Below the pieces are notes generated by a model. That model saw nothing but the letters and a program-made list of their open reading frames with translations. It did not search any database and was not told the origin of the DNA. From Chitinophaga ginsengisegetis (lineage in GTDB: Bacteria > Bacteroidota > Bacteroidia > Chitinophagales > Chitinophagaceae), in assembly GCF_900168065.1 (NCBI RefSeq), contig NZ_FUZZ01000003.1:186001-250000 (forward strand): DNA of 64,000 bases, given 5' to 3'. This document shows, piece after piece, positions 1 to 64,000 of the stretch (position 1 is its first letter; every line of letters begins with the position of its first letter). Position numbers and translations under genes: made by a program.

Positions 1-724
1 GTTGCAATATGAGCCACATGGCTTCCACGTAGTCCTTTGCATGTCCCCAGTCACGCTTCGCATCCAGGTTACCCATATAAAGCTTATCCTGCATACCCAA
101 TGATAACTTGGCGACTGCACGGGTAATTTTTCTCGTTACAAAAGTTTCACCACGAAGCGGACTTTCATGGTTGAACAAAATTCCATTACAGGCAAACATA
201 TTATATGCTTCCCTGTAGTTGACAGTAATCCAATAGGCATACATTTTAGCTACTGCATATGGAGAACGTGGATAAAAGGGTGTTTTTTCAGATTGGGGGA
301 CTTCCTGTACCAGGCCATACAATTCCGAGGTAGAAGCCTGATATATTCTTGTTTTATTTGTTAATCCCAATAATCTGACTGCTTCCAGAATTCTTAGCGT
401 GCCGATACCATCCACATCAGCTGTATACTCAGGTGCTTCGAAGCTAACCTGAACATGACTCATAGCTCCAAGGTTATATATTTCGTCTGGCTGTACCTCC
501 TGAATAATACGGATCAGGTTTGTGCTATCTGAGAGGTCTCCATAATGAAGTTTGAGGTTCACATCCTTATCATGAGGATCCTGATATAAATGATCAATTC
601 TATCAGTGTTAAAGAGTGAACTTCTCCTTTTAATGCCATGCACTTCATAACCTTTTTTCAGCAGTAACTGAGCCAGATAGGCACCATCCTGACCGGTAAT
701 CCCGGTAATAAGGGCAATCTTCAT
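1..724 (-). CDS. gmd: GDP-mannose 4,6-dehydratase, C-terminus beyond left edge
   Basis: Converts GDP-mannose to GDP-4-keto-6-deoxymannose, the first step to GDP-fucose, GDP-rhamnose or GDP-perosamine for surface polysaccharides; cytoplasmic SDR enzyme. The visible 241 residues start at the ATG at 724 and open with [17 protein letters not shown], the GxxGxxG NADP-binding loop with the GQDG typical of Gmd. [15 protein letters not shown] follows, then STSELYG and a [10 protein letters not shown] block giving the catalytic Ser/Thr, Tyr and Lys, and the NHESPLRG substrate loop. The frame is open to position 1. It is the most downstream visible gene of the leftward polysaccharide locus, 40 bp after an SDR gene. 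Identification is firm; which deoxysugar is finally made cannot be told from this window. Confidence 0.93.
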
Positions 725-764
725 TTTTAGTTTTTGTATTAAAAGCGTAGGCTATGATCTTAAA

Positions 765-1727
765 TTAATTTTCCTTAACAATATTCTTAACTGTTGCATC
801 CAAACCTTCAGATAAAGAATATGGAGGCTGAAACCCTATGTCCTTCACCTTATCTGCTGAAAATTGAGTAGTAGCACAAAATTTCTTCACTCTCACAGCA
901 CTGATAGGAAATTTTTTATTTAAAACCTTTGCTACTATATCCAAAAACACTCCCCCACTATAGCCAATAGCATATGGAATTCTCAGGGGAGCTATTCTTT
1001 TATTCAATGTTATTCCCGCCTGTGTCACCAATTCGTTCACACTAAGATCTGGTTTATCAGCATAGTTAAAAACGTGATACCCGGAGAGCTGTTCGTCTAT
1101 ACAATATTTTATAAAGGAAGAAACATTTTCCACATATGCCATCGACTTTTTGTTCTTTCCGCTTCCAATCATCATAAATTTACCGAAAGCTATCTGCTTA
1201 AGCAGATTATATACATTCCCCCTGTTACCTGGCCCAAAAACTACAGTAGGTCTTATAATAACAAGCGTTCTGTTCCGAGGATCTTTGTTAAACCATTCTC
1301 TTAAAACCTCTTCTGCCTCCCATTTGCTTTTACCGTAATGGTTAAATGGATCCGCTGCAAACAACTCATCGGGGTTTTCCTTGTTCAGACCATAAACCGC
1401 TACAGAACTTGTGAAGATTATTCTATTGATATTTTTCTCTTCAAGCTCATTCAGCACATTTCTTGTTCCTGCTACATTTACATCATAATACAAGGAAGTA
1501 GGACTAACATCATCCCGATGTTCTGCAGCCAGCAATACCGTCCAGTCACATGGTTGAAGACCACTCTTAAGTGATTGCACCTCTCTTACATCCGCAATGA
1601 CTGTTTGCGCCGGAAAGAAAGATGACTTTGCTTTATCAAGGTTGGTGAAATCATAATTACCATCCTCTAATTTGTTCATCAGATTAGAGCCAATAAATCC
1701 GGAGCCTCCAATAATTGTAACTCTCAT
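765..1727 (-). CDS. NAD-dependent epimerase/dehydratase (extended SDR)
   Basis: Probable nucleotide-sugar epimerase, dehydratase or 4-ketoreductase acting in the cytoplasm on a precursor for the polysaccharide. The 320-residue protein starts with a GGSGFIGSN Rossmann loop (residues 7-15), has a TSSVAVYG segment around residue 106-113, and a YGKSK motif (Tyr131, Lys135) giving the SDR catalytic pair. Length fits the extended SDR family. It lies between a family 2 glycosyltransferase and gmd, so it may act on the Gmd product or on a UDP-sugar. Substrate cannot be assigned from sequence alone. Confidence 0.85.
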   Translation of the reverse strand: MRVTIIGGSGFIGSNLMNKLEDGNYDFTNLDKAKSSFFPAQTVIADVREVQSLKSGLQPCDWTVLLAAEHRDDVSPTSLYYDVNVAGTRNVLNELEEKNINRIIFTSSVAVYGLNKENPDELFAADPFNHYGKSKWEAEEVLREWFNKDPRNRTLVIIRPTVVFGPGNRGNVYNLLKQIAFGKFMMIGSGKNKKSMAYVENVSSFIKYCIDEQLSGYHVFNYADKPDLSVNELVTQAGITLNKRIAPLRIPYAIGYSGGVFLDIVAKVLNKKFPISAVRVKKFCATTQFSADKVKDIGFQPPYSLSEGLDATVKNIVKEN

Positions 1728-1772
1728 AGAATCTTTAGTTTTACGAATTGTATCCTGTTATAAAAACAGAAG

Positions 1773-2594
1773 CTATTTTCTTAACACCTTTGTATAAACA
1801 AAATTCAACATAGAAACGGGTAACAATTTCAGTATTATTCTCGCTGCAGAATACAGATAAAATTCCCTGGAGGTAATAAATTTATCCTTTACCATTAGGC
1901 GGAAAAATTTTAGCTCTTCTTTTATGTATCCCATTCCCCGCCTCCTGCCTACCATATTATTATTCCCTACACGTGCGTATACGAGCGTTTCAGGAAGATT
2001 ATGAAAACGACATCCATTTAACAACATCTTATACCAGAGATTATAATCCTCTAATACTCGCTTATGCCAGTAACTGCCTGCGTCAAGCGCTTTTTTCTTA
2101 TTCATCATTACTGTCATATGATTGACAGGGTTACGGTACTTGGCGAACGCTCGGATTTCCTCTTGTTGAACAGGCACCTTTCTGAATCTATTCAAATCGC
2201 CTGGAACATCAGCAAACTCCTCTATATAGCTCCCTACCAGATCAATATCAAGATGTTTTTGTAAAAATATCGCCTGCTTTTCAAATCTGTCTGGTTTAGC
2301 TATATCGTCGGAATCCATTCTGGCAACAAATGCATATTTGCAGTAACGCAAACCTGTATCCATAGCATATCCCATGCCTTTATTTTCCTTCAGCTTGATA
2401 ATATTCAATTTATCGGGATAATCAGATTTGTACTTGTTTATAACAGTATACAGTTCATCGGTAAGGGGTCCATCCTCCACTATTACAATTTCCGTAGGGA
2501 TTAATGTCTGTTCTAATATACTTTTTAAGGCACGGTCTAAAAACGCAGGTTTTTCTTTTATATAGACAGGCATTAAGACAGAAAACTCAAACAT
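1773..2594 (-). CDS. Family 2 glycosyltransferase
   Basis: Inverting GT-A transferase, probably adding one sugar to the lipid-linked repeat unit at the inner face of the cytoplasmic membrane. The N-terminus FSVLMPVY begins the nucleotide-binding fold, ED at residues 40-41 binds the base, MDSDD (Asp94, Asp96, Asp97) is the metal-binding DxD, and VLEDYNLW near residue 180 provides the likely catalytic base. Its 273 residues are usual for GT2 enzymes of O-antigen loci. It is separated from the other leftward genes by the opposite-strand gene at 2803-4557. Donor and acceptor are unknown. Confidence 0.88.
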   Translation of the reverse strand: MFEFSVLMPVYIKEKPAFLDRALKSILEQTLIPTEIVIVEDGPLTDELYTVINKYKSDYPDKLNIIKLKENKGMGYAMDTGLRYCKYAFVARMDSDDIAKPDRFEKQAIFLQKHLDIDLVGSYIEEFADVPGDLNRFRKVPVQQEEIRAFAKYRNPVNHMTVMMNKKKALDAGSYWHKRVLEDYNLWYKMLLNGCRFHNLPETLVYARVGNNNMVGRRRGMGYIKEELKFFRLMVKDKFITSREFYLYSAARIILKLLPVSMLNFVYTKVLRK

Positions 2595-2802
2595 ATATTA
2601 TTTATACTTACTATGGAAGATTAAAATTAGATTAATTTTCAATATATAATTTAGCGTGGCATCATTTCTGCCGGTAAATTGTTATAACTGCTTTAGTATA
2701 GACCTACTATTCATAAATTACAAATTAATAATAGGAATCGAAATTATGCAATAATTCGATTTAAACGGGTGTTTTTTATAAGTGTTATTAAAAGAAAGTT
2801 AT

Positions 2803-4557
2803 ATGAAAAGATTAAATTTTCTCTTCTTTGCTCTCCCGCTCTTGCTGGTAGTGAATGTAATATGCGCTCAGTCGCTGGTATTAAGCCAAAGAACGGCTTC
2901 TCAAACAGCCATTGTTATTGCCGATAATAGTACACAACCTACATCGAAAGCTGCAAAAGAACTGCAAAAATATATAAAAAAAACACTAAGCATAGACGTT
3001 CCAATCACGAATAACGGTAATGCAAAAAATCAGATTATAATTGGACAAGGGGATTATATTAAATCAATGGCTCCCGAAGTGAATACATCAAAATTAGGAA
3101 CCGATGGATACACTATACTTACAAAAGGAACAAAACTCATTATAGCCGGGGGGAGTGGTAAGGGACCCTTGTTTGGCGTATATACACTGCTGGAAAAATA
3201 TTTCGGTTGCAGAATGTATACGGCAGATGTAATGAAAATCCCTAAAAGAAGCAGTCTTACTATCCCTGCTGTTAACCTCACAGAAATACCAACTTTGATT
3301 TTAAGAGATGTTTTTTACCTAGGCGCAATGGACTCCTCATATTCAGATTGGCATAAATTAATTCATGCAAGAAGTACTAATTCTTCTTTATTTGGCATAT
3401 TTGCACACACCGGTTTTCAGATAATGCCACCCAAGCAATATTTTAATACTCATCCCGAATATTATTCCCTGGTAAAAGGCAAAAGACAGCCATTACAACT
3501 GGATCCTACCAATAAAGACGTATATAATATTTTGCTTGGATGGCTAAATGCAAAAATTAAAAATCAACCCCAATATAACTATTGGTCCGTTTCAGTGGAG
3601 GATAATGGTTCTTATTGCGAGTGCGACAAATGTCTGCCAGTAATTAATAACACAAAAACACCTGGAGGACCAACAATCGCGCTGGCAAATAATCTTGCAC
3701 AGAACTTTCCTAATGAAAATATTTCAGCACTCGCATATTCCTATACACGTAATCCACCGCAGAATATGAAATTAGCCCCCAATTTAAATATCATGTATTG
3801 CCCTCAGCCCAAGAACTATGTAAGTAGTTATCAGGGGGATGACTATGCAGAAATGCACAATCAATTTGATGGCTGGCAGAAACTTACCAAAAATATCTTT
3901 GTCTGGGATTATGTCATAGATTATTCGGCGCTTGAATCTATCCATCCTAATTTATTGATATTAAAACCTAATCTGCAATACTTTGTAAATAAAGGTATTA
4001 AAGGTTATTTTGCAGAAGGAAATATTTTTCCAGACGGTGAATTTGCTGAGCTCAGAGCTTATCTTCTGTCTAAATTAACATGGGATCCAAATTTGGACGA
4101 TAATGCAGTAATAGATGACTTCCTGCAGGGCTTTTATGGAGATGCCGCACCTTCTTTAAAACGCTATATACAACTTACATCCTCTCAACTCACGGGCAAT
4201 AATAAGCTGACAGAAAGCATGATTAACAATTATGATGACCTGTTTGATGCTGCGATGAACAGCGTAAAAAACCAACCTGTATATCTGAAGCGAGTACAAA
4301 AAGAAAGAATTCCATTACAATATTCAGCCGTTCAGGCCTATCTGGATGAGGCTAGCAAGGACCCGGACCAATTCTTTAATAATACGCAAAAATATAACAA
4401 CTTTAATACGCATTTGGAAGGCTTCCTCACATCTGTAAAACAATGCGGTATTAAACGGCTTGTACACAATGAAAATAACCTGCCTCTCTATCAATTTTAC
4501 AGCGACTGGAAAAATAAGATGTCGACCTTAAAAAGTAAATCACTCATGAAAAAGTGA
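2803..4557 (+). CDS. Secreted DUF4838 protein, glycosidase-like
   Basis: Putative secreted glycoside-active protein. The chosen ATG at 2803 gives a clean signal peptide (MKRLNFLFFALPLLLVV, cleavage near VICAQS); a GTG seven codons upstream at 2782 would add residues that do not look like a signal. Residues about 45-140 resemble the N-terminal domain of alpha-glucuronidases (AAKELQKYIKKTL...). The middle carries SVEDNGSYCECDKC, the ND/CxCxxC signature of DUF4838. No catalytic assignment is secure. It is the only plus-strand gene inside the polysaccharide locus, so it may trim or release the polymer, or be an insertion. It ends in a bidirectional terminator. Confidence 0.82.
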   Translation: MKRLNFLFFALPLLLVVNVICAQSLVLSQRTASQTAIVIADNSTQPTSKAAKELQKYIKKTLSIDVPITNNGNAKNQIIIGQGDYIKSMAPEVNTSKLGTDGYTILTKGTKLIIAGGSGKGPLFGVYTLLEKYFGCRMYTADVMKIPKRSSLTIPAVNLTEIPTLILRDVFYLGAMDSSYSDWHKLIHARSTNSSLFGIFAHTGFQIMPPKQYFNTHPEYYSLVKGKRQPLQLDPTNKDVYNILLGWLNAKIKNQPQYNYWSVSVEDNGSYCECDKCLPVINNTKTPGGPTIALANNLAQNFPNENISALAYSYTRNPPQNMKLAPNLNIMYCPQPKNYVSSYQGDDYAEMHNQFDGWQKLTKNIFVWDYVIDYSALESIHPNLLILKPNLQYFVNKGIKGYFAEGNIFPDGEFAELRAYLLSKLTWDPNLDDNAVIDDFLQGFYGDAAPSLKRYIQLTSSQLTGNNKLTESMINNYDDLFDAAMNSVKNQPVYLKRVQKERIPLQYSAVQAYLDEASKDPDQFFNNTQKYNNFNTHLEGFLTSVKQCGIKRLVHNENNLPLYQFYSDWKNKMSTLKSKSLMKK

Positions 4558-4573
4558 TATCGCTTAAAATATA

Positions 4574-4611
4574 AAAAGGTGGCAGAAACTAAGCAGTTTT
4601 CGCCACCTTTT
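4574..4611. terminator. Bidirectional hairpin terminator
   Basis: Outer arms AAAAGGTGGC (4574-4583) and GCCACCTTTT (4602-4611) pair perfectly and the stem continues inside with one mismatch to an AAGC loop. T-rich tract on the right and A-rich on the left let it serve both the plus-strand DUF4838 gene and the convergent membrane-protein gene, whose stop codon (4589-4591) lies inside the hairpin. Confidence 0.85.
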
Positions 4612-5425
4612 GTTTTAATACAATAGCTGATCTGTACAAAGCATAATAGACGAAAAGTATGAGCAACCAGAAATATTCCTTATTAAGAGAGCTAATTATT
4701 AGTATAATACAACTAAAAATAGCATAGTAATACATCCGGAATTTATCCAGTGTAAATGGGGAAGAAAGAATAAAGCTCAATTGTCTGAAATTAAAGCGCT
4801 TTAATGCGGCCCTTTCCAGCAAATTGATCACAGGAAACGCCAACAATATAAATATTACATCAACAAGGCCAATAGTGTTAAATCCTTTATACAAAAGCAG
4901 GTATGAAGCAAATCTTATGCATACTAGTAAAAAATGCAGTAGCAGTGTCAACCGGCTTCTTACCCTGTTATAAAAAAGATAAATAGGCAGTATGACAATT
5001 ACAGCTCCCACGAATAAAAAATAATTAATTATTGGCATGTGAAAAAGAGCCAAGCTCCACAACAAAAGACATCCAAATAAAATTCTGAATATATAGATTA
5101 AAAATTTATTCTTCTCATAAAAAACAAAATCTTTATCCTTCAACCTGATAGTGGGATTCGATTCTCCTTTAATAGTTTCCGTATCATTTTCTATATAGCC
5201 AACTTCATAAAAATTATAAATTGCACCTACCTGTAGTAGATACATAAGTACAAAATCGACAATCGAATGTGTATTGGCCATTTCCTGGAAATAGTGAAAA
5301 GAAATATAAGCGGTTGGCACTATATAAATAATAATCCAGGAAATTAATTTAGCAGGAGACGAAATTCTCGTTCTAAAAAAATATAAAGCCGGAATAAAAA
5401 ATTTAGCCTTATCTATCGAAAACAT
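4589..5425 (-). CDS. Polytopic membrane protein, possibly UbiA-like
   Basis: Not recognised with certainty. The 278 residues contain about seven to eight hydrophobic segments. After the second, the loop reads ENDTETIKGESNPTIRL, which recalls the first aspartate-rich motif and the following P-x-R of UbiA prenyltransferases, but a clear second DxxxD motif is not visible. The start overlaps the upstream HAD gene by 17 bp, implying coupled translation. HAD-family proteins paired with or fused to UbiA-type enzymes are known, for example in decaprenylphosphoryl-arabinose-type pathways, so a membrane lipid or polyprenyl modification is plausible. It could also be a structural membrane protein of the export system. 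The stop codon lies inside the shared terminator hairpin. Confidence 0.6.
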   Translation of the reverse strand: MFSIDKAKFFIPALYFFRTRISSPAKLISWIIIYIVPTAYISFHYFQEMANTHSIVDFVLMYLLQVGAIYNFYEVGYIENDTETIKGESNPTIRLKDKDFVFYEKNKFLIYIFRILFGCLLLWSLALFHMPIINYFLFVGAVIVILPIYLFYNRVRSRLTLLLHFLLVCIRFASYLLLYKGFNTIGLVDVIFILLAFPVINLLERAALKRFNFRQLSFILSSPFTLDKFRMYYYAIFSCIILIISSLNKEYFWLLILFVYYALYRSAIVLKQKVAKTA

Positions 5426-6080
5426 ATATTTCTTTTACAGTTGGGAATTTTGTCCAGAACAGTTCATTCTTCTTCTTGGCAACTATAAACGCCTCAGAAG
5501 ATTTACTAACCAGTTCAGCATCGCTCAAATTATCAGTAATAACAAAAGCCTTACTCACATCCAGGTTATGCAGCCTGCAGGTCTCCAGTTTATTTCCTAA
5601 TAAATCGTGTAGGATTCTTCCATTACAGATTCCCGTTTCACTGGCAAAGTCCAAGGTGGTGGCATAATATTCCTTCACTCCCAGCTCTTTTGCAATTGCC
5701 TGTACCAGGAAATCCATAGACGCAGAAACAATTGCAACCCTCTTCTCCTGAGCCATCTCATTTCTGAGCATTTCCTGCGCTATTGTAATTTCCTTATTCG
5801 ACAAGGTGGTTTTAATAAACTCTTCCGCCAGTAAGTTTAATTCTGTTCTTGCATACCCCTTCAGACTTCTGACAAAAATCACTCTTGTCAGGTCAAGCCC
5901 CAATAATTTGTATAGTACCTTATTAAATACTTTCCATCCGATAAAGTGAGATACCTTATTAAATAATCTGTACTGACGTTTCTCACTGAATACTTTCTCC
6001 CGTATAAAATCCATTGTGGTATTAGAATCATACAATGTTCCACACAAATCAAATATAACAATTCTCTTATCGCTGATCAT
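5409..6080 (-). CDS. HAD-superfamily protein with DxC motif
   Basis: HAD-fold protein of 223 residues, IB-like. Motif I is FDLCGTLYDSNTT: the nucleophile Asp11 is present but the usual second Asp (DxD) is Cys13. Motif II Ser is in VSASMDF, motif III Lys is in LLGNKLE, and motif IV is ITDNLSDAEL. The DxD to DxC change removes the usual general acid of HAD phosphatases, so it may be a weak or altered phosphatase or have another activity. It overlaps the next gene, a membrane protein, by 17 bp, and probably works with it. It sits between that gene and a GT2 gene. Confidence 0.75.
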   Translation of the reverse strand: MISDKRIVIFDLCGTLYDSNTTMDFIREKVFSEKRQYRLFNKVSHFIGWKVFNKVLYKLLGLDLTRVIFVRSLKGYARTELNLLAEEFIKTTLSNKEITIAQEMLRNEMAQEKRVAIVSASMDFLVQAIAKELGVKEYYATTLDFASETGICNGRILHDLLGNKLETCRLHNLDVSKAFVITDNLSDAELVSKSSEAFIVAKKKNELFWTKFPTVKEIYVFDR

Positions 6081-6112
6081 TTCCCAATATTAATTTTAAA
6101 CGATGATATATT

Positions 6113-7039
6113 TCACCAGTCTACCCTTCCACCTTTACCAGCCACGCCGTCCTTTATTCCTTTAAGTATATATTTCAGATACATTCTTCCGTTCTCCAAA
6201 AAAACAGGATAGAAAAAAAACTTCAAAGAAAATTTGCAGCCACTCATTAACTTCCAATATAATGGTACATATGAACGCCTGACTAAAAGGAGGTAATTCC
6301 TATAAAGATAATAACACCTCACCGGCTTAGGAATTCCCTTAAAATTAATGCCTAGTATTTTCTTGTCACCTTCTCCCAACGCATGATATAAATGAGCTGT
6401 TTCATCAATAAAAAAGGAATATCCTCCCTTCTCCCTGGCTCTCCAGCACCATTCGTGATCCACAGCATCAATAAACAGCGCTTCATCCATACCACCTGTC
6501 TTCTCCCATACCTCTTTTCTAATGAGGGTGCCAGAACTGATCAGTTCTGTAAGCTTTGTAACCTGTATCCCTTCAGCAACGGCAATGCCTTTTTTAAGCT
6601 TGGCTTTATATGCAACCCCAGTTTGGGTATTAATTGCCCGTGGACCAATTCCGCCTATATTATACTTTTCAATAGCAGACACTTGTTCATAAGATTTTAC
6701 CAGGGAAGCCACCATGTTATCGGCAGGTAAACTATCCTGATCGAAAAAAACGATACTATCCACTTTGGAAAATAGATATGAAGCCCCAGTGTTCTGAGCC
6801 ACAGCAATTCCTTTATTATCCCCTAAGGAAATATATTTAACTTTCGGCCATTGCTCACTTAACCGATCGTTCCAAATAGCCAACTCTGCAGCAGAATTAT
6901 CTACAATACAAATGTGCGTAATATTTTCCTGCTTATGAATAGCTTCCAGCTGCAATTCACTTTGCAGCAAGTCCGGATTATAATAGGTAATCATAATCCC
7001 AATACCAGCATTGCTTATGCTGTTCCTAGAGTCGACCAT
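6113..7039 (-). CDS. Family 2 glycosyltransferase, rhamnosyltransferase-like
   Basis: GT-A transferase resembling the RfbF/WbbL rhamnosyltransferases. The MITYYNPD start of the fold is near residue 16, VDNSA near 46-50, the metal site is FFDQDS (Asp100-x-Asp102), and DAVDHEWCWRAREKG near 190 matches the D/E-x-W catalytic region. At 308 residues it is full length for the group. The annotated ATG overlaps the upstream Wzy-like gene by 25 bp; ATG at about 6994 (MITYYNPD) is a shorter alternative. The rhamnose-type donor is a family guess. Confidence 0.85.
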   Translation of the reverse strand: MVDSRNSISNAGIGIMITYYNPDLLQSELQLEAIHKQENITHICIVDNSAAELAIWNDRLSEQWPKVKYISLGDNKGIAVAQNTGASYLFSKVDSIVFFDQDSLPADNMVASLVKSYEQVSAIEKYNIGGIGPRAINTQTGVAYKAKLKKGIAVAEGIQVTKLTELISSGTLIRKEVWEKTGGMDEALFIDAVDHEWCWRAREKGGYSFFIDETAHLYHALGEGDKKILGINFKGIPKPVRCYYLYRNYLLLVRRSYVPLYWKLMSGCKFSLKFFFYPVFLENGRMYLKYILKGIKDGVAGKGGRVDW

Positions 7040-8226
7040 TTTTGAAAAGAAGGGTTACGATCATAAAAATTCTGAAGTGCGTTAAGCACTAAAATTACGG
7101 CTATTTGATTAGAGTCAAAAATATATGGATTGGTGCAGGCGTATATTACATAACAAACATAAATGAATAGTAACCATTTATTACGGAATTTATATAGTGG
7201 CATCAGGACAATTACATAAAGAAAAACAAGTATAAATCCTATTACTCCCAGCTGATTTAAAACATAGAGCACTTGTAATTCAAAATATACATCTCCCCTG
7301 TAATCTCTTGCATATGTGGCCCTTTCAACGGTATGCCCTAGTCCGGTTCCTAACAAAAAAGTACCAGCATTTTGTGTCAGGTCATCCATTAGCAAAGCAG
7401 TTTGATCTGCACGAGTACTCAATGAACCTTCCTGTTTTCCTTCAAGCACAGGCTTTACATAATAAGTGTACACAGGTATGCTTAAAACAAAAACTGTCAT
7501 TAATAACAGAACTATTTTTCTTATAAGCTCCTTCGCAGTTTCTGAACGTAAAAAATACACCATATAAAATAAAGCCATTGAAATCACATATGCAAAATTC
7601 CCTGCTACTACACACGCAATCAGCAGTATTCCCCGTATAAGATATTTTCTCTTGATCGGATAAAAATAGGTGATAAATAATGTCAATGGAAGCAGGGCAT
7701 TTCCCTTTATCTGAACGATAAATAACCATCCATTATAAGTATATACATCCCCCCACTCTTTCTCCAGAAAAAAGAACCTGATTGGCATATAGCTTGTCAG
7801 GTCAAAAAATACGCTCAGATAAATTGAGAAAAGAATAATGACTATTGCTTGCAAAAGCATTATCGCTATAAATATTTTTAATAACCTTTCGGGAGGGACT
7901 AGATAGAAAGAGTAAATAAGTAATATCAGAAGTATAAAAAACCTTATATTTTTGACAACATCGTTCATTAAACATATGCTGTAAAACAAATCAAAAACCA
8001 AAAGACCAGTAAGCAAAAAAAGTAGAATCCTAAAATAAGAGGGGCCTTGATAAATATTATTTACTATTGGAAGAAAGTATACAAAATAAATTAATAATAA
8101 AAAGAGGTTCATTATTATGGAAAACCCACTAAATGGAACCTGCCTGGTCAAAAAAAAGAAAAATACTCCTGCAAAGAAAAGTAGAGCAGAATTTTTCAGA
8201 TTTATATTTTTAACGGGTGTGTTCAT
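7015..8226 (-). CDS. O-antigen/polysaccharide polymerase (Wzy-like)
   Basis: Integral membrane protein of 403 residues with roughly ten to twelve hydrophobic segments and one large periplasmic loop (about residues 255-320, with TRADQTALLMDDL and LLGTGLGHTVERATYARDY), the layout of O-antigen ligase/polymerase proteins. It probably joins flipped repeat units in the periplasm, working with Wzx (12369-13814) and Wzz (18062-19150). The GxGxGH stretch followed by an Arg is typical of the loop. Wzy proteins have little sequence identity, so the call rests on topology and context. It starts 3 bp after the stop of the upstream glycosyltransferase. Confidence 0.75.
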   Translation of the reverse strand: MNTPVKNINLKNSALLFFAGVFFFFLTRQVPFSGFSIIMNLFLLLIYFVYFLPIVNNIYQGPSYFRILLFLLTGLLVFDLFYSICLMNDVVKNIRFFILLILLIYSFYLVPPERLLKIFIAIMLLQAIVIILFSIYLSVFFDLTSYMPIRFFFLEKEWGDVYTYNGWLFIVQIKGNALLPLTLFITYFYPIKRKYLIRGILLIACVVAGNFAYVISMALFYMVYFLRSETAKELIRKIVLLLMTVFVLSIPVYTYYVKPVLEGKQEGSLSTRADQTALLMDDLTQNAGTFLLGTGLGHTVERATYARDYRGDVYFELQVLYVLNQLGVIGFILVFLYVIVLMPLYKFRNKWLLFIYVCYVIYACTNPYIFDSNQIAVILVLNALQNFYDRNPSFQKWSTLGTA

Positions 8227-8229
8227 GAA

Positions 8230-9303
8230 TTAATTAACATCGGTAAAAATCCTTCTCAACCAATTGGTAATATGGAAATCTTCAATATCTAGCTTGTGAG
8301 TTGGAACAGAAGATATAAATTCCCTATCTACTTCAAAATCTGACCCTTCAAGCACATATACATATTCTTTATTATATATACTTTCTTTTTTAATATTCAC
8401 ATTTGAAGTTATAACTTTTTTTCCCCTTGCGAGGGTTTCAATGGTCCTTATTGTTAATCCAACCTGTCCAGGGACAGGAATATCCACGACACATTTAGCA
8501 CGATTTGTCAATTCTGCTACTTCTTCGCGCCCTAAAACACTAGTTGTAATAAAATCTGCTTCATTCTTACACTTATTGATTTTAGCAATAAGTGTTCTGT
8601 AACCAGGGAATAACAAGCGCTTGATGGCGTTAAGTACTTTTCTTCCCCTGGTAGCATCGTTTGCCTGAAAATATAGTCTGAGAAAAGAACGAAGTTCCAT
8701 CCGCCTCGAATAGTGATCCAGGTCTAACAGAATGTCGCAACGATTCATTGATGCAAGACCTACCGAACCAATATAAAGAAGGTCTATATCCTCCTTATTT
8801 GCTGCGCTATTGTCAACTGCTGTATACTCGTTAGTGTAAAATAACGGCAAATACTTTAAAGCCTCCCATTTATCACAATCAAGCGGGTCAAAAGAATAAG
8901 CGCGGTCAAATAACAAAAAAAGTTTTGAATGATCCCAAACTGAAAACGAATCCCAAAAATATATTATAGAGATTATTTTCTTATTGAAAGTCTTAACATG
9001 TGTAAGCAATTCCGGGGTAATAGAAAACCCTCCAATACAGAAAAAATAATCATACTCTTTTAGTCCAATTGAATTTATGATTTCATCATTGTATTTCTTC
9101 TTCCTGTTCGGCAAAAAAAACTTCCTGACACTACGGGCAAGCCATGATGATTTTTCATATTCAGGAAAAAACTTGTTTTCATAAAAATCAACCTCTGCTC
9201 CCTGATTTTTTAATTCATCCAAAATCTTTGTATGATAATCATAAAATATCTGGCCAACAAACAGTATACGTTTGTTTTTTAAGTATTGCTCCTGCATAAT
9301 CAT
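8230..9303 (-). CDS. Glycosyltransferase, GT-B type (CgeB/family 1-like)
   Basis: Predicted cytoplasmic GT-B enzyme of 357 residues. The N-terminal half begins KRILFVGQIFYDYH, a Rossmann-type strand and loop, and includes an FCIGGFSITPELL segment. The C-terminal half has VDIPVPGQVGLTIRTIETLARGKKVITSN, the P-x-Q-x-G...R-x-x-E pattern that binds the nucleotide donor in CgeB-like/family 1 transferases. It overlaps the upstream epimerase gene by 4 bp, so translation is probably coupled. Sugar specificity is unknown. ATG at 9297 is an equally possible start. Confidence 0.75.
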   Translation of the reverse strand: MIMQEQYLKNKRILFVGQIFYDYHTKILDELKNQGAEVDFYENKFFPEYEKSSWLARSVRKFFLPNRKKKYNDEIINSIGLKEYDYFFCIGGFSITPELLTHVKTFNKKIISIIYFWDSFSVWDHSKLFLLFDRAYSFDPLDCDKWEALKYLPLFYTNEYTAVDNSAANKEDIDLLYIGSVGLASMNRCDILLDLDHYSRRMELRSFLRLYFQANDATRGRKVLNAIKRLLFPGYRTLIAKINKCKNEADFITTSVLGREEVAELTNRAKCVVDIPVPGQVGLTIRTIETLARGKKVITSNVNIKKESIYNKEYVYVLEGSDFEVDREFISSVPTHKLDIEDFHITNWLRRIFTDVN

Positions 9304-10448
9304 TTATACATTCCCTTATTTTTCATTTCATCTATGGATTGCTCGTAACTATCCCCCAAGCTCACATTCTGTTTGTTCACCCAATTGGCAAATTCTTTGA
9401 TCCCCTCTTCAAACTGTACTTTTGGCTGAAAACCAAGCCTACTGCCAATTTTAGTAAGATCTGCATAGTTATGCCTGATGTCGCCTAATCTGAAATTACC
9501 TGACACCTTATAGCCCACGGAAGCGCCATAGCAATTAATCAAACTTTTCACAACAGTGAGAACATTAATAGGAACCCCAGTACCTACATTAAAGACCTCA
9601 TTATTGGCTTCGTCCATTTCAATACCCAATATTGTGGCATCTACAACATCATCAATAAAAACAAAGTCTCTGCTCTCTTCACCATCTTCAAAAATATTTA
9701 TAGACTTACCACTTTTAATTAAAGAAGAAAAGATCGATAATATTCCAGTATATGGATTGGATAATGATTGACCAGGGCCGTAAACATTCTGATATCTGAA
9801 TGCAACGGCTGCTATATTAATGGATTTACACACCAGCATTACCATCTGCTCCTGCACCTGCTTTGTAATACCATACACAGATGTTGGGTGAATTTTTGAT
9901 TGTTCATCTGTAGGCACCAACTTCAAGAGTTCATGTATCCCATGGGTACTTACGTTAAAGTCACCTTTCAGCATCTGCTCCTCCATTCTAGCCTCCGGAT
10001 ATACGTACTGCCCGGTGGAAGGTACAAGATATCTGCCTTCTCCATAAATAGCCCGCGATGAAGCTACCACTACTTTTTTTACCGAATGCTTAGTATTGGC
10101 TAATATGTCCAACATCAATGCAGTACCTCCAATATTCACGCTGTTATACTTTTCAATTTCATACATTGATTGACCAGTACCAGTTTCTGCTGCTAAGTGA
10201 ACTACTACATCCTGATTCTTTAATGCTTCCATCCAGTCATTTCGAGAAGTGACGCAACCCTTAATAAAGGTGACCTTATTCTCTATACTCCTGAGCAAAG
10301 GAGAGTTCTTTTCTGGATTCACCCCGTGTATTTGCTCAGATAAATTATCAAGAACAGTTATCGTAAAGCCCTTCTTCAATAACTTTAAAGCTAAGTTAGA
10401 GCCAATAAAACCTGCCCCACCAGTAATTAATACGTTCTTCATAATCAA
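9300..10448 (-). CDS. NAD-dependent sugar epimerase (GalE/WbpP-like SDR)
   Basis: Extended SDR of 382 residues that probably epimerises or otherwise converts a UDP- or dTDP-sugar. It shows LITGGAGFIGSNLAL (NAD loop), HLAAETGTGQSMYE, VVASSRAIYGEG with the catalytic Ser, and SVYGITKQVQEQ with the Tyr-xxx-Lys pair. RDFVFIDDVVDA is the conserved nucleotide-sugar-binding segment near residue 265. A 40-residue insertion before the YxxxK block makes it longer than GalE. The first two Met codons (10448, 10442) are both usable. It overlaps the downstream glycosyltransferase by 4 bp. Confidence 0.85.
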   Translation of the reverse strand: MIMKNVLITGGAGFIGSNLALKLLKKGFTITVLDNLSEQIHGVNPEKNSPLLRSIENKVTFIKGCVTSRNDWMEALKNQDVVVHLAAETGTGQSMYEIEKYNSVNIGGTALMLDILANTKHSVKKVVVASSRAIYGEGRYLVPSTGQYVYPEARMEEQMLKGDFNVSTHGIHELLKLVPTDEQSKIHPTSVYGITKQVQEQMVMLVCKSINIAAVAFRYQNVYGPGQSLSNPYTGILSIFSSLIKSGKSINIFEDGEESRDFVFIDDVVDATILGIEMDEANNEVFNVGTGVPINVLTVVKSLINCYGASVGYKVSGNFRLGDIRHNYADLTKIGSRLGFQPKVQFEEGIKEFANWVNKQNVSLGDSYEQSIDEMKNKGMYK

Positions 10449-10491
10449 ATTCTATTTTACAATTCAATTGACAATACAGATAAAAAGCTCA

Positions 10492-11112
10492 TCAAATAAA
10501 AAAACCTTTATTGTCTGTTTTTCTCCAACTATTCGTTTCAAAACAATATCGCTTGATAATGTAAGCAGGTGCCCCAACAACAATACTGAAATCTGGAATA
10601 TCCTTGGTTACTACAGCGTTGGCACCAATAACACAATTTTTACCGATTTTGGCGCCTAATATACAAACGTTCTCCCCCAACCATGAACCCTCTCCTATAA
10701 TTACTTCCCCTATCTGGCGTATCCGCTGCTTCATCACAGGCAGATGTATATTTTCATAATCATGTAAATTATCCGATATATATACTTTATCTGCTGTCAG
10801 AACATTCCTTTCTAATATGATCTTTTTTGTCGCATAAATATGATTGAAATGTCCGATATTAGAACCGTCCCCAATTTCCAGGACACATTCCTTCTCTCCC
10901 GTTAATGGCAGTGCAGCCAGCCAGGTGCCCTTTGCTACATAAACACTTTCACCTATAATTATATTATTCCCACCATCAATTTTCAGAGGTTTACCAATTA
11001 TAGACTTAATACCTATTCTCTTAAATACAAACTTATAATATAATACTGTTTTTAAAAGATCTATAATTCTGATTAAATATCTCATAATTGCATTGTTAAC
11101 CCAGGTCCACAA
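10492..11112 (-). CDS. Hexapeptide-repeat acetyltransferase
   Basis: Left-handed beta-helix acyltransferase of 206 residues, like the WbbJ/WcaF/CatB group that transfers acetyl groups from acetyl-CoA to sugars. The helix runs through repeats such as IGDGSNIGHFNHI and IGEGSWLGENVCILGAKIG, ending with NAVVTKDIPDFSIVVGAPA, the classic CoA-binding end of the family. A hydrophobic N-terminus (RIIDLLKTVLYYKFVF) may bring it to the membrane. It overlaps the upstream gene by 17 bp. It probably O-acetylates the repeat unit. Confidence 0.85.
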   Translation of the reverse strand: MWTWVNNAIMRYLIRIIDLLKTVLYYKFVFKRIGIKSIIGKPLKIDGGNNIIIGESVYVAKGTWLAALPLTGEKECVLEIGDGSNIGHFNHIYATKKIILERNVLTADKVYISDNLHDYENIHLPVMKQRIRQIGEVIIGEGSWLGENVCILGAKIGKNCVIGANAVVTKDIPDFSIVVGAPAYIIKRYCFETNSWRKTDNKGFFI

Positions 11113-12379
11113 TTGTATTGTTGAAAATAACAGGATAGTTAGAAATATTCAATCCAATAATATAATCCAGCTTTTGTTCTACCTCATTATTATAAATATC
11201 CAGATTATCCATCTGCCGCAAATTTTTTATTTGCATACTGAGCTCTTCAACAGAAGTAAATATATCATCTCTCACTCCAATACCGTTTTCAAAGGAATCA
11301 TCACTAAAACGCAACGAAGGAACACCATATATATATGACTCATAATACGCAGCTGTATTAATTGCCAGAGAAAAATCAAATTTATCACTTTGTAGCAATT
11401 CCGTCAACGTTAGATTGTCCATTAGAATAACTCCCACATCCTTAACTTTTTCTTCATATAACGAAGCATCCAGCGTCGGATGCAGTTTAAAGTATAGTTG
11501 GACATTATCTTCTCTATTCTTTTTTTTATACTCTTCAAGCATGTTTATCAGCTTAAAATTGCTTTCAGCATACTTATGGCGGGCTAAAAAAATAATACAG
11601 CGGCTACATTTTATAGGAGAAGATTTTCTTACAAAATGTGCCTTTCTCGGATATCCACCGATCAGTAATCTATCAGCTGCGATGCCATAACTTACAAACT
11701 CGTCCCTGGTGTAGGCTCCCCAGCAAAAATGGAAGTCAGAAATAAAATTCTCATAGGCTAACGCGTCAATAGGTATATCTCGCTGAAAAATAAAGTATAA
11801 GCCGTGCTGTAACGAATATGTCGGTACTTTTCTTTTCTGAAAATACGATGTAAAAATCGCCTCATATGGGTGTACACTGCTAAAGGCGAGGTAGCTTTCA
11901 TACTTAGTTTCCAGAGAAAACTTTTCCAAGGCATTGATGCAATTGTAGTAATGAACAACTCTCACAAAAAGAAATAGTTTTTCTTTTGTTGTTAAATAAG
12001 GTAGGGGAGTTTTAAAAATAAGTCGATATGCTTTAACTATATTATATCCGCTGAAACATATGCTATATTTACAGTCGTTTAAATCAACTGGATATACATC
12101 ACCCAGTTTATTATTTATAAATTCGAATATTTCATAATAGTCTTTTCTTCTGTTATATCGCCCCATTGTGCTGAGCACTTTAGCTAAAGGGAGCTCTTTA
12201 ATCATTGAAAAATCCAGCCTCACAAATGCAAACAGGCAACTTTTAAAAGAGAAATTCACTCCCGAATAAACAAGCATGATAAGATCTAGTGCTACGATCT
12301 TATCTATACTATACCCTTTAAAATCAACTTTAAGTAAGCTCTTTATTTTTATATAGCGCTTAAAAGAATCACGATCCAT
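11096..12379 (-). CDS. Putative GT-B polysaccharide biosynthesis protein
   Basis: No firm family. The 427-residue protein looks like a two-domain GT-B transferase. A central TYSLQHGLYFIF segment resembles the Q-H-G motif seen in capsule and teichoic-type polysaccharide transferases. WGAYTRDEFVSYGI with LIGGYPRK then matches the usual inter-domain stretch. The C-terminal half has FKLHPTLD and SLAINTAAYYESYIYGVPSL, resembling the H-P and S-x-x-x-E donor-binding motifs. It overlaps wzx upstream by 11 bp and the acetyltransferase downstream by 17 bp, so it is embedded in the operon. Capsule-synthase-like or CDP-glycerol-type transferases are the nearest comparisons. Confidence 0.6.
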   Translation of the reverse strand: MDRDSFKRYIKIKSLLKVDFKGYSIDKIVALDLIMLVYSGVNFSFKSCLFAFVRLDFSMIKELPLAKVLSTMGRYNRRKDYYEIFEFINNKLGDVYPVDLNDCKYSICFSGYNIVKAYRLIFKTPLPYLTTKEKLFLFVRVVHYYNCINALEKFSLETKYESYLAFSSVHPYEAIFTSYFQKRKVPTYSLQHGLYFIFQRDIPIDALAYENFISDFHFCWGAYTRDEFVSYGIAADRLLIGGYPRKAHFVRKSSPIKCSRCIIFLARHKYAESNFKLINMLEEYKKKNREDNVQLYFKLHPTLDASLYEEKVKDVGVILMDNLTLTELLQSDKFDFSLAINTAAYYESYIYGVPSLRFSDDSFENGIGVRDDIFTSVEELSMQIKNLRQMDNLDIYNNEVEQKLDYIIGLNISNYPVIFNNTIVDLG

Positions 12380-13814
12380 CTCGTTTCAAAATTTTTTTTA
12401 AACTATCATTACTAAACAGCTTTCTATCCAAAAGATATACAACAATAAAATAGTAAATAATTGAAATAAAAATGCTCCAAATCTTTACAAAAGCATAATG
12501 GTTATAAATAAGTTTAAAAGAAACAGCGATCACCAGGGAGATCAATATCGTTTTTAGGTAGCTTTTAATTGGGAAATAGTCTAACAATGAAACTTTCAAC
12601 CTCCTATTCATAATAGTTACAGGTAAAATATATCCAAGATAGGTACTTAATATCCCTGCGTAAACAGCTCCCATTACCCCCCATTTTAAAATAAAAAAAT
12701 AATTCAAAATGAAATTGATTACTAAGTTAATAGTAGTATTTATGAATACCCACATTTGCAGACCAATTGCATTCATCATCATTGAAAACAATACTACTGT
12801 ACCGAAGAAGCGCAGGGTATAAATTTGAAAAATATAGCCGGAAAAGGCAAACTTATCTGAATAAAGCCAGGTAATAAGCTCCTGGCCAAAAACCAAACAA
12901 TAAACAAATATTGGGACCAACAAAAAAGTGACTTTCTCCGTGGCCCGTTGAAGATTATCAACTATTTGTTTGAAATCGCCCTCATGATAATTCTTGGATA
13001 TCCTTGGCAATAAAGCGGTAACTACAGACCCTGTAATAATCCCAATAAACGGAAAAACAAAAGCACCAACCTGGTAATCGGCAAAATCACCAGGCCCTAA
13101 CATGCTTGATATCATAATTCTGTCCACAATGAGATACAAATTACTTATTACAGCAACCAGGCACAAGGGATAGAGATAAGAGAATTCTTCCTTTTTAAGA
13201 AATACATTGTTCTTTAGTTTGAGAAATGGCGCGACCTTAGGTAATAAAAAGATTAACCTGATGCTATCGACCAGTAATTGTCCTAAAAGAATCTCTTTAA
13301 TATTAAATTTTAGAAAAAAAGCAATTACTAAAAGGCAGATGCAGAATATCAGATAAAAGACATTATTCCAGATATAGTAATATAAATTATGGGTCAATAA
13401 GCAAAAATTCGAAAAATAAACAAATAATAAGCGCACTAAAGCAATCCCTGCAATAACTAGAACGTAGTTGGTCATAAACGAATTATCCAACCGCAGGGCC
13501 AACCATTTGTTAAGAGCAAGGAATAAAATGACCAATGATATCGAAGTCAGAGATAAAAAAATAAAGAATCGCTTGAAAGCTCCTTTATGCTGATCTGTAT
13601 TCACATACTTTCCAAAGAAAAAGCTCAATGCATTGGGTATGCTTGAGGCGATAACCGCCAGGAAGTTTATTAATACAAATAACTGCTGATAACGTCCAAA
13701 ATCAGCTTTATTAATAATCAACCGGGCAACGAAAATACTAAATAATAAGCTTGTTAATACCTGGAATACATTGCTTATAGATAAAAGTATACTTTCTTTT
13801 CGTAAGGACATCAA
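12369..13814 (-). CDS. wzx: Wzx-type polysaccharide flippase
   Basis: Predicted MOP-superfamily exporter that flips the undecaprenyl-linked repeat unit across the inner membrane. The 481 residues give about fourteen hydrophobic segments, starting SILLSISNVFQVLTSLLFS, the usual N-terminal helix of Wzx/RfbX proteins, with charged residues (for example RFFGTVV and RIMISSML) within otherwise hydrophobic helices. It overlaps the HAD gene upstream by 4 bp and the GT-B gene downstream by 11 bp. Together with Wzy-like, Wzz-like and Wza-like genes it marks a Wzx/Wzy-dependent pathway. Confidence 0.86.
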   Translation of the reverse strand: MMSLRKESILLSISNVFQVLTSLLFSIFVARLIINKADFGRYQQLFVLINFLAVIASSIPNALSFFFGKYVNTDQHKGAFKRFFIFLSLTSISLVILFLALNKWLALRLDNSFMTNYVLVIAGIALVRLLFVYFSNFCLLTHNLYYYIWNNVFYLIFCICLLVIAFFLKFNIKEILLGQLLVDSIRLIFLLPKVAPFLKLKNNVFLKKEEFSYLYPLCLVAVISNLYLIVDRIMISSMLGPGDFADYQVGAFVFPFIGIITGSVVTALLPRISKNYHEGDFKQIVDNLQRATEKVTFLLVPIFVYCLVFGQELITWLYSDKFAFSGYIFQIYTLRFFGTVVLFSMMMNAIGLQMWVFINTTINLVINFILNYFFILKWGVMGAVYAGILSTYLGYILPVTIMNRRLKVSLLDYFPIKSYLKTILISLVIAVSFKLIYNHYAFVKIWSIFISIIYYFIVVYLLDRKLFSNDSLKKILKRDGS

Positions 13815-14437
13815 ATGTGCTTTAATTCAGAAAAACTTTCAATATAATTATAGCCCTTTTCTTTCAAAGAGGGGTTGTTATATCCCCAAAAAGAGATACC
13901 ATTTAAACTGGCCGCATCAAAATCGTTTTGAGAATCTCCTATCAAACAGATTTCATCTATAGAGTAAGGTACCTCGCCCAACAATTCAGCCACCAACTTA
14001 TTCTTAACGGTTGGCGAGCCATTTATGGATTTAAAATATTGACTCAGATTAAGCTTGGAACATAAAAAGCGCAATTCATTCTGGTCAGATCCAGAAACGA
14101 TATGAAATTCGTAATCTTTGTAATGCTTTGCTATAAATAAATTAGCATCCTGGATAAGGTTGGCGGGATCAACTAACATTTCGCGCATAATATTTGAAAA
14201 CGCATCTGCATACCTATTCACCTCTTCTTCTGAAATTGGCTCACCCAAAATTTGTTCAAAAAAATAACGTATTTTATGATATCTGGATAACCCTCCGTTT
14301 TCTCGGTGATACCGGATTAACTCATCTATTGCATTATGGGGAAATGCCGATAATATTCGTATAAATCCAACATCTCTAATGTGCATTGAGTCTAATATTA
14401 CCCCATCAAAATCCCAGAAAATGCTTTTTATACTCAT
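13811..14437 (-). CDS. HAD-IA family phosphatase
   Basis: Cytoplasmic HAD hydrolase of 208 residues with full catalytic motifs: WDFDGVILDS (Asp9, Asp11), VSGSDQNEL (motif II Ser), SPTVKNKL (motif III Lys) and LIGDSQNDFDAA (motif IV). A helical cap lies between motifs I and II (about residues 18-85). It overlaps wzx by 4 bp and shares one base with the sialidase-like gene upstream. In Kdo and neuraminic acid pathways a HAD phosphatase acts between the aldol step and CMP activation, so this protein may dephosphorylate a 2-keto sugar acid made by the aldolase gene at 16388-17959. That role is inference. Confidence 0.83.
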   Translation of the reverse strand: MSIKSIFWDFDGVILDSMHIRDVGFIRILSAFPHNAIDELIRYHRENGGLSRYHKIRYFFEQILGEPISEEEVNRYADAFSNIMREMLVDPANLIQDANLFIAKHYKDYEFHIVSGSDQNELRFLCSKLNLSQYFKSINGSPTVKNKLVAELLGEVPYSIDEICLIGDSQNDFDAASLNGISFWGYNNPSLKEKGYNYIESFSELKHI

Positions 14438-15600
14438 TAGTTATCTATTAGTACTTTTTTTATTTGTGGTTTTCTAATATTCGAACTATCTATAATCATC
14501 TTTTCGGTAAGCTTCACCATTAATATCTCCTTTGCTTTGTATCTTTCACGGTCATAGACCACATAAATAGTCCCATCTTTATCTTCCGAAGCATCTGGGT
14601 ATGAAACTTCATTACGGTCATCAATTAACATTTTATATGGCCAGGTCTTTCCGTCATCTGCCGAAAGAAAAGCTGTCAAATTCGTCCTTTCCCGACTATT
14701 ATTCATTATTAAAATTAATCTTCCAGAGCTTAATTTCCGGATATGAAACCTACTACAAGCGGCCGGACCACAACGTTTAAAAAATTGGGCCTGCTCCCAT
14801 GTACGTCCCGTATCGGCAGAATACGACTCATAAATTCCCCTTTTACTTCTTATCAACGCCCATAATCTACCATCCTTAAGTTCTACAATCTGATGCTCTG
14901 AAACTTCTTCGTATGTTTTATCAATCCCTATTTTCCCGATGAATAACAAACTATCGGATTGAGACCGATAAACATTAACTCCGGCTTCTTCCGGATGCTG
15001 CGGAGCTTGCATGAAATCGTAAACCTTATTCCAATACGCAATTGGATATACTACCTCTTTATTAATCAAAGTAGGTTTATTCATCATCACGCCATTTGCC
15101 AATCGTTTAGGTGAGGACCACGTTATGCCCGACACGTCTCTTTCTATGTTCCACACTCCACCTACGCCGTCCCATGACTTCCGAAAACATTGAGCCCAGT
15201 ACAAATGCAATTTGTTGTGCTCATTATCAACCCAAAGACAAGGATCAAAAACCCTATATCCTGCATTGGGTTGAACGATAACAACATTTTTCTTCCAGGT
15301 AACTCCATCATCCATACTTTTCGCCATAACAATGTAGTTGCCGATCTCTTCTCCATTTCCCCCTGAATACCATGCCGTCCATATTTCTTTGTTGGGTAAC
15401 AATTCAATAGTAGGAATCCCTTGCCATACTTTTTTATTGTAAATTGGATCCTGTGTATCATAAATGATAGTGACAGACTTTACTGAGGGATCGTATGATT
15501 CCAAAGGATCTTCTTTTTTGCATCCAAGTAAAATAAAAATCAGACAAGTCACGATTGCCGTGAATGCAAATTGGGTCTGAACTCGAGTATAAAAAAGCAT
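14437..15600 (-). CDS. Sialidase-fold (BNR-repeat) lipoprotein
   Basis: Predicted lipoprotein of 387 residues: a hydrophobic start ending LIFILLGC (lipobox Cys near residue 27). The rest has at least four BNR/Asp-box-like repeats (for example SMDDGVTWKK, SADTGRTWEQ, SADDGKTWPY), marking a six-bladed sialidase-type propeller. SYPDASEDKDGTIYVVYD fits the sialidase-like superfamily DUF4185/exo-alpha-sialidase group. An Arg triad is not certain. In a polysaccharide synthesis locus next to a CMP-sugar synthetase gene, it may hydrolyse or bind the sugar acid of the polymer. Other possibilities are lyase or pure binding protein. Confidence 0.75.
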   Translation of the reverse strand: MLFYTRVQTQFAFTAIVTCLIFILLGCKKEDPLESYDPSVKSVTIIYDTQDPIYNKKVWQGIPTIELLPNKEIWTAWYSGGNGEEIGNYIVMAKSMDDGVTWKKNVVIVQPNAGYRVFDPCLWVDNEHNKLHLYWAQCFRKSWDGVGGVWNIERDVSGITWSSPKRLANGVMMNKPTLINKEVVYPIAYWNKVYDFMQAPQHPEEAGVNVYRSQSDSLLFIGKIGIDKTYEEVSEHQIVELKDGRLWALIRSKRGIYESYSADTGRTWEQAQFFKRCGPAACSRFHIRKLSSGRLILIMNNSRERTNLTAFLSADDGKTWPYKMLIDDRNEVSYPDASEDKDGTIYVVYDRERYKAKEILMVKLTEKMIIDSSNIRKPQIKKVLIDN

Positions 15601-15645
15601 GCATTAAGGCTTAAAGTGGTATAGGGAATGTATTAATGAATTGTA

Positions 15646-16380
15646 TTAATTTTTATTACGCATAGCTTCTTCAACCCGTTTCACATCATCTGGGATATCG
15701 ACAGCCAAAGATGTTCTTGAAGTCCTTACCATCTTAATTGGTATTCCCAAATCAAAAAAACGAAGAATTTCAATATCCTCATATTTTTCAAACTCAGCCT
15801 TTTCTTTACAATTCCCAAATGCTTCAAGTTCTTTATAGTTAAACGCATAAATACAAACTTGCTTAAAGTAGATAGGATACTGATCTCCTTTCTCTTTAAT
15901 TCCCGGAATTGCTAATCTGGACATATAGACCAGGTCATCATTCTTATTCGCAAGTACTTTAGGAATATTAACGTTCTGAGGATCTTCCTGTAAATCAATC
16001 GGGAACATTCCATTGATGATTTTGTCTGGGTACTGCGCCTTTACTGCAGCTATCTGTTTAATATCATCAGGGTTCAACATTGGCTCATCACCTTGAACAT
16101 TAATATAAATATCAGCTTTGATAAGTTTAGCCACTTCCCATACCCTGTCAGTTCCTGTTAAACAATCAGAGGGTGTCATTACCACCTGAAAGCCATATTC
16201 CTCTACTTTGCTTTTTATCTGTTCATCATCTGTTGCTATAAAAGTATTTTGCTTTCCAAGCGCTTTTTCTACTATTTCAGCGACATGTATGATCATTGGT
16301 TTGTTTAAAATCTCCACCAATGGTTTACCCGGGAATCTGCTGGATCGAAACCTAGCAGGAATGACACCAATTATTTTCAT
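15646..16380 (-). CDS. CMP-Kdo synthetase-like cytidylyltransferase
   Basis: Cytidylyltransferase of the KdsB/NeuA fold that should activate a 2-keto sugar acid with CTP. The 244 residues start MKIIGVIPARFRSSRFPGKPL, the nucleotide-binding loop, with ATDDEQI, TGTDRVWEVA and INVQGDEPML as in KdsB. The middle (residues 135-170) is less like classical KdsB, which may mean a different substrate. Housekeeping KdsB for lipid A core could also be this gene, but its place 8 bp downstream of an aldolase gene in a polymer locus argues for a dedicated copy. The KdsB fold is firm; the substrate is open. Confidence 0.85.
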   Translation of the reverse strand: MKIIGVIPARFRSSRFPGKPLVEILNKPMIIHVAEIVEKALGKQNTFIATDDEQIKSKVEEYGFQVVMTPSDCLTGTDRVWEVAKLIKADIYINVQGDEPMLNPDDIKQIAAVKAQYPDKIINGMFPIDLQEDPQNVNIPKVLANKNDDLVYMSRLAIPGIKEKGDQYPIYFKQVCIYAFNYKELEAFGNCKEKAEFEKYEDIEILRFFDLGIPIKMVRTSRTSLAVDIPDDVKRVEEAMRNKN

Positions 16381-16387
16381 TTTAAAA

Positions 16388-17959
16388 TTAATCTAGATAA
16401 GAAAATATTGAAGACTGGGAAAGACCCTTATATTTTGTCGGAGTAAGTGCCTGTACAGCCTTTAAATTCAACGCTAAAGCCCTGTCAAATATATACTGAT
16501 TCTCTTGTGCCAGTTCATATTGAGTAGCATTAATAATATCATCGATACCACTCCCTGATCTGTAACCATCAAATCCAACAAAATATAATTCATCTATTCC
16601 CATATCTATTGCAGTTTGAATAGAAACAGTCAACGGAGAATCATGATGCTTATCTATAAAGGTGATTTTCTGCAGCTCAAATGAATTTTTCACAACATCC
16701 TCAGGCACATAGGTTCCCATTCTCCTCGGAAACGGAGGTAGTATACATGAAACACTTAAAGCTTTCAGATTATCAAATAAACTGGAAAGGCGATGGCCCT
16801 CATTACCTATGAGGCAATAAAACTGAGTTGCTTCAATATCCTCATACCACTTTGCATTTCTCGTACTTGAATGGATGACACAATACTCATCATTGCTGTT
16901 TTCTAGTAACGCTTTCACAGCTCTGGCATGCTCTACAGCTGATTTACCGCCCCCAATAATAATAGCCTTTGTATGCTTTCCTTTTGTGGGCTCGAATGAA
17001 GGTAATTGAAGATTATCCATTACATTTTCCTTCTGATTATTCAAGGCATTAACAATAGTGCTGATGGAATATCTATTTTTGCCAACCCACTCCATAACAT
17101 CTTTCTGAGGAAGAGAATTAGCTCCAGAAACCATATAAGGTAAATTAGTCCCCCATTCGTATTTCTTCTGATAAGCGGCAAATGCCGAAACTACATCGCT
17201 CAAAGCATTATAGTCAATAGAAAGCTTTTTCTGGGCATTCAAAACGGTCAACAATAATTCTGTTTTTAGATTGCCGGCACCTCTCCCCATTCCACTAATT
17301 GTAGCATCTATCATATCAGCACCGGCTTCTATCGCTGTTAAAGAATTAATCAAAGCCATTTCCACATTATTATGACCATGAAAACCAACAGGCATACTTA
17401 ATACTTCTTTACATTTTTCTACCGCCGAACGTACTTCCTCAGGATACACACCGCCGTAGGAATCAACCAGACTAAAGTAATCAACAAGACCATTCATTGA
17501 AGGGAACTTCGCAAAAACATCCGGAGATTTCATAACCTTAGACATATACATGAGATTGAAGCCTACTTCAAAACCCAGCTTCTTAATTTCTTCAGCCAGC
17601 TTCAAGCCAGAATCAAATCTAACTGGATCAACAGCCATCCTCACTATATCAATACTTTCCTTTAAATGCCCTAATAAGGATGCAACATTTTCAGGAGCGT
17701 TATCTCTTTCATTTAGCATCACTGCTATTTTCTTGGAAGGCAGAGATTTACGAATATCATTAAGAATAAATTGCGGACAATAAAAAAACTCACCCAAATA
17801 ATGGGTCTGAGGTAAACTTCTATAACCTACCTCCACTACATCAATTGGAAGCTTTTCGACGCTTTTAAAATAGACATCAAGCAGAGATTTATCAAAATCC
17901 CAATTTGTGTAATATCCTCCATCACGCAAAGTGCAATCCAATATTTTAACTTTATTCAT
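16388..17959 (-). CDS. DRE-TIM aldolase fused to a second domain
   Basis: Two-domain protein of 523 residues. Residues 1 to about 290 are a DRE-TIM metallolyase barrel: ILDCTLRDGGYY (metal and substrate Asp/Arg), DVVEVGYR, VGFHGHNNVEMAL (metal His pair) and GMGRGAGNLKTE, closest to 4-hydroxy-2-oxovalerate aldolases such as DmpG/BphI. Residues about 320-523 begin KAIIIGGGKSAVEHARAV and include ELYFVGFDGYRSG; this part resembles DUF115/MptE-like domains, with low certainty. It is the gene directly before the KdsB homologue (8 bp). Inferred role: join pyruvate to an aldehyde sugar to give a 2-keto acid that is then CMP-activated. Confidence 0.78.
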   Translation of the reverse strand: MNKVKILDCTLRDGGYYTNWDFDKSLLDVYFKSVEKLPIDVVEVGYRSLPQTHYLGEFFYCPQFILNDIRKSLPSKKIAVMLNERDNAPENVASLLGHLKESIDIVRMAVDPVRFDSGLKLAEEIKKLGFEVGFNLMYMSKVMKSPDVFAKFPSMNGLVDYFSLVDSYGGVYPEEVRSAVEKCKEVLSMPVGFHGHNNVEMALINSLTAIEAGADMIDATISGMGRGAGNLKTELLLTVLNAQKKLSIDYNALSDVVSAFAAYQKKYEWGTNLPYMVSGANSLPQKDVMEWVGKNRYSISTIVNALNNQKENVMDNLQLPSFEPTKGKHTKAIIIGGGKSAVEHARAVKALLENSNDEYCVIHSSTRNAKWYEDIEATQFYCLIGNEGHRLSSLFDNLKALSVSCILPPFPRRMGTYVPEDVVKNSFELQKITFIDKHHDSPLTVSIQTAIDMGIDELYFVGFDGYRSGSGIDDIINATQYELAQENQYIFDRALALNLKAVQALTPTKYKGLSQSSIFSYLD

Positions 17960-18061
17960 TGTTAGTTCTTTAAAAGAATTCAGCTTAATAAAAAAAATAT
18001 CTACAATTCATATCCATATTCGAATTCCCAACCGCGCTATCTTCTAATTAGCTATTATAGA

Positions 18062-19150
18062 CTACTCACCTTTCATTACCTCAGCCCAAAAACTACGCAG
18101 CAATACTACCATAGTAGCAATGAACCCAAGAAGCATTCCACCGATTACAATCCCTTTAATTTTTCCCAGTTTCTCTATAACAAGTGGCAAAATAGGGCTG
18201 TCAACGATCTGTATGACAGGAGTTTCTCTTTCCATAGCAATCTTACTAATTTCAAGATTTTTGGCAATTTCAAGATACATTGCCTGTAATACCATTTTGT
18301 CACGCATACCAATTTCGGCACCAACCCCCGCCACTACCTTCGCTGGATTCAGATTAAAATCCTGAATGGCCGCAGCATCATAGGTTTTACGATTCAATAA
18401 CAGTTTAAGAGAATCTGCCTGCGTCTGAAGCCTTTGTACATTGGTTTTAGTCCGCATCGTTTTGGTATCCGTATAAAATTCTATAGCTTCTCTCACCAGG
18501 GTTTCAGTGAAACCTTTAGAAAATTCTTCCATAGGCGATTTCAGCTTTACTTCAATAAAACTCAGTTTCTTATCTACCTTATCTATTACGAGGTAATGTC
18601 TAACCAGGTCATCCTGCATAACGTTTAATATGCTATCCTGGGCTAACGAAAAAGCTTTCCGATCTTGACCAACCGGATATTTTACATCAAACTTATCTTT
18701 TCTTCCTGCCCATTTCTTCCGAAGTTTTTTAAATTTAATATAGCATTCGGCCAGCGTTACCTTTTCTCCAGATACAGCTACCGGGGATAATAATGCCTTT
18801 TCAACGATTAGCCTTGATTTAAGAAACTCCATTATGTTATCCCCTTCAAATATACTGCTCTCACTTTTACCTCCCAGATCAATTCCGAATTGACCAGCAA
18901 GACTTGCATATGCACTAAAAGGACTATCATTATTTGCTTCCAGAACAAAAGTCAACTCAGCTACATAAGTTTCATCTGAGAGAAGCGATGCCCCTAATCC
19001 CAACAAGCCACCTATAACTACAGCTATTATTATTACCAATTTTTTCCTCCAGAGAATCTTAAATAATTGCTGTAACTTAATGATCAATTCCTTTAATGAA
19101 ATCTCATTATTCTGCATTTCACTATGAGGATTGCCCTTAGATGGTTCCAT
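18062..19150 (-). CDS. Wzz-type chain-length determinant
   Basis: Inner-membrane polysaccharide co-polymerase of 362 residues setting chain length. A cytoplasmic N-terminus is followed by transmembrane helix LVIIIAVVIGGLLGLG (about residues 38-53), a periplasmic domain of about 270 residues with coiled-coil character (QTQADSLKLLLNRK), and a second helix IKGIVIGGMLLGFIATMVVLL near residue 330. PVIQIVDSPILPL just before the second helix is the proline-rich motif of Wzz proteins. No tyrosine-kinase domain is attached. It lies 22 bp after the Wza-like gene and pairs with it in export. Confidence 0.87.
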   Translation of the reverse strand: MEPSKGNPHSEMQNNEISLKELIIKLQQLFKILWRKKLVIIIAVVIGGLLGLGASLLSDETYVAELTFVLEANNDSPFSAYASLAGQFGIDLGGKSESSIFEGDNIMEFLKSRLIVEKALLSPVAVSGEKVTLAECYIKFKKLRKKWAGRKDKFDVKYPVGQDRKAFSLAQDSILNVMQDDLVRHYLVIDKVDKKLSFIEVKLKSPMEEFSKGFTETLVREAIEFYTDTKTMRTKTNVQRLQTQADSLKLLLNRKTYDAAAIQDFNLNPAKVVAGVGAEIGMRDKMVLQAMYLEIAKNLEISKIAMERETPVIQIVDSPILPLVIEKLGKIKGIVIGGMLLGFIATMVVLLRSFWAEVMKGE

Positions 19151-19171
19151 GAATGTATAAATTATTAACCC

Positions 19172-21637
19172 TTACAATTTATTCAGAATAGTAACAATTA
19201 TCAGCGCTATGGAAGCCAGACCGCTGGCCAAGCCGATCGCTTCACCACCTGTGAGTCCCTTCCTATCTTTCTTTGATGGCACATATACTTCTGCACCTGG
19301 TTTCACTTTGGGGTATTTATTAAAGAAGAATATCTTCCTTGTACTTTTTACCTCCCCGTTAGCATATACAACATAACTGCGTCTCTTCAATGCAGAAGCT
19401 GTATATCCCCCAGCCCCTCTTATATAATCCCGGAAAGCATATCCATTATCATAGCGAATCTTTTTGGGGAAATAAATTTCACCAAACATCTGCACTGTCT
19501 GCAATTTCTTTGGTATTTTCAATACATCTCCCTCCTCTAGCAGAATATCGTACTTCGATCCTGGTTTCTTCACAACGTCATCCAAATTAATTCCAAGCAA
19601 CTGATATTTGCGTTCCATCATATTTTTAACACTGGTAATACTTGAACTATCTTCCAACTTACTGTAAAACAACTCTAACTTATTGTTGAGCAAGGCGCTG
19701 TCAGCACTACTGATATAAGTTTTGCGAAGCAATACTGCTCCTTCCGGAAAAGCCTCAGGCCTAAGCCCCCCTGACCTTTTTATCAGATCCGAAATATGTT
19801 CCCCTTTACTCACAATAGTGTATTGTCCGGGATATACCACTTCACCCTCAATAGAAATATTTGCCTGCTCACTGTACGCCGGAGATTTACGAATAACCAC
19901 CTCGTCAAAGGGTTCCAATGCCACTTGTTCTCCTACAATGCTGCTCAGATCCGCGCTAATATCAAATTGTCTGATAATTGCCCTTGAACTGTCTTTACTG
20001 TTATACTCTCCTTTTCTGATCCGTCGGGACACTTCTACATGTTTCAACGATGCAGCATCTTTAAGCCCCCCGGCCAGTAACACCAAGTCTTCCAGGCGCA
20101 TGCTATCAGCAAATGGAAAGGAACCAGGTTTGTTGACCTCACCACCAATCAATACTGAATACTGTTGTCTTAGATCCAGTTTAGAAAATATAATCACACT
20201 ATCTTCCTTCTTAACAGGAATATTTGCTCTACCATTAATCACATCCTGCACATTAAAACTTATAATAGCCGGTGTGAAGTCATCCTGTAAACGACGGATA
20301 ATACCCCGATTCAATGATGCTTCCTCTCTAACACCATCTGCCTTTTTAATCAGATCTGAAAGTGTCATGCCAGGCTCAAGCCCATAATTCCCAGGATGAA
20401 AAACAGCCCCACTGATTGTGACACGATTGCTGAAGCGGTTTAAGATAGAATCAACAAAGAACTGGTCACCGGATTTAAGCTTAAAAGAAGCAATCTGATC
20501 AGCTGGTACGTTAATTACTTCCCGTTCCTTATTATTAATACGATAACCTGTAATATTTTCTTTAAATGATCCATCTGTGTAGCCACCCGCATAGTCAAGA
20601 ATGTTCTGCAATGTTTCATTGTCCTTCGCTTCAAAAATTGCCGGACGCTTCACTTCTCCTAACAACTCAACCCTGGTTTTGTAGGGATTTACTTTCACAA
20701 TATCTTGATCCTGTAAAACAATATTATTCGCCAGATCTCCTTTAGCGATAAAATCATACAAGTCAAAAGTCGTAATCACCTGTCCGTTGCGGATCACTTG
20801 TATATTCCGGAATGAGCCATTTTCATCTGGGCCGCCGGATACATACAGCGCATTGGCCACTGTTGCCAGAGATGGCAATGTATATGAACCTGGCTGATAA
20901 ATTTCGCCTATCAGCAAAACACGGATACTACGGATATCCCCTAAAGAAATCTGTACAAATGTTTTACCGCTTGATATAGTTGAATAAATAGTAGACAATT
21001 GCTTGGTAATTCTATTCTTAGCTTCGTCCATAGTCAAGCCGTTCACATAAACAGGCCCAAGATTAGGGATTCTGATGTACCCTTCCGAAGTCACGGTCAA
21101 CTTATATTGCACTTCTGAATAACCATACACATCAATCATTACCTGATCATCTGCAGCCAATTTATAGTTGGAGGGAGTAGGTATTCGCAGGTTGGGTTCA
21201 AACGTCAGGTTCTTATTTGTAAATAATTCAGCGCCAAATATCTTCCTTCGTTTAATGTCCGAGGGACTTACATTTTGCCTGAATAAATCAACCTTACTTG
21301 TATCCGAATCATTGAATGATCTTCCTGAATATTGGTTATCCTGCTGAAAGATCTCTGTACTTTTCTTTTTATCCAATGTTTTATCCAACCCAAGCATCTG
21401 TATCCGGCTCTTCAACTTTTCCGCCTCACTTGACGGAATACCTTTCTCTTCCGCATAGGAATCTATATCATCCATTCCCAGATTGTTCTGTTTCATCTCA
21501 GCAACAATCCGCCTGATCTGATCATCTGATAAATTATCTACGTTTACTTGCTTTATCTGAGCTGGGGACGGTACCTGTGCCATTACACAAAACCCTACAA
21601 ACAGGAACAGTTGGACCAACAGTATTTTTCTTAACAT
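19172..21637 (-). CDS. Wza-like polysaccharide export protein, multi-SLBB
   Basis: Outer-membrane or periplasmic export channel component. Signal peptide LLVQLFLFVGFCVMAQ. The 821-residue protein has a Poly_export domain (about residues 150-240, YKLAADDQVMIDVYGYSE) followed by at least five SLBB domains, seen as repeated V-x-I-x-G-E-V-x-x-P-G-x-Y/F blocks, for example VLLIGEIYQPGSY, VLIGGEVNKPGSF, ISIEGEVVYPGQY and VQMFGEIYFPKKI. The C-terminus GGEAIGLASGLASIALIIVTIL is a hydrophobic helix with a GxxxG pattern. It is the first gene of the leftward operon and longer than Escherichia Wza, as usual in Bacteroidota. Confidence 0.92.
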   Translation of the reverse strand: MLRKILLVQLFLFVGFCVMAQVPSPAQIKQVNVDNLSDDQIRRIVAEMKQNNLGMDDIDSYAEEKGIPSSEAEKLKSRIQMLGLDKTLDKKKSTEIFQQDNQYSGRSFNDSDTSKVDLFRQNVSPSDIKRRKIFGAELFTNKNLTFEPNLRIPTPSNYKLAADDQVMIDVYGYSEVQYKLTVTSEGYIRIPNLGPVYVNGLTMDEAKNRITKQLSTIYSTISSGKTFVQISLGDIRSIRVLLIGEIYQPGSYTLPSLATVANALYVSGGPDENGSFRNIQVIRNGQVITTFDLYDFIAKGDLANNIVLQDQDIVKVNPYKTRVELLGEVKRPAIFEAKDNETLQNILDYAGGYTDGSFKENITGYRINNKEREVINVPADQIASFKLKSGDQFFVDSILNRFSNRVTISGAVFHPGNYGLEPGMTLSDLIKKADGVREEASLNRGIIRRLQDDFTPAIISFNVQDVINGRANIPVKKEDSVIIFSKLDLRQQYSVLIGGEVNKPGSFPFADSMRLEDLVLLAGGLKDAASLKHVEVSRRIRKGEYNSKDSSRAIIRQFDISADLSSIVGEQVALEPFDEVVIRKSPAYSEQANISIEGEVVYPGQYTIVSKGEHISDLIKRSGGLRPEAFPEGAVLLRKTYISSADSALLNNKLELFYSKLEDSSSITSVKNMMERKYQLLGINLDDVVKKPGSKYDILLEEGDVLKIPKKLQTVQMFGEIYFPKKIRYDNGYAFRDYIRGAGGYTASALKRRSYVVYANGEVKSTRKIFFFNKYPKVKPGAEVYVPSKKDRKGLTGGEAIGLASGLASIALIIVTILNKL

Positions 21638-22153
21638 GTATAATAGGATCTAAACTTTCTCGAATACCTTTTTTGGAAACAATCTTATCCGGCGCCGGCC
21701 AAATAAGGTGCAAATCTATTAAAAATAACATATAAATGTTAGTTCCTAACACTTTTAACCTGAAAACCTTATGAGCTGTCTGATATACGTTTAAACATCT
21801 TTCCGGGTGTTGGACTCACCCTTACGCAAATATGCATCCAAATATCACCTGGCCCTTAATTTTAAGTTATTTATAATATGTGAATATTATTAATACAATA
21901 ACCCAATCTTTTTTTCTCTCCTTTACGTTAATGTATATAGAGAGTCACCTGTATTTACCTGTTTTAGAAAATTTGGATCACAACTTAAACTACCACCTGT
22001 TTTACCGATCTAAGTACTGGCATAAGACGAATTGCTTGAGAATCAATTAAAATAACGGAAAAAAATCATGTATTAACTGCCCCCAAGGCATCCTTAGAAA
22101 ACGTCTTTTACCCCCTTTTTTGTTTAAATTAGTTAAGGCAAAACTTAAACATT
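21638..22153. other. Divergent intergenic region, no gene
   Basis: This 516-bp AT-rich space separates the leftward polysaccharide operon from the rightward sigma-factor gene. It contains one good minus-strand -7 element (21711-21718). No convincing open frame with codon structure, no RNA gene and no repeat was seen; the minus-strand frame 21534-21752 is a shadow of the wza start. The visible drop in G+C starts here and continues leftwards. Confidence 0.6.
21711..21718 (-). promoter_or_regulatory. -7 element before the polysaccharide operon
   Basis: Minus-strand TAGATTTG matches the Bacteroidetes -7 consensus TAnnTTTG and lies about 75 bp before the wza-like start codon. A matching -33 TTTG at 19-21 bp is not seen, so an alternative sigma factor, possibly the neighbouring ECF factor, may help. 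Confidence 0.45.
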
Positions 22154-22654
22154 ATGTCGTCTGTTGAATTTAACACCTTGCTTGTCGGAAACGCTGATTT
22201 CCTGAAACCCTTTGCTTTTACACTCACCAAAGATGCCGAACAGGCAAAAGATCTTTATCAGGAAACCCTTTTCAGAGCCCTGTCCAACCGGGAAAAATAC
22301 CTGGAAGGCACAAATATCCGCGCCTGGCTATTCACCATTATGCGGAATATCTTTATAAATCATTACCGGAAAAAATTGAAACATCGCACCGTCGCAGAAC
22401 CCAGCGCCAGCGAATTCTTTATAAACCACCACCAGAATATAGTCAGCAATAAAGCGGCCTCTAACTTACAAATGAAAGATATCCATGTGGCAGTCTACCA
22501 TCTGCCGGGCATCTTCAAGAAGCCATTTATGCTTTACTACGAGGGTTACAAATACTTCGAAATTGCCAATATGCTGAAAGAACCACTGGGCACCATCAAA
22601 AGCAGAATACACTTCGCCCGGAAAATTCTCAAATCACAGGTCCCCAGGCAATAA
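22154..22654 (+). CDS. ECF sigma factor
   Basis: RNA polymerase sigma-70 family ECF protein of 166 residues. Region 2 is seen in DAEQAKDLYQETLFRAL and NIRAWLFTIMRNIFINHYRK (residues about 28-80). Region 4 is YEGYKYFEIANMLKEPLGTIKSRIHFARKIL (about 130-160), the helix-turn-helix that reads the -35 region. No anti-sigma factor gene follows; the next gene is convergent. It is divergent from the polysaccharide operon and is a candidate regulator of it. The downstream intergenic gap to 22718 has no clear terminator. Confidence 0.9.
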   Translation: MSSVEFNTLLVGNADFLKPFAFTLTKDAEQAKDLYQETLFRALSNREKYLEGTNIRAWLFTIMRNIFINHYRKKLKHRTVAEPSASEFFINHHQNIVSNKAASNLQMKDIHVAVYHLPGIFKKPFMLYYEGYKYFEIANMLKEPLGTIKSRIHFARKILKSQVPRQ

Positions 22655-22717
22655 TCCCCTACCAGTACCGGAAATCCCAGCACACAGCTATCCAGCCAAA
22701 ACGCCGGAACAGCACTG

Positions 22718-24001
22718 CTATGAACGGGGATAACCATACACCAGGCGCAGATAATGCTCTTTAAGGTGCGACTGGAAATAAAAAGCAGTAATCATTATAA
22801 TAGCAGCTGCACAGAGAAATGCAGGATGAGGCCAAACATAATAGCCCGCCAGGCAAAATACCAGGTAACGGGCATACTCCAGGTAAAAGACCCATTTCTT
22901 CTGCTCCATAATTGCTCCACAGTTGATCAGCGTAAGCAGGATCAGCAGGGTTACGCATACCTGTATAAATACCGGCACATAATGCTCCAGCAGCAGGAAG
23001 GAAAACAATACAATCAACGTGGCCACAATCTGCCACAACACATAATTAAACAATTTGGGCGCTTCCGTGATATGAGGATTACGCAGCAGGAACTTTTCTT
23101 CCAGGATCTTCCGCGCCCCGGGATCTACATTATCCGGTTTGCCAAAAACGATCCGCAACTTATTCCTCCAGCCTTTCGCCTGCCGGGCAGAATACAACAT
23201 CTCCAGGATAAAGTGGAAATGCTGCCATAAAAAGCTATTACTTTCCAATGGCTTGGTTAAACCATACACCGGCTCCTCTTCTTCCTTTACAAAAGTGCCA
23301 AATAATTTATCCCATATTATAAATACATCCCCGTAATTCTTATCAAGGTATTGCGGATTGCTCGCATGATGCACCCGGTGATGCGAAGGCGTTACCAATA
23401 TATATTCCAGTATCCCCAGCTTGCCAATAGTGCGCGTGTGAATAAAAAAAGGATACAACCCATGCACCAGCAGCATACTGGTAATCATGGCAGGAGGAAA
23501 TCCGATCACCGGAAGTATAGCCCAGAAACCGGTACGTATGAAAGCCTGGAACACCGTAATCCTCGCAGATACCGTGTAATTGAACTCCTCACTCTGATGA
23601 TGCACCACATGCGCACACCAGAACACGGTCACTTCATGCGCCAGCCGGTGATACCAGTACCAGATAAAATCCGTACAGATCAGCAACGCCACCCATAACA
23701 ATACACTGGATTTAATATCAAAAATGGCAAAATGACGATACAGGTAGTCGTATACAAAATAAAAAAGACCTACTGTAAACATATCCAGTAAGCGCTCTGC
23801 AATACCCACACTCAGGTTGGTAATAGAATCATTAAACTTGAAATAAGTCTTTCCGTTTTTTCGCGCCACCAGGTATTCTAACCCAATAAAAGTCAGGAAA
23901 AAAGGAACTGCCAATGCCAGGTAGTTTAAATGCACTTGATATAATTTAAAATCCGGAAATCCAAATAGTAAGACATAGGCTAATACACGGTGCCAGCCCA
24001 T
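22718..24001 (-). CDS. Sterol desaturase/fatty acid hydroxylase family protein
   Basis: Integral membrane di-iron oxygenase candidate. The histidine clusters are HRLAHE, HVVHHQSEE and SHHRVHHA, the eight-His pattern of the fatty acid hydroxylase superfamily. Hydrophobic segments flank them and four more follow after residue 330. The C-terminal extension with extra helices resembles alkylglycerol monooxygenase-like members. ATG at 24001 (MGWHRVLAY) is chosen; a GTG at 24043 would add 14 residues of no clear function. It is convergent with the sigma-factor gene. Substrate is unknown: a sphingolipid, ether lipid or hopanoid are possibilities. Confidence 0.83.
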   Translation of the reverse strand: MGWHRVLAYVLLFGFPDFKLYQVHLNYLALAVPFFLTFIGLEYLVARKNGKTYFKFNDSITNLSVGIAERLLDMFTVGLFYFVYDYLYRHFAIFDIKSSVLLWVALLICTDFIWYWYHRLAHEVTVFWCAHVVHHQSEEFNYTVSARITVFQAFIRTGFWAILPVIGFPPAMITSMLLVHGLYPFFIHTRTIGKLGILEYILVTPSHHRVHHASNPQYLDKNYGDVFIIWDKLFGTFVKEEEEPVYGLTKPLESNSFLWQHFHFILEMLYSARQAKGWRNKLRIVFGKPDNVDPGARKILEEKFLLRNPHITEAPKLFNYVLWQIVATLIVLFSFLLLEHYVPVFIQVCVTLLILLTLINCGAIMEQKKWVFYLEYARYLVFCLAGYYVWPHPAFLCAAAIIMITAFYFQSHLKEHYLRLVYGYPRS

Positions 24002-24099
24002 GCATAGGTTTACTGGTAAAAACTGGTGGTGGTAAATTACCACAATGATAAGGAATAAAATTTAATTATCCTACTATTTTAATAGACTAATAAAAACGA

Positions 24100-24132
24100 A
24101 AGGCGGAAACAACTTTCGCCGTTATCCGCCTT
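24100..24132 (-). terminator. Terminator of the RtcB operon
   Basis: Arms AAGGCGGA and TCCGCCTT with an extra inner AAC/GTT pairing; on the minus strand the hairpin is followed by CGTTTTTATT. It lies 22 bp after the rtcB stop codon. Confidence 0.8.
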
Positions 24133-24154
24133 CGCTTCATTGCATATATTTTTA

Positions 24155-25567
24155 TCAGTCTTCCGGAGGTCCGCCATCAGCCATCCGCACCACTTTGGGC
24201 ACAAACTGACCAATCACTTCCACCAGCGCTGTTTGCGCCGCCATTACCGTATCAATATTTTTATACGCACCTGGCGCTTCGTCTAATCCACCTCCAATCA
24301 GTGTTACACCATGTTCAAGTAACTGCTGCTTCAACACTTCGTTAGTGATAGATGACTTTGCCTTCGTACGCGACATTAATCTTCCGGCGCCATGCGAAGC
24401 CGATTGTAAACTACCCTCTTCACCCTTTCCACGCACAATGAATCCCGGCGCTGTCATGGATCCGGGGATTATCCCCAGTACTCCCTTTCCTGCCGGTGTT
24501 GCCCCTTTCCGGTGTACAATCACTTCTTTCCCCTGGTACATTTCTTTCCAGGCAAAATTATGATGATTCTCCACCCTTGCCAGTAAAGTAGCGCCCATCG
24601 CATTAATCAGCCGTTTGTGAATCAGGTGGTGACAGGCAGACGCATAGTCACCCGCCAGGTTCATCGCCAGCCAGTACTCCTGCCCTTCCTCCGTATCCAG
24701 ATCCAGGTAAGCCAGGTGCTTTGCATGTTCCGGTAACGGGCAGATCTCTTTTGCAAGCTGCGTATAATGCCCTGCTATCTGCGCACCCATTCCGCGCGAA
24801 CCGGAGTGGGATAGTAATGCCACATACTCACCGGGCGCCAGCTGCCATTCATTCTGCGGATCAGTAATCGTTGCAATTCCCCATTCCACGAAATGGTTGC
24901 CGGAACCGGATGTTCCAAGCTGACCCGCCGCCTTATCAAACAGGTTCCTAACAAACTTTATCTCCTTAAATTCACTTCTCTCCAGCACCGGGTCCGCCTC
25001 CCGTTTCTTCCACTCCGCACCGGCGCCGAATTTGGTGAAGGTCATCAGCTGCTTTGTATACGACGTTTCGTTCATTAACAACGTTTGCACCGGCAAATCC
25101 AGTACGCTCAAACACATACGGCAACCAATATCCACGCCTACGCCGTATGGTATCACCGCGTTATCTGCGGCCAATACACCGCCTATCGGTAATCCATATC
25201 CCTGGTGGGCATCCGGCATTAAGGAACCAGCAACGGCAACGGGTAAACGAACAGCGTTATTCAACTGCTTCACCGCGCCTTCTTCTATATATGATTCTCC
25301 GTAAACGGAATAAGGCACGGGCGTTTCACGCAAGGCAATCACTGCCGGCGCAGCAGGAACCAACAGTTCCTGTGCTATTTCGCCCAGTATGGCGTCATCT
25401 GCATATGCGGCAGGATCCGCCAGCACTTTGGTTAACAATGCAATTGCCTCTTCTTCTGTATAGTGTCCGTAATGTTTTTCTATAACATCCATAGCTATAC
25501 GAAAAACAGGGCTTTGGGGGTAACCTATCTCCAGTAATTTTTTACCATTGATTTTTAAACTTGACAT
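24155..25567 (-). CDS. rtcB: RtcB-family RNA ligase
   Basis: GTP- and Mn-dependent ligase that joins 2',3'-cyclic phosphate or 3'-phosphate RNA ends to 5'-OH ends, repairing cleaved tRNA or rRNA. The 470-residue protein has PDAHQGYGLPIGGVLA, GVDIGCRMC (metal Asp/Cys), GTSGSGNHFVEWG and SHSGSRGMG. It also has ENHHNFAW and SASHGAGRLMSRT, in which the guanylylated His is His392. All active-site motifs are present. It is the last gene of an operon with a basic unknown protein (12 bp upstream) and an AAA ATPase. No archease or RtcA is nearby, which separates this from the classical rtcBA operon. Confidence 0.95.
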   Translation of the reverse strand: MSSLKINGKKLLEIGYPQSPVFRIAMDVIEKHYGHYTEEEAIALLTKVLADPAAYADDAILGEIAQELLVPAAPAVIALRETPVPYSVYGESYIEEGAVKQLNNAVRLPVAVAGSLMPDAHQGYGLPIGGVLAADNAVIPYGVGVDIGCRMCLSVLDLPVQTLLMNETSYTKQLMTFTKFGAGAEWKKREADPVLERSEFKEIKFVRNLFDKAAGQLGTSGSGNHFVEWGIATITDPQNEWQLAPGEYVALLSHSGSRGMGAQIAGHYTQLAKEICPLPEHAKHLAYLDLDTEEGQEYWLAMNLAGDYASACHHLIHKRLINAMGATLLARVENHHNFAWKEMYQGKEVIVHRKGATPAGKGVLGIIPGSMTAPGFIVRGKGEEGSLQSASHGAGRLMSRTKAKSSITNEVLKQQLLEHGVTLIGGGLDEAPGAYKNIDTVMAAQTALVEVIGQFVPKVVRMADGGPPED

Positions 25568-25579
25568 AAAGGGTTAATT

Positions 25580-26311
25580 TTATTCGTACCATTCTTCCTG
25601 CAGCAGCTGCTGCAGGGTATACTGCTTAAATTGATATTTTATCTTATACTCCGGTAACCATTTTCTCCAGCCGGACTGCCTGCTCCTGGTAAGGCTCCAG
25701 ATCTTAGGTTCCAGCTGATTCCGCTTCAGGAAATTATCCAGCTGATCTATCTCAGAACGCAGCTCCGGCGCCGTTACCCGCTGTTTGGTGATCATATTGG
25801 GACGCACCTGTAATACAAATCTCCAGGGTTCTTTTACAACAAAATACTTAATCTGATCAATACCGTTTTTACAATAACGTACCCGTTCTTCAAAACAATT
25901 CCTCTCTTTTGGGGTGAGTTTCATTTTCTTAAAATGATAATCCACAGGTTGCAACAATTGTTGTTCTCTCAGCACATGTATCTTTCTCCCTCTCCTTCGT
26001 TTTTTAACCTTAAAATCTTTACGGTGACTATAATCATACGTATTGATTTTTTTTAACAGCTCCTGGAAAAATTCACCATCCCGGCTTCTGGCCACGTCCC
26101 CCCGTAAAACAAAGTAACGCTTGTAACCTTTCATTACCGGTGGATCCAGCTCCGTATAGCCCCGCCGATTCCATGCCTGCCACAATTCCTTTTTCTTTCT
26201 GTTGTATTGCAGTAGTTGTTTGTCGTATTGTTTACGCGCATCGCGCTTTCTGCGCCTGCACGTTCTTATCCGTGAGGCAGCCATATAATTTTCGATCTCC
26301 TGATTGTCCAT
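25580..26311 (-). CDS. Very basic protein linked to RtcB, unknown
   Basis: Not recognised. The 243 residues are very rich in Arg and Lys, with clusters such as RIRTCRRRKRDARKQYDK (residues 15-32) and KVKKRRRGRKIHV (about 102-114), and many Trp, Tyr and Gln. No signal peptide or transmembrane helix is seen. A repeated W-x-x-x/K-L pattern at the C-terminus (RKWLPEYKIKYQFKQYTLQQLLQEEW) may form a helix pair. The charge suggests nucleic-acid binding. It lies between rtcB (12 bp) and the AAA ATPase (100 bp), so it may present RNA to RtcB or bind ribosomes. This role is inference. Confidence 0.7.
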   Translation of the reverse strand: MDNQEIENYMAASRIRTCRRRKRDARKQYDKQLLQYNRKKKELWQAWNRRGYTELDPPVMKGYKRYFVLRGDVARSRDGEFFQELLKKINTYDYSHRKDFKVKKRRRGRKIHVLREQQLLQPVDYHFKKMKLTPKERNCFEERVRYCKNGIDQIKYFVVKEPWRFVLQVRPNMITKQRVTAPELRSEIDQLDNFLKRNQLEPKIWSLTRSRQSGWRKWLPEYKIKYQFKQYTLQQLLQEEWYE

Positions 26312-26411
26312 AATCAGTAATTAAATTTTCAATATTGTTTACGCTGCTGATATATATGGACAATTGATTTCTTTTCATTTTTATTAATTTTTTTAAGATG
26401 AATAAATAATA

Positions 26412-27476
26412 TTACGCGATCTCTTCCAGCATTTCCCGCCTGAACCCGATCACATGTTGCCTGGTTTCAAAAGAAGGCTCATGCTGATTTGCAATTTCTG
26501 CAATGGTCATCGCCTTGTTGATCACCGTATCAAAGCCCATGTGTTTTGATAACGCCTGTGCTTTAGCGGCAGACAAGCGTTTGAACTCATACTTTGCGAT
26601 CAGCCTGCCTTTGCGTAGCAAGGCGCTGTCAATAGCGGATAAATCACTGTTGAAAGAACATACCAGTTGTATATTCAAACAATCTGCCAGCAATCCATCC
26701 GACAGGTTCAGCAGGTTGGAAACGGAGGAGTTTCCGGAAAACTTACGATCCATAATTACATTTTCGGCATCTTCAATGATCACCACGCAATTGGGATTAT
26801 CGATCAGCAATTCCATGAACTCCGGATTCATAATGTTGTTCGCCAGGTCCGGTGAAACAAAAAGCACGCGCTTTTTTATCCGGCCTATCAGGTAACGCAG
26901 GTAGGTAGTTTTACCTGTTCCCGGTAAGCCATGCAGCAACACGATCCCCTTGTCTTTATCCTTCTTCAGCCGCTGTTGTATCACCTTATCTATCTCCTTA
27001 AAATCATCTTCATAAAACTTACCTATATCCAGCTTGGTGCGTTTTATTTCCAGGCTTTTAAGCTCCAGTCCTTTACGTCCGCTGGTGATCAGGTTAATTT
27101 CATGCGGCTCCCTGCGTTGTTTCTCTTTATATCGTGTAGCCATTTCCGTTACTTCAGATACAAATGCAGGAATAGTGCCGTTGTGCAATATCTCACACCA
27201 CGATTGCCAGAACGCCACCACGCTGTTATTATTCAGTACAAACAGCGTCTGGTTATGTTTATACTTTTTCTTTTTATTATCGTAATCAGTATAGCGGTGT
27301 GTATGCACAATCATACTTTCATATTTCTTCGCAAAAGCAGCGGCGGCTTTATCACCATCTACTTCATAAATGTTATTGATATCGGGAATAGCATTAAAAT
27401 TAACAGTATATACTCCCTTCGGGGCAAAATGTTCGCCGTCTGTTATATCGATGTTATTATTAACTATATGCTCCAT
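26412..27476 (-). CDS. AAA family ATPase heading the RtcB operon
   Basis: Cytoplasmic ATPase of 354 residues. The first 150 residues form an unrecognised domain. The AAA core has Walker A LLHGLPGTGKTTYLRYL (about residues 179-195), Walker B CVVIIEDAEN, sensor-1-like LVCSFNSD and arginine-containing SALLRKGRLIAKYEF. The overall form is like BCS1/NSF-type single-domain AAA proteins with an N-terminal substrate domain. It is the first gene of the operon with a basic protein and RtcB. Upstream there are 240 bp with hairpins, then two leader-ORF attenuators. It may remodel an RNP or ribosome-bound complex before RNA ligation. Confidence 0.85.
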   Translation of the reverse strand: MEHIVNNNIDITDGEHFAPKGVYTVNFNAIPDINNIYEVDGDKAAAAFAKKYESMIVHTHRYTDYDNKKKKYKHNQTLFVLNNNSVVAFWQSWCEILHNGTIPAFVSEVTEMATRYKEKQRREPHEINLITSGRKGLELKSLEIKRTKLDIGKFYEDDFKEIDKVIQQRLKKDKDKGIVLLHGLPGTGKTTYLRYLIGRIKKRVLFVSPDLANNIMNPEFMELLIDNPNCVVIIEDAENVIMDRKFSGNSSVSNLLNLSDGLLADCLNIQLVCSFNSDLSAIDSALLRKGRLIAKYEFKRLSAAKAQALSKHMGFDTVINKAMTIAEIANQHEPSFETRQHVIGFRREMLEEIA

Positions 27477-27724
27477 ATTTCTTGATCTCTTTAATGTGAT
27501 TGCCTCCTGATGATAAAGATTTCCCGGAACCAGGCCGGTCCCGGGTAAATCGTATTTATCATGGGGTAAATTACAGGTTATCCTTCTGATAACCTGATGA
27601 TAAGGGGTTAAAAATGCAAACAGAGACGAAAAAAAATATCTTAAAAAGGAGATGAAAGCGGAGCAGGATTACTCCGCCTGCCTGTTTTTTATATACCTCC
27701 TCAAATAATCTTTATACTGCCGCA
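27477..27724 (-). other. Leader of AAA-RtcB operon with hairpins and direct repeats
   Basis: No gene is seen here. The plus strand carries CCTGATGATAA twice, at 27506-27516 and 27593-27603. A perfect 9-bp stem-loop lies at 27574-27596 (CAGGTTATC/GATAACCTG) and an 8-of-9 stem at about 27523-27545 (CCCGGAACC/GGTCCCGGG). These could be operator, antiterminator or RNA-stability elements in the transcript that leads into the AAA gene. A further weak hairpin lies near 27655-27680. Confidence 0.45.
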
Positions 27725-27758
27725 TAAAAAAACCCGGTCTGTTTAAAACGGACCGGGT
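27725..27758 (-). terminator. Attenuator terminator B
   Basis: Arms ACCCGGTCTG/(C)GGACCGGGT span 27732-27758, followed on the minus strand by seven U residues. The 5' arm contains GTCCGT (minus strand of 27748-27753), complementary to ACGGAC in the end of leader ORF B (27799-27804). Confidence 0.85.
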
Positions 27759-27779
27759 CATATAACGTTAACGCATACA

Positions 27780-27887
27780 CTACGTTAAGACATACCTCGT
27801 CCGTTTAGCATTAATTGAATTAATGCTATCTCTAAACCATTTGCTGCGGCGGATTTGAATCCGTTCTGTTATTTCCGGTAAACTCAT
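27780..27887 (-). CDS. Leader peptide B (35 aa)
   Basis: Short ORF beginning ATG at 27887 (another in-frame ATG at 27890), encoding MSLPEITERIQIRRSKW and ending AKRTRYVLT, Arg-rich. It contains a 9-bp hairpin (27807-27827) followed within 2 nt by ACGGAC (27799-27804), which can pair with the 5' arm of terminator B. The stop codon lies 16 nt after that segment, so a ribosome reaching the stop would cover it and let the terminator form; a stalled ribosome upstream would leave it free. No Shine-Dalgarno is expected in this phylum. Coding is supported by geometry shared with units A, C and D, not by homology. Confidence 0.5.
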   Translation of the reverse strand: MSLPEITERIQIRRSKWFRDSINSINAKRTRYVLT

Positions 27888-27906
27888 CATTTCAATAAAT
27901 CGATAA

Positions 27907-27937
27907 CAAAAAAGCCCGGATCCAAAGACCCGGGCTT
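27907..27937 (-). terminator. Attenuator terminator A
   Basis: Stem 27912-27937 (AAGCCCGGATC/GACCCGGGCTT with one G-T) and a minus-strand U run over 27907-27913. The 5' arm GCCCGG (27930-27935) is complementary to CCGGGC (27983-27988) at the end of leader ORF A. Confidence 0.85.
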
Positions 27938-27963
27938 CTGTTATACTTACAAATATTTTTTAT

Positions 27964-28053
27964 CTACCTGTAACCATAAAACGCCCGGAATCCGCGGCCA
28001 TCTTGCCCGAGGCAGGATGTTGCGTTGTCCATATGTAGATTAATGCGTTTCAT
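27964..28053 (-). CDS. Leader peptide A (29 aa)
   Basis: Short ORF from ATG 28053, encoding MKRINLHMDNATSC and ending GRGFRAFYGYR. It begins about 30 nt after the expected transcription start of a perfect housekeeping promoter. It contains an imperfect hairpin (27999-28019) and then CCGGGC (27983-27988), complementary to the 5' arm of terminator A. The stop codon is 17 nt beyond that segment. The same layout is seen in units B, C and D with different sequences. Peptide function, if any, is likely only as a ribosome-position sensor. Confidence 0.5.
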   Translation of the reverse strand: MKRINLHMDNATSCLGQDGRGFRAFYGYR

Positions 28054-28089
28054 GTTTATCAATTTGTTTTATTATCAATTTTAACGATG

Positions 28090-28122
28090 CAAAGATAACA
28101 GGATATATTTTGAATTTGCAAA
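28090..28122 (-). promoter_or_regulatory. Housekeeping promoter for leader A-B / AAA-RtcB
   Basis: Minus-strand -33 TTTG (28119-28122) and -7 TATCTTTG (28090-28097) with a 21-bp spacer, an exact match to the Bacteroidetes consensus TTTG-N19-21-TAnnTTTG. Expected start is near 28084. Confidence 0.85.
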
Positions 28123-28244
28123 TTTTTAACAAAATATTTTCAACTATTTTATTTATGCTTTCTTAAACAACACTTTCTGATTTTCAAAATCCGCGGCTGC
28201 ATCTATGACCTGGAGCAGGTGTGCAAAATACAAGAGCACTAAAA

Positions 28245-28270
28245 AGCCGGAAGTGATAAGACTTCCGGCT
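28245..28270 (-). terminator. Terminator of dinB-family gene
   Basis: Ten-bp perfect stem AGCCGGAAGT/ACTTCCGGCT with a GATAAG loop and a minus-strand TTTTTAGT tail, 50 bp after the stop codon of the DinB-family gene. Confidence 0.88.
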
Positions 28271-28319
28271 GTAGTTATGATCAGGATTAACAAAAACAGA
28301 TGGTGGTGGTCGACCTAAG

Positions 28320-28889
28320 TTATATTAACACCGCGCTTTCTTCGAACTCCTTCTGAAGGCGCTGCATCTGGCGGATATGCCGCTCAATATGCTTGGTGAG
28401 GAAATAGATGTACTGATAGATATCCAGCTTACCCAGCTGATTCACAGACATATTGGTAAATACCAGCACCCCTTCGCCGTTTTTCAGTAAAGACAGGTTG
28501 TACATGCACTGTGCATACTGTTGCTTCAGGAGGGCTTTTACTTCCTGCATATTTTTAAGTCCGGTAGGTTCCATATGTTCGGGTCTTACCCAACCAAAGG
28601 ATTTGCTGCCGATGACGTCTATCTGTTCTAATTTATTGGCATAATCTGCCGGGAGTATCACGGAGTGGCCGGTTTTCTTACGTTCCAGCGCACGGCGGGT
28701 ACTCTTATTGATGATCAGCAGCAAAAAGTAATTGGTGAGCGTAATATGCTCCAATACTTCCCGTATGCTCCATTGATCACGGTCTGGTTTGAAGTCCAGT
28801 AATGCCGGTTCTTTTTCAAACCACTGATCCAACTCCCTGAAATTGGTGAGTAAGGCCTCTCTTACAACTTGAATAACGTTTCTCATCAT
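28320..28889 (-). CDS. DinB-family putative metal-dependent protein
   Basis: Four-helix-bundle DinB/YfiT-like protein of 189 residues. WSIREVLEHITLTNYFLLL (residues about 40-58) contains the first metal His, and HIERHIRQMQRLQKEF near residue 165-180 is the C-terminal H-x-x-x-H helix. Family members include thiol transferases and damage- or antibiotic-related enzymes; this one has no assigned substrate. It is transcribed behind two leader-ORF attenuators (C and D) and ends in its own terminator, so it is a single-gene unit under regulation like that of the AAA-RtcB operon. Start ATG 28889 is followed by a second ATG at 28886. Confidence 0.82.
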   Translation of the reverse strand: MMRNVIQVVREALLTNFRELDQWFEKEPALLDFKPDRDQWSIREVLEHITLTNYFLLLIINKSTRRALERKKTGHSVILPADYANKLEQIDVIGSKSFGWVRPEHMEPTGLKNMQEVKALLKQQYAQCMYNLSLLKNGEGVLVFTNMSVNQLGKLDIYQYIYFLTKHIERHIRQMQRLQKEFEESAVLI

Positions 28890-28998
28890 CTAACGTTTTT
28901 GGGATTATGCACTTTACTTTTTTGCTAATCAAACGGGTTAGCGCATAACATCTTTGAATAAATATTTTGTTTGCCATTTTTATGCCGGATTTGGCCAC

Positions 28999-29028
28999 AA
29001 AAAAACCCGGCCGTATTTACGGACCGGG
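28999..29028 (-). terminator. Attenuator terminator C
   Basis: Stem 29006-29028 (CCCGG-CCGT/ACGGaCCGGG) with a minus-strand run of seven U. The 5' arm GTCCGT (29019-29024) is complementary to ACGGAC (29070-29075) in leader ORF C. Confidence 0.85.
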
Positions 29029-29055
29029 ATAAATAATGTAGATGGTTATCTCACA

Positions 29056-29133
29056 TTACCGCATACCTTGTCCGTATGGCCTTTTTAAGGCAAGACCATT
29101 CCGTTTACACCATGAGGTGTATTTTTTTTGCAT
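29056..29133 (-). CDS. Leader peptide C (25 aa)
   Basis: Short ORF from ATG 29133, MQKKYTSWCKRNGLALK ending RPYGQGMR. It contains a small hairpin (29079-29091) and ACGGAC (29070-29075), which is complementary to the 5' arm of terminator C. The stop codon follows 11 nt later. The stretch ACGGACAAGGTATG matches unit B (ACGGACGAGGTATG) but is read in a different frame, so selection seems to act on the RNA rather than the peptide. No separate promoter was found, so it is probably read in tandem after unit D. Confidence 0.5.
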   Translation of the reverse strand: MQKKYTSWCKRNGLALKRPYGQGMR

Positions 29134-29188
29134 TACAGTTATCGCTTGAAATTCTTTCAATGTCGTCATTTCATTACTGCTTCAAAAG

Positions 29189-29222
29189 CAAAAAGTCCCA
29201 CACTTTTCTCTAGTGCGGGACT
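29189..29222 (-). terminator. Attenuator terminator D
   Basis: Eleven-bp stem 29194-29222 (AGTCCCACACT/AGTGCGGGACT, one G-T) followed by minus-strand TTTTTGC. The 5' arm CCCGCA (29214-29219) is complementary to TGCGGG (29276-29281) in leader ORF D. Confidence 0.85.
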
Positions 29223-29255
29223 CTTGTTTATATCGTTTGATAACTTTTTCTATCG

Positions 29256-29315
29256 TTAACAATCGGTGCAACATGCCCGCATTCCGGCCTTGACCTGCTT
29301 GTGTTGGCAGGCCAT
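29256..29315 (-). CDS. Leader peptide D (19 aa)
   Basis: Short ORF MACQHKQVKAGMRACCTDC from ATG 29315, about 48 nt after the expected start of a perfect promoter. The hairpin CCTGC/GCAGG (29294-29311) precedes TGCGGG (29276-29281), complementary to the 5' arm of terminator D; the stop is 17 nt beyond. A longer frame in another register runs through the terminator and is less attractive. Confidence 0.5.
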   Translation of the reverse strand: MACQHKQVKAGMRACCTDC

Positions 29316-29368
29316 CGCTGAAATCTCGTATGTTGATATAAGTTGCACAGTTATTTTTGTTCTTGAAG

Positions 29369-29401
29369 CAAAGGTAATTTTTATTTTTTTTATTACACAA
29401 A
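29369..29401 (-). promoter_or_regulatory. Housekeeping promoter for leader D-C / dinB
   Basis: Minus-strand -33 TTTG (29398-29401) and -7 TACCTTTG (29369-29376) with a 21-bp spacer, the same spacing as the promoter of unit A. Expected start near 29363. Confidence 0.85.
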
Positions 29402-29466
29402 AAAACACCCTACTTTTTTCCTAGACTTAACAATTAGTTTAAAGTGCAACCAAATATCATTGATTA

Positions 29467-30549
29467 TCAGAACAGACTTAATTGTGAATTGGGCCGGCGG
29501 AAGGCTGCTGTATTGAATTCAAAGCGTTCCTGATTCAAACCGTTCTTCTTTGTGTGAATTTTAAACTGCTGCTTTATCAGGTCTGCGATATTACCTTCTC
29601 CCCTCATTCTCCGCCCAAAATCGCTGTCATTCACCTTTCCACCGTGCATACTTTCTATATGATGCCATACTTTATCCGCCCGGTCAGGGAAGTTTTTATA
29701 AAGCCAGTCGTTGAAAATAACCTTCACCGCGTCATTGAGCCTCACCACCGTATACCCTGCATACTTAGCCCCATTGGCGGCCGCAGCTTCCAGCAGGCGG
29801 GGAATTTCATGGTCATTGAGCCCGGGGATAAGCGGGGCTGTCATAACGCCAACGGGTATACCAAGATCACTCAGCTCCTTCACTACCTTCAGCCGTTGCG
29901 CCGCCGTGGCAGTGCGGGGTTCCATTTTTTGCCGCAGGTCTTCCTGGAGGGTGGTCACAGACAGGTACACACACACCAGGTTCTCCTGCGCCAGCTGCTG
30001 TAACAGGTAACGATCCCGCAATACCAGTGAGTTTTTTGTGATGATGCCTACCGGCTGTTTGTATTCCAGCGCTACTTCCAGCAGCTGCCGGGTGAGCCAC
30101 ATCTTACGCTCTACCGGCTGATAGCAGTCCGTATTCCCCGAAAGGGAAATCGGCTTGGGATCCCATTTCTTATTATCCAGGAACCTGCGCAGCAGTTCCG
30201 GGGCGTTATGTTTTACAATAATCTTTCTCTCAAAATCCAAACCCGCACTCAAACCCCAATACTGGTGGGTGTTACGGGCATAACAGTAAATGCAACCATG
30301 CTCGCAGCCCTGGTAGGGATTCATGGAGTACCACATTCCCACATCGGGACTATCCACCTTATTGACGAGGTTTTTAGCATGTTCTTCAAACACCTGGGTA
30401 GGTACATCTGCCTGCCACCATTCATCAATACCTTCTGCATGCTCCTGCGCATATTCGTCTGCCAGGTATTTATTCTTGGGATTAATCTGTGCTCCGCGCC
30501 CTTTATAGTATGGATTTTCCGGTGCGCCCTCCTGGAATGGCAAAGTCAT
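29467..30549 (-). CDS. PA0069-family radical SAM protein
   Basis: Radical SAM enzyme of 360 residues with the cluster motif CEHGCIYCYA (Cys-x3-Cys-x2-Cys) within NPYQGCEHGCIYCYARNTHQ, the signature of the spore-photoproduct-lyase-like PA0069/Rv2578c group. SGNTDCYQPVE and GIITKNSLVLRD continue the family pattern. The substrate is not known; DNA or nucleotide repair has been suggested by relationship to SplB. It is 40 bp downstream of a MutS-related gene, which makes a genome-maintenance role plausible. The leader D promoter lies after its stop codon. Confidence 0.88.
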   Translation of the reverse strand: MTLPFQEGAPENPYYKGRGAQINPKNKYLADEYAQEHAEGIDEWWQADVPTQVFEEHAKNLVNKVDSPDVGMWYSMNPYQGCEHGCIYCYARNTHQYWGLSAGLDFERKIIVKHNAPELLRRFLDNKKWDPKPISLSGNTDCYQPVERKMWLTRQLLEVALEYKQPVGIITKNSLVLRDRYLLQQLAQENLVCVYLSVTTLQEDLRQKMEPRTATAAQRLKVVKELSDLGIPVGVMTAPLIPGLNDHEIPRLLEAAAANGAKYAGYTVVRLNDAVKVIFNDWLYKNFPDRADKVWHHIESMHGGKVNDSDFGRRMRGEGNIADLIKQQFKIHTKKNGLNQERFEFNTAAFRRPNSQLSLF

Positions 30550-30589
30550 AGACTAAATATTTTAGTAAAAATACTAAAATATTTAGGAT

Positions 30590-32371
30590 TTAAATAATTT
30601 CCATTTGCTTCATCAGGAAAGTGGCGTTTTTATTCCGGGCAATGCCCACCCGGATGCGGTAGTCGAAGAAGAGGTGATTGTCCTGTATGGTACTTTCAAA
30701 GCAGTAGTTCCTGATCTGACCGGGATAGGCCGCTTCCAGTTGCCCCAGCTCCAGGTCGTGCGTGGCAATCATGCCCAGGCAGTTATATTGCAGGAAATGC
30801 TCTATCAGGCTGCGTGAGCCCGACAATTTATCTTCAGAATTGGTGCCTTTGAGAATTTCATCTAACAAAATAAATACCCGCGCACCGGTTTTCAGGTGAC
30901 GGATAATATGTTGTAACCGCAGCAACTCCGCCTGGAAATAAGAGGTGTGGCTGGCGATAGAATCCTTGATACGCATGGAAGTCATGATACGCATAGGGCT
31001 GAACACAAAACGGTCGGCACACACCGGTGCGCCGCACATAGCCATCAATAGGTTGGAGCCTACGCTCCGCAGGAAGGTACTTTTACCGGACATATTAGAC
31101 CCGGTAATGATCAGGAAATGATCCTTGCTGCCGGCGGCGCCATCGTTCTTCACGCATTCGCTGGCCGGGATCAGGGGATGCCCAAGCGCCGTAGCTTCCA
31201 GGATGCGGCCTTCTGCCTGCGGCGCAGGCCACGAAAATTCCGGATGATTAAAGGCATAAGTAGCCAGGCTATTCCACACTTCCAGCTGGGTAATCACATC
31301 AAACCACCGGGTGATGTGCTGCTTATGCTGCTTTTTCCATCGTTCCAAACGCAGGATGCAATGGAGATCATACAGCATCAGGGAATTGAGCCCCAGCGCC
31401 ACCAAAAGGTTCAGCCGCTGGTCAAATGCATTGCATACTTTAGATAACTGCCGCAGTGCTACATCGGCCTCTTTGGCCATATCCTGCTGCTGTTGCAGTA
31501 AAGCGGATTTTTTGAAACTGCCGTTTTTTATAAGATGTAATAAGATAGAGAACTTATCCAGTATCCGTTCTTTGTGGGAAATCAGGACATATTGCGCCAT
31601 GATCTTTTTCTGACTGCCGCCCAGCAGCAGCCAGTTCAACATAATCAGTATTAACAACGGGTAATACTTACCGGTGGTGGCATACACCACAATGGAGCCG
31701 GTTACCAGCAAAGGACTCAGCCAGATAACCACATTTATAAATTTGTTGTGCAGAAAATGGAAAGGCATTTCCAGCCAAGCGCTGATTTCCCTGCGATCGC
31801 TTTCTTCCTCTTTTGCCAGCGTGGCATTAGCGGTGAGCAACTGCCGGAACTCCAGTTCCGGTGTAAGCACCTGCAAAGCCTCCTGTGTGGCCAGTATAGC
31901 GGGAGCTTCTTCCAGCGGGTTTCTCAATGCGGCGGCCAGCTGCCGCTTGCCGGACAAAGTACCCGTGCGGTTAATATGCTGAAAAATAGAAGACGGCCCG
32001 AAAACATCCAGGTCGCTGCTGAAATCATGCTTGTCGTCCACAAACTCATTCCCGTCGTCAAACGCCGATTGCCAGGTAGTTACCACCTGCAATTCCTTCT
32101 CATTCAGCTCCAGCAGGGATTTGAAGAGCTGCAGCTTCTGCTGTGCGCTGGAATACAACACCAGTAATACTATAAACGCAATCACACCTGCAGCTGTAAC
32201 CAGCAACCACGGCGCCTCCCAGCCGTTCCGGATAAAAAACACGATGCCGGCTACTATCACCAGGAAACTAACCAGCCGTGCCCACGACAGGCTGGCGGTT
32301 AACCGCTTCTCTTTTTTTATCGCTTCCCGGAACTGATGGATCCTTTGTTGGTACGTATCTGCTGGTGTCAT
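30590..32371 (-). CDS. Membrane-anchored MutS-family ATPase
   Basis: Protein of 593 residues with two N-terminal hydrophobic helices (LVSFLVIVAGIVFFI and LLVTAAGVIAFIVLLVL, residues about 32-72), a third and fourth near 215-245, a helical lever region, and a C-terminal MutS ATPase domain. Walker A is ITGSNMSGKSTFLRSVG, the MutS-specific segment is SYFQAELLRL, and Walker B is RVFILLDEILKGTNSEDK. There is no N-terminal mismatch-reading domain and no Smr nuclease, so it is not MutS1 or MutS2. Such MutS-related membrane proteins are common in Bacteroidota and their function is unknown. Confidence 0.85.
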   Translation of the reverse strand: MTPADTYQQRIHQFREAIKKEKRLTASLSWARLVSFLVIVAGIVFFIRNGWEAPWLLVTAAGVIAFIVLLVLYSSAQQKLQLFKSLLELNEKELQVVTTWQSAFDDGNEFVDDKHDFSSDLDVFGPSSIFQHINRTGTLSGKRQLAAALRNPLEEAPAILATQEALQVLTPELEFRQLLTANATLAKEEESDRREISAWLEMPFHFLHNKFINVVIWLSPLLVTGSIVVYATTGKYYPLLILIMLNWLLLGGSQKKIMAQYVLISHKERILDKFSILLHLIKNGSFKKSALLQQQQDMAKEADVALRQLSKVCNAFDQRLNLLVALGLNSLMLYDLHCILRLERWKKQHKQHITRWFDVITQLEVWNSLATYAFNHPEFSWPAPQAEGRILEATALGHPLIPASECVKNDGAAGSKDHFLIITGSNMSGKSTFLRSVGSNLLMAMCGAPVCADRFVFSPMRIMTSMRIKDSIASHTSYFQAELLRLQHIIRHLKTGARVFILLDEILKGTNSEDKLSGSRSLIEHFLQYNCLGMIATHDLELGQLEAAYPGQIRNYCFESTIQDNHLFFDYRIRVGIARNKNATFLMKQMEII

Positions 32372-32390
32372 TTATCTGGTATTTATAACA

Positions 32391-32454
32391 AAAAAAATCA
32401 GGGATTTCATGGTGTATGTTCACAATATATTGAACATAAACCACAAAACCCCTG
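32391..32454 (-). terminator. Long-hairpin terminator of GH125 gene
   Basis: Imperfect stem of about 25 bp (CAGGG...TGGTGTATGTTC against GAACATAAACCA...CCCTG) and a minus-strand ATTTTTTTTG tail; it lies just after the GH125 stop. Confidence 0.8.
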
Positions 32455-32474
32455 GTATGGACATTCCGGATTAT

Positions 32475-33905
32475 CTATGCGTATTGTCTCTTCAGCAGAT
32501 CAGGATACTCCTGGCTTACTTTCAGGATCAGCTCTCCAAAGAGTGTATTCACCCACGCAAACCACGGACGGGTAAACTTCGACGGATCATCTTTATGATA
32601 GGATTCATGAATAAACCCGGTTTCACCGTCAGTATTCCGTAAGGTTTTAATACAGGAAGCTATTTCCTCCTTATCATGACTGGTTAAAGCTCTCATGATA
32701 ATGCTCATCGGCCAGATATAGTCGTTACCGGTATGCGGACTGCCTACCCCATCACCATATTTGCCCCTGTAAAACCAGGGCTGGAAATTGCTCCATACAA
32801 AGTGGCGGGAAGCCTGGTACAACGGATCATCAATGCCGGTATAGCCCAGGTAAGGAATAGACAGGAGACTGGGCACATTGGTATCGTCAAGGAATAAACG
32901 GTTACCGAAACCATCTACCTCGAAACCATACATCATACCCAGCTTGGGATGTTCCACAATAGCATGGGCCTTAATAGCGCGGTCCACTTCATCTGCCAGC
33001 GCAATACATTCATGTGCAAAGGCTGCATCTTTATAAATAGTTTCGCTGATTTCCGCCAGCTGACGCAGAGATACTACGGCAAACATGTTGGACGGAATCA
33101 GGAAAGGAAATACCGTAGCATCATCAGACGGACGGAAAATGGAAACGATCAGCCCTACCGGGGAAATGGGATTACCCCAGCCTCCATTGGCAACGGTATC
33201 TGACTGTACGGGTGAATTGCGCTGAAATTTATACGGACCGTGACCGTCTTTACGTTGCTGTTCCTTAAATGTTTTCACAATGAGCTGAGCGGCCTGTTTG
33301 TATTTATCATCAAAGGGCGTATTGTCACCGCTGATCTTCCAGTAGTTATAAGACAGGCGAACCGGGTAGCACAGGGAATCAATTTCCCATTTGCGTTCAT
33401 GCAGTTCAGGCTTCATGGTGGTCAGATCCTTATCCCATTCGCTGCCGGTAGGCCCTTCATTGAAGGCATTGGCATACGGATCAATGAGGATACATTTTGT
33501 TTGACGGTTGATGACGCCTACCACCATTTCTTTCAGTTTTGCATCATCCTTTACCAGTGGCAGGTAAGGCCACACCTGGGCAGAGGAGTCGCGCAGCCAC
33601 ATGGCGTTGATATCGCCGGTGATCACGAAAGTATCGGGCCGGCCGTTTTCTTTCTTAAAATTAACCGTTGTGTCGAGCGTATTAGGGAAACAGTTTTCGA
33701 ACAGCCATCCCAATTTGGTATCCGCAATCTGGGATTTCACCTTTATAATTGTCTTTTCCACCGCCTCACTGGTGAATTTCCGCTTTGCCAGGGGCGGACG
33801 TTGGGAGGTATACCCATTCCAGCCAAACACTGTTTTGGGCAATCCAAGCCCAACAACGCCTGCTACCAGGGCGCTGTTCTTAAGAAAATCTCTCCTTGCA
33901 ACCAT
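32475..33905 (-). CDS. GH125 exo-alpha-1,6-mannosidase, Tat-exported
   Basis: Metal-independent glycoside hydrolase family 125 enzyme of 476 residues, removing alpha-1,6-mannose. The N-terminus has the twin-Arg pattern RRDFLKNSALV followed by a hydrophobic stretch, so export by Tat is likely. WLRDSSAQVWPYL and the ANGGWGNPISPVG segment match the family. Also visible are PSLLSIPYLGY and NTDGETGFIHESYHKDDPSKFTRPWFAWVNTLFGE, which includes catalytic-region acidic residues. It follows the YncE/phosphoesterase gene by 63 bp in the same direction and may share its transcript. Confidence 0.9.
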   Translation of the reverse strand: MVARRDFLKNSALVAGVVGLGLPKTVFGWNGYTSQRPPLAKRKFTSEAVEKTIIKVKSQIADTKLGWLFENCFPNTLDTTVNFKKENGRPDTFVITGDINAMWLRDSSAQVWPYLPLVKDDAKLKEMVVGVINRQTKCILIDPYANAFNEGPTGSEWDKDLTTMKPELHERKWEIDSLCYPVRLSYNYWKISGDNTPFDDKYKQAAQLIVKTFKEQQRKDGHGPYKFQRNSPVQSDTVANGGWGNPISPVGLIVSIFRPSDDATVFPFLIPSNMFAVVSLRQLAEISETIYKDAAFAHECIALADEVDRAIKAHAIVEHPKLGMMYGFEVDGFGNRLFLDDTNVPSLLSIPYLGYTGIDDPLYQASRHFVWSNFQPWFYRGKYGDGVGSPHTGNDYIWPMSIIMRALTSHDKEEIASCIKTLRNTDGETGFIHESYHKDDPSKFTRPWFAWVNTLFGELILKVSQEYPDLLKRQYA

Positions 33906-33968
33906 AACGTTTTTGAATTTAGGAAACCCTAAAATAGAAAAGTTTTGTGGATTTGCTTAATCGATTTA

Positions 33969-36398
33969 TCAGTCGTCCTCATCTTCAGCGGCCTGCAACT
34001 TCACAAAAGCGCTTCTTCTGGGCGCCGGCATCACCGCCTGCTCGCCACGAATGGCCTTCCACACTACCTCATTCAGCTCCAGATCCGGCACCCTGTCTTC
34101 ATGCGCCAGGTCGAAGCTGGCAGACCGGCGGGCACTTTCATTCCAGGCAGTATTTCTTTCGTTGATATCCACATTCGCAGGTAATACCGTGTACGGCCGG
34201 AGATCGGGCGTAGCTGAAAATAATTCCCACATCGGAGTAGCAGCAGCATCGTACTGGCTCATAGGCGGCAAACCCAGGATCAGCTCCATTGTACGCAGCA
34301 TGCCGGATGTGGAATACATGGTATGATTTACGGTATTTCTTTTTACATACGGACTAATCACATAAGCTGGAGAACGATGTGCATCCACATGATCAGGTCC
34401 ATTCTGTGCGTCATCTTCCAGTATAAAAATGGCGCTCTCCTTCCATATTTTACTATGGGAGATGTATTCCACCAGCCGGCCCACTGCCAGATCATTGTCG
34501 GCCACAGAGGCATAAGGCGAATAGGCGCCCTTCCGCATACCGCTGGTATGATCATTCCCTAAACGGATGCTGTTAAAATGCGGCACAGCATCTATCGCCA
34601 GCAACGAATCGAAATCACGCTGCCAGATCTGTTGCCGCGCAACATCCTGTATGGTAAGATCGAATGAAGGATAGTCAGTGCAGAAATACTTTTCCAGCGA
34701 TTTCAGCGTCGCCTTTCCTTTCCCCGCAAACTCGCCGTAGGTGCGGTAGCTAACACCGGCGCGCTGACAGTAATCCCAAATGAATCCTTTCTCCGGGTAA
34801 GCCACCTTGCGGCTGCCTTCATAGTCATAAGTACCACCCCGGCCACCGTAGCTGGTGGGCCACGTTTTTTCCACATAATCGGTGGCATAGGCTGCCATGC
34901 TCCAGTTATGCCCGTCGGCGCTTACTTCTGCATCTACATAAAAATTATCCAGCAATACAAAATCATTGGACAAACGATGCTGGTTAGGCGTAATGCGATC
35001 CGGGAAAATGCATAAGCTGCTGTCGCCGTTGCCATGCGGCATATCACCTAACACCTGGTCGTAAGTACGGTTTTCCTTGATGATATAAAATACATACTTA
35101 ATGGGAGATGATTGCCCTGCAGCTCGTGGAATAGGATTCCCCGCTTCTCCGGCAGCATGCTGTTCTTTCTCTTTTGTGTAAGGCGTATTCTCATACACCT
35201 GTTTGGACCAGCGGCCCAGCAGCACTTCCCCGGGTTCGTTGAACATCGACAGCGTGCCTTTGAATAAACCGGCGATATACTGCACCGGCCTATCCTTACG
35301 GGTATTCGCCAGGTGCGATCCGCTTTCATCCTTCCTGCTCACCGGGTTAGGGCCTTCCGGGTTGGCCATAGAAGTAAAGCCCTTGCCATTGGCCACAAAT
35401 AATTTTTTGCCAATCCTTCTTACACAGGTAGGATACCAACCCACCGGGATAAATCCCTCCGATCTGCTCTTTCCCGGTGTTTCCACATCAAAAACCGCCA
35501 GGCAGTTATTATCTGCATTGGCAATATAAAGCGTGTTGTTATTGGCAGATAATGCCAGGCCGTTAGTAGTGGACCCAGCCGGCGCATCCGGATACAAGGC
35601 CGTTTGCAGCGATTCAATAACCCGTTGACCGGCAGTGCTGATCACCGATACCGAATTGTCATTGGCATTGGCTACGTATAAATATTTTCCGTTGGCAGAC
35701 AAAATCATTTCGTTAGGATGACTGCCCGTTTTTATAGTATTGGTAATTTTATTGGAGGCAACATCAAATACCGCCACCGCATCGCCTCCCCAAAGAGAGA
35801 TGTATAACAAGTTCCTGTTTTTAGATAAAGTAACGGTGTATGCTTCCGCTCCCAGCGCCACTTTGCTGATTACTTTATTTGTGAGCAGATCAATAATATA
35901 TAAACTGTTGTCTTCTTTAGTTGCTACGTATAGCCGGTTACGTGAGTAGTCGATAGTCATCCCGGTAGGACAGATTTTTTCTTTTGGCCACGACAATCCC
36001 AACCGGATACTATCTGTTACCAGTAATTTATTATTGCTGATAGTATACTGCCATATTACGTTATCATTGGCGCCGGAAGCATACAGTTTCTTTTCGTCCC
36101 TGCTGAATGCAAGTCCCAGCCAGGCTTTGGGGATACTCACTTCATCGAGTACAATCTCCTTTCCGGCATCTATCAGCTGTATGGTTTGTTTGCTTTGACC
36201 ATTGTTGGTAACCGCTATCAGTTTTTCTGATGGAGATACCACCATATTCAGGGGTAAATCCCCCAGTGGCAACGAATGCCCCACCGGCGTTAAAGCCCAG
36301 CCATTGGGCAGCAACACCCGCTTTGCCGCGGTATCTGCTGTTTGGGCATTTGCCTGCAAAGCGCCCAGTAAAGCCAAACCAACAAGTATTCTTTTCAT
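33969..36398 (-). CDS. YncE beta-propeller fused to phosphoesterase
   Basis: Secreted two-domain protein of 809 residues with signal peptide RILVGLALLGALQANAQ. Residues about 50-400 are a seven-bladed YncE/40-residue beta-propeller (repeats such as LYVANANDNSVSVIS and LYIANADNNCLAVFD). The C-terminal part from about residue 440 is a phosphoesterase/alkaline-phosphatase superfamily domain: YVFYIIKENRTYDQVLGD, with ASADGHNW and FILEDDAQNGPDHVDAHRSPAYVISPY supplying metal ligands. The substrate is unknown. The same domain pair is common in Chitinophagaceae. A shared transcript with the GH125 gene is likely. Confidence 0.87.
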   Translation of the reverse strand: MKRILVGLALLGALQANAQTADTAAKRVLLPNGWALTPVGHSLPLGDLPLNMVVSPSEKLIAVTNNGQSKQTIQLIDAGKEIVLDEVSIPKAWLGLAFSRDEKKLYASGANDNVIWQYTISNNKLLVTDSIRLGLSWPKEKICPTGMTIDYSRNRLYVATKEDNSLYIIDLLTNKVISKVALGAEAYTVTLSKNRNLLYISLWGGDAVAVFDVASNKITNTIKTGSHPNEMILSANGKYLYVANANDNSVSVISTAGQRVIESLQTALYPDAPAGSTTNGLALSANNNTLYIANADNNCLAVFDVETPGKSRSEGFIPVGWYPTCVRRIGKKLFVANGKGFTSMANPEGPNPVSRKDESGSHLANTRKDRPVQYIAGLFKGTLSMFNEPGEVLLGRWSKQVYENTPYTKEKEQHAAGEAGNPIPRAAGQSSPIKYVFYIIKENRTYDQVLGDMPHGNGDSSLCIFPDRITPNQHRLSNDFVLLDNFYVDAEVSADGHNWSMAAYATDYVEKTWPTSYGGRGGTYDYEGSRKVAYPEKGFIWDYCQRAGVSYRTYGEFAGKGKATLKSLEKYFCTDYPSFDLTIQDVARQQIWQRDFDSLLAIDAVPHFNSIRLGNDHTSGMRKGAYSPYASVADNDLAVGRLVEYISHSKIWKESAIFILEDDAQNGPDHVDAHRSPAYVISPYVKRNTVNHTMYSTSGMLRTMELILGLPPMSQYDAAATPMWELFSATPDLRPYTVLPANVDINERNTAWNESARRSASFDLAHEDRVPDLELNEVVWKAIRGEQAVMPAPRRSAFVKLQAAEDEDD

Positions 36399-36485
36399 AG
36401 TAATTCCGATAAGTGAAGCTGTAAAAATAGGACAGACAGACCCGGCTGATAACGGCCATCAAAAAGGTAATACTAATATAATACA

Positions 36486-36518
36486 AAAAGCCTGTATCAG
36501 CTATTGATACAGGCTTTT
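36486..36518 (-). terminator. Terminator of icmF
   Basis: Perfect 14-bp stem AAAAGCCTGTATCA/TGATACAGGCTTTT with a short loop and minus-strand TTTTTGTATT, 16 bp after the icmF stop codon. Confidence 0.88.
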
Positions 36519-36533
36519 ATAACAGTATTAAGA

Positions 36534-39500
36534 TTACATATTTCTCCGGTACTGCCCTCCTACTTCATACAGTGCATGCGTGATCTGCCCTAATGAGCAA
36601 TGCTTCACCGTTTCCATCAGTTCCGCAAAGAGGTTGCCATTGCTAACAGCCACCTGCTGTAATTGTTTAAGTGCAGCGGCGCTCTTATGCTGATGCCTTT
36701 GCTGGAAGGCTTCGAGGGTATGGATCTGGAATTCCTTTTCCTCTGTGGTAGAGCGGATCACTTCTGCCGGGATAATAGTAGGCGATCCGTTTTTATTCAG
36801 GAAAGTATTTACGCCTACGATCGGGAATTCACCGGTATGTTTCAGCGATTCATAGTACAGGCTTTCTTCCTGTATTTTGTTACGCTGATACATTCTCTCC
36901 ATAGCGCCTAATACGCCGCCACGTTCGGTGATGCGGTTAAATTCCGTTAACACGGCTTCTTCCACCAGGTCGGTAAGTTCTTCGATGAAGAACGCTCCCT
37001 GTACCGGGTTTTCGTTTTTAGCGGTACCCAGTTCACGGTTAATGATGAGCTGTATGGCCATTGCCCTTCTCACACTTTCTTCCGTAGGTGTGGTAATGGC
37101 TTCATCATATGCGTTGGTGTGCAGGGAATTACAGTTATCATAAATTGCATACAGTGCCTGCAGCGTAGTGCGGATATCGTTAAAATCAATTTCCTGTGCG
37201 TGTAAACTGCGACCGGAAGTTTGAATGTGATACTTCAGTTTCTGGGAGCGGTCGTTTCCTTTGTATTTATACTTGATGGCCTTAGCCCAGATACGGCGGG
37301 CCACACGTCCGATCACCGCATACTCAGGGTCCATACCATTGCTGAAGAAGAACGACAGGTTGGGCGCAAAATCATCGATGTTCATGCCGCGGCTCAGGTA
37401 ATACTCTACGTAGGTAAAACCGTTTGCCAGGGTAAACGCCAGTTGCGTGATAGGATTGGCGCCGGCTTCTGCAATATGGTAGCCGGAAATGCTGACAGAA
37501 TAGAAGTTGCGGACTTTTTGCGTAATGAAATATTCCTGTACATCTCCCATCAGTTTTAATGCAAATTCTGTAGAAAAGATACAGGTGTTTTGCGCCTGGT
37601 CTTCCTTCAGGATATCTGCCTGCACGGTGCCACGAACTGTGCTGAGAGCATGCGCTTTGATCTTTTCATATACATCTTTGTCCAGTACTTCTTCTCCCGA
37701 AATCCCCAACAGCTGTAAACCCAGGCCATCGTTACCTGCCGGCAGATCGCCGCTGTAGTGTGGCAGCGGATGATCTTTGAATTTAGTTTTGATGAGGGCC
37801 TTTACTTTTTCGGTAAGACCCTGCTCTTTGATATATTTTTCGCATTGCTGATCAATGGCTGCATTCATGAAAAACGCCAGCAGTATGGGCGCAGGACCGT
37901 TGATGGTCATGGATACCGACGTTTTCGGATCGCAGAGATCGAAACCGCTGTATAACTTTTTGGCGTCGTCTACAGTGGCGATGCTCACGCCGGAGTTGCC
38001 TACTTTACCGTAGATATCAGGACGCACTGCCGGATCTTCGCCGTAAAGGGTAACACTGTCGAATGCAGTAGACAGCCGCTTTGCCGGCTGGTCGAGTGAT
38101 ACGTAGTGAAAACGTTTGTTCGTCCTTTCCGGACCACCTTCCCCTGCAAACATGCGGGTAGGGTCTTCTCCTTCGCGCTTCAACGGGAACACGCCTGCCG
38201 CATAAGGGAATTCACCGGGCAGGTTTTCGGTGAGCTGCCAGCGCAGAATATCGCCCCAGTCTTTATACTTAGGCAGCGACACCTTTGGAATACGGCTGTG
38301 GCTGAGGCTTTCGCTGTACAGCGGTAGTTTGATCACTTTGTCCCTTACCTGGAACTCGTAAAAGTCGGCGGTATATTTCTTCACCAGTGCAGGCCAGTCC
38401 TCCACCAGTTTTTTACATTCCGGGTGTAATGATTTTTCCAGGTGTGCTTTGATGTCGGCCAGTGCGGCGGCGGATGCCGGATGCAGGGCCATTACACCTT
38501 CCACCTGGTATAGCTGTGTAGCCAGTTTGCATTGCTCATCCACCCATTTGCTGTAATCGCCGATGGCTTCGGAGATCTCCGCCAGGTAACGTACCCTGGC
38601 CGGTGGGATGATCTGTGATTTGGTAGAAGTGGACTTAACGCTTTCATGCGCCATAGGTCCGAAGCTGGCGCCGGTTTTCTCTTCCACTTTTTCCATTACT
38701 TTTTCAAACAGCAGGTTGATGCCTGCGTCATTGAACTGGGAAGCAATGGAGCCTACCACCGGCAATTCTTCTTCTTTGGCGTTCCAGAGGTTGTGGTTAC
38801 GCTTATATTGTTTACGCACATCGTGCAGGGCATCCAGTGCGCCGGCCTTGTCAAATTTGTTGATGGCAATTACATCGGCATAGTCCAGCATGTTGATCTT
38901 CTCCAGCTGGGAAGCGGCGCCATATTCCGGTGTCATCACATACAGCGAAACATCGCAATAGTCTGTGATGGCGGTATCGCTCTGACCAATACCGGATGTT
39001 TCCAGGATAATAAAATCGTATGCTGCCAGTTTGCAGATATCGATGGCTTCCTGGATATGTTCGCTGATGGCTTTGTCGCTTTCGCGGGTGGCCAGTGAGC
39101 GCATGTAGGCGCGTGGGTGGTGGATGGAATTCATCCGGATCCGGTCGCCCAGCAAAGCGCCGCCGGTCTTCTTCTTGGAAGGGTCCACCGAAATCACGGC
39201 TACGGTTTTATCGGTCGTATGATTGAGGTAGCGGCGAACCAGTTCATCTGTTACGCTGCTTTTACCGGCGCCACCTGTTCCGGTGATACCGAGTACAGGA
39301 GATCTTTCCGGATCTGCGGCGGTGTGGGTAATGTGAGTGCCGGCCGCTTCATCTACTGTAACAGCAGTTCTTGCTTTTTGCCCGGTGAGCATAGCCACCG
39401 GCATATCGTTTTCTGCCAGGCTGATGGCCCTGGCAATGATCTTAGGATTTTTATCTGCCTGCAGTTGCGGGATGTCTTCCACGCCGGCGCCGGCAGTTAA

Positions 39501-39968
39501 TGGTTTGATAGCAATATCACACTGGCTGATCAGGTCTTCAATCATGCCTTCCAGTCCCATTTGCCGGCCATCGTCCGGTGAGTAGAGGCGGGCAATGCCG
39601 TAGGCATGCAGTTCTGCTATTTCTACCGGGAGAATGGTACCGCCACCGCCGCCAAAGATCTTGATGTGGCCGCAACCTTTTTCCTGGAGCAGATCGTACA
39701 TGTATTTAAAGAATTCCACGTGGCCTCCCTGGTAGGAGGTTACGGCTATACCCTGTGCATCTTCCTGGATGGCACAGTCTACGATTTCTGCTGCAGAGCG
39801 GTTATGTCCCAGGTGAATCACCTCGGCTCCTTTTGCCTGCATAATGCGCCGCATGATATTGATGGCCGCATCATGCCCGTCGAATAAAGCTGCCGCTGTT
39901 ACAATGCGAACCTTATGTTGTGGTGTATAAGACATATCAATTACCGGATTTTTGACCAGGGATTTCAT
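36534..39968 (-). CDS. icmF: Fused isobutyryl-CoA mutase IcmF
   Basis: Cobalamin-dependent acyl-CoA mutase of 1144 residues that interconverts isobutyryl-CoA and n-butyryl-CoA (and sometimes isovaleryl/pivalyl-CoA), with its own GTPase chaperone. Domain order: B12-binding domain with [14 protein letters not shown] (cobalamin-ligand DxHxxG-type site) and FGGGGGTI (residues about 20-155). A MeaB-like G-protein domain follows, with [14 protein letters not shown] and NKFD (about 225-450). The mutase TIM-barrel with [10 protein letters not shown]-type segment [12 protein letters not shown] and [18 protein letters not shown] makes up the rest. It is preceded by a long leader with a putative NUDIX-regulator operator at the promoter. 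Confidence 0.93.
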
Positions 39969-40124
39969 GCTTCCTGCATGAAATCCGCGAAGAATGCAAG
40001 TTACGGAAAAACCAGCTGAACTGCCGGTATAGCGTGGGTTTGCCCAGAATTAGAATTGATTGAACAGGCGCCGGATCTTATTGCAAAATATTTAACTGAT
40101 CCCGGATCGGGTTAGTATTTCCCT

Positions 40125-40164
40125 AAAACAACTTTCCCCTGTACATTACCTGTACAAGGGAAAG
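40125..40164 (-). terminator. Hairpin in icmF leader, possible attenuator
   Basis: Thirteen-bp stem with one mismatch (CTTTCCC-TGTACA/TGTACA-GGGAAAG, 40132-40164) followed on the minus strand by TTGTTTTAG. It lies between the promoter and the icmF start, so full termination here would silence icmF. Confidence 0.45.
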
Positions 40165-40185
40165 CGTAAAGTAAGACACAAGGCA

Positions 40186-40212
40186 TTAATGCTTAGCAGT
40201 CTTATGTTTCAT
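40186..40212 (-). CDS. Possible 8-residue leader peptide MKHKTAKH
   Basis: ATG at 40212, stop at 40186, about 10 nt after the expected transcription start and 22 nt before the hairpin at 40132-40164. Two His and three Lys codons among eight. No complementarity of the kind in the 27-29 kb leaders was found, so support is weak. Confidence 0.2.
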   Translation of the reverse strand: MKHKTAKH

Positions 40213-40230
40213 AACGTGGAACTATAAAAT
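40210..40230 (+). promoter_or_regulatory. Putative NUDIX-regulator operator, icmF copy
   Basis: CATAACGTGGAACTATAAAA, similar to 41331-41352 (GATAACGCGTGGAACTATAT) and 41295-41315. It directly follows the -7 element of the icmF promoter, overlapping the expected transcription start. Confidence 0.5.
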
Positions 40231-40263
40231 CAAACTAGTGATAAATGATTTATAGTCTTCAAA
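40231..40263 (-). promoter_or_regulatory. Putative icmF promoter
   Basis: Minus-strand TTTG (40260-40263) and CTAGTTTG (40231-40238), 25 bp between the two TTTG blocks as in the consensus. The TA is shifted by one base from the ideal TAnnTTTG. Confidence 0.5.
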
Positions 40264-40481
40264 TCTGTTAAATGGAATTTTCTACATACGGCAATAAAAC
40301 AAACGAAAAAAAATGCTTTTGGCGAACAAGTTAAATTTTGGTTTTATAACTGACGGTTGTTTGCTTCTTAAGATGTGTATATCTTACACAATCTTACTTA
40401 AAATTTTGTTAAAAACAAACTTTTTTTTCTATTTAGATAGAAAATTAACACCGCTGTTTTGGGGCACACGAGAGCAATGTC

Positions 40482-40504
40482 AAATCCTCCGTGGCAGAGG
40501 ATTT
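40482..40504 (-). terminator. Weak hairpin after NUDIX-regulator gene
   Basis: Eight-bp stem AAATCCTC/GAGGATTT with a 7-nt loop, 74 bp after the stop of the NUDIX gene. There is no U run, so termination is doubtful. Confidence 0.3.
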
Positions 40505-40577
40505 TGGCCTCATTTAAATTAACCGAAATGGCAGAGATTGCAAAAGTGAAGGAGAAAAAAATATTACAACAGCAGTT

Positions 40578-41297
40578 TTAGAAGCCTATCCCGAGATAAC
40601 GCTTCTTTCTTTGGTCATATTTATCAAAATTAAATTTATAGAGCTTCGCCGGACGATGAGGCACATCTTCTTCCTCTTCATTCAAATCCATCAGTAAATC
40701 CATCGATAAAAACTTCTTTCTGAAATTACGACGGTCCAGTTCCATGTCCAGGATAGCTTCGTACAAATTCTGTAATTCGCGGAGGGAAAATTTGCGGGGC
40801 AAGAGGTTGAACCCGATAGGCTGTACCAGCACCTGCTGTTTAAGCCGCTCGTGGCAGGTATCCAGGATCTGTTTGTGATCAAAGGCCATTTCATGCAGCT
40901 CTTTCACGCTGTGCCAGTGCAGTTCATTATTACTCATTTTCAGCTCCACATGCTCAATGTTCACCAGCGAATAATAGGCCACGGTAATCACCCGGCCTGC
41001 AGGATGCCGCTCCACCGCCCCAAAGGTTTGTACCTGCTCCATGTATACATTATCCAGCCCGGTGCGCGCTTTAAGCACCCGGTAAGCTGCTTCATCCAGC
41101 TCCTCCTCCGGGCGTACAATGTCGCCCAGCAACGACCACTTCCCCTTAAACTCTTTGAGATCCGATTCTATTAACAGTACTTTCAACTCATCGTTGTTGA
41201 ATCCGAAAATAACGCAGTCAACCGAAATGGCTACCTTGAAATAATCCTTTATTTCAACGAGGTGCGTGTTGAGGTTCTTGGTGTACATAGACATCAT
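40578..41297 (-). CDS. NUDIX-domain transcription regulator (NrtR/AraR-like)
   Basis: Ligand-sensing DNA-binding protein of 239 residues. The N-terminal NUDIX domain has the box region GDIVRPEEELDEAAYRVLKARTGL, in which the catalytic REXXEE is replaced by RVLKAR, so hydrolysis is not expected. The C-terminal winged helix LLPRKFSLRELQNLYEAILDMELDRRNFRKKFL fits NrtR/AraR-type regulators, which usually repress sugar or cofactor genes and are released by a sugar or nucleotide ligand. A similar motif lies at its own promoter (41331-41352) and at that of icmF (40210-40230). Ligand is unknown. Start codon 41297 overlaps a third, weaker motif copy. Confidence 0.87.
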   Translation of the reverse strand: MMSMYTKNLNTHLVEIKDYFKVAISVDCVIFGFNNDELKVLLIESDLKEFKGKWSLLGDIVRPEEELDEAAYRVLKARTGLDNVYMEQVQTFGAVERHPAGRVITVAYYSLVNIEHVELKMSNNELHWHSVKELHEMAFDHKQILDTCHERLKQQVLVQPIGFNLLPRKFSLRELQNLYEAILDMELDRRNFRKKFLSMDLLMDLNEEEEDVPHRPAKLYKFNFDKYDQRKKRYLGIGF

Positions 41298-41315
41298 AAA
41301 GACGTGGAATTACAG
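41295..41315 (+). promoter_or_regulatory. Third copy of operator-like motif
   Basis: CATAAAGACGTGGAATTACA, overlapping the start codon of the NUDIX regulator gene; weaker match (GACG for AACG-CG, ATTA for ACTA). Confidence 0.35.
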
Positions 41316-41330
41316 TAAACTCAGTTAATT

Positions 41331-41352
41331 CGATAACGCGTGGAACTATATT
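41331..41352 (+). promoter_or_regulatory. Putative autoregulatory operator
   Basis: GATAACGCGTGGAACTATAT adjoins a minus-strand -7-like TTCATTTG (41353-41360), the same relative position as the icmF copy. Autoregulation of the NUDIX regulator is inferred. Confidence 0.5.
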
Positions 41353-41462
41353 CAAATGAAAGAAAAAAATATCACATTTAAAACAAAAGTGCCCGGATTT
41401 TTTTCAACAGATATCCCTAACCTGAAAGATAAGTTTAAATTTACGGCTCAGTTATACCAATT

Positions 41463-43571
41463 ATGTACACAAAGGAGATAGAAATAACCCTGACGCAGCT
41501 GGCCAAAAAGCTGCTCAGCCATTTACAGCAGGAAAAACTGCTGCAATCCATTGATGAAACCCTGGATGCCCTTCGTCGTGTAATCAGTTATAACGACTGG
41601 CGCTACTACGTGGAAAGTGAACCCGTGATCAGCGACTATGAATACGACCAGTTGTTTGCCTGGCTGAAAAAACTCGAACTGGAACATCCGGACCTCGTTA
41701 CATCCGACTCTCCCACCCAGCGGGTAGCACAGGGACTCACCAAAGAATTTATCACCGTACCACACCTGGTACCCATGCTCAGCCTGGAAAACTCCTACAA
41801 TGCCGACGACCTGCTGGATTGGGATCGCAAAGCACGCGAAAGCGCCGGCCTTGCTGAAATTGAATACTGCATTGAACCCAAGTTCGATGGCGCCAGTATT
41901 TCACTGATCTATGAAGACGACCGGCTGACACGCGGCGCCACCCGCGGCGATGGCGTTGCAGGAGAAGACATCACCACCAATATCAAACAGATCCGCTCTA
42001 TCCCCCTGTCGGCCTCCTTCTCAAAATATGGCATTCACCAGATAGAAATACGCGGGGAAGTACTCATCAATAAAAACACCTTCAAAGCCTTTAACGATAA
42101 ACGCATCGCCGACAACCAGCCCCCGCTGGCCAATCCGCGCAATGCTGCCTCCGGCTCATTGCGGATGGTAGATCCCAATGAAGTAGCCAAACGCGGACTG
42201 GAAGCTTTCCTGTATCACATGAGCTACCATAACATGAACCCGGGAAAAGCAGAACCCGATGCACTCAAAACGCATAGCGGTACGCTGGAACTATTATCTA
42301 CCCTCGGTTTCCGCAGCCCTGCCAAAGAAAAGAAAGTGATAAAAGGTATACAGGGCGTTATTGACTACGTGCTGAAATTTGAAACAGAACGTGACAACCT
42401 GCCGTATGAAATAGATGGCATGGTGATCAAAGTAAACGACTATAACCTGCAGGACCGGCTGGGTATGACCACCCATCACCCGCGCTGGGCCATTGCCTAT
42501 AAATTCAAGGCCCGGCAGGCCACCAGTAAACTCCGCAGCGTGGAGTTCCAGGTGGGCCGCACCGGCTCTATCACGCCCGTGGCAAAGATCGACCCTGTGC
42601 CCATTGGCGGTGTAACCGTAGGTTCTATTTCTCTTTTTAATGAAGAAGTAATTAAAGAGAAAGACCTGAAACTGGGAGATACCGTGCTGGTGGAAAGAGC
42701 AGGAGACGTGATCCCTTATATCGTGAAATCCGTGGCCGACCTACGCGATGGCAGCGAGCAGGACATCATCTTTCCTACACACTGCCCCGTATGTCATGAT
42801 AAGCTCGTAAAGCCGGAAGGGGAAAGCGTTTGGCGCTGCACCAACATCAGCTGTGAAGCACAGGTAGTAGAAAGAATGATTCACTTCGTGAGCAAGGATG
42901 CAATGGATATCAAAAGCTTTGGCGAAAGTAATGTGCGCAAATTCTTTTCATTAGGACTACTAAAAGATATACCCGGTATTTATGAACTGGATTTTGAGAA
43001 GATAGGCGCGCTGGAAGGCTTTGGTAAAAAATCACTGACCAATCTTCAATCGGCTATTGAGCAATCAAAAACGCAGCCGCTGCACCGCCTGATATTTGGC
43101 CTGGGTATCCGTTATGTAGGTGAAACCACCGCCAAAACACTCGCCAATGCAGTGAACCATATCATGGACCTGCAAAACTGGACAGAAGAACAGATCCTCG
43201 CACTGGAAGATATAGGACCGAAAGTAGCGGGTTCCATCCGGCTGTTTTTTGCCAACAATGATAATATTGAAATGCTGAACAGGCTGGCAGCCTTAGGTAT
43301 CAGCATGACGAATACAAAAAAGGAAACACATACCTCGGGTAACCTCAACGGCCAAACGTTTTTATTTACCGGCACCCTGCATAAGCTGAAACGCACCGAG
43401 GCAGAGGAAATGGTGGAACAGGAAGGCGGTAAAATAGTGAGCGGTGTGAGCAGCAAACTCAACTACCTGGTAGTAGGCGATGATGCCGGCAGCAAGCTGG
43501 AAAAGGCGAAGAAAATTAATACCATTAAGATCCTGTCGGAAGATGAGTTTCTGGCAATGATCAACAAATAA
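41463..43571 (+). CDS. ligA: NAD-dependent DNA ligase
   Basis: Seals nicks in replication and repair using NAD. The 702-residue protein has an N-terminal Ia domain (NDWRYYVESEPVISDYEYDQLF), adenylation motif IEPKFDGASI with catalytic Lys in KFDG, GEVLINK, and EIDGMVIKVND. An OB fold, zinc finger (CPVCHDK...CTNISCEAQ), helix-hairpin-helix repeats and a C-terminal BRCT domain (GQTFLFTGTLHKLKRTEAEEM) follow. Full length for the family. It is divergent from the NUDIX regulator gene and 48 bp upstream of tadA, with a possible weak hairpin between (43577-43605). Confidence 0.97.
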   Translation: MYTKEIEITLTQLAKKLLSHLQQEKLLQSIDETLDALRRVISYNDWRYYVESEPVISDYEYDQLFAWLKKLELEHPDLVTSDSPTQRVAQGLTKEFITVPHLVPMLSLENSYNADDLLDWDRKARESAGLAEIEYCIEPKFDGASISLIYEDDRLTRGATRGDGVAGEDITTNIKQIRSIPLSASFSKYGIHQIEIRGEVLINKNTFKAFNDKRIADNQPPLANPRNAASGSLRMVDPNEVAKRGLEAFLYHMSYHNMNPGKAEPDALKTHSGTLELLSTLGFRSPAKEKKVIKGIQGVIDYVLKFETERDNLPYEIDGMVIKVNDYNLQDRLGMTTHHPRWAIAYKFKARQATSKLRSVEFQVGRTGSITPVAKIDPVPIGGVTVGSISLFNEEVIKEKDLKLGDTVLVERAGDVIPYIVKSVADLRDGSEQDIIFPTHCPVCHDKLVKPEGESVWRCTNISCEAQVVERMIHFVSKDAMDIKSFGESNVRKFFSLGLLKDIPGIYELDFEKIGALEGFGKKSLTNLQSAIEQSKTQPLHRLIFGLGIRYVGETTAKTLANAVNHIMDLQNWTEEQILALEDIGPKVAGSIRLFFANNDNIEMLNRLAALGISMTNTKKETHTSGNLNGQTFLFTGTLHKLKRTEAEEMVEQEGGKIVSGVSSKLNYLVVGDDAGSKLEKAKKINTIKILSEDEFLAMINK

Positions 43572-43576
43572 TTTTT

Positions 43577-43605
43577 AGCCTTTGGTTGTTTTGCAATCAA
43601 AGGCT
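43577..43605 (+). terminator. Hairpin between ligA and tadA
   Basis: Twelve-bp stem AGCCTTTGGTTG/CAATCAAAGGCT with a 5-nt loop. No U run follows, so it may only partly stop ligA transcription or protect its 3' end. Confidence 0.35.
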
Positions 43606-43619
43606 GAACACTAACAGTT

Positions 43620-44057
43620 ATGACAGACGAACATTTTATGCGGCAGGCGATGCAGGAAGCACGCAAAGCCTTTGAAGACGGAGAAGTACCCATTGGTGCC
43701 GTAGTAGTGCTGAACAACCGCATTATTGGCCGTGGCTATAACCATGTGGAAAGATTGAACGACTGTACCGCACACGCAGAAATGATTGCGCTGACGGCCG
43801 CATTCAATACGCTCGGTAGTAAATACCTGATGGAAGCTACTTTGTATGTAACAGTGGAACCCTGCCTGATGTGTGCCGGGGCGCTATACTGGAGTAAAAT
43901 AGGCAGGATTGTTTATGCCGCGGCAGATGACAAGAACAGCTACCGGAGAGCTACCGGTGACCGGTCCCCGTTTCATCCCAAAACAAAACTGGAGGCCGGT
44001 CCGTGCAGCGAAGAAAGTTTACAGCTGATGAAAACCTTCTTTGAACAAAGGAGATAA
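43620..44057 (+). CDS. tadA: tRNA-specific adenosine deaminase (TadA-like)
   Basis: Zinc deaminase, probably making inosine-34 in tRNA-Arg(ACG). The 145 residues have FMRQAMQEARKAFEDGEVPIGAVVV, the zinc and catalytic motif CTAHAEMIAL (His-Ala-Glu) and PCLMCAGAL (Pro-Cys-x2-Cys). A guanine deaminase-type paralogue is possible but the HAE/PCxxC spacing and length fit TadA. Its stop codon (44055-44057) directly abuts the convergent stop of the SPFH gene (44058), leaving no intergenic space or terminator. Confidence 0.88.
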   Translation: MTDEHFMRQAMQEARKAFEDGEVPIGAVVVLNNRIIGRGYNHVERLNDCTAHAEMIALTAAFNTLGSKYLMEATLYVTVEPCLMCAGALYWSKIGRIVYAAADDKNSYRRATGDRSPFHPKTKLEAGPCSEESLQLMKTFFEQRR

Positions 44058-44987
44058 TTACTTTTTGGTGGAATCCATCAGCTTATTCATGCCCATCATT
44101 TGCTTCATGGTATGATCCATTCCTTCGGAAGAACCGTCCAGGAAGATGACGTTTCCTTTTGAGTTTTCGGCAAAATGTTTAATGGCTTCAGTCCACATGG
44201 AGAAGAGGATTACTGAGGTATCCAGGTTGGCCTGCTGCATTTCTTTGGCGGCCATACTCATACCCTTGGCTACTTCTTCACGGAACAAAGCCACACCCAT
44301 ACCGCGCAACTGCGCGGCCTGGCGCTCTGCTTCTGCTGCAATCTTGATCGCATTACCATCTGCTTCTGCCGCTTTTGTTTTGGTGATCAGTAAAGCCTGA
44401 CCTTCATTTTCAGCAGCTGCTTTCAGGTTATTGGAAGCCACTACCTGCGCCATCGACTTCATGATCACTTCATCAAAAGTGATGTCATTCATCTGCAGAT
44501 CCAGCAGGTGGAAACCCCATTCTTCCAGGGTTTTGTCGATCTGTTCTTTTACGTGTTCCGTAATATCTTTACGGAGTCCTAACACCTCTGCCTGTCTTTT
44601 AGTAGCTACAAATCCACGGATAGAACCTTCAATGGTGCGAACCAGCGCCTGCATAAAGCTTCTTTCATCCATAAATTTGAATGCCACATTCTTAAGCGTT
44701 TCTTCTTCCTGGTTCCACACGGCATACAACAGCATGGCCTTGAAATACACATTCGCCTGGTCAATGGTGATGGCCTGGAATTCCAGTTCCACAGATCTGT
44801 TCTGGATGGATACCCTTTTAAATACCTTTTCAATGATGGGTATTTTCCAGTTCAGTCCGGGGAAAAGCACCCGGTTGTATTTTCCGAAGATAGTAGTAAC
44901 AGCAATGTTTCCCTGCTGCACCGTTACAAACGATGATAGTATGATGACTAAAGCCAGTACTATCAAAACGATCAAGATAACATTCAT
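44058..44987 (-). CDS. SPFH/band-7 membrane protein
   Basis: Stomatin/prohibitin/HflK-like scaffold of the inner membrane. ATG 44987 (MNVILIVLIVLALVIILSS) gives a direct N-terminal membrane anchor; the longer frame to 45041 adds 18 residues before it and is less likely. The SPFH domain runs to about residue 190 (VTVQQGNIAVTTIFGKY ... LQMNDITFDEVIMKSMAQVVASN), followed by an Ala/Glu-rich coiled coil (AEADGNAIKIAAEAERQAAQLRG) and a Met-rich tail (GMDHTMKQMMGMNKLM). Such proteins organise membrane microdomains or modulate proteases. It is 115 bp downstream of a small gene. Confidence 0.85.
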   Translation of the reverse strand: MNVILIVLIVLALVIILSSFVTVQQGNIAVTTIFGKYNRVLFPGLNWKIPIIEKVFKRVSIQNRSVELEFQAITIDQANVYFKAMLLYAVWNQEEETLKNVAFKFMDERSFMQALVRTIEGSIRGFVATKRQAEVLGLRKDITEHVKEQIDKTLEEWGFHLLDLQMNDITFDEVIMKSMAQVVASNNLKAAAENEGQALLITKTKAAEADGNAIKIAAEAERQAAQLRGMGVALFREEVAKGMSMAAKEMQQANLDTSVILFSMWTEAIKHFAENSKGNVIFLDGSSEGMDHTMKQMMGMNKLMDSTKK

Positions 44988-45102
44988 AGAATGATTGTTT
45001 AGGTAGGGTTTAGGCTGGTAAATATAATGAATTAAAGCCAACGGGCAGATGAGGGCATAGTTTTCCCTGTGGATATATAAAGGAAGAATACCGGTGGTTC
45101 TG

Positions 45103-45318
45103 TTATATTCTTTGTTTCCTTCTGAAATATATAAATACGTCGTCCAGTTCTATTTGTTTCAACTGGTACGCCAGCCGCGTTCTCAGGTCTTCCGTTTCAT
45201 CTTTTATTTTTCTGTATTGATCTTTAAGGATTTCGTAGCGTGCCACAATTTCGTCCGCAGTTGCAGATTCTTCCAGTTGTAAGATGTCAAATGCTCTTTC
45301 CTCGGTTATCATAGTCAT
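45103..45318 (-). CDS. 71-residue J-domain-like protein lacking HPD
   Basis: Small protein, MTMITEERAFDILQLEES ATADEIVARYEILKDQY, then KIKDETEDLRTRL and ending in a basic tail (YFRRKQRI). The spacing of L-x-L, A-T-x-D-E-I and R-Y-x-x-L-x-x-x-Y is like helices I and II of DnaJ domains, but the HPD tripeptide that stimulates DnaK is missing. It may be a degenerate J-like adaptor. A second Met at codon 3 is an alternative start. The next gene downstream is the SPFH protein; the 22-bp palindrome at 45408 lies 90 bp upstream. The ORF is supported by its amino acid pattern only. Confidence 0.6.
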   Translation of the reverse strand: MTMITEERAFDILQLEESATADEIVARYEILKDQYRKIKDETEDLRTRLAYQLKQIELDDVFIYFRRKQRI

Positions 45319-45407
45319 AGGGGTGTTTCAGCTAATAATCATAGCGGATGTTTAAAAAACACATGTAATATTTAATTCACTAAATTAGTGGAGTTTGAAA
45401 AACGAGC

Positions 45408-45429
45408 AAATACCCAATGTTGGGTATTT
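45408..45429. promoter_or_regulatory. Perfect 22-bp palindrome, LuxR/NarL-type site
   Basis: Arms AAATACCCAA and TTGGGTATTT flank a 2-bp centre. The core TACCCAA-TG-TTGGGTA has the 7-2-7 inverted-heptamer layout of NarL/LuxR-family binding sites. It lies between the PAS-LuxR regulator gene and the J-like gene, about 90 bp before the latter. Confidence 0.55.
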
Positions 45430-45510
45430 TTGAAATATTTAGCAATTTTTAGCAAATATTCTGCAACCAGATATTTCTCCTTAAAAGTTGGCTATCAGGA
45501 AAATACAATT

Positions 45511-46215
45511 TTATTCAAATCCTATCTTACGGGCAATTGCTACCAGTTCTGAGGTGTTACGCACTTTCAGTTTCAGCCGGATGTTTTTCCGGTGGGTTTC
45601 CACGGTATAACGGCTAAGGTTCAACGATTGGGCTATTTCTTTGTTGTTCAGTCCTTTTACAGCCATTCCTAATACATCTTTCTCCCGCGGGGTGAGTTTG
45701 TTGAAAAGGGTTTCATTCTGGCGGCGCATGATGGCTGCCAATGCTTCAGACAGTTGAGCATTGGTATCAATGGCATTGGTGAGATCTAAAAAGGCACAGA
45801 TGATTTCCACCACCCTTCCATTCTTATCGTGCGTAAATGGCACTTCCAACCCAAGCAGCCACCGGTAGTCAATTTCTCCTTTTTTGCGGATGCGGGCCAG
45901 GCCGCCAAACTGTGCTTTGTTATTGATAAAGGATTGCTGTGCTACAGCTGCCAGTTTGAAGTCTTCAGGATGCATGATGTGTCGGAAAAATTCTATTCCC
46001 ATACCGGTCATCTCATCAGCAGAAAAACCAACCGTTTCTGCGAGACGGTCGTTGCACCATGTCACACATTTATTATTGTTATCGTAACTGTAAATCATGG
46101 CGGGTACATGATGTAAAACGCTCTCCAACCAATGGATACGATTTTTTAAATGCTCATTTTCCTTCTGTAAGGCATTGAGGGAAAAATGTAGCCCCGAGTC
46201 CGAGCCTGTCTGCAT
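45511..46215 (-). CDS. PAS-domain LuxR-family transcription regulator
   Basis: Sensor-regulator of 234 residues from ATG 46215 (MQTGSDSGLHF); a TTG at 46251 gives 12 more residues. A short coiled coil (LQKENEHLKNRIHWLESVL) is followed by a PAS domain (about residues 45-160: AMIYSYDNNNKCVTWCNDRLAETVGFSADEM and IRKKGEIDYRWLLGLEVPF). A LuxR helix-turn-helix ends it (KLTPREKDVLGMAVKGLNNKEIAQSLNLSRYTVETHRKNIRLKLKV). No kinase is nearby, so it probably senses a signal directly. Targets are unknown; the nearby 7-2-7 palindrome is a candidate site. Confidence 0.87.
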   Translation of the reverse strand: MQTGSDSGLHFSLNALQKENEHLKNRIHWLESVLHHVPAMIYSYDNNNKCVTWCNDRLAETVGFSADEMTGMGIEFFRHIMHPEDFKLAAVAQQSFINNKAQFGGLARIRKKGEIDYRWLLGLEVPFTHDKNGRVVEIICAFLDLTNAIDTNAQLSEALAAIMRRQNETLFNKLTPREKDVLGMAVKGLNNKEIAQSLNLSRYTVETHRKNIRLKLKVRNTSELVAIARKIGFE

Positions 46216-46452
46216 ACTATAAGTTTTAAACAAACAATAGGTAAACAACAACCGGGCATACCTGAAAAATATGCCTGATGTTACGTCCTGTTAAACCGAG
46301 TATCCGTAAATATAAAATAATTTTCCATATGATCAAGCCCAGGCATTGATTGATTTCACTAATTATCCGGTTACCCCATTCCCTTTTTACAGTCGCCTGC
46401 AGAACATGTGGTTAACTTAATAATAAATATCTAAATTTTAACGGATTGGCAG

Positions 46453-46460
46453 TAAATTTG
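46453..46460 (+). promoter_or_regulatory. -7 element of sodA promoter
   Basis: TAAATTTG matches TAnnTTTG, 46 bp before the sodA ATG. No good -33 TTTG is seen at the usual distance. Confidence 0.5.
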
Positions 46461-46506
46461 GCGACTATCAAGAAATCATATTTTAAAACCCATAAAAATT
46501 AGAGTT

Positions 46507-47112
46507 ATGGCATTTACACTTCCGAGCTTACCCTACGCTACCGATGCGTTAGAGCCGAATTTCGATAAACTGACAATGGAAATTCATCATGGTAAGCACC
46601 ACCAGGCTTATGTAGACAATCTGAACAAAGCAGTAGCAGGCACAGAAAACGAGAACAAATCGCTGGAAGAACTGGTAGCTAACGCCGGTAAAATCAGCCC
46701 GGCTGTAAGAAACAATGGCGGTGGTCACTGGAATCACAGTTTCTTCTGGACCAGCCTGGCGCCAAACGCAGGCGGTGCACCAACCGGTAAACTGGCAGAT
46801 GCTATCAACAGCACCTTTGGATCTTTCGAAGCATTCCAGGAAAAATTCAGCACTGCCGGCGCTACCCGCTTCGGCTCTGGCTGGGCATGGTTAACCGTAA
46901 AGGATGGCAAACTGGAAGTTTCTTCCACGCCAAACCAGGACAACCCGCTGATGGATGTAGCTGAGGTAAAAGGCACGCCTATCCTCGGTGTAGACGTATG
47001 GGAACATGCTTACTACCTGAAATATCAGAACCGCCGTCCGGAATACCTGAAAGCATTCTGGAACGTTGTAGACTGGAACGCCATCAGCAAACGCTACGAA
47101 GCAGCTGTATAA
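46507..47112 (+). CDS. sodA: Fe/Mn superoxide dismutase
   Basis: Cytoplasmic dismutase of 201 residues. It has the helical N-terminal domain with [18 protein letters not shown] (first two metal His), [11 protein letters not shown] (His), and the C-terminal alpha/beta domain with [28 protein letters not shown] (Asp and His ligands). Typical bacterial length. Single gene with its own promoter element and a strong terminator (47139-47176). Metal choice (Fe or Mn) cannot be assigned with certainty. Confidence 0.95.
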
Positions 47113-47138
47113 GCTCTCCCCAGTTCATCAAACTGTAT

Positions 47139-47176
47139 AAAAAAATCCCGCCAGGTAAACCTTGACGGGATTTTTT
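47139..47176. terminator. Bidirectional terminator after sodA
   Basis: AAAAAATCCCG/CGGGATTTTTT outer stem with an inner bulged stem and T runs on both sides. It serves sodA and the minus-strand oxidoreductase with its decayed neighbour. Confidence 0.85.
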
Positions 47177-47194
47177 ATATGCTTGACCAATTGT

Positions 47195-47352
47195 TTATAG
47201 TTCCCTGATCTTTAAATTTTTGAACCATATTTCGCTGTCATGATCCTGCAACGCAATGTGGCCTTTTTTTGACAACCCCTTACTGTATTGCTTCCGCAAG
47301 ATGCGGCCGCAATAGTTAATACCGACAACGCAGGAACCAAAAGGTGCTTCAT
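47195..47352 (-). pseudogene. Decayed DUF1080 lipoprotein gene
   Basis: Starting at the ATG at 47352 there is a lipoprotein signal (MKHLLVPALSVLTIAAASCG, lipobox Cys near residue 19). After about 80 bp another frame gives the end of a DUF1080 (3-keto-disaccharide hydrolase-like) protein, SKKGHIALQDHDSEIWFKNL then KIREL and a stop at 47195. The middle of the gene is gone and the two pieces are in different frames, so it is an internal-deletion remnant. It follows the Gfo/Idh gene by 16 bp, a pairing common in Bacteroidota. In the signal-peptide frame a 46-residue ORF remains. Confidence 0.68.
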
Positions 47353-47368
47353 ATGTACACGTGTTTAA

Positions 47369-48760
47369 TTACTTGTTCACTACTTTCAGATTCTTCGGAT
47401 CCCAGTGGATGATCTTATTATCGAAATAGCTTTCGTTACACAGCAGCGCCGGTGCGGCAGCACGGAAACCAAATGTAGGATCTTCCGCTACTTTGCCATT
47501 GGTACGCATTGCATTAAACAGGTTGTAGAAGTGATCAAAGTGCGCGCCTTTGTACCCTTTCTCTGCTTCATAGATCATCTTTTCAGGATCCAGCATGTTC
47601 GCACGGTGATAGGCATACGATTTTCCATTGTTGGAAGCAGCTGCATTGGCAGTAGCCAGCGGATCGTTTTCATCTACCTGTACGTTATTGCGGAACAGGG
47701 TTACCTTATCCCATTCTACCGTCATGGAGCCTTCGCTGCCTACCATGCGCAGGTAGTTGGTACCACCGGTACCATCCACAAAGTTTACGCGGAGCGACAG
47801 GTTAAATGCAGGATGTATTTCTGTTTCAGGATAATCAAACATTCCGAGCATAATATCCGGTACTTCCCTGCCGTCTTTCCAGTAACGTAATCCGCCGGTA
47901 GCCATTACTTTGTTGGGCCCGAGGGAACCGGTTACCAGGTGAAGACTGGAAAACAGGTGAACGAACAGATCGCCGGAAACGCCGGTACCATAGTCTTTAT
48001 AATTACGCCAGCGGAAGAAACGTAACGGGTCAAAATCGCGCTTGGGCGCGTTTTTGAGGTAAGCGGTCCAGTCTACTGTTTTAGTGGAAGCATCCGCAGG
48101 AATAGGATATTGCCATGCGCCGGTGGGCGACATACGTGCCCAGAAGCCTTCTGCATAATTAAGTTTACCGATAGCGCCATCTTTCAGCAGCTGCCGGGCT
48201 TTTTCATTACCCAGGGAGCTCATACCCTGGCTGCCTACCTGGTATACTACCTTTCCGTTGCGTTGCTGCGCTTCCACTACTGCAGGGCCTTCGGTGATAT
48301 CATGTACCATCGGCTTTTCGCAATACACGGATTTGCCTTTATTCATGGCTGCCACAGAAATATCTTTGTGCCAGAAGTCCGGCACTGCGATGATCACGGC
48401 ATCAATGTCTTTTCTGTCCAGGATATCCTGGTAACTGCGGGTAGTGTAAATATCATTACCCCATTTCTTTTTTGCATCAGCCAAACGGCCATCATACAAA
48501 TCACAGGCGGCTATCAGCTTTACACCGGGCACGGTGATTGCCGTATTGGCATCTGCTGTTCCCATACCACCGGCACCTATCAGTGCAATCTGTATCTGGT
48601 CGTTCGGACTGTATTTTTCTTTCAGGCGGGAAAGTGATTGAATGTTTCTTTGTTTATCAGCTGCGGTCAGGATACTTGGCAGCAGTGACGCTCCTACTAC
48701 TCCCTTGGCAAATTTACTGATGAAACTCCGGCGAGAGTCTTCATTGGAATTTACTGGCAT
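47369..48760 (-). CDS. Gfo/Idh/MocA-family oxidoreductase
   Basis: NAD(P)-dependent sugar oxidoreductase of 463 residues, probably exported by Tat: DSRRSFISKFAKGVVGASLLP has the twin Arg and hydrophobic stretch. The Rossmann loop IALIGAGGMGTADANTAI is near residue 58, and VYCEKPMVHD (the EKP motif with catalytic Lys) near 145. The C-terminal domain has WRNYKDYGTGVSGDLFVHLF (the D/G-x-x-D/H active-site segment). The lost neighbour (DUF1080 remnant) suggests a former role in 3-keto-sugar metabolism. Substrate is unknown. Confidence 0.87.
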   Translation of the reverse strand: MPVNSNEDSRRSFISKFAKGVVGASLLPSILTAADKQRNIQSLSRLKEKYSPNDQIQIALIGAGGMGTADANTAITVPGVKLIAACDLYDGRLADAKKKWGNDIYTTRSYQDILDRKDIDAVIIAVPDFWHKDISVAAMNKGKSVYCEKPMVHDITEGPAVVEAQQRNGKVVYQVGSQGMSSLGNEKARQLLKDGAIGKLNYAEGFWARMSPTGAWQYPIPADASTKTVDWTAYLKNAPKRDFDPLRFFRWRNYKDYGTGVSGDLFVHLFSSLHLVTGSLGPNKVMATGGLRYWKDGREVPDIMLGMFDYPETEIHPAFNLSLRVNFVDGTGGTNYLRMVGSEGSMTVEWDKVTLFRNNVQVDENDPLATANAAASNNGKSYAYHRANMLDPEKMIYEAEKGYKGAHFDHFYNLFNAMRTNGKVAEDPTFGFRAAAPALLCNESYFDNKIIHWDPKNLKVVNK

Positions 48761-48874
48761 GATAACCCATTTAGATTGAGAAATGATATGTGTTTATTAT
48801 TCACTGGACTCTCAAAATATAATTATTCTACGGGAATTCATAATTTATATGAGAATTGGAAAAGGAGGAATAAT

Positions 48875-48924
48875 GAAGCCTGCAAACAAACTCCGGTGAC
48901 AACCGGGGCATGTTTGCAGGCTTC
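48875..48924 (-). terminator. Hairpin after S41 peptidase gene
   Basis: Fourteen-bp stem GAAGCCTGCAAACA/TGTTTGCAGGCTTC with an inner CCGG/CCGG hairpin. It lies 23 bp after the stop codon; the minus-strand tail ATTATTCC is only weakly U-rich. Confidence 0.65.
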
Positions 48925-48947
48925 AATGTTATCAGCAACGGGGGCGA

Positions 48948-50621
48948 TTACTTCGCTACCGCAAGCAGTTGCTTATATTTTGATGGATTATGCAATAAGT
49001 CGATAGCGGTATTTACTTCGTTATCCCATTCGAGCGACCTGATAATACGGCCTCTCTGCAAATAATAGCGGTTCACTATTTCTTCTTCCAGTAACCGTTT
49101 TATTTCTGTTTTATTCTTCAGCAGATCCTGCTTCTTATCGTGTTTCATTTTCGCTTCGAGTGTTTCCAGCTCTTTGGCGATGGCATCATAATACTTCTCT
49201 TTTTTTGCGGTGCTTTTGAAAGAATCCAGGGCTTCTTCGCTACGTGTTTTGTAGCTGTAATCTTTGTTCTCAAGATAGCGTTCAAAATCTTCGAAGTCGC
49301 TTTCAGAGAGCGCAAAAGAGCCGGCAGCAGCTATTTTCGGATGACGATAATAGTAGCTGGTGGCGTAATCAAAAATAAATTGTTTGCGGATGAGGGTAAT
49401 GGCTACCTGGCTGATGTAGGTAGGATCTACCTTTGCATCCGGTTCAATACCGCCGCCATCTTTTACGGCGCGGCCACCTGCGGTGGTAAATGACTTACGC
49501 AGGGAATCCGGCACATAGTCTACACTGCCATCATCGTTGCGGTGTGAGTAGTCGATAGCCTGGATACAGCGGCCACTTGGCGTATAATATTTAGCAGTAG
49601 TTACTTTTAGTTTGGTATTGTAGGGCAGCTGACGGGTGGTTTGTACCAGGCCTTTCCCGTAGGAGCGTTGTCCTATTACCAGTCCGCGGTCGAGATCCTG
49701 TACGCTGCCGGCCACTATTTCAGCGGCAGAAGCAGAGGAGTGATTGGTGAGCACAGTTAACGGGAGGTGCAGGTCTACCGGTTGTTCGGATGTTTCGTAG
49801 TTACGGTCCCAGTTCTTTACTTTTCCTTTGGTACTTACAATGAGTTTATTTTTATCTACAAAGATGTTGGCTACCACAACGGCTTCATCCAGTAATCCGC
49901 CGGGGTTGCCGCGCAGGTCGAGGATCATGCCTTTTAAAGCGGGGTTGGTTTGTTTCAGTTGTTCCACCGCTTTGCGTACCATAGCGCCGCTGTTCTCTGT
50001 GAACTGGGTCATTTTGATATAGCCGATATCATTTTTCAGGATGCCTGCATAGCTGACAGCCTTCACATTAATTTCCTCGCGGATGATTTTTTTAGGGGTT
50101 TCCACACCGGTTACCGGGTTGCGGAACACCATGTCCAGCGGGGTACCGGCAGCGCCTTTAAGCTGCCTGCTGATTTCTTCCTGGGCTACATTTTTGCTGG
50201 ACTTGCCATCCATACTCACGATGATATCGCCTGGTTTTACGCCGGCCCTGTCCATAGGGCTGCCTTCGTATACATCGGTGATGGAGGTCCATTCGCCGCT
50301 GGTGTTGATGGAGGCGCCTACACCGCCGTATTTACCGGTGGCCATAAATTTAAGATCGTCCAGGTTTTCTTCGGAAACAAAATCTGTAAATGGATCTGTT
50401 TCTTCCAGCATAGCTTCAATGCCTTTCCGCATCACTTTTTCAGGAGGGAGGTCATCTACGTAATACGTATTCAGTTCCCGGTAGAAAGCGGCGAATATGT
50501 CCAGGTTTTTGGCAATCTGGAAATACTTATCGTTTTCATTGAAAGCGAAGATCCCTGCTGTTGTGATGATCAGGAGCAGGGCTGCTGTCAGTTTCCTTCT
50601 TTTATTAAAAAACGCACGCAT
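48948..50621 (-). CDS. C-terminal processing peptidase (S41)
   Basis: Periplasmic Ser/Lys protease of 557 residues with an N-terminal signal/anchor (LTAALLLIITTAGIFAF). The PDZ domain is GVGASINTSGEWTSITDVYEGSPMDRAGVKPGDIIVSMDG. The catalytic Ser is in NHSSASAAEIVAGS and the Lys in GQRSYGKGLVQTT. A C-terminal helical region with charged coiled coil follows (EEALDSFKSTAKKEKYYDA). It fits the CtpA-like processing proteases that trim C-termini of envelope proteins. It is followed upstream by yidD, rnpA and rpmH in the same direction. Confidence 0.92.
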   Translation of the reverse strand: MRAFFNKRRKLTAALLLIITTAGIFAFNENDKYFQIAKNLDIFAAFYRELNTYYVDDLPPEKVMRKGIEAMLEETDPFTDFVSEENLDDLKFMATGKYGGVGASINTSGEWTSITDVYEGSPMDRAGVKPGDIIVSMDGKSSKNVAQEEISRQLKGAAGTPLDMVFRNPVTGVETPKKIIREEINVKAVSYAGILKNDIGYIKMTQFTENSGAMVRKAVEQLKQTNPALKGMILDLRGNPGGLLDEAVVVANIFVDKNKLIVSTKGKVKNWDRNYETSEQPVDLHLPLTVLTNHSSASAAEIVAGSVQDLDRGLVIGQRSYGKGLVQTTRQLPYNTKLKVTTAKYYTPSGRCIQAIDYSHRNDDGSVDYVPDSLRKSFTTAGGRAVKDGGGIEPDAKVDPTYISQVAITLIRKQFIFDYATSYYYRHPKIAAAGSFALSESDFEDFERYLENKDYSYKTRSEEALDSFKSTAKKEKYYDAIAKELETLEAKMKHDKKQDLLKNKTEIKRLLEEEIVNRYYLQRGRIIRSLEWDNEVNTAIDLLHNPSKYKQLLAVAK

Positions 50622-50668
50622 GCAACGAGTGTATAAGATGAATGATAGTAGTTGGCAACCGGTAATAA

Positions 50669-50899
50669 TTATGGTACCGGATCATATCCATGTCCACCCC
50701 AGGGGTGGCATGACAAGATACGCTTTATGGTGAGATAGCCGCCTTTGAAAGGGCCATATTTTTTAAATGCTTCCAGCCCGTATTGTGAGCAGGTGGGGGT
50801 ATAACGGCATTTACTGCCCAGAAGGGGCGAGATAAACCATTGATAAATTTTTATCAGGAAGATAAAAGGGAAACTAAGCCAGCGCACAACACGATTCAT
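50669..50899 (-). CDS. yidD: YidD membrane-insertion efficiency factor
   Basis: Small membrane-associated protein of 76 residues with the family pattern [38 protein letters not shown] and [14 protein letters not shown], including conserved Cys and the amphipathic N-terminal helix. It helps YidC and Sec insert membrane proteins. It follows rnpA by 108 bp, the classic rpmH-rnpA-yidD order. The usual yidC is not in this window. Confidence 0.93.
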
Positions 50900-51007
50900 A
50901 AGCAGCTTTTAGCAGTTAGCTTTTCGCCAGTAAAAAATAAGCGGGCCATTTAACGGAATGTCAAATACCGGTTTTGCTGCAATCAGCTAAAAGCTAACTA
51001 CTAAGTA

Positions 51008-51388
51008 CTAAATGCTGGTTTGCAGCTTTTTTAAAATTACCGAAATTTTGTCTTTCAGGGTAGAAAAACCGGCGATTTTTTTGTCGGTGTAGATGAGGAA
51101 AACGGCGATCTGTTTTGATTCAGACCGAAGGTGGTCGTAGAGTTCCTGCTTTTGCAGGCGCCAGGCTTCACGGCCCAGGCGTTTGATGCGGTTCCGGTCT
51201 ACCGCATGGGGAAACCGGCGGGTAGCAGCGCTAAAGCCTACCTGCACGGGGTATTTACCCGGTTCTTTCAACGGCATGTAAACAACCCGGTAGGGAAAAA
51301 CAGAAAACGCTTTTCCTTCACGAAAAAGCGTTTCAATAAGTTTTCTGCTTTTTAACCTTTCTTCCTTAGTAAAAGAATAAGTTTTTAT
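51008..51388 (-). CDS. rnpA: RNase P protein component, no canonical start
   Basis: Protein subunit of RNase P, which trims tRNA 5' ends with the catalytic RNA. The conserved core AVDRNRIKRLGREAWRLQK (RNR motif) is clear. The first ATG (51277) would give 89 residues and lose the N-terminus, but upstream the same frame codes KTYSFTKEERLKSRKLIETL then FREGKAFSVFPYRVVY, the normal RnpA start. Between the in-frame TAA (51398-51400) and this segment no ATG, GTG or TTG exists; the likely initiator is ATA at 51386-51388. Full length is then 126 residues, usual for RnpA. A base error or non-canonical start should be considered. Confidence 0.85.
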   Translation of the reverse strand: MKTYSFTKEERLKSRKLIETLFREGKAFSVFPYRVVYMPLKEPGKYPVQVGFSAATRRFPHAVDRNRIKRLGREAWRLQKQELYDHLRSESKQIAVFLIYTDKKIAGFSTLKDKISVILKKLQTSI

Positions 51389-51413
51389 GGCAAATAGTAT
51401 TTAGCTACTACAA

Positions 51414-51569
51414 TTATTTCAGCTTACGCTCGTCAGAAACAGTCAGCTTCTTACGACCTTTTGCTCTACGGGAAGCCAATACCTTACGGCCATTAGCAGT
51501 TTCCATTCTCTTTCTGAAGCCGTGAACGCTCTTTCTGCGTCTGTTATGCGGTTGAAAAGTACGTTTCAT
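51414..51569 (-). CDS. rpmH: Ribosomal protein bL34
   Basis: 51-residue large-subunit protein, [18 protein letters not shown] then [20 protein letters not shown], matching bL34 in full. It lies 25 nt upstream of the rnpA coding segment and shares its transcript. Confidence 0.97.
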
Positions 51570-51697
51570 TTCTTTTTTTTGTTTTTACCTGTACTATACT
51601 AAAACTCCCGTGTTAAAGGATTGTGGTTTTTAAAACGGAAGGCAAAGGTAGCAGAAAATATTTGAAAAGTAAAATTAAAATACGAATTCTTAAATGT

Positions 51698-51733
51698 AAA
51701 GGTGGAATGCAGCTTTCACCACATTCCACCTTT
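51698..51733. terminator. Bidirectional hairpin terminator
   Basis: Twelve-bp perfect stem AAAGGTGGAATG/CATTCCACCTTT 18 bp after the stop codon of the OmpH gene; on the minus strand it is followed by ACATTTAAG. It separates the envelope block from rpmH. Confidence 0.75.
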
Positions 51734-51751
51734 AAGTATTAAGAATTTTAA

Positions 51752-52261
51752 TTATTTAACTCCCAGTTTGGTCTTTACAGCAGCCAGGATATCGTCTGCA
51801 GCAGGAGAAACCAGCAGCATACCGGCAGAGCTGTCGATTACGTAGTTGTAACCTTTTTCTTTTGCTACATCTTCAATTGCCTTACGGGCTTTATCGTAGA
51901 TGGGTTTCAGCAGTTCCTGCTGTTTAGCCTGTACTTTCTGTTCAGCGCCTTCACGGTAGTCCTGGATACGTTTCTGGGCATCCTGGATTTCACGGCCTTT
52001 GATTTCTTTCATGTTGTCGGTCATAGTGGCCGCTTTATCATCGAATTCCTTCATTTTCTTCGTATACTCATCTACCAGTGCTTTTCCATCACCTTCCAGT
52101 CCCTGTGCAAAAGTTTGCAGATCAGTTTCTGCCTTTTTGGCTTCCGGCATGCTTGCTACCAGTGCCTGTGCATTGATATGCGCTACTTTGGATTGTGCCA
52201 TTGCATTCACGCTGAACAAACCGGTAACCGCCACAAAAGCAATAATTACGTACTTCTTCAT
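51752..52261 (-). CDS. OmpH/Skp-family periplasmic chaperone, copy 1
   Basis: Periplasmic trimeric chaperone for outer-membrane proteins, 169 residues. Signal peptide YVIIAFVAVTGLFSVNAMAQ is followed by KVAHINAQALVASMPEAKKAETDL, a long charged coiled coil (about residues 45-120) and a conserved C-terminal segment IEDVAKEKGYNYVIDSSAGMLLVSPAADDI. It lies 57 bp after a second OmpH gene and downstream of bamA, as in many Bacteroidota. Its own terminator follows. Confidence 0.9.
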   Translation of the reverse strand: MKKYVIIAFVAVTGLFSVNAMAQSKVAHINAQALVASMPEAKKAETDLQTFAQGLEGDGKALVDEYTKKMKEFDDKAATMTDNMKEIKGREIQDAQKRIQDYREGAEQKVQAKQQELLKPIYDKARKAIEDVAKEKGYNYVIDSSAGMLLVSPAADDILAAVKTKLGVK

Positions 52262-52318
52262 GATGTTGTCTGTGTTTAAAAAAATTTAAATACTTATAGT
52301 TAAAAAATAGGTACGGGT

Positions 52319-52834
52319 TTATTTCTTGACTCCCAATGATTTCAGGATTTCTTCGCTTTTATCCAGCTTGGGATCAGAAAATATAACGGTGGCGCCTGCA
52401 GCCTTATCCAGTACAAAATCATACATCCTGCCCGCAGAAAGCTTCTGCACCGCATTGTAAATCTTATCCTGAATGGGCTTTACCAGTTCTTCCCTCTTTT
52501 TGAAAAGATCACCTTCGTAACCGAAACGCTTCTTCTGCAAATCCTTTGCCTCTTTTTCCCGGGCTACTATTTCATCCTCCCGTTTACGTTTCAATTCTTC
52601 TGTGAGCATTACCTGTTCTGCCTGGTAAGACTTATACATCTTATCCACTTCCTGGAACTTAGCGTCAATTTCCTTCTGCCATTGCTCCGCAACTGCGTCC
52701 AGCTTTTTCTGTGACTCCTTGTATTCCGGAATGCTTTCCAGGATATATTTTGTATCTATCACGCAATAGCGCTGTGCACTTGCTGCACCGCCCATAGCCA
52801 GCACAATAGCGGCTGTAATAAATAATTTCTTCAT
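52319..52834 (-). CDS. OmpH/Skp-family periplasmic chaperone, copy 2
   Basis: Second Skp-like protein, 171 residues: signal LFITAAIVLAMGGAASAQ, RYCVIDTKYILESIPEYKESQKKL, a long coiled coil with many Lys and Glu, and the C-terminal PIQDKIYNAVQKLSAGRMYDFVLDKAAGATVIFSDPKLDKS. Similar in layout to copy 1 but only weakly alike in sequence, so an old duplication. It is 64 bp downstream of bamA. Confidence 0.9.
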   Translation of the reverse strand: MKKLFITAAIVLAMGGAASAQRYCVIDTKYILESIPEYKESQKKLDAVAEQWQKEIDAKFQEVDKMYKSYQAEQVMLTEELKRKREDEIVAREKEAKDLQKKRFGYEGDLFKKREELVKPIQDKIYNAVQKLSAGRMYDFVLDKAAGATVIFSDPKLDKSEEILKSLGVKK

Positions 52835-52898
52835 GCTACAATAATTTTTCGCAAAACCAAATGACGGTTAAACTTGCAATATATAATTATTTTCCACA

Positions 52899-55655
52899 TT
52901 ATTCTGGTTCAAACCCGAGCATAAATGTAAACTTAGCAGCGTCTTTTAAACCACCACCCGGCTGGAGACGGTCAAACCCGATACCATAGTCAAATCCAAG
53001 CAATCCAAACATCGGCAGGTAGAAACGCATACCAATACCAGCCGAACGGCGTAATCTGAACGGGTTGTACTCATTCAGGTCTTTATAACCGTTGGCTGCT
53101 TCCAGGAAGGCCAAACCAAAGATGGTGGAGCTGGGATTTAAACTGAACGGATACCGCAGTTCCATCACATACTTATTAAATACGGTGAAGCCGGAATAGT
53201 TGGCAGGCTGACCGTTTTCAGGATTGATGCTCGGATCGGAGGTGTAATACACCGGGTAACCTCTCTGGGAGATGATATCACGGTCGTAGATAGCGAAGTT
53301 ACTCAAACCATCACCACCCATTTCAAACCGGCCGAAAGGCGACAGGGTTGTACGGTTGTTGTAACGGCCGATGTAACCAAATTTCGCAGCTACTTTCAAT
53401 ACAAACGTTTTGTTATCGCTACCCATCGGACGGCTCAAAGGCACGTACCACTCTGCGTTAAAGCGGTATTTCTGATATTCAATAAATTTAAACTGCTCAG
53501 AAGCCGGCTCCTTGGAGTAATCCTTGTCGGGATTAAACAGGGAGTATGGCGGCGTATACTGCGCAGATACCATGAAGTTGGAACCACTGCGCGGGAAGAT
53601 CTGCTGATCCACAGAAGAACGGGACAGCGTCAGTTTGATGTTGACGTTGTTGGATGTACCGCTTTCAAACCCGGGAATACCAAAGTAGTTATAGTTCTTC
53701 AGCTTATACTGCTGATAGTTCACGGAATAGATCAGGGTGAAATAGTCATCCGGCCATTTCAGCTGTTTACCCAGTGATACAGAGGCGCCCAGCACTTTAA
53801 AGTGACCATTTGTAGAGGTGGTGGTATCGCCCGGCAGCTTATAATAATCGTTGTATGCGTAAGGGTTCTGGTAACTGCTGTAGAGACTTACAGAAAACTG
53901 GTTCCTTTTTTTACCTCCCAGCCACGGTTCTGTGAAGGAGAAGTTGTAGGAACGGTATGCTTTACCATTGGAAGATACACGTACAGAGAGTTTCTGTCCG
54001 TCGCCGCTTGGCAATGGATCCCAGGTTTCTTTTTTGAAGATATTACGCAGGGAGAAGTTGTTGAAGGTAACACCGAGGGTACCGGTTAAACCGATATAAC
54101 CACCCCAACCGGCTGATAGTTCCAGCTGGTCATTGGCTTTTTCTTCCACGGTATAATCAATATCCACGGTACCATCCTGAACGTTTGGTACGGGGTTCAT
54201 GCCGATCTTTTCCGGGTTGAAGAAGCCGAGATTGGCAATTTCACGGTTGGAACGGATCAGATCCTGGCGGCTGAATTTTTCACCCGGAATGGTACGCAGT
54301 TCACGGCGGATAACGTGTTCGTTGGTTTTTTCGTTACCGGCTATACGTACTTCCTTGATGGTTGCCTGCGGTCCTTCACGTAAACGGATTTCATAATCGA
54401 TGGTATCGCCACGGATGCCGATTTCCACCGGATCAATCTGGAAGAAGAGGTAGCCATAGTCCATGTAGTAGCCGCTGATATCGCCGCCTTCCTGTGACAT
54501 TTGCTTACCGATTCTTTTTTCCAGCAGTTCCAGGTTATAGATATCTCCTTTTTTGATGCCGAGGATACGGGTCAGTACGGAGTCGGAATAACGGGTATTT
54601 CCTTTCCAGGTAATATCACCGAAATAATATTTTTTACCTTCAGAAATCTGCATGTCTACATTCAGATTCTGTGAGTGGGTTTTATAGGTGGTATCTCTTA
54701 CAATCACCGCATCACGATAACCTTTGGAGTTATAGAGCCCGATCACTTTACCTTTATCTTCGAAGTATTTGTTTTCGTTGAATTTGGCAGAGCTGAACAG
54801 TTTAAAGCGGAAATAAGGATCCAGTTTCTCAAATGCGCGGGTAGGCTGCAGGAAGCCATAGGTTTGCCAGAAATCATCCGGCTGGGCCAGGGAATCCACA
54901 TATACGTGTTCCATATCCGGGTGAAGCGTGAAGCGGGAACGTTCTTTGGTTCCTTTCATCTTCTTCTTGATCTTGGAGTCGGCGATGCTTTCGTTACCTA
55001 CTATGTTGATATCCTGGATACGTACTTTACTGCCTTTGGTAACGTTAAAGATCAGGTGTTTGGAGTTTACCTGGCCGGTATCCCCTCTTTCCTCGATTTT
55101 CACGGTAGCATTTCCAAATCCTTTATCTGCATAAAATTTATGTACTACCCCAATTACGTTTTGTTTCAGGGCCTGTGTGATCACATTTCCCTTACGTAAA
55201 CCGGCTTTGGTGGTGATATCGTCTGCTTCTGTTTTTTTGATTCCCCTGAAAACGAAGGAGGACATGCGGGGCATTTCCGTTAATCCTATTTCCAGCCAGA
55301 TCTTATTGTCTTCTATTTTGGTCACATAAATGGTTACATCGGCAAACAGTCTTTGTGACCAGAGGCTCTGAATTGCCTTTGTGAACTGGTCACCGCCCGG
55401 ATAAGTAACCTTATCGCCGACAGTGAGGCCGGAGAGCGACAACAGCAGTGATTTATCCAGGTATTGAGTACCGGCAACGGTGATATCGGCAATTTCGTAC
55501 TGTTGCGGAATACCTGTGTTGATAGGAGAAACGGCCGGCGGATTAGCAGGGGGCTGCGTAGGAGGCACGGTATCTTTTTGCTGAGCGGATACACGAATGC
55601 CTGCACTGCAACATAATGCTATAGCCAGAAGGCCCTTAGGAAATAATTTCTTCAT
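52899..55655 (-). CDS. bamA: BamA outer-membrane assembly factor
   Basis: Omp85-family protein that folds beta-barrels into the outer membrane. ATG 55655 gives the signal KKLFPKGLLAIALCCSAGIRVSAQ; an upstream ATG at 55685 would add ten residues. Several POTRA domains span about residues 60-430 (repeated ITVAGTQYLD, INIVGNESI, VRIAGNEKT). A 16-strand barrel follows with the conserved RGYPVYYTSDP loop near residue 800 and GMRFYLPMFGLLGFDYG at the end. A proline-rich linker precedes POTRA1. It overlaps uppS by 20 bp and precedes two OmpH genes. Confidence 0.93.
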   Translation of the reverse strand: MKKLFPKGLLAIALCCSAGIRVSAQQKDTVPPTQPPANPPAVSPINTGIPQQYEIADITVAGTQYLDKSLLLSLSGLTVGDKVTYPGGDQFTKAIQSLWSQRLFADVTIYVTKIEDNKIWLEIGLTEMPRMSSFVFRGIKKTEADDITTKAGLRKGNVITQALKQNVIGVVHKFYADKGFGNATVKIEERGDTGQVNSKHLIFNVTKGSKVRIQDINIVGNESIADSKIKKKMKGTKERSRFTLHPDMEHVYVDSLAQPDDFWQTYGFLQPTRAFEKLDPYFRFKLFSSAKFNENKYFEDKGKVIGLYNSKGYRDAVIVRDTTYKTHSQNLNVDMQISEGKKYYFGDITWKGNTRYSDSVLTRILGIKKGDIYNLELLEKRIGKQMSQEGGDISGYYMDYGYLFFQIDPVEIGIRGDTIDYEIRLREGPQATIKEVRIAGNEKTNEHVIRRELRTIPGEKFSRQDLIRSNREIANLGFFNPEKIGMNPVPNVQDGTVDIDYTVEEKANDQLELSAGWGGYIGLTGTLGVTFNNFSLRNIFKKETWDPLPSGDGQKLSVRVSSNGKAYRSYNFSFTEPWLGGKKRNQFSVSLYSSYQNPYAYNDYYKLPGDTTTSTNGHFKVLGASVSLGKQLKWPDDYFTLIYSVNYQQYKLKNYNYFGIPGFESGTSNNVNIKLTLSRSSVDQQIFPRSGSNFMVSAQYTPPYSLFNPDKDYSKEPASEQFKFIEYQKYRFNAEWYVPLSRPMGSDNKTFVLKVAAKFGYIGRYNNRTTLSPFGRFEMGGDGLSNFAIYDRDIISQRGYPVYYTSDPSINPENGQPANYSGFTVFNKYVMELRYPFSLNPSSTIFGLAFLEAANGYKDLNEYNPFRLRRSAGIGMRFYLPMFGLLGFDYGIGFDRLQPGGGLKDAAKFTFMLGFEPE

Positions 55656-56397
55656 TCTGCTGAATTTGTTCGCTTGTTTTGCCAAAGCGCCGTTCTCTGG
55701 TTTGGTAATTTAAGATGGCTTGGTAAAGATGTTCATTGCGGAAGTCCGGCCAGCGGGTATCTGTAAAATACAGTTCCGCATAGGCCAGTTGATATAGTAG
55801 GAAGTTACTGATCCTGCATTCTCCACTGGTACGAATCATTAATTCAGGGTCCGGCAGGCCGGCGGTACAGAGATATTTTTCCCATACCTCTGGCGTCACA
55901 GCTACCGGGTCCAGGGCTCCATTTTTCACATCCAGGGCTATTTTCCTGGCTGCATTCACGATTTCCCACCTTGCACTGTAGCTAAGAGCCATAATGAGAT
56001 TGAGGCCGGTATTCTGGCTGGTAAGGGCAATGGCCTCCTCCATTTCCCGCTGGCATTGGGGAGGTAACATTTCCATGTCGCCTATTACGCTCAGCCGGAT
56101 ATTATTTTTTGATAACGTATTCACTTCCATGCGGATAGTGTTTACGAGTAGTTCCATGATGCCATTAACTTCATAAACCGGGCGGTCCCAGTTTTCAGTA
56201 GAAAACGCGTATAGGGTCAGATAACCTATTCCCAGTTCTGCACAGGTGGTCACTATATTACGCACACTTTCTACCCCTTCGTGGTGCCCGTACAGCCTGT
56301 CTTGTCCCCGCTCCTTTGCCCAACGGCCGTTCCCGTCCATAATAATGGCTATATGGCGCGGCAACCGTTGTAAGTCCAATTTTTCCTTCAAGCTCAT
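55636..56397 (-). CDS. uppS: Undecaprenyl diphosphate synthase
   Basis: cis-Prenyltransferase of 253 residues that makes the C55 lipid carrier for peptidoglycan and surface polysaccharide. IAIIMDGNGRWAKERG (catalytic Asp), GHHEGVESVRNIV, LTLYAFSTENW and LMIRTSGECRISNFLLYQLAYAELYFTDTRWPDF match all family motifs. The 3' end overlaps the bamA start. The lipid made here is the carrier used by the Wzx/Wzy locus at the left. Confidence 0.95.
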   Translation of the reverse strand: MSLKEKLDLQRLPRHIAIIMDGNGRWAKERGQDRLYGHHEGVESVRNIVTTCAELGIGYLTLYAFSTENWDRPVYEVNGIMELLVNTIRMEVNTLSKNNIRLSVIGDMEMLPPQCQREMEEAIALTSQNTGLNLIMALSYSARWEIVNAARKIALDVKNGALDPVAVTPEVWEKYLCTAGLPDPELMIRTSGECRISNFLLYQLAYAELYFTDTRWPDFRNEHLYQAILNYQTRERRFGKTSEQIQQNEEIIS

Positions 56398-56617
56398 TTG
56401 TGTCAGGCGTATTATAACAGATTATAACAGATTAACTAAAAGGGTGCAAAGATACAAAAATAGAGTAATGACTTTTTTGGCAAAGCCTAAGAAGTTGTTT
56501 TAACGTAGTTTTAACAGCGAATTCAATACCAGTGGGGATTTTAGCAAATTCGGAGACTTATCATGGCGGTTGGCAGGTACGGAAAGGCCACCCGTAGAAA
56601 GGATTTTTTATTGTAAA

Positions 56618-57484
56618 TTAAAATTTACAGTTGTAAGAAGTGAAAAGAATGCTGATCGTTAATTCGATGGTCACGAACTGATCCTTATCCCGGCTGTTTC
56701 CTCTTTGCCGTCCTATCACCCCGATGGGGCTGCCTTTTACAGACGACCTGTCCTGCAACTGAGCCGCCACCGTGGGCTGGCCGTTGGGAAGCGCAGGGAA
56801 AGCCGCAGGGCCGGCATAAGTAGTGCTTACGTCGTCGAGATAATCCGTTTGGGTGAAGCGGTATAAAGCTTCCAGTCCCACATTTACTTTTTTGGAAATA
56901 TTATATTTAAACCCTCCCCCGATCAGCCAGGCATAGGAAACCAGGCTATAGGGCTTTCGGTCCGGATACAGGGCCGTGCCCTGCCCTTCCGTGCCCAGGG
57001 GCTGTAAAAAATATTTAACCCCGTTCAGATAGGCATACGGGTTATAGTGAAAAATACTGGCGCCCCCCGTCAGATAGGGCGAAAAACGCTCATATAAGCT
57101 GCCCGGTTCAAACCGGAAAAAATTAAAATCCCCCTGGAGCGACAGCTCCCATAAATTAGTATTGAAACTAAGATTCCGGCGGTTCTGGAACTCATTTTTA
57201 TTGTAAACGTCGGAATAGCCAAGTTGCATAAACCGGGCATGAGCACGGAGGCCCACATAGTCGTTCATGTATTTGCGGTAGTAAATCCCAATGGCAGGCT
57301 TCAGGGTGTTTAAAGCCCCCCGGGTGTTCAGGTCCCCGAAATATTGCGCGCCTCCCACGGAAAAACCCAGCTCTCCCACATATTCCAGCTCATTTTGTGC
57401 AGCAGCACGTTCCGCAAACAAACAACCGGCCGACACCAGCCATATAAAAACGATGTATTTGGAATATAGAATAGGTTTCAGCAT
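56618..57484 (-). CDS. DUF6089 outer-membrane beta-barrel protein
   Basis: Predicted outer-membrane protein of 288 residues. Signal VFIWLVSAGCLFAERAAAQ, then ELEYVGELGFSVGGAQYFGDLN, the family's start, alternating barrel strands, and a C-terminus ending FVTIELTISILFTSYNCKF with the terminal aromatic residue. DUF6089 proteins are widespread in Bacteroidota beside BamA and UppS. Function unknown. It is 220 bp upstream of uppS. Confidence 0.87.
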   Translation of the reverse strand: MLKPILYSKYIVFIWLVSAGCLFAERAAAQNELEYVGELGFSVGGAQYFGDLNTRGALNTLKPAIGIYYRKYMNDYVGLRAHARFMQLGYSDVYNKNEFQNRRNLSFNTNLWELSLQGDFNFFRFEPGSLYERFSPYLTGGASIFHYNPYAYLNGVKYFLQPLGTEGQGTALYPDRKPYSLVSYAWLIGGGFKYNISKKVNVGLEALYRFTQTDYLDDVSTTYAGPAAFPALPNGQPTVAAQLQDRSSVKGSPIGVIGRQRGNSRDKDQFVTIELTISILFTSYNCKF

Positions 57485-57640
57485 AAATCAGTTCTACTTA
57501 AACGCTAAAATGCCGGATTTATTTAATGTATGGCTGATGATTATGCTTACTTATTTGGCGTTTGCTTTCCTCACGGGGCATAATTTCTATTACAATCAGC
57601 ATGAAATGTATTTGTAAATGTAACAATATATTTTACATTT

Positions 57641-58531
57641 CTATATTTTAATCGTGTTCCGGGCGTCAATGCCCCAGAGTAATTTATTGCGGAGGGTATG
57701 CAGGAAATTGCTGTCGTCCAGCCGGAGCAGGCTCAGTTTGAACTCTTCTTTTTTCACGGCCAGCTGCACCCGGTTATCGATGGTTTCCATGCGGCTGTCG
57801 AGGGTACAGAGAAACTGATCGCTACGTCCTTCCACTTCAAAGGAAATGATATTGTTGTTGGGAACAATGATAGGCCGTACGTTCAGGTTATGCGGCGCCA
57901 CAGGCGTGATCACAAAGTTGCCGGCGTCGGGGAATACGATGGGGCCGCCGCAGCTCAGGGAATAGCCGGTGGAGCCGGTGGGGGTGGCTACAATTAATCC
58001 ATCGGCCCAGTAGGTGTTCAGGAATTCGCCGTTCAGGTAAGTATGGATCTTTACCATGGCAGAAGTATCCTTTTTATGGATGGTAAACTCGTTGAGGGCG
58101 TAAGGTACATCGCCAAATAAGGGGATGTTGGCATCCAGGTGGAGCAGCGACCGCTGGTCTACCACATACGTGCGGTTCAGCAGTGCCTGTACCAGTGCAT
58201 GGATCTCTTCTTTACCGATGCTGGCCAGGAAGCCGAGGCGGCCAAAGTTGATCCCTATTACGGGAATATTGGTATCGCGTACATAACAAACGGTATCCAG
58301 CAGGGTACCGTCTCCACCGAGGCTCACCAGGAAGTCTATTTTCCCCGGCAGGTCTTCCGCGGAAGAAAACAGCGTTGGTGCGTTATCGAAAGGAATGTGT
58401 TGCTCCAGCGTATGAAAAAAAGGCTCATAGATGATGGCCTCTATCTCTGCCCGCTTTAATTCCTCCAGCAATAGGCGGATGTTTGAAATATCTTCTGTAA
58501 TAAATCCCCTGCTATAAAGTGCTACCTGCAT
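57641..58531 (-). CDS. nadK: NAD kinase
   Basis: ATP-dependent kinase making NADP from NAD, 296 residues. VSLGGDGTLLDTVCY contains the GGDGT nucleotide-binding motif. FGRLGFLASI, the NE/D motif ALNEFTIHK and TPTGSTGYSLSCGGPIVFPD complete the family pattern. Standard length. Gene order here (POTRA-barrel gene, nadK, DUF6089, uppS, bamA) is common in the phylum. Confidence 0.95.
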   Translation of the reverse strand: MQVALYSRGFITEDISNIRLLLEELKRAEIEAIIYEPFFHTLEQHIPFDNAPTLFSSAEDLPGKIDFLVSLGGDGTLLDTVCYVRDTNIPVIGINFGRLGFLASIGKEEIHALVQALLNRTYVVDQRSLLHLDANIPLFGDVPYALNEFTIHKKDTSAMVKIHTYLNGEFLNTYWADGLIVATPTGSTGYSLSCGGPIVFPDAGNFVITPVAPHNLNVRPIIVPNNNIISFEVEGRSDQFLCTLDSRMETIDNRVQLAVKKEEFKLSLLRLDDSNFLHTLRNKLLWGIDARNTIKI

Positions 58532-58566
58532 AATTTTTTAAGCTTTTTACGATCGGCTCTGAAGTG

Positions 58567-59979
58567 CTACATATCCACGCTCGTGTGTAAAAATAGTCCT
58601 TTTTGCCCTAACTGGTTAAAGCTGTATTCGATCCGCAGGCAGGTATCATAGAAGGAAACAATGTCCAGCCCGATGCCGCCGGTATACAGGAAACGGTTAT
58701 TGAGGAAGCTGTCGCCGGGGAATTTGTTATAGGCGTAACCGGCGTCGCCAAAGGCTTTAGCGAAGATGCGCACCGGAACGGTATTAAATTTCTTTGGAAC
58801 AATGGGCAGCTTTACTTTAAAAGAAAGGAGTTCCTGCCGGAGCGTTGATTTGAGAATGGCAAAGCTGGTACCGTCTATCACGTAATATTCCAGTCCGCGC
58901 AGGTAATCATCGCGGTAGCCCAGCGCCTGCTGGTTAATATACGGCTGTTCATTGGAGAGTTTGGCCACACTGCGGATACCCAGTGCTGCAAAGGTTTTGG
59001 GCCGCAGTTGCCAGTACTTGGCCATATTGAGCCGGAAATGAACATCATCCACATCATTGAGGGAGCCTATGCCTTTTTTGCCTACTTCTGCCAGTATCCG
59101 GAATCCTTTGAGGGGATACACCCAGCTATCTGCCTTAATATAAGTAAAACGGTAGGTGATATCTATGAAACGTACGTTGGTGCGGCCTTTCCCCAGGTAG
59201 TTGGGGTTGATGATGGCTACTGAATCCGCTACTTTTTCATAGTTATAATTTACAAATACCTGGTGCCGGGTGTTGATGGCCCGGCGGTAGCTATAGTTAA
59301 GCCCGATGGTGTATACCTGGCGCAGGAAATCATCTTTCCGGAAAAACTGCTGTTTATTATTGCTGGTGCTGTCGTTCACCTCACGGTTACGGTTATAGGA
59401 CGCGATGATACCGAGGCCGTGACGGAAACGTTTATCGATATACGGTATATTATACTGGAGGGCGAAGCGCTGGGTGTAACCGAACTGCAGCGCGGCGTTC
59501 AGCGCATCGTTTCGGCCGGTCAGGTTTTCCTGGGTGCCGCTTACGCCAAGATTGATGCGGCTAAGGCTGTGATTTTTTTCCACCCACCACTGGTTAAAGT
59601 TACGGTCTGCCAGTTTGAAAATGGGATAGGCGAAGGTGTACCAGCGTTCCCATACTTCAAATACCAGGTCGGCTTCGTTACCGGTCCAGTTTTTTACGTT
59701 GGCGGTAACATTGAGGAAGAGGGAGGTATTAAGTAATTGTTTTCTTCTTTCTTCCAGGGTAGCGGAGAGGTCGCGGAGATAGATGGTATCTCCGGGCACG
59801 GTGCTTATTTCCCGGAGAATGATGGACGTCCGGGTTTTCTTATTACCGGAAACGAGGATGTTACGCACTACCAGGTAGCTGGTATCCATTACAGACACAG
59901 ACTGTCCTTCAGCATTTTCCGGTATCACAATTCCCAACAGGCAGACCAGGGCCAGCAGGTAGTAACAGCATCTCAGCAT
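58567..59979 (-). CDS. Second Omp85-like POTRA/barrel protein
   Basis: Outer-membrane protein of 470 residues with signal YYLLALVCLLGIVIPENAEGQ, a single POTRA-like domain (YLVVRNILVSGNKKTRTSIILREI ... LLNTSLFLNVTANVK, residues about 34-105) and a long barrel region. The C-terminus GGIGLDIVSFYDTCLRIEYSFNQLGQKGLFLHTSVDM fits the Omp85/surface-antigen family. It is much shorter than BamA and lacks several POTRA domains. It may assist protein translocation or be a lipoprotein-related barrel. It is next to nadK. Confidence 0.82.
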   Translation of the reverse strand: MLRCCYYLLALVCLLGIVIPENAEGQSVSVMDTSYLVVRNILVSGNKKTRTSIILREISTVPGDTIYLRDLSATLEERRKQLLNTSLFLNVTANVKNWTGNEADLVFEVWERWYTFAYPIFKLADRNFNQWWVEKNHSLSRINLGVSGTQENLTGRNDALNAALQFGYTQRFALQYNIPYIDKRFRHGLGIIASYNRNREVNDSTSNNKQQFFRKDDFLRQVYTIGLNYSYRRAINTRHQVFVNYNYEKVADSVAIINPNYLGKGRTNVRFIDITYRFTYIKADSWVYPLKGFRILAEVGKKGIGSLNDVDDVHFRLNMAKYWQLRPKTFAALGIRSVAKLSNEQPYINQQALGYRDDYLRGLEYYVIDGTSFAILKSTLRQELLSFKVKLPIVPKKFNTVPVRIFAKAFGDAGYAYNKFPGDSFLNNRFLYTGGIGLDIVSFYDTCLRIEYSFNQLGQKGLFLHTSVDM

Positions 59980-60060
59980 GTAGGTCCTTAAAGCATTTTA
60001 AAAGTTGACAATAGCCAAATATAACAAAAACCAATGGCGGAAATTGTCTTTCTGAGGATT

Positions 60061-60720
60061 TTACATACCGATATAATTCATCAGCAGGTCGTAGTTTTTC
60101 TTCAGCAATTCTTCTTCCGGCTCTTCTGCAAAAATGTATTTGATTACATAGTTGAAGCGTTCGAAAGTGGCTACCAGACCTTGCAGTTCCTGCCGGTTTG
60201 TTTTCAGTACCACTTCGAGTTTGCCGGTAACGGGGTTGGTGATGGTGTTTACGCTCAGGAGGGTCACATCATTTGATTCAGCGATACGGGCAATTTCGCT
60301 GAGGGCGTAATCGCGCGGATCTACTTCAAACGCGATGATACCACCGGGTTCCTTCACCCCGTTATATCTTGCTAAAGCTGCCAGCAGGTTATCTTTGGTA
60401 ATAATACCGAGGTATTCATTTTCCTTGGTTACTACCGGGAGGGCAGACAATTTAAAGTCGTAAAAAAGTTTGAGTGCTTCAAATAGATGAGCGTATTCCA
60501 TGACAGCCGGGCGGGTACTGCTGTACTCCATAGATTCCAGGGGTACATCCGGATCTTCGAGATCCATGATATCGTCTTCTTCCACCAGGGCCAGGTATTT
60601 GCTATCTACAACCATTGGGAGCTGCGTAAGATGATACTCGTTCATCAGGCGCAGTGCCTTTGTTCCTGAATCCGAGGGATGCAGAACAGGTACTGAAGAT
60701 ATGAGTTCTCTGGCGATCAT
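60061..60720 (-). CDS. Two-CBS-domain protein
   Basis: Cytoplasmic regulator-type protein of 219 residues. Two CBS domains span residues about 5-60 (SVPVLHPSDSGTKALRLMNEYHLTQLPMVVDSKYLALVEEDDIMD) and 75-125 (FYDFKLSALPVVTKENEYLGIITKDNLLAALA). An ACT-like C-terminal domain follows (GGIIAFEVDPRDYALSEIARIAESNDVTLLS). CBS pairs bind adenosyl ligands and tell energy state; the partner is unknown. It is upstream of the POTRA-barrel gene and nadK. Confidence 0.87.
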   Translation of the reverse strand: MIARELISSVPVLHPSDSGTKALRLMNEYHLTQLPMVVDSKYLALVEEDDIMDLEDPDVPLESMEYSSTRPAVMEYAHLFEALKLFYDFKLSALPVVTKENEYLGIITKDNLLAALARYNGVKEPGGIIAFEVDPRDYALSEIARIAESNDVTLLSVNTITNPVTGKLEVVLKTNRQELQGLVATFERFNYVIKYIFAEEPEEELLKKNYDLLMNYIGM

Positions 60721-60837
60721 GTTAGCGTATTCTGATACAATAATAGTAAAGAATATGCCAACAGAAAAAGAAATTACATGTACGCGAAATCACTGCACCT
60801 GTTGGTACAGTTACCAGGATGCCGGGAAAGTGCCGGT

Positions 60838-61620
60838 TTAACTGGCAGGTTGAAACTTCAGTTTCTCCAGGAAAGCGTGCAGAATTTTGTTGAATTCTTC
60901 CGGCACCTCCATCATGGGAGCGTGTCCGCATTTATCAATAAACTGCAGTTCAGAATTAGGTATCAGCTTTTTAAATTCTTCGCCTACCATAGGAGGAGTA
61001 ACGGTATCGTTCTGGCCCCAGATCAGTAAGGTTGGTTGTTGGATATCTTTCAGTTCATCTCCCAGGTTGTGGCGGATGGCTGATTTTGCCAGTGTGATGA
61101 TCTTGATCACTTTCAGGCGGTTGTTCACTATCTCAAACATTTCGTCTACCAGTTCTTTGGTAGCTATTTTCGGATCATAGAAAGTAAGTTCTGCTTTTTT
61201 GCGGATGTATTCATAGTCGCCGCGTTTAGGATAGGTTTCACCCATTCCATTTTCGAACAAGCCGGAGCTGCCGGTAAGGATCAGGGATTTTACGGGTGCT
61301 TCAGGGTGTTTTAACAGGTATACGATGGCTACGTGACCTCCCAGTGAATTGCCCAGCAGGTGTACATTTTTGTATCCCCTGGCTTCAATAAACTTGTGCA
61401 CATATTTGGCCAGTCCGCCTACCGATGTTTCCAGGATGTTTAAATCGTACAGGGGTAACATCGGAATCACAACCTTGTTATACTGCCGGAAATATTCGAT
61501 CATGTGCGAGAAATTGCTCAAAGCACCAAAAAGTCCATGCAATAATACCAGTGGTTCTCCTTCTCCTTCTTCTATAAAATTAAACTTACCCTGTGTTTTG
61601 ATTTCGTAATCCATTGCCAA
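60838..61620 (-). CDS. Alpha/beta-hydrolase
   Basis: Alpha/beta-hydrolase-fold protein of 260 residues. LVLLHGLFGALSN (oxyanion hole), LGNSLGGHVAIVY (nucleophile Ser), LLIWGQNDTVTPP (Asp) and KCGHAPMMEVPEEF (His) give the full triad. No signal peptide is seen, so it acts in the cytoplasm. Substrate unknown. Confidence 0.9.
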   Translation of the reverse strand: MAMDYEIKTQGKFNFIEEGEGEPLVLLHGLFGALSNFSHMIEYFRQYNKVVIPMLPLYDLNILETSVGGLAKYVHKFIEARGYKNVHLLGNSLGGHVAIVYLLKHPEAPVKSLILTGSSGLFENGMGETYPKRGDYEYIRKKAELTFYDPKIATKELVDEMFEIVNNRLKVIKIITLAKSAIRHNLGDELKDIQQPTLLIWGQNDTVTPPMVGEEFKKLIPNSELQFIDKCGHAPMMEVPEEFNKILHAFLEKLKFQPAS

Positions 61621-61685
61621 ATCTTGAAAGTCAATTTTACGCTAAAATAATTCTTTTTATTAATCTAAATAATCTTTGGAACGAG

Positions 61686-62228
61686 TTATCCAGGTTGAAT
61701 ATGCCGGGCTGCCTGCTCAAAAAAAGATTGTAACTCGGTGAACATATTCTTAAAAACCGGGATCACACTTCCTATATGATCCAATACCCACGGGCCAATA
61801 TTCTCAATATAAGGATATACCACAGATTGCAGCTTTGTTTCAGGACTCAGCCAGTATACCTGGTTGGCCATCCACAGCACTACACTATAAATTATTATAA
61901 ATATAACGCTATACAACAGTATTCCGCCCAGTTTATTCAGCCAGCCCAACATTACCAGCTCTACCAACTTCTGCAGCGCCCCGGCTCCCAACCTCACGAG
62001 TAATATTACTCCCAGGAAAAGGCACACAAAGCAGATCACAGGTACCCAGCGGGAATGCATTTCCCAGTGTTCCTGTACATATAAGGCGGTAATTGCTGTT
62101 AGTTTCAGGGCTGCCGCTAATCCCAATACGGCGGCTACCAAAGAAAATAAGGCTACTATCAAACCCCGGGTGTAGCCCCGGTAGATGGCAAAAACCATGA
62201 TGATAGCAAAAATAATGTCTATAGGCAT
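61686..62228 (-). CDS. CvpA-family membrane protein
   Basis: Four-helix membrane protein of 180 residues, beginning PIDIIFAIIMVFAIYRGYTRGLIVALFSLVAAVLG, the CvpA pattern with GY-x-RG-x-I, then WVPVICFVCLFLGVILLV and LGGILLYSVIFIIIYSVVLWM. CvpA proteins affect envelope permeability and colicin V export in Enterobacteria. Role here is unknown. Confidence 0.87.
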   Translation of the reverse strand: MPIDIIFAIIMVFAIYRGYTRGLIVALFSLVAAVLGLAAALKLTAITALYVQEHWEMHSRWVPVICFVCLFLGVILLVRLGAGALQKLVELVMLGWLNKLGGILLYSVIFIIIYSVVLWMANQVYWLSPETKLQSVVYPYIENIGPWVLDHIGSVIPVFKNMFTELQSFFEQAARHIQPG

Positions 62229-62334
62229 GATAGAAATATAGGGAATCTGGTATTTAACTACCTGATTTTTTAGTTTCCGGGAGATGTTTACCTGCCCGGC
62301 TACCGCTCTTCAACCAGTTAAATACCAGACAGCA

Positions 62335-62787
62335 CTATTTAGTAAGCAGTTCTTTCACCAGGGCGGAAATGGCCTTTCCGTCGGCTTTACCGGCCAGTTG
62401 TTTGGTGGCAACGCCCATTACTTTACCCATATCAGCGGGTGAACTGGCGCCGGTGGAAGCAATAATATCTGTAATGGCTGTACGTAGTTCTGCTTCGTCC
62501 ATTTGTTTGGGAAGGAAGCGTTCAATCACTACCAGCTCCTCTTCTTCTTTCACGGCAAGGTCTTCACGGTTCTGGGCACGGAAAATTTCGAGAGAATCCT
62601 TTCTTTGCTTGGCGAGCTTCTGCAACAGCTTGGACTCGTCCGCTTCGGTAAGGTCTCCGTGGGCGCCTTCTGCTGTTTTGGCTACCAGGATAGCCGCCTT
62701 GATAGCACGCAGTGCACGCAGGTCAGCTTCCTTTTTACCCAGCATCGCAGCTTTGATTTCTGCGTTGATATTTAGTTCTAATGACAT
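62335..62787 (-). CDS. GatB/YqeY domain protein
   Basis: YqeY-type protein of 150 residues: LELNINAEIKAAMLGKKEADLRALRAIKAAI, FRAQNREDLAVKEEEELVVIERFLPKQM, and the C-terminal ASSPADMGKVMGVATKQLAGKADGKAISALVKELL. The domain is that of the tail of GatB, which helps tRNA-dependent amidation; free YqeY probably interacts with tRNA or amidotransferase. Start at 62787; the gene is 18 bp downstream of gldC. Confidence 0.92.
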   Translation of the reverse strand: MSLELNINAEIKAAMLGKKEADLRALRAIKAAILVAKTAEGAHGDLTEADESKLLQKLAKQRKDSLEIFRAQNREDLAVKEEEELVVIERFLPKQMDEAELRTAITDIIASTGASSPADMGKVMGVATKQLAGKADGKAISALVKELLTK

Positions 62788-62805
62788 ATGGTTAGGTTTA
62801 ATGGA

Positions 62806-63159
62806 TTATTTACCTGCTTCTTCGGCAGCCTGTTTGTCCTGGAATTTCTTAAAGAAATCCTTTGCAAAAGCACGCATATCGTCTGCCTGATCTTTATAAG
62901 GGGTGGCCCTTCCGTAGGTGTCAGCCATTGTCATCATGGTCTGAAAAAAGAAATCCGCCATTTCATCCACCATCATGTCTTTTGTCCACAGGTCAATACG
63001 CAGCGCAACCTTTTCAGCCGGATCCCAGAAAGATACGATCATGCCTTTGGCCTTGACCATTCTTTCTTCCTTGTTATCTGTAGCGCTCCACTCTATCGAC
63101 TCGGGCACCTTCTGATCGTCCAGTCCAACCTGGATCTTTATGGTAGATACTTTACTCAT
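62806..63159 (-). CDS. gldC: Gliding-motility protein GldC homologue
   Basis: Predicted cytoplasmic protein of about 117 residues: VGLDDQKVPESIEWSATDNKEE, MIVSFWDPAEKVALRIDLWTKDMMVDEM and DFFFQTMMTMADTYGRAT match GldC, a conserved Bacteroidota protein needed for or supporting gliding/T9SS function. ATG at 63159 (MSKVSTIKIQ) is preferred over ATG 63168 three codons earlier. Other gld genes are not in the window, so gliding cannot be concluded from this alone. Confidence 0.85.
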   Translation of the reverse strand: MSKVSTIKIQVGLDDQKVPESIEWSATDNKEERMVKAKGMIVSFWDPAEKVALRIDLWTKDMMVDEMADFFFQTMMTMADTYGRATPYKDQADDMRAFAKDFFKKFQDKQAAEEAGK

Positions 63160-63188
63160 GATTTTCAATTAAAGCGCAAAAATAGCCA

Positions 63189-64000
63189 TCATTTACTGAT
63201 TTTGGAAAAACCCGTGCCGGTGAGATGATTCCACAGCTGTTCCGCAGCATGCTCCCAGCTGCTGAAAGGCTTCGCCGCAGGGATCTTAGCCAGTAAACGG
63301 GATCTTAATTGTTCATCTTTATATAAAAGACTCATTTTTTCTGATAAATCATCCAAACTCGCCGGATCAGCGTATAATACCGCGTCTCCGCCTGCCTCCC
63401 GGGCAGCCGCCCCCTCCAGGGCAATCACCGGTACCTCACACCGCTGCGCCGCATATACCGGCAGTGCAAGCCCTTCCAACCTCGACGGATACACGACGGC
63501 ATAAGCGCCACCGGTGAGCCGGGCAAGGGTATCTTCATCCGCATCTTCTATACACACCACGTCCTGCCTGAACTTATAGCTCTGTAAAGCAGTGGCAATA
63601 TCCGCTCCGGCCGGGGTTACACTCCCTGCCAGCACCAGTTTGATATTACTCCGCTGCCGTTTCTTCAGCGCTGAAAATGCTTTCAGCACCGGTATAATAT
63701 TATTCCGGGGATGCATACTGCCCGTTACCAGGAAATACTCCGCCCCACCGGAAAAAGCCCGCTTCACGGTTTCGCGCTGCTCCCATTCCAGGGGCTTATA
63801 CAGTTCGCTGATACCGGTTTCCAGCCGGACCAGCTTATCTTTTACGCCGGGTGCGTAACGCAGCACCTCATCCTGTGCTGCATCCGACAACACGGCTATA
63901 CGCCGCGCCCGGTCGAGGTACTTCGTGATATTGTTTTTGAGCGACCGCTGTTGCACACCCGGCTGCAAACCGGCATCACGTAAAAACGAAAGATCTCTCA
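63189..64000 (-). CDS. Glycosyltransferase family 4 protein, N-terminus beyond right edge
   Basis: GT-B retaining transferase, C-terminal 270 residues visible. The frame is open to the right edge (upstream residues RDLSFLRDAGLQP). It shows IAVLSDAAQDEVLRYAP, a second-domain start VTGSMHPRNNIIPVLKAF and KLVLAGSV. The donor-binding region is VVYPSRLEGLALPVYAAQRCEVPVIAL, the E-x7-E motif of GT4 enzymes. The TTG at 63968 is internal, not the start. It may belong to a second polysaccharide or glycolipid locus to the right. Confidence 0.9.
   Translation of the reverse strand, partial: RDLSFLRDAGLQPGVQQRSLKNNITKYLDRARRIAVLSDAAQDEVLRYAPGVKDKLVRLETGISELYKPLEWEQRETVKRAFSGGAEYFLVTGSMHPRNNIIPVLKAFSALKKRQRSNIKLVLAGSVTPAGADIATALQSYKFRQDVVCIEDADEDTLARLTGGAYAVVYPSRLEGLALPVYAAQRCEVPVIALEGAAAREAGGDAVLYADPASLDDLSEKMSLLYKDEQLRSRLLAKIPAAKPFSSWEHAAEQLWNHLTGTGFSKISK

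Follow-up and report, generated by a model that had tools for sequence, protein, structure and literature searches.

We analysed a 64-kb window of the soil bacterium Chitinophaga ginsengisegetis (assembly GCF_900168065.1, contig NZ_FUZZ01000003.1, positions 186,001 to 250,000), that is, the whole stretch of DNA under study, within which all coordinates below are numbered from its first letter. On the minus strand, a single Bacteroidota-type promoter is followed by two intrinsic terminators and then by genes for an AAA ATPase, a basic protein and the RNA ligase RtcB. Each terminator follows a short ORF (29 and 36 codons) whose RNA can pair with the 5' arm of that terminator, and a second such pair precedes an upstream DinB_2 gene.

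29369..29376 (minus): -7 element TACCTTTG of the promoter of the upstream (DinB_2) leader
29256..29348 (minus): leader ORF A', GTG start, 30 codons and stop
29191..29225 (minus): intrinsic terminator A'
29056..29169 (minus): leader ORF B', 37 codons and stop
29004..29029 (minus): intrinsic terminator B'
28320..28889 (minus): DinB_2-superfamily protein behind the upstream leader pair (PF12867, E 5.5e-10)
28090..28122 (minus): promoter of the ATPase-RtcB leader, TTTG, 21 nt, TATCTTTG
27964..28053 (minus): leader ORF A, 29 codons and stop
27910..27939 (minus): intrinsic terminator A (-21.1 kcal/mol)
27780..27890 (minus): leader ORF B, 36 codons and stop, the stop codon lying in a hairpin that covaries
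27726..27760 (minus; limits approximate): intrinsic terminator B, the 5' arm of which pairs with AAACGGAC..GGTA near the end of ORF B
27658..27702 (minus): module C, Shine-Dalgarno-like GAGGAGGT followed by the hairpin GCGGAG-TAATCCTG-CTCCGC
27604..27637 (minus): conserved element TTTTTTTTCGTCTCTGTTTG, a possible second promoter or RNA element
26412..27476 (minus): AAA ATPase, 354 aa (PF00004, E 2.6e-9), predicted Bcs1/YjoB-like model
25580..26311 (minus): basic protein, 243 aa, without a Pfam family
24155..25567 (minus): RtcB RNA ligase, 470 aa (PF01139, E 6.9e-84)

Anatomy and distribution of the paired leaders

The original prediction described one promoter, two leaders with terminators and the three genes behind them, and this observation is confirmed and proves to be larger than described, because the second tandem pair (29376-29004) and the conserved short ORFs before each terminator (A, 28053-27964; B, 27890-27780) had been missed. 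The promoter, with TATCTTTG at 28097-28090 and TTTG 21 nt upstream (28122-28119), occupies exactly the predicted span, and a TAnnTTTG element is kept at this place in all 19 leaders that were aligned. Compared with shuffled sequences, leader A folds at z -5.6 (0 of 200 shuffles as good), leader B only at z -2.3 (3 of 200) and the stretch from terminator B to the ATPase at z -4.5. A search of the window against Rfam returned no match over the gathering score to any known leader or riboswitch.

A strict scan for a promoter, an ORF of 24-50 codons, a terminator and a second terminator hits twice on the minus strand of the window (28097 and 29376) and never on the plus strand, whereas relaxed settings add one further minus-strand hit (47477). 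At least one pair is found in 60 of 60 ATPase loci of the genus. Over the 80 named relatives (1.14 Mb), the strict scan hits 52 loci in the forward direction and 0 in the reverse complement, and the relaxed scan 52 and 1, respectively. Of the 28 named loci without a strict leader, 13 are recovered by relaxing the promoter and ORF limits, with the control still at 0, and 15 are not; some loci are cut by contig ends. In the order-wide set, only 8 of 38 loci outside the genus have a strict pair, and the more distant ATPase relatives showed none. In several other genera, the first genes behind the leader are tRNAs, in arrays with RNase H-like, Band_7 and RtcB genes (Pfam RNaseH_like and Band_7; the proteins are named YkuK and slipin), although two of nine loci with tRNA arrays (L042 and L048; L numbers denote individual loci or genomes of relatives in the comparison) showed no strict leader. 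The terminator-B pattern occurs twice in the C. ginsengisegetis genome, both times at this locus, which excludes only other copies of that pattern.

RtcB is a frequent rather than a constant target, being absent beside the ATPase in 23 of 60 genus loci that keep a leader. Conversely, the leaders do not travel with RtcB alone: 10 of 20 further RtcB loci that were retrieved have no leader, namely, the paralog in the same genome, 7 from genomes with the ATPase and 2 from genomes without it. The RtcB encoded here carries the motifs GVDIGC, GSGNHF, HSGSRG, HRKGAT and HGAGR of the metal and guanylate sites, aligned to a solved chain. Structural comparison of the ATPase model (pLDDT 74) gave YjoB at Z 15.2 (rmsd 7.5, 294 aligned) and Bcs1 at Z about 13, and a profile search hit Bcs1 at E 1.3e-5 over the AAA part only. 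For the basic protein, the best Z was 5.5 (rmsd 6.8, 73 aligned), with no clear relative among the chains compared, an absence that by itself proves nothing. Only weak AAA matches were obtained in PADLOC, and a known defence system was accordingly rejected.

Leader ORFs, antiterminators and competing readings

ORFs precede both terminators throughout the genus. ORF A measures 27-33 codons in all 102 genus leaders found by the scan and 29-30 codons in 90 of them, whereas there are 95 distinct A and 103 distinct B peptides among 110 leaders. Codon positions diverge about equally, with no third-position excess, and +1 and -1 shifts cancel in L120 and L032, so that the frame rather than the peptide is kept; these frame counts are partly circular, however, because frame 0 was required by the detector. 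A conserved peptide function was therefore rejected. The same data bear on an alternative in which the attenuators sense one particular thing, such as one scarce or cleaved tRNA, through specific codons, as in amino-acid operon leaders. Leader ORF, antiterminator and terminator are indeed the parts of such leaders, and many A peptides end in similar residues (FRAFY.YR, RACY), but the shared end of A is the same RNA segment, read in another frame in L120 and L032, and inspection of the listed peptides revealed no run of one codon of the kind that is expected of a trp-type attenuator. We consider this alternative unlikely.

The ORF-terminator duplexes are stronger than in shuffled sequences, at -13.6 against -9.3 kcal/mol for A and -13.4 against -10.6 kcal/mol for B, although, taken singly, only 48 of 110 A and 37 of 108 B duplexes beat all but one of 30 shuffles. 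The B antiterminators, including that of B', covary, with 21 against 9.0 double-change cells (pair 1) and 10 against 4.4 (pair 2). By contrast, antiterminator A shows no covariation inside the genus, and in the window the best duplex for A uses a neighbouring ORF segment (CCTCGGGC) instead of the conserved TTCCGGGC. The alternative pairing thus rests on computation only. In folding of nascent RNA, the antiterminator falls from.69 with an early ribosome to.35 with a late one in A and from.73 to.48 in B, against.43 to.37 and.47 to.41 with shuffled ORFs (mean differences of.34 and.25 against.05 and.06). A clear drop is nevertheless seen in only 13 of 32 A and 8 of 32 B modules, the A' module of the window shows none, and at full-length equilibrium the terminator wins in most states, so that any switch must be kinetic.

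The original prediction had named a strong promoter between 27725 and 27476 as a finding that would overturn it, and such a promoter is not excluded, because a conserved element containing TCTGTTTG lies there. This leaves room for a second alternative, in which the leader RNAs are mainly separate small RNAs ending at the strong terminators A and B, and the operon is driven from another promoter near 27620-27600. The element is kept in genomes that lost the C hairpin (L105, L131, L142, L144, L146 and L148), but it lacks the A of TAnnTTTG in the sequences aligned, and no TTTG stands at the usual distance. Moreover, short ORFs of steady length and ORF-terminator covariation are not expected of plain small RNAs, and this possibility, too, appears improbable. 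In module C itself, a Shine-Dalgarno-like motif lies within 120 nt after terminator B in 39 of 49 leaders; an 18-codon frame is present in the window and in L100 but is not kept in relatives, and a third leader ORF was rejected. We also considered a degenerate tRNA or Y-RNA-like RNA in leader B. However, the T-arm-like GGATTCAAATCC is a small hairpin, not a T loop, and its two sides change together in relatives (GGGTTGAAACCC in L101), ARAGORN found no tRNA in the window, and only weak, chance-like matches to Rfam were obtained.

Under a third alternative, a protein made by the operon, the basic protein or the ATPase, binds the leader RNA and controls it. Both are linked to the leader, and helices are kept better than peptides. 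However, the basic protein is found in only 22 of 60 genus loci that have a leader, and in 10 of 12 examined genomes without the ATPase the leader stays before DinB_2 and RtcB. We regard this as the least likely of the three.

A putative translation-failure switch and related systems

The original prediction held that ribosome stalling, for example after tRNA cleavage or antibiotic action, frees pairing segments and switches on RNA repair, as a direct RNA sensor in place of RtcR. This interpretation is partly supported. On computational evidence, two tandem attenuators with alternative pairing that would depend on the position of a ribosome are supported, and profile searches of 79 genus genomes returned no RtcR over the Pfam cut-off (two weak matches below it, none in the genome studied here; the E. 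coli control was detected) and no RtcA. A switch specific to RtcB is not supported, given the loci without RtcB, the pair before DinB_2 and the tRNA genes behind leaders elsewhere, and induction by tRNA cleavage or antibiotics remains an inference.

The explanation that we favour, with a probability of about 0.62, is a tandem, ribosome-dependent transcription attenuator. In this view, RNA polymerase starts at one promoter and meets two terminators in series; ribosomes that translate each leader ORF to its end would cover the segment that otherwise pairs with the terminator, so that the terminator forms and little operon RNA is made. When translation fails, through early stalling, slow elongation or lack of initiation, the segment would pair first and the polymerase would read through. 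As both leaders must be passed, the pair would act as a tight AND gate for general translation trouble, serving translation-repair genes, here a possibly Bcs1-like ATPase, RtcB and a DinB_2 protein, and in relatives tRNA arrays, an RNase H-like and a Band_7 protein. In favour of this explanation, the gene content fits translation repair, and a cyanobacterial tRNA operon with rtcB in its regulon is opened by translation inhibitors (PMC10272220). The anatomy, the conserved frames and helices, the covariation of the B antiterminators and the lack of RtcR (over the cut-off) and RtcA emerge from the computation, whereas translation of the ORFs, the direction of the switch, its kinetics and the stress signal are inferred from sequence alone.

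A broader reading, about as likely as not, is a family-wide translation-stress regulon in Chitinophagaceae with no protein sensor, in which duplicated leader units form an RNA AND gate that keeps silent a repair-and-replace kit (RtcB, the possibly Bcs1-like ATPase, DinB_2, RNase H-like and Band_7 proteins and spare tRNA arrays) until ribosomes fail. The arrangement bears on how bacteria without RtcR decide when to repair RNA: if the favoured explanation is right, the ribosome is the sensor, and failure to finish two tiny ORFs directly turns on RNA ligation and, in relatives, spare tRNAs. RtcB, tRNA arrays, an uncharacterized ATPase and a basic protein of unknown family would thereby be tied into one response, amenable to a simple reporter, and a natural two-step translation-failure switch would be at hand.

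Searches of the open PMC literature, which leave out subscription papers and preprints, found no description of this arrangement and only one close match, the Anabaena system discussed below. In the proteobacterial rtcBA operon under RtcR and sigma-54 (PMC7790460; PMC9650030), RtcB is likewise under control tied to damage of the translation apparatus, but in the genus studied here RtcA is absent, RtcR is not found over the cut-off in 79 genomes and an RNA leader is present instead. Antibiotic-induced attenuators before resistance genes and amino-acid operon attenuators share the leader ORF, antiterminator and intrinsic terminator. They are usually single units before a resistance or biosynthesis gene, whereas here the unit is doubled, used twice in one locus and placed before RNA-repair and tRNA genes, without regulatory codon runs. 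The E. coli toiL uORF before topAI (PMC12121999) is a short upstream ORF that reports several kinds of ribosome inhibition, with stalling anywhere in the ORF proposed to act, but it controls exposure of a ribosome-binding site and Rho termination of a toxin-antitoxin gene, in contrast to the paired intrinsic terminators before repair genes described here. Finally, in Anabaena, a tRNA gene array (the trn operon), rtcB and a slipin gene belong to one response, the TrcR regulon, and the tRNA operon is activated by antibiotics that target translation (PMC10272220); there, a ribbon-helix-helix repressor acts at dispersed promoters, whereas here cis leaders with ORFs and terminators precede linked genes.

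Anatomy and distribution of the tandem leaders

The window lies in a 7.93 Mb genome, and among named genomes the closest relatives of its ATPase are found in Chitinophaga arvensicola and C. polysaccharea (94% identity). The original prediction, namely a promoter followed by leader A, terminator A, leader B and terminator B ahead of an RtcB operon, was confirmed, all of these parts being present. In addition, each terminator was found to follow a short ORF, and a second complete leader pair with its own promoter lies upstream, in front of a DinB_2-superfamily gene. The features of the locus are as follows:

29376 (-), promoter of the second leader pair, followed by ORF A' with a GTG start, a terminator, ORF B' and a second terminator
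28889-28320 (-), DinB_2-superfamily gene
28053-27964 (-), ORF A, 29 codons
27890-27780 (-), ORF B, 36 codons
27702-27658 (-), module C, a Shine-Dalgarno-like GAGGAGGT directly followed by a hairpin
27637-27604 (-), conserved TTTTTCGTCTCTGTTTG element between terminator B and the ATPase
27476-26412 (-), AAA ATPase
26311-25580 (-), basic protein
25567-24155 (-), RtcB

A strict scan for this order of parts identified exactly these two places on the minus strand of the window and none on the plus strand, whereas relaxed settings added one other promoter-ORF-two-terminator arrangement on the minus strand, at 47477, which starts a lipoprotein-like peptide. The Shine-Dalgarno-like motif of module C was detected in 39 of 49 leaders, and AGGAGG also stands before tRNA arrays in six other ATPase loci (L035-L037, L039, L040 and L045). 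Strong Shine-Dalgarno motifs are considered rare in Bacteroidota. The TTTTTCGTCTCTGTTTG element is kept even where the module C hairpin has been lost.

The ATPase is encoded in 60 of 79 genomes of the genus. Scanning of 98 oriented loci yielded 111 hits in 68 loci, of which one duplicate was dropped, leaving 110 leaders. All 60 genus loci contain at least one pair (53 have pair 1, 49 have pair 2 and 42 have both), whereas of the 38 loci outside the genus 8 have a strict pair. Among the best 80 of at least 514 relatives from named genomes, 52 loci have a strict pair, including 33 of 33 Chitinophaga-type loci and 19 of 47 others, compared with 0 in the reverse complement. Wider promoter and ORF limits recovered 13 of the remaining 28 loci, the control again giving 0. 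A Niastella locus (L190) and a Flavihumibacter locus (L238) were read by eye and have the same layout.

Reading frames and RNA pairing

Among 102 genus leaders, ORF A is 27–33 codons long, with 29–30 codons in 90 of them, yet the 110 leaders contain 95 distinct A and 103 distinct B peptides; two of the 110 had no ORF B by the limits of the scan. Leaders L120 and L032 carry a +1 and a -1 shift that restore the frame and the stop. Codon positions diverge about equally, so the frame, not the peptide, is kept. Frames +1 and +2 are open in 23 and 15 of 110 leaders for A and in 1 and 2 of 108 for B, but because frame 0 was required by the detector, this comparison is partly circular. The hairpin inside ORF B covaries strongly (54 double-change cells against 14), the one inside ORF A moderately (26 against 13.4), and a helix from the start codon to the antiterminator region weakly (13 against 5.7).

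RNA in each ORF can pair with the 5' arm of its terminator, with mean energies of -13.6 against -9.3 kcal/mol for shuffled ORFs (A) and -13.4 against -10.6 kcal/mol (B). Taken singly, however, 48 of 110 A and 37 of 108 B duplexes are matched by at most 1 of 30 shuffles, and in the window itself the best duplex for A uses a neighbouring segment of the ORF rather than the conserved TTCCGGGC. The pairing segment ends at a median of 13–18 nt (A) and 8–16 nt (B) before the end of the stop codon, depending on the group. For B, the pairing covaries: in pair 1, 92.5% of cells are paired, with 21 double-change cells against 9.0 in shuffles, and in pair 2, 85.6% are paired, with 10 against 4.4. By contrast, antiterminator A has no covariation within the genus (0 against.4), although between genera its arms differ together in individual examples (TTTGCGGGGC with GGCCCCGCAA in locus L036 and GTTCCGGGCG with AGCCCGGGA in locus L143).

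When RNA cut before the 3' arm of the terminator was folded with a modelled ribosome, antiterminator pairing averaged.69 with an early and.35 with a late ribosome for A (32 modules) and.73 and.48 for B (32 modules), against.43 and.37, and.47 and.41, respectively, with shuffled ORFs (128 each). A clear drop occurs in 13 of 32 A and 8 of 32 B modules (8 and 11 of 128 in shuffles), whereas some modules, including A' of the window, show no drop, and in full-length RNA the terminator wins in most states, so the switch would have to be kinetic. With no ribosome, the antiterminator is mostly as likely to form as with an early stall, so that failed initiation should open the gate as well.

Associated genes and a possible response to failing translation

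RtcB is found beside the ATPase in 37 of 60 genus loci and the basic protein in 22 of 60; where RtcB is missing, the leader stays. RtcB occurs in 78 of 79 genus genomes, and the genome studied here carries a second, unlinked copy (51% identity) on another contig. Of 20 further RtcB loci examined, 10 from genomes without the ATPase have the leader, DinB_2 and RtcB in that order, whereas the other 10 have no leader, these being the paralog of the genome itself, 7 loci from genomes with the ATPase and 2 from genomes without it. Hence, 10 of the 12 examined ATPase-less genomes (of 19) keep the leader. In other genera, the ATPase loci hold arrays of 3–13 tRNA genes in 9 of 40 loci, 7 of them with a strict leader, and up to 16 tRNA genes among the named loci, together with RNase H-like (PF04308), Band_7 (PF01145) and RtcB genes. 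Arrays of 12–16 tRNA genes lie inside RtcB/ATPase gene clusters in L185, L207 and the Niastella loci L190, L191, L193, L224 and L236. Between terminator B and the tRNA genes, L036, L037, L039 and L045 contain a small ORF with a strong AGGAGG lead-in, which looks like a membrane peptide in L036 and L037. In L041 (about 3666–4300) and L185 (about 3810–4240), a separate ORF resembling the N-terminal part of the ATPase, without its AAA domain, is located upstream of the full ATPase.

RtcB of the window aligns to a solved RtcB-family chain over the motifs GVDIGC, GSGNHF, HSGSRG, HRKGAT and HGAGR. The predicted structure of the ATPase (pLDDT 74, pTM.54) is closest to Bacillus subtilis YjoB (Z 15.2, rmsd 7.5, 294 aligned) and Bcs1 (Z about 13) among the chains compared, whereas the model of the basic protein (pLDDT 84) has no clear solved relative among them (best Z 5.5).

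Taken together, the anatomy, distribution and gene content fit tandem ribosome-dependent attenuators that open when translation fails. Translation of the ORFs, the modelled direction of the switch and the role of antibiotics or tRNA cleavage as the signal remain inferred. The interpretation originally put forward is partly supported: it was right about the two attenuators and plausibly about their logic, but the device is wider than RtcB and is present twice in the window. RtcA is absent from the 79 genus genomes and RtcR has no match over its cut-off in them. In Anabaena, a tRNA operon, rtcB and a slipin gene are repressed by TrcR, and the tRNA operon is activated by antibiotics that target translation (PMC10272220).
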